A DNA stretch of 7,050 nt from a bacterium (GCA_026981635.1 JALSIF010000297.1:1-7050), one strand, 5' to 3'. Counted from the first letter of the stretch, positions 1 through 7,050 are shown. Numbers and translations: made by a program. Notes: generated by a model from the sequence alone, not told the origin.

Positions 1-50
1 AGCTCGGGGCTGGAAACCGAAGACAGTTCGCCTACCAGCTCAAACTTCAT
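1..50 (-). CDS. Possible 5' end of a divergent gene (partial)
   Basis: On the minus strand an ATG at 50-48 opens a frame that runs off the left edge and reads MKFELVGELSSVSSPE. A G-rich stretch just upstream (AGGGGTGTGGGAG) could serve as ribosome binding site, and an in-frame GTG lies three codons earlier. The codons (GAG, CTG, GGC) fit the GC-rich core genes. It would be divergent from the membrane protein gene starting at 176, leaving about 125 nt for both promoters. Only 16 codons are visible, so no family can be named. A plus-strand frame ending at 80 is the competing interpretation and looks less convincing. Confidence 0.35.
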   Translation of the reverse strand, partial: MKFELVGELSSVSSPE

Positions 51-120
51 CTCCCACACCCCTGGTTAGTCCCCGTTTAGGCCCGCCCCGGGGCCCGGGG
101 AGAAATTGCGAGCGCCCATC

Positions 121-150
121 TTAGCAACCAACCCCGGTTGGGGATATAAT
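121..150 (+). promoter_or_regulatory. Promoter with consensus -10 and an embedded inverted repeat
   Basis: A perfect TATAAT lies at 145-150, with a weak -35 candidate TTAGCA at 121-126 (18 nt spacer). The predicted start is near 157, giving a leader of about 20 nt before the ATG at 176. In the spacer is a perfect inverted repeat, CCAACC (128-133), CC, GGTTGG (136-141), placed where a repressor could block polymerase. The -10 is clear; the operator role is inference. Confidence 0.55.
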
Positions 151-175
151 GGAGTAGAGACCTGCGGGGGAGCGT

Positions 176-718
176 ATGGAAAGGCACCAGCAGATTGGCC
201 TTGCCATCTCCACTTTGGTGGCCCTGCTCTTTGGCATCGGGGGCTTCTTCCTCGGCCGCAAGCTCACCCCCGACTGGGACCTCTTGCCCTGGATCCTCTT
301 CTTTAGCGGCATCGCCCTGGTGGCCATGATCAGCCGGGGGATGTGGCGCTCCATCAAGGCGCTGGGCTTTCGCCTCTCCGAGGGGGTCGACCCCAACGCC
401 GCCGCCATTGATCGCTTTGAGGTGGAGCTTAAGGAAAACATCAAGCCCGGAGCCCAGCGGGCCACTGAGCTAAGGGAAAACCCCTTTGAGTTCAAGGTGA
501 TCCTCAAGGACAAGTGGGGGCTTAGGCCCCCCGAGCTCATGATGGAGACCGGCGACCGCGACCTTGCCGAGCGGGCCCACATCACGGTGAAAAACGACCT
601 TGACGAGATGCTCATGATGGACTTCTTTGAGCGCTGGATCTACAACAAGAGCTTTGACTACCTGGACATGACCCCCGAACAGCGCCAGGAGTATCTGCGC
701 ACCCTGGGCCGGCGCTAG
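176..718 (+). CDS. Two-helix membrane protein with cytoplasmic domain, function unknown
   Basis: This is a 180-residue protein that I do not recognise. Two hydrophobic helices are visible at about residues 7-27 and 36-53, separated by a short loop with charged residues (GRKLTPDWD). After the second helix the chain is charged and soluble (about residues 55-180), rich in Glu, Arg and Lys. The positive residues after helix 2 (SRGMWRSIK) suggest both termini are cytoplasmic. The start at 176 follows a purine-rich GCGGGGGAGC and lies about 20 nt after the predicted transcription start. Codon use is GC-rich like hisC and plsC, so it is probably a resident gene. It appears monocistronic: upstream is its own promoter and downstream is a repeat cluster. 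No catalytic motif is apparent, so a structural or regulatory membrane role is as far as one can go. Confidence 0.8.
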   Translation: MERHQQIGLAISTLVALLFGIGGFFLGRKLTPDWDLLPWILFFSGIALVAMISRGMWRSIKALGFRLSEGVDPNAAAIDRFEVELKENIKPGAQRATELRENPFEFKVILKDKWGLRPPELMMETGDRDLAERAHITVKNDLDEMLMMDFFERWIYNKSFDYLDMTPEQRQEYLRTLGRR

Positions 719-774
719 CCGAAAAGGTCCCCTCATTACCTTCACCCTTGCCCCCAGAAAACCCCTACTCTCCT

Positions 775-952
775 TTTCCTCACTCCCCCTCCCTGCTTGC
801 GGGGAGGGGGCTGGGGGGTGGGGTCTGCCTGCGGGAAAGAAACCCCTCCCGGCGCTTCGCGCCACCCTCCCCGTTTACGGGGATGGACCAGGGGTGGGGT
901 CTCTCCCCTTCCCCGCTTGCGGGGAGGGGGCTGGGGGGTGGGGTCTGCCCCT
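775..952 (+). repeat. Repeat cluster 1 (hairpins plus G-run tails)
   Basis: The gene-free stretch 719-1069 is mostly this cluster. It contains a stem at 785-810 (arms 785-796 and 799-810, loop TT), a GGCGC-TTC-GCGCC hairpin at 851-863, a TCCCCGT/ACGGGGA hairpin at 868-883, and a second long stem at 905-930. G-run tails follow the long stems (801-823 and 921-943). Similar units recur at 2361, 4909, 5093 and 6690 in the same orientation. Reading frames across it give low-complexity Pro/Gly/Arg peptides and are not genes. Confidence 0.9.
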
Positions 953-1013
953 GCAGAAAAAAGTCCCCAGAATTTTTCCCCATCAACGCAACCTGGAGGG
1001 GGTCTCAGGCGGA

Positions 1014-1021
1014 TATATATA
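1014..1021 (+). promoter_or_regulatory. Weak candidate -10 region for cassette 1
   Basis: An alternating ATATATAT tract at 1013-1021 lies about 50 nt before the ATG at 1070 and is the only good -10-like sequence there. No recognisable -35 is present at the right distance, so the promoter for cassette 1 is uncertain. This contrasts with the near-consensus promoter of cassette 2. Confidence 0.25.
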
Positions 1022-1069
1022 TGAGGGGATAGTGAGAGCCCCTAGAAAGGGTAGAGAAGGAGGTGAGGC

Positions 1070-1446
1070 ATGAAGAGCCTTAAGGTAAAAGTGCTGTTGG
1101 TACTTCTCCTAGCCTTCTCTCTACTTACGGCTGATCAACAACAGCCAGTCTCTTCTGCGACCTGCAAACAGGTTGTGGAAATCTGGAGATCTGTACCCTA
1201 CGCCTGTACAGCACCTGTACCGGAGAATATTGGTACAACTGGTTTCAGGACCGAGATGTAGAAGATCCATGCGGATGTTACCTAGGAACCACCAACTATC
1301 CCGTTGAATTCAAGTGGTATACAACATGTTACGAAGATTGTGGAGTGCCAAGTCAATCTGGAATTGTAAAGACTACAATGGATGTAGAAAATTTGTCTAT
1401 CTGTTTAACCCACATAGTATGCAATTATGGAGAATGCCCTGATTAG
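1070..1446 (+). pseudogene. Small Cys-rich secreted protein, split by a -1 frame change
   Basis: A strong ribosome binding site (GAAGGAGGTGAGGC) precedes the ATG at 1070, which opens a signal peptide (MKSLKVKVLLVLLLAFSLLTA). That frame stops at 1261 after 63 codons. In the -1 frame an open stretch from 1135 to the TAG at 1444-1446 encodes 103 residues with 11 cysteines and many aromatics, including CTGEYWYNWF and DPCGC, ending CNYGECPD. The two parts read as one roughly 125-residue exported disulfide-rich protein broken by a one-base deletion (or read by a -1 shift) somewhere in 1135-1260. The gene at 6594-6130 has a similar pattern (CGGSWYECAF, then DPC, then a three-Cys C-terminus), which supports the downstream frame. 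No slippery heptamer is visible in the overlap, so mutation or sequencing error is more likely than programmed shifting. Function is unknown. It lies 52 nt upstream of the lipoprotein gene and is probably cotranscribed with it. Confidence 0.65.
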
Positions 1447-1498
1447 CGCAAAAGAACTTTCTCTTATTGGGCAGAATCCAAAATAAGGAGGGACTTAA

Positions 1499-2305
1499 AT
1501 GGCAAAAGTGGAAGCAAGAAAAAGTGGGATCAGCTTGAAAAGGAGAGGGGCAATCTTGGCTACTTCCATAATTTTATTAGTATCGGTTCTTTTTAGCTCT
1601 TGTAATTTAAGCTCAGATGGTTCAGCAAAGTCTTCCTCCCAGAGGAATCAGGCAGGAAATGACGCCGTAGCCAAGCAAAACTACGAACTTGGCCTGAAGC
1701 TCTCCCGGCAGAACAAGACCATCTACCTCCCCCCCGGACACCCGCTGCTTGATCGGGAAAAGAACATCAACCAGCAGCTCTCCCTGGCCCGCTCCTGGAA
1801 GCCAACCCAGGCCGTCCCCTTCTCTCCCGAGCTTCCCGCCTCCTTTGCCGAGCTTTCCGAACAGGAAAAGGAGATCGTGCTAAACCTTGACCCCACCGTA
1901 GGCCGGGTGGGGACACTGCTGACCCACCACTTCACTAAGCTTGCCGCAAAGTGCAAGGAGCCAAGTTTTGCCAACCTGGCAGGCAGCCTGCGAGGAGTCT
2001 CCACCATGGTGGAAGAGATCAACGACCCCGAGGCCTTCCTCACCAACCCCCTCACCGGCAAGCCCTACCAGCTCACAAGTCCGGAAAAGATCCCTGGCAA
2101 CATCTACATCAAGCTGCTTGCCCGCGAGGAGCTTGAGGAGTTCCTTCAGGAAAATCCCAAGTTGCACATCAAGACTGATCCGACGCCCCCCCGGTCCTGG
2201 CTCTTCGTCCGCATCTGGGGCCCCGAGCGGGTCATCTATGAGATGATCCTTAGCGAGGCCACCGCCGGCCCCTGTGCCACCTACCCAACTCCGGCTGGGG
2301 AATAA
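1499..2305 (+). CDS. Putative lipoprotein, second gene of cassette 1
   Basis: This is a 268-residue exported protein I cannot assign. AAGGAGGGAC sits 7 nt or so before the ATG. A basic N-terminus (KRR, residues 14-16) precedes a hydrophobic segment (18-32) and the lipobox-like LFSSC, with Cys35 the likely lipidated residue; Phe at -3 is not ideal. A Ser/Asn/Gln-rich linker follows to about residue 55, then a GC-rich globular region. Only two other cysteines occur, Cys152 and Cys259. Residues 183-192 (NPLTGKPYQL) followed by PGNI resemble the loop that follows the last strands in pseudopilin-like proteins, but that is a weak resemblance. The first 60 or so codons are AT-richer than the rest, matching the Cys-rich gene upstream. 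Cassette 2 carries an analogous protein of the same size, again behind a Cys-rich gene, so the two gene products may work together at the cell surface. Confidence 0.75.
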   Translation: MAKVEARKSGISLKRRGAILATSIILLVSVLFSSCNLSSDGSAKSSSQRNQAGNDAVAKQNYELGLKLSRQNKTIYLPPGHPLLDREKNINQQLSLARSWKPTQAVPFSPELPASFAELSEQEKEIVLNLDPTVGRVGTLLTHHFTKLAAKCKEPSFANLAGSLRGVSTMVEEINDPEAFLTNPLTGKPYQLTSPEKIPGNIYIKLLAREELEEFLQENPKLHIKTDPTPPRSWLFVRIWGPERVIYEMILSEATAGPCATYPTPAGE

Positions 2306-2360
2306 GAGCCCCTTTACCTGGGTTGACGAGGGTCCCTCCCCCGCCCGAATACTCCCACTC

Positions 2361-2488
2361 CTCCCGGCGCTCTGCGCCACCCTCCCCTCACGAGGGGAGG
2401 GAAAAAGAATCTCCCCCTCCCCGCCTGCGGGGAGGGGGCTGGGGGGAGGGGTTTGCCTGCGAGGAGGGGCTAGGGGTGGGGTTTGCCC
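2361..2488 (+). repeat. Repeat cluster 2, adjoining the hisC promoter
   Basis: This is the cleanest copy of the unit. In order it has a GGCGC-TCT-GCGCC hairpin (2366-2378), a perfect 10-bp stem CCCTCCCCTC/GAGGGGAGGG with loop AC (2380-2401), an A-rich linker, a perfect 12-bp stem with loop CT (2413-2438), and a G-run tail (2429-2451), followed by a degenerate second tail to about 2488. It fills the gap between the lipoprotein stop and the leaderless hisC promoter. No T-run follows the stems, so they do not look like intrinsic terminators. Confidence 0.92.
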
Positions 2489-2508
2489 CGGGGTAGGGCC
2501 CTCCTTAG

Positions 2509-2520
2509 TACAATCGGGGC
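2509..2520 (+). promoter_or_regulatory. -10 element placing hisC as a leaderless transcript
   Basis: TACAAT at 2509-2514 is followed by exactly six bases before the ATG at 2521, so transcription would begin at or next to the A of the start codon. No Shine-Dalgarno sequence is present. The best -35 candidate, TTGCCC at 2483-2488, comes from the repeat tail and is 20 nt away, so it is poor. The dapB start at 6878 has the same arrangement. Confidence 0.6.
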
Positions 2521-3636
2521 ATGGACTTTGCCAAGCTCGCCAACCCCCAGATACTGCGCATCAAGCCCTACGTGCCGGGCCGGCTGATAGAAGAGGACAT
2601 CCTCAAGCTTGCCTCCAACGAGAACCTGCTCGGCCCCCCCGAGTCGGTGGTCAGGGCCCTCTGCGAGCACGCCACCATGGTCAACTACTACCCCGACAGC
2701 GACTGCCAGGAGGTGCGCCAGGCCCTGGCCGACCACTGGGGCATCACCCCCGAGGAGATCATCATGGGAAACGGGGCGGTGGAGCACATCTACAACGTCT
2801 GCACCGCCTTCATAAGCCCGGGCGAGAAGGTGATGTTCCCCTGGCCAAGCTTTGCCATCTTCCACATCGCCGCCACCATCCAGGACGCCCACCTTGAGAT
2901 GGTCCCTCTCACCCCCGACTTCCAGTTTGACTTTGACCTCCTCATCCAGCGCTACCGGGAGTTTTCGCCCAAGCTCATCTTCCTAAACAACCCCAACAAC
3001 CCGACCGGCTCCTGGTTCAGCGAGCAGGAGCTGGTCCGCCTCCTTGAGGCGGTGGACCCCGAGCATACCCTGATCTTTCTGGACGAGGCCTACGTCCAGT
3101 TCGTGGACGCAGCCGACTTTCCCGACTCCCTCAAACTCAGGCGGGAGTTTCCCAACCTGGTCATCCTTCGCACCTTCGCCAAGATCTACGGCCTTGCTGG
3201 CCTTCGCATCGGCGCCCTCATCGGCCCCCCCCAGTTCATTGACCTCATAAACCGGGTACGCGACCCCTTCAACGTAAACCGCCTCGCCCAGGTGGCCCTG
3301 CTTGCCGCCCTGAAGGACGAGGCCTACTACCAGAAGAGCCGCGAGCTGGTCATCCGCGACCGCAACTACCTGATGCAGAAGTTTGATGAGCGGGGCATCC
3401 GCTACGTCCCCACCCAGACCAACTTCCTCTTCTTTGACTCCGGGGTGGACGGCGAGGAGCTGTTTAGGCGCATGATGGAGGAGGAGAAAATCACCATGCG
3501 CCCCATGACCGGCTACGGACTGCCCAGCTGGTTCAGGGCCTCGGTCCCCTCCGACCTTGCCCAGTGCGACCGCTTCCTGGAGGCCCTGGAACGCCAGCGC
3601 ACCCGGCTCATTGAAGAGGGACTTGCGGTAGGCTAG
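2521..3636 (+). CDS. hisC: Histidinol-phosphate aminotransferase family (HisC/aromatic aminotransferase)
   Basis: This 371-residue protein is a fold-type I PLP aminotransferase of the HisC branch. HisC transfers an amino group between glutamate and imidazole-acetol phosphate in histidine synthesis, in the cytoplasm. Visible motifs are PYVPG (16-20), SNEN (32-35) followed by LGPP, NNPNNPTG (156-163), the cofactor-ring aspartate in FLDEAY (Asp188, Tyr191), and the Schiff-base lysine in TFAKIYGLAGLRIG (Lys221). Arg339 in WFRASV fits the position of the substrate-carboxylate arginine. Length is normal and the family is complete. The start is set by the leaderless promoter; there is no ribosome binding site. 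It is not in a histidine operon but six bases upstream of plsC, so an aromatic or other amino-acid aminotransferase of the same family is possible. The family assignment is firm; the exact substrate is not. Confidence 0.88.
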   Translation: MDFAKLANPQILRIKPYVPGRLIEEDILKLASNENLLGPPESVVRALCEHATMVNYYPDSDCQEVRQALADHWGITPEEIIMGNGAVEHIYNVCTAFISPGEKVMFPWPSFAIFHIAATIQDAHLEMVPLTPDFQFDFDLLIQRYREFSPKLIFLNNPNNPTGSWFSEQELVRLLEAVDPEHTLIFLDEAYVQFVDAADFPDSLKLRREFPNLVILRTFAKIYGLAGLRIGALIGPPQFIDLINRVRDPFNVNRLAQVALLAALKDEAYYQKSRELVIRDRNYLMQKFDERGIRYVPTQTNFLFFDSGVDGEELFRRMMEEEKITMRPMTGYGLPSWFRASVPSDLAQCDRFLEALERQRTRLIEEGLAVG

Positions 3637-3642
3637 CCCAAG

Positions 3643-4350
3643 GTGGGAGTACTGGGACCAGGGGGACGTCTGCTCTACCGGATAAGCCGCCGCTTCGTCT
3701 ACCGCTGGGCAAACGACTGGTTTGAGCTTAGCTACTCGGGGATAGAAAACATCCCCCCAAGCGGCCCCCTTATCGTGGCCTCCAACCACCTAAGCCACCT
3801 GGACCCCCCCATCGTGGGCCTCATGATCCCCCGCTACGTCTTCTTCATGGCCAAGACCGACCTTTTCCGCACTCCCCTGCTTAGTCTGTGGATGAAGATG
3901 ATCAAGACCATCCCGGTGAGGCGCGGCGGGGGCGGCCGCCAGGCCCTGGAGATCGCCCTGCGCTACCTTGCCCAGGGGGAGGCGGTGTGCATCTTTCCCG
4001 AGGGGACCCGCAGCCCCGACGGCCGCCTGCGCCGGGGGCGAAGCGGTGTGGTGGTGCTTGCCCTCAGAAGCGGTGCCCCCATCCTGCCGGTGGCGGTAAC
4101 CGGCACCGAAAAGGCCTTGCGCAAGGGCTCGCGCAAGATAAACCGCGGGGTCTCCATCGCGGTGCGCTACGGCAAACCCTTCACGGTAAGCCTGGACGGC
4201 AAGATAGACTGGAACGACCCCCCCCTGGAGGAGATCCGCGACCGGGCCCAGCTGGTGATGGCGCGCATCGGCGCCCTCCTCCCCCCCTCCTACCAGCCCC
4301 ACCACCCGGAGGAGGTCTACGGGAGGTACCTGGATGAGGTAAAAATCTAG
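3643..4350 (+). CDS. plsC: 1-acyl-sn-glycerol-3-phosphate acyltransferase family (PlsC)
   Basis: This is a 235-residue member of the PlsC/LPLAT family, which adds the second acyl chain to lysophosphatidic acid to make phosphatidic acid at the inner face of the membrane. The catalytic NHLSHLDPP carries the HX4D pair His49/Asp54. Further family blocks are PVRRGGGG (91-98), FPEGTRSPDGRL (118-129, phosphate-binding Glu120-Gly121) and ILPVAVTGT. Length is typical. The start is GTG 3643: the hisC stop TAG lies in the same frame just nine bases upstream, so no earlier start is possible. There is no strong ribosome binding site, which suggests translational coupling to hisC. Downstream the sequence turns abruptly AT-rich, and the next gene converges from the other strand. 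The acyl acceptor preference cannot be read from sequence. Confidence 0.9.
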   Translation: MGVLGPGGRLLYRISRRFVYRWANDWFELSYSGIENIPPSGPLIVASNHLSHLDPPIVGLMIPRYVFFMAKTDLFRTPLLSLWMKMIKTIPVRRGGGGRQALEIALRYLAQGEAVCIFPEGTRSPDGRLRRGRSGVVVLALRSGAPILPVAVTGTEKALRKGSRKINRGVSIAVRYGKPFTVSLDGKIDWNDPPLEEIRDRAQLVMARIGALLPPSYQPHHPEEVYGRYLDEVKI

Positions 4351-4391
4351 GCAGTACATCTATCATTCAATTTTTATATTATAAGATTATC

Positions 4392-4703
4392 TTAACTATA
4401 AATCACAATTATATTTACAATAATCATAATTAGGTAAAGAAATGAAACAACTAAGAACAGTAACAAGATATATACATCTCTCAAGTTACCCCTTGTAATC
4501 TTTACAAATAACAACTCTGTGATCACTGCAGATATTAAACCTGCAAGCGAAATGAAAATAAGATAGGAAGTTAATTTATCATATAAGAATAATGTTTTCT
4601 CTGTTTTTACTATCCATTCATAAAATATCCCATACAGCATCAGTGGAGTGACAATCAAAGCCGCTTTTACTAGATGCTTGTTTAAGTGCTTATCTAGGTT
4701 CAT
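4392..4703 (-). CDS. Small AT-rich three-helix membrane protein, unknown function
   Basis: The start is chosen at the ATG at 4703, giving 103 residues, because AAGGAGGAGAGGT lies directly upstream; a longer frame to 4763 would run through the promoter. The protein starts MNLDKHLNKHL and has three hydrophobic segments at about residues 13-31, 44-67 and 77-100, with charged connectors (KTEKT, KITRGNLRD). It ends at its last helix. I recognise no family. Base composition is strikingly AT-rich against neighbours on both sides, a sign of recent acquisition. It is convergent with plsC, with only about 40 nt of AT-rich sequence between the stops and no good terminator stem. It has its own promoter at 4735-4763. 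Immunity-type or small accessory membrane proteins often look like this, but nothing here proves such a role. Confidence 0.75.
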   Translation of the reverse strand: MNLDKHLNKHLVKAALIVTPLMLYGIFYEWIVKTEKTLFLYDKLTSYLIFISLAGLISAVITELLFVKITRGNLRDVYILLLFLVVSFLYLIMIIVNIIVIYS

Positions 4704-4734
4704 TACCTCTCCTCCTTGCCCTGAGGATAAGTTA

Positions 4735-4763
4735 CTATTACCACATCTGCTTCCCCTTGTCAA
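4735..4763 (-). promoter_or_regulatory. Sigma70 promoter for the small membrane protein
   Basis: On the minus strand a perfect TTGACA (4763-4758) is separated by 17 nt from TAATAG (4740-4735). The -10 is imperfect but preceded by TGG, an extended -10 arrangement. The predicted start, near 4728, gives a leader of about 25 nt containing the AGGAGG at 4715-4710. Confidence 0.6.
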
Positions 4764-4766
4764 GGA

Positions 4767-4788
4767 GTTGCGAGGAAATTCTCGCGAC
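4767..4788 (-). repeat. Inverted repeat just upstream of the -35 box
   Basis: Arms GTTGCGAG (4767-4774) and CTCGCGAC (4781-4788) pair over 8 bp with one G-T pair around a six-base centre (GAAATT). The dyad ends 3 nt from the -35 of the small membrane protein promoter, a place suited to an activator or repressor. No known operator is recognised. The rest of the gene-free stretch between here and 4908 shows nothing I can support. Confidence 0.4.
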
Positions 4789-4908
4789 TGTATTACCCAT
4801 TTCAGCCGAGCTTGCCCTCGTCCCTCTCAGTTTGATGTTCATACCACCTCTGTTCTTCTTCTGTCTTGCCTGCAAATGTTTTACCACCCTCACTGCCTGC
4901 GAGGTCTC

Positions 4909-5048
4909 ACCCCTCCCGGCTCCCTGACGGCAACCACCTCCCCTCACGAGGGGAGGGAAAAGAAGATTCCCCTCCCTGTTTGCGGGGAGGGGCCAGGGGA
5001 GGGACCCCTCCCCCTCCCTGCTTGCGGGGAGGGGGCTGGGGGGTGGGG
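4909..5048 (+). repeat. Repeat cluster 3
   Basis: The first module is the variant CCCGGCTCCCTGACGGCAAC instead of the GGCGC hairpin. Then come the CCTCCCCTC/GAGGGGAGG stem (4937-4956), an A-rich linker, a long stem at 4969-4992 with two G-T pairs, and a second long stem at 5010-5035 with the G-run tail 5026-5048. It lies upstream of the small membrane protein promoter and, with cluster 4, fills the gap to cassette 2. Confidence 0.9.
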
Positions 5049-5092
5049 TCTTGAACACCAGGGAGGGGAATCCGGCTTATCCCCCAGAAAAC

Positions 5093-5222
5093 CCCACCCG
5101 GCGCTCCGCGCCACCCTCCCCTCACGAGGGGAGGGAAAGAAAAATTCCCCTCCCCGCCTGCGGGGAGGTGCTAGGGGAGGGGTCTGCCTGCCGGGAGGGG
5201 GTCGGGGGGAGGGGTCTGCCCT
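5093..5222 (+). repeat. Repeat cluster 4
   Basis: The order is a GGCGC-TCC-GCGCC hairpin (5100-5112), a perfect 10-bp stem with loop AC (5114-5135), an A-rich linker, a long stem at 5147-5170 with one mismatch, and a G-run tail at 5193-5214. It sits in tandem with cluster 3, about 45 nt apart, and about 50 nt beyond the stop of the secreted protein gene at 5272. The bases 5223-5271 show nothing recognisable. Confidence 0.9.
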
Positions 5223-5271
5223 GCGGAGAGGGGGCATGCTTAACCTAGAACAGAAGCTGGGACTTTGACTG

Positions 5272-6087
5272 CTAGTACCGGTAGACCGGACTAAGCGGCT
5301 CCAGCCAGTTCACCACATAGTCCATGCAGGCTGGGACCCTGCTTCCTTCCGGCATATCTCTCCACCTGATCTCCAACCGGTTGCTGTGGAAGGTAAGCTG
5401 GACCACATTCTCGGGTCCCTCCCCAATGGTGAGGGGCTCTCTGCCCCAGGGGTCGGAAAGCTCCCCCTCATAGACCTCAAACCCGTTGCGGATCAGAAAG
5501 TCCCTCACTTCGGGCCAGGAGACTGGCCAGCGCGGCCCCTCAGTCATGAAATAAAGGTTGTAGGCAAACCGGATCTGGTGAGCCATGGAATAGAAACGGC
5601 CAAAAGCCTCCCACTCCCGCTCATCCATCCCGGATTCGGTGCGATACTCCCAAGGGTAACAAACAAAGACATCAGGCCTGTGGACTTTCCTGGCTCCCTG
5701 CTGAGAAACCCAGTCTTGATAGCGCCTGCTTAGGGTGGTAGCTCCTCCTTGGAATGAAAACTCGCTTCCATCGTAGTTGATCACCCTGGCAAAGAGCCAT
5801 GCCTCATCGGGAGACTTGAGCTCATATCGTTCCTCAGGAAGGGGGAGGTCGTAGAGCAACCACCCTTCCCCTTTGAGTTGCTGCCAGTTCTGGGGAAGCC
5901 GATCGTAGAAGAGCCCATAAAGCTGCAGGAGGCTCTGCTTCTCTCCTGCCACCATCCTAGTGACCAGAAAGCCCACCGGTTGAAGCACATCACCGCTCCG
6001 GGCAGAGCCCTCTTCCGACCAGCCCACTCCCCCAATCAGGCCAAATGCAACTACCCCAAGAAGCCAAAACCAGACCCACTTGCCCAT
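5272..6087 (-). CDS. Secreted protein, second gene of cassette 2
   Basis: I place the start at the ATG at 6087 (271 residues). A GTG three codons earlier is part of the AGGAGGTGA ribosome binding site, which sits 5 nt from this ATG. The protein opens with a signal peptide (MGKWVWFWLLGVVAFGLIGG) with likely cleavage around residues 24-26 and no lipobox. The rest is soluble and rich in Trp, Tyr and acidic residues. Two cysteines, Cys143 and Cys254, could form a disulfide. Two stretches look like copies of one module: RLPQNWQQLKGEGWLLYDLP in the N-terminal half and RWPVSWPEVRDFLIRNGFEV in the C-terminal half. The second leads into LSDPWGREPL, reminiscent of pseudopilin DPWG loops. I recognise no family. 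It follows the Cys-rich gene by 42 nt in one operon and parallels the lipoprotein of cassette 1. Confidence 0.8.
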   Translation of the reverse strand: MGKWVWFWLLGVVAFGLIGGVGWSEEGSARSGDVLQPVGFLVTRMVAGEKQSLLQLYGLFYDRLPQNWQQLKGEGWLLYDLPLPEERYELKSPDEAWLFARVINYDGSEFSFQGGATTLSRRYQDWVSQQGARKVHRPDVFVCYPWEYRTESGMDEREWEAFGRFYSMAHQIRFAYNLYFMTEGPRWPVSWPEVRDFLIRNGFEVYEGELSDPWGREPLTIGEGPENVVQLTFHSNRLEIRWRDMPEGSRVPACMDYVVNWLEPLSPVYRY

Positions 6088-6129
6088 CTTTCTCACCTCC
6101 TGTCAGTCTCTATCCACCAATCATTGATC

Positions 6130-6594
6130 TTACGTTTGCGAAATCTCACAATGGAAATATCTAAGAAGTCTGCAGTCAATACAATAATCTGTCCTTTCCG
6201 GAAAACTACCGAAGCACCAAGGAACTCCATTGCCGGGTACAGAATCAGAACAGTCGGCACTTCCTGCACTAACTACGATCCCATAATACCTATCGCAATG
6301 CCTGTACTCCTGCTCATCTGGCCGGCAGGGGTCGGTTGTCTTCCTGGTTTTTGCCTCCCAGCCTCGACAGAAAGCACACTCATACCAACTACCCCCGCAG
6401 ATAAATCTAAATCTCGGACGGTTTGGCTGCTGTTCAAACCACTCCTCCCACTTGACGCAGCACCTGATCTGCTGGGCAGTCGCTGTGTAATTAGGCTCAG
6501 GTCTTAGGGATATGAGCCAAACCACTAGCACCCAAAAGAGAACTCCCCCCATCCAGCCGCTTACGCTGTAGACCACCTTCAACAGTGATCTCAC
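6130..6594 (-). CDS. Small Cys-rich exported protein, first gene of cassette 2
   Basis: This 154-residue protein starts with GTG at 6594, six bases after AGGAGGTGA. A hydrophobic stretch at about residues 14-30 (GWMGGVLFWVLVVWLISL) acts as signal or membrane anchor, so the rest should be outside. The exported part has 12 cysteines in about 120 residues, including CC (44-45), CGGSWYECAFC, TTDPC and a C-terminal C-I-D-C then FHC. This suggests several disulfides and a compact extracellular fold. No known Cys-rich family is recognised. The pattern C-G/T-G then WY, then DPC, then three Cys near the end is shared with the broken gene at 1070-1446. It is first in an operon with the secreted protein gene behind a strong promoter. 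The strong promoter implies substantial expression. A toxin, adhesin or matrix component are all possible, none shown. Confidence 0.78.
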   Translation of the reverse strand: MRSLLKVVYSVSGWMGGVLFWVLVVWLISLRPEPNYTATAQQIRCCVKWEEWFEQQPNRPRFRFICGGSWYECAFCRGWEAKTRKTTDPCRPDEQEYRHCDRYYGIVVSAGSADCSDSVPGNGVPWCFGSFPERTDYCIDCRLLRYFHCEISQT

Positions 6595-6621
6595 TCTGGC
6601 TCACCTCCTAGCTCCGCTATA

Positions 6622-6650
6622 TTTATACCCGCTCAGATCTCTTTTGTCAA
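6622..6650 (-). promoter_or_regulatory. Near-consensus sigma70 promoter of cassette 2
   Basis: On the minus strand TTGACA (6650-6645) and TATAAA (6627-6622) are separated by exactly 17 nt. The predicted start is near 6615, leaving a leader of about 20 nt that contains the AGGAGGTGA before the GTG at 6594. This is the strongest promoter visible in the window and drives the two-gene Cys-rich/secreted operon. Confidence 0.85.
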
Positions 6651-6689
6651 CCCCTCAGCCTACTTTCAACACCCCACCATAATCCACAC

Positions 6690-6830
6690 CCCTCCCGGCT
6701 CCCTGACGGCAGCCACCCTCCTCTCACGAGGGGAGGGAAAAGAAGATTCCCATCCCCGTGTACGGGGAGGGGCCAGGGGTGGGGTCCCTCCCCCTCCCTG
6801 CCTGCCGGGAGGGGGTCGGGGGGAGGGGTT
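6690..6830 (+). repeat. Repeat cluster 5, upstream of dapB
   Basis: The order is the CCCGGCTCCCTGACGGCAGC variant, a 10-bp stem with one G-T pair (6716-6737), an A-rich linker, an ATCCCCGTGTACGGGGAG stem (about 6752-6769), a second stem near 6788-6815, and a G-run tail at 6807-6828. The variant head matches that of cluster 3. It lies between the cassette 2 promoter and the dapB promoter. A short degenerate tail continues to about 6858. Confidence 0.9.
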
Positions 6831-6865
6831 GCACTACGGGAAGGGCCCAGGGTGGGGCCAGTCGC

Positions 6866-6877
6866 TAGAATGGGCCT
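6866..6877 (+). promoter_or_regulatory. -10 element placing dapB as a leaderless transcript
   Basis: TAGAAT at 6866-6871 is followed by six bases before the GTG at 6878, exactly the spacing seen at hisC. No -35 consensus is found 16-18 nt upstream and there is no ribosome binding site. The TAG of the element is also an in-frame stop, so translation cannot begin further upstream. Confidence 0.55.
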
Positions 6878-7050
6878 GTGGTTCGGGTGGGGATAGTGGG
6901 CGTGTCGGGCCGCATGGGCCGCGTCACCCTCAGGGCCGTCCTGGAGGACCCGGAGCTTGAGTTTGCCGCCGCCTACAGCCCCGGCGCGGCGGGCGTGAGG
7001 CTTAGCGAGATCGCCGACTTTCCCGTCCCCCCCGACCTCAGGGTGGCAGA
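6878..7050 (+). CDS. dapB: 4-hydroxy-tetrahydrodipicolinate reductase, N-terminal part
   Basis: The frame runs off the right edge after 57 codons. Its N-terminus, MVRVGIVGVSGRMGRVTLRA, matches the NAD(P)-binding start of DapB: G8-x-x-G11-R-M-G14 with the GRMG signature. DapB reduces 4-hydroxy-tetrahydrodipicolinate in the diaminopimelate/lysine pathway in the cytoplasm. A helix (VTLRAVLEDPE) and second strand (LEFAAAYSP) follow as in the Rossmann fold. GTG 6878 is taken as start because a stop lies four codons upstream and the -10 element places transcription there. The visible part is intact and GC-rich. The diagnostic HHxxK region of the family lies beyond the window, so another short-chain oxidoreductase with a similar start is a small possibility. 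Confidence 0.82.
   Translation, partial: MVRVGIVGVSGRMGRVTLRAVLEDPELEFAAAYSPGAAGVRLSEIADFPVPPDLRVA

What the first reader, a model, noticed from the sequence alone, without database searches (positions are those of the whole stretch)
1070..6594. Two copies of a Cys-rich plus secreted-protein gene pair on opposite strands
Cassette 1 (1070-2305, plus) and cassette 2 (6594-5272, minus) have the same order: a small exported Cys-rich protein (11 and 12 Cys in the exported part), a short gap (52 and 42 nt), then a 268-271 residue exported protein with two downstream cysteines 107 and 111 residues apart (Cys152/Cys259; Cys143/Cys254). The Cys-rich members share C-[TG]-G-...-WY, DPC and a three-Cys C-terminus. 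I know no described system with this make-up. A two-component surface or secreted system that has duplicated or been acquired twice is inferred.
Basis: partly seen in the sequence, partly recalled or inferred. Interest (0 to 1): 0.72.

Follow-up and report, generated by a model that had tools for sequence, protein, structure and literature searches.

The report
Phylum-specific exported cysteine-rich gene pairs
Bacteria of one uncultured phylum (GTDB 4484-113) carry several copies of a two-gene unit, a fast-changing exported cysteine-rich protein followed by an exported partner; this contig holds one such unit, with its cysteine-rich gene broken, and a look-alike unit whose partner belongs to an unrelated family.

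Summary
The pairs are real, but they are not two copies of one pair. Cassette 1's Cys-rich gene is not one ORF: the ATG frame stops at 1261 and the cysteine-rich part lies in another frame (to 1446), so it is frameshifted. Its partner (1499-2305, 'family A') occurs in all 10 held genomes of this candidate phylum (GTDB 4484-113) and in none of 230 others. In those relatives an exported Cys-rich gene often sits directly upstream: 9 of 35 partner genes, against 0 of 358 background ORFs. Cassette 2's partner ('family B') is unrelated to family A by every sequence test. It recurs once in the same genome (contig C89), behind a weakly homologous Cys-rich gene, so that pair did duplicate. The matching cysteine spacing in the two large proteins is not conserved and looks like coincidence. 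The Cys-rich genes diverge faster than the partners, are AT-rich, and are broken in 6 of 15 loci while the partners stay intact. No DsbB or VKOR was found in the 10 genomes, so exported proteins with 8-12 cysteines are unexpected. Function is unknown; I favour a variable, expendable exported protein held at the envelope by its partner, with toxin-immunity the main rival.

The parts
1070..1261 (+). 5' part of Cys-rich gene 1 (signal peptide and the first residues after it), ATG start behind a strong SD (aaggaggtgagg)
1135..1446 (+). 3' part of Cys-rich gene 1 in another frame (-1 relative to the ATG frame): the cysteine-rich region; gene is frameshifted, exact site within about 1135-1258
   Evidence: openness test; no -1 slippery heptamer
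1499..2305 (+). Partner 1, family A exported (lipoprotein-like) protein, 268 aa, NPLTGKP...PGNIYIKLL...VRIWG motifs
5272..6087 (-). Partner 2, family B exported protein, 271 aa from ATG 6087 (274 aa from GTG 6096); one paralogue on contig C89
6130..6594 (-). Cys-rich gene 2, intact, 154 aa, 12 Cys after the signal segment, GTG start behind AGGAGGTGAG
783..972 (.). GC-rich interspersed repeat block, left of cassette 1
2357..2480 (.). GC-rich interspersed repeat block, right of cassette 1
4913..5227 (.). GC-rich interspersed repeat block, left of cassette 2
6693..6857 (.). GC-rich interspersed repeat block, right of cassette 2

Best explanation
The window holds two examples of lineage-specific, two-gene envelope units of candidate phylum 4484-113. 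Gene 1 makes a small Sec-exported protein with 8-12 cysteines; gene 2 makes an exported, often lipidated, partner. Shown: the order, the recurrence, family A's restriction to the phylum, the faster divergence and frequent breakage of gene 1, and that partners A and B are different families. Inferred: the partner stays in the envelope and holds or displays its own Cys-rich protein, which is the outward-facing part in contact with other cells, phages or surfaces. That exposure would explain why it changes fast and can be lost while the partner is kept. In cassette 1 the Cys-rich gene is disrupted, so that copy probably makes only the partner; cassette 2 is intact.
For: Family A in 10/10 class genomes and 0/230 others. 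Exported Cys-rich ORF directly upstream of 9/35 partner genes versus 0/358 background ORFs in 400 kb. Partners are pairwise detectable (Z>5 in 49/105 pairs), Cys-rich proteins rarely (6/105). Cys-rich gene broken in 6 of 15 loci by mixed lesions: 3 frameshifts, 2 TAG, 1 TGA; one further locus lost it by an in-frame fusion; partner intact in all (Fisher p 0.017, or 0.007 with the deletion). The Cys-rich gene has lower G+C than its genome background in all ten loci where a background was sampled. Lipobox-like or SPase I signals in partners, read by eye. Family B pair duplicated with its Cys-rich gene.
Against: Physical interaction of the two proteins was not tested. Most Cys-rich proteins cannot be shown to be homologous to each other, so 'gene 1' may be several unrelated families in one position. 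Many family A genes have no Cys-rich neighbour, so the partner has work of its own. Nothing shows surface exposure directly.
Confidence: 0.38

Rival explanations
1. Toxin and immunity: the Cys-rich protein is a secreted antagonist of neighbouring cells and the envelope partner neutralises it in the producer. Partners without a Cys-rich gene would be orphan immunity genes.
For: The first gene is broken while the second is kept; most family A genes stand alone; two-domain family A proteins exist; AT-rich, fast-evolving first gene. Orphan immunity genes kept without their toxin are described for CDI systems (PMC9086364).
Against: No convincing similarity to any known toxin or immunity family (Pfam, NCBIfam, PDB sequences; PHROGs and PADLOC for the window proteins). 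Family A is conserved across the class while the Cys-rich proteins are not, which is unusual for specific toxin/immunity co-evolution.
Confidence: 0.25
2. Metal or thiol chemistry: the cysteines stay reduced and bind metals or act in redox transfer outside the cell, with the partner as dock.
For: CxxC near both ends of many members; no DsbB or VKOR found in 10 genomes; members of this phylum have been linked to arsenic cycling in seep sediments (PMC10060404).
Against: Cysteine number and positions are not conserved. Mature cysteine counts are even in 12 of 15, which leans to disulfides (p 0.018; cut sites approximate, interrupted genes joined by hand). Repeated breakage does not suit a housekeeping role.
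Confidence: 0.13
3. Recoding: the interrupted Cys-rich genes are expressed through programmed frameshifting or stop read-through, for example TGA as selenocysteine in G006:C123, where the TGA aligns with the first Cys of a CxxC.
For: Each interrupted gene has exactly one lesion and stays open afterwards; the TGA lies at a Cys position of the G003:C6 relative; tRNA-Sec exists in 7 of 10 genomes.
Against: Lesions are of mixed kinds (shifts of both directions, TAG, TGA). G006, G000 and G009 lack a detectable tRNA-Sec: their best hits are tRNA-Ser. No -1 slippery heptamer in the window gene.
Confidence: 0.06
4. Two full duplicates of one pair.
For: Same order, export signals and similar sizes.
Against: Partners A and B unrelated in BLASTP, HMM and profile-profile tests; Cys-rich 1 and 2 not alignable.
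Confidence: 0.1

Closest known systems
Contact-dependent and other toxin/immunity gene pairs, with orphan immunity genes (PMC9086364)
   Same: Two adjacent genes, variable first member lost more often than the second, many orphan second members.
   Different: No sequence match to any toxin or immunity family; the first member is a small independently exported protein, not the tip of a large delivery protein.
Type IV pilins / pseudopilins (e.g. Thermus TT_C0855)
   Same: By eye family A has a helix with 'YY..G..P.s..EL' and an SPVTG/DPWG-like turn; TT_C0855 appears at Z 3.7.
   Different: No prepilin leader, no Pfam or PDB sequence match, no significant fold match; that Z is in the noise range.
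Small secreted cysteine-rich proteins of bacteria and fungi (general kind)
   Same: Signal peptide, 8-12 Cys in about 100 residues, fast divergence.
   Different: In a lineage without detectable DsbB/VKOR, where exported cysteines are expected to be rare (PMC12453122), and paired with a phylum-specific partner.

Membership tests
Family A (4484-113 exported partner family, defined here) | SPVTG / (F)SPGN.Y / Y.R.YG..GVI motifs and full-length profile match | tested here: met
   window 1499-2305 scores 157 bits with the 22-sequence profile, of which it is a member; its kinship was first seen with the single sequence (paralogue at E 1e-8)
Family A (4484-113 exported partner family, defined here) | window 5272-6087 (partner 2) matches the family A profile | tested here: not met
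   score -0.5 bits, no better than shuffles; hhalign probability about 1%
Phylum Cys-rich + family A pair | exported Cys-rich gene directly upstream, same strand | tested here: met
   cassette 1: yes, but frameshifted; relatives
Toxin/immunity pair | match to a known toxin or immunity family | tested here: inconclusive
   no convincing hits in Pfam, NCBIfam, PHROGs, PADLOC or PDB sequences; novel families would not be seen
Toxin/immunity pair | toxicity relieved by the partner | not testable with these tools
   needs expression
Type IV pilin / pseudopilin | pilin fold | tested here: inconclusive
   family A model pLDDT 75; middling matches only, pilin 6qvf Z 3.7
Type IV pilin / pseudopilin | prepilin (class III) leader peptide | tested here: not met
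   N-termini read by eye as lipobox or SPase I signals
Selenoprotein (for G006:C123) | tRNA-Sec in the genome | tested here: not met
   best hit in G006 is tRNA-Ser; genome 88% complete

The most novel reading that the evidence does not exclude
A whole candidate phylum, without detectable DsbB or VKOR, uses hypervariable exported proteins with 8-12 cysteines, each matched to a phylum-specific envelope partner, as a previously undescribed antagonism, recognition or metal-handling system; the family B pair would be a convergent or very distant second version.
Probability: 0.3. Interest if true: 0.65.

Novelty: new variant of a known kind. Interest (0 to 1): 0.45.

Why it matters
Obligate anaerobes are reported to tend to exclude cysteine from exported proteins (PMC12453122). 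A phylum that keeps making exported, cysteine-packed, fast-evolving proteins without the known disulfide-regenerating enzymes DsbB and VKOR raises a testable question about oxidative folding or metal use outside the cell, and marks a candidate interaction system in bacteria nobody has grown.

Tried and rejected
Pfam, NCBIfam and PDB sequences: no convincing match for the Cys-rich proteins or family A. Family B was tested in Pfam, PHROGs, PADLOC and PDB sequences only, again nothing convincing. Foldseek and VIA-align of the family A model: nothing above noise. Family B folded from a single sequence: pLDDT 44, not used. Pseudopilin identity: suggested by eye, not supported. Selenocysteine reading of the G006 TGA: no tRNA-Sec found in that genome. 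-1 frameshift signal in the window gene: none. HisC as a probe for close relatives in genome contigs: none found; family A alignment A5 had no usable stretch. Phages (partner 2) and plasmids (Cys-rich 2) by tblastn: none. Mis-binning of the window contig because of its repeats: hisC-plsC composition fits the bin and families A and B both recur in the bin, so not favoured, but not excluded.

Full report
What the sequence shows. The window is one whole contig (C297, 7050 bases) of a MAG of 1.75 Mb in 317 contigs, 85% complete. Between the cassettes lie an aminotransferase (2521-3636) and an acyltransferase (3643-4350) by Pfam. The second frame is open for 103 codons, which 19 of 5000 shuffles reach, so it is or recently was coding. 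No canonical -1 slippery heptamer is present in the overlap. I read this as a frameshift mutation, or possibly an assembly error.

Where it comes from. A family A alignment found loci in genome contigs whose records are 'bacterium isolate AUK090' and 'Planctomycetales bacterium 4484_113'; the latter locus matches one of genome G009, which the tool places in the same class as the window. The name points to the GTDB candidate phylum 4484-113 (the link from the MAG name to the GTDB label is my own knowledge), reported from seep sediments and deep groundwater (PMC10060404, PMC11484514).

The partner of cassette 1. Searching with window 1499-2305 found a paralogue at E 1e-8 and three weaker ones in the same genome. 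Profiles built from these, then from 22 members, matched all 10 held genomes of the class, 46 places in all, and none of 230 other genomes searched with the same profile. No Pfam, NCBIfam or PDB sequence family explains it. A model of a representative (L084) has pLDDT 75 with a well-predicted core, but no PDB or viral structure match above noise. Some members have two such domains in proteins of about 560-780 residues.

The upstream gene recurs. In relatives, a small exported Cys-rich gene stands directly before a family A gene: intact at G001:C11, G002:C8, G003:C6, G004:C24, G005:C5, G005:C9 and G008:C283, and interrupted at G002:C15 (TAG), G003:C8 (TAG), G006:C53 (frameshift), G006:C123 (TGA) and G008:C269 (frameshift). 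At G002:C102 only the signal peptide is left, fused in frame to the partner. With a mechanical definition, 9 of 35 partner genes (families A and B) have such an ORF upstream against 0 of 358 non-overlapping ORFs in 400 kb of the same class (Fisher p 1e-10). That definition misses G004:C24, and it counts the first fragment of the broken G008:C269 gene.

The Cys-rich proteins are barely alignable. Leave-one-out profiles exceed all shuffles for three of fifteen (G002:C8, G004:C24, G006:C53), and one of 500 shuffles reaches G006:C123; both window proteins fail. Pairwise, 6 of 105 pairs reach Z>5 against 49 of 105 for the partners; the partner figure is slightly low because one partner, G006:C53, was read in the wrong frame in that run and corrected afterwards. 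What they share is position, a signal peptide, 8-12 cysteines in about 100 residues, and in many a CxxC near each end.

The two window pairs are not copies of each other. The large proteins are unrelated by BLASTP, by HMM against shuffles and by profile-profile comparison. The cysteine spacing that suggested kinship is absent from the other family A proteins and from the family B paralogue. Family B has exactly one relative, on contig C89 of the same genome, and none in 143 other genomes. That relative again follows an exported Cys-rich gene, which matches Cys-rich 2 over about 45 residues at a level reached by 13 of 3000 shuffles. So pair 2 has duplicated, but elsewhere in the genome.

Gene 1 is lost more than gene 2. 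It is broken in 6 of 15 loci while the partner is intact in all 15 (p 0.017; 7 of 16 with the deletion, p 0.007). One lone family A gene, G009:C98, is itself frameshifted, so partners do decay too. Identification of the broken genes was by eye from the reading frames; for G006:C53 and G006:C123 the leave-one-out scores support homology of the joined reading. The mixed lesions look like ordinary inactivation. Seven of ten genomes carry tRNA-Sec, but G006, which has the TGA, does not show one.

Oxidation. DsbB and VKOR families gave no match in any of the ten genomes, although the same searches hit several control genomes. A recent paper says that obligate anaerobes tend to exclude cysteine from exported proteins and that some use DsbA-like proteins without a regenerating partner (PMC12453122). 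DsbA and other oxidants were not searched. Mature cysteine counts are even in 12 of 15, a weak lean to disulfides.

Mechanism. The evidence fits a variable, expendable exported protein with a more conserved envelope partner. Whether the partner displays it, neutralises it or only shares its promoter is not shown. I give display/holding about 0.38, toxin-immunity 0.25 and metal or redox chemistry 0.13.

Noticed in passing
window 783-972, 2357-2480, 4913-5227, 6693-6857: Blocks of GC-rich palindromic interspersed repeats bracket both cassettes; BLAST at E<=1e-3 and diagnostic words found no copy in 419 kb sampled from the same bin. They may have helped cassette movement, or hint at a different source for this contig.
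   Followed up: partly
window 1070-2305 and 5272-6594: Both cassettes are AT-rich islands (51.6% and 54.2% G+C) against a bin mean of 62.7%.
   Followed up: partly
window 4392-4763, minus strand: A 123-residue ORF in a very AT-rich stretch, with hydrophobic segments and no Pfam, PHROGs or PADLOC match.
   Followed up: no
L064 3874-9136; L065 2486-5536: Long proteins with two family A domains near a gene that looks like clpX in G003 and G009.
   Followed up: no
L017 (G006:C123), Cys-rich gene upstream of 2298 on the minus strand: In-frame TGA at the position of the first Cys of a CxxC in the G003:C6 relative, followed by a weak hairpin; no tRNA-Sec found in that genome.
   Followed up: yes
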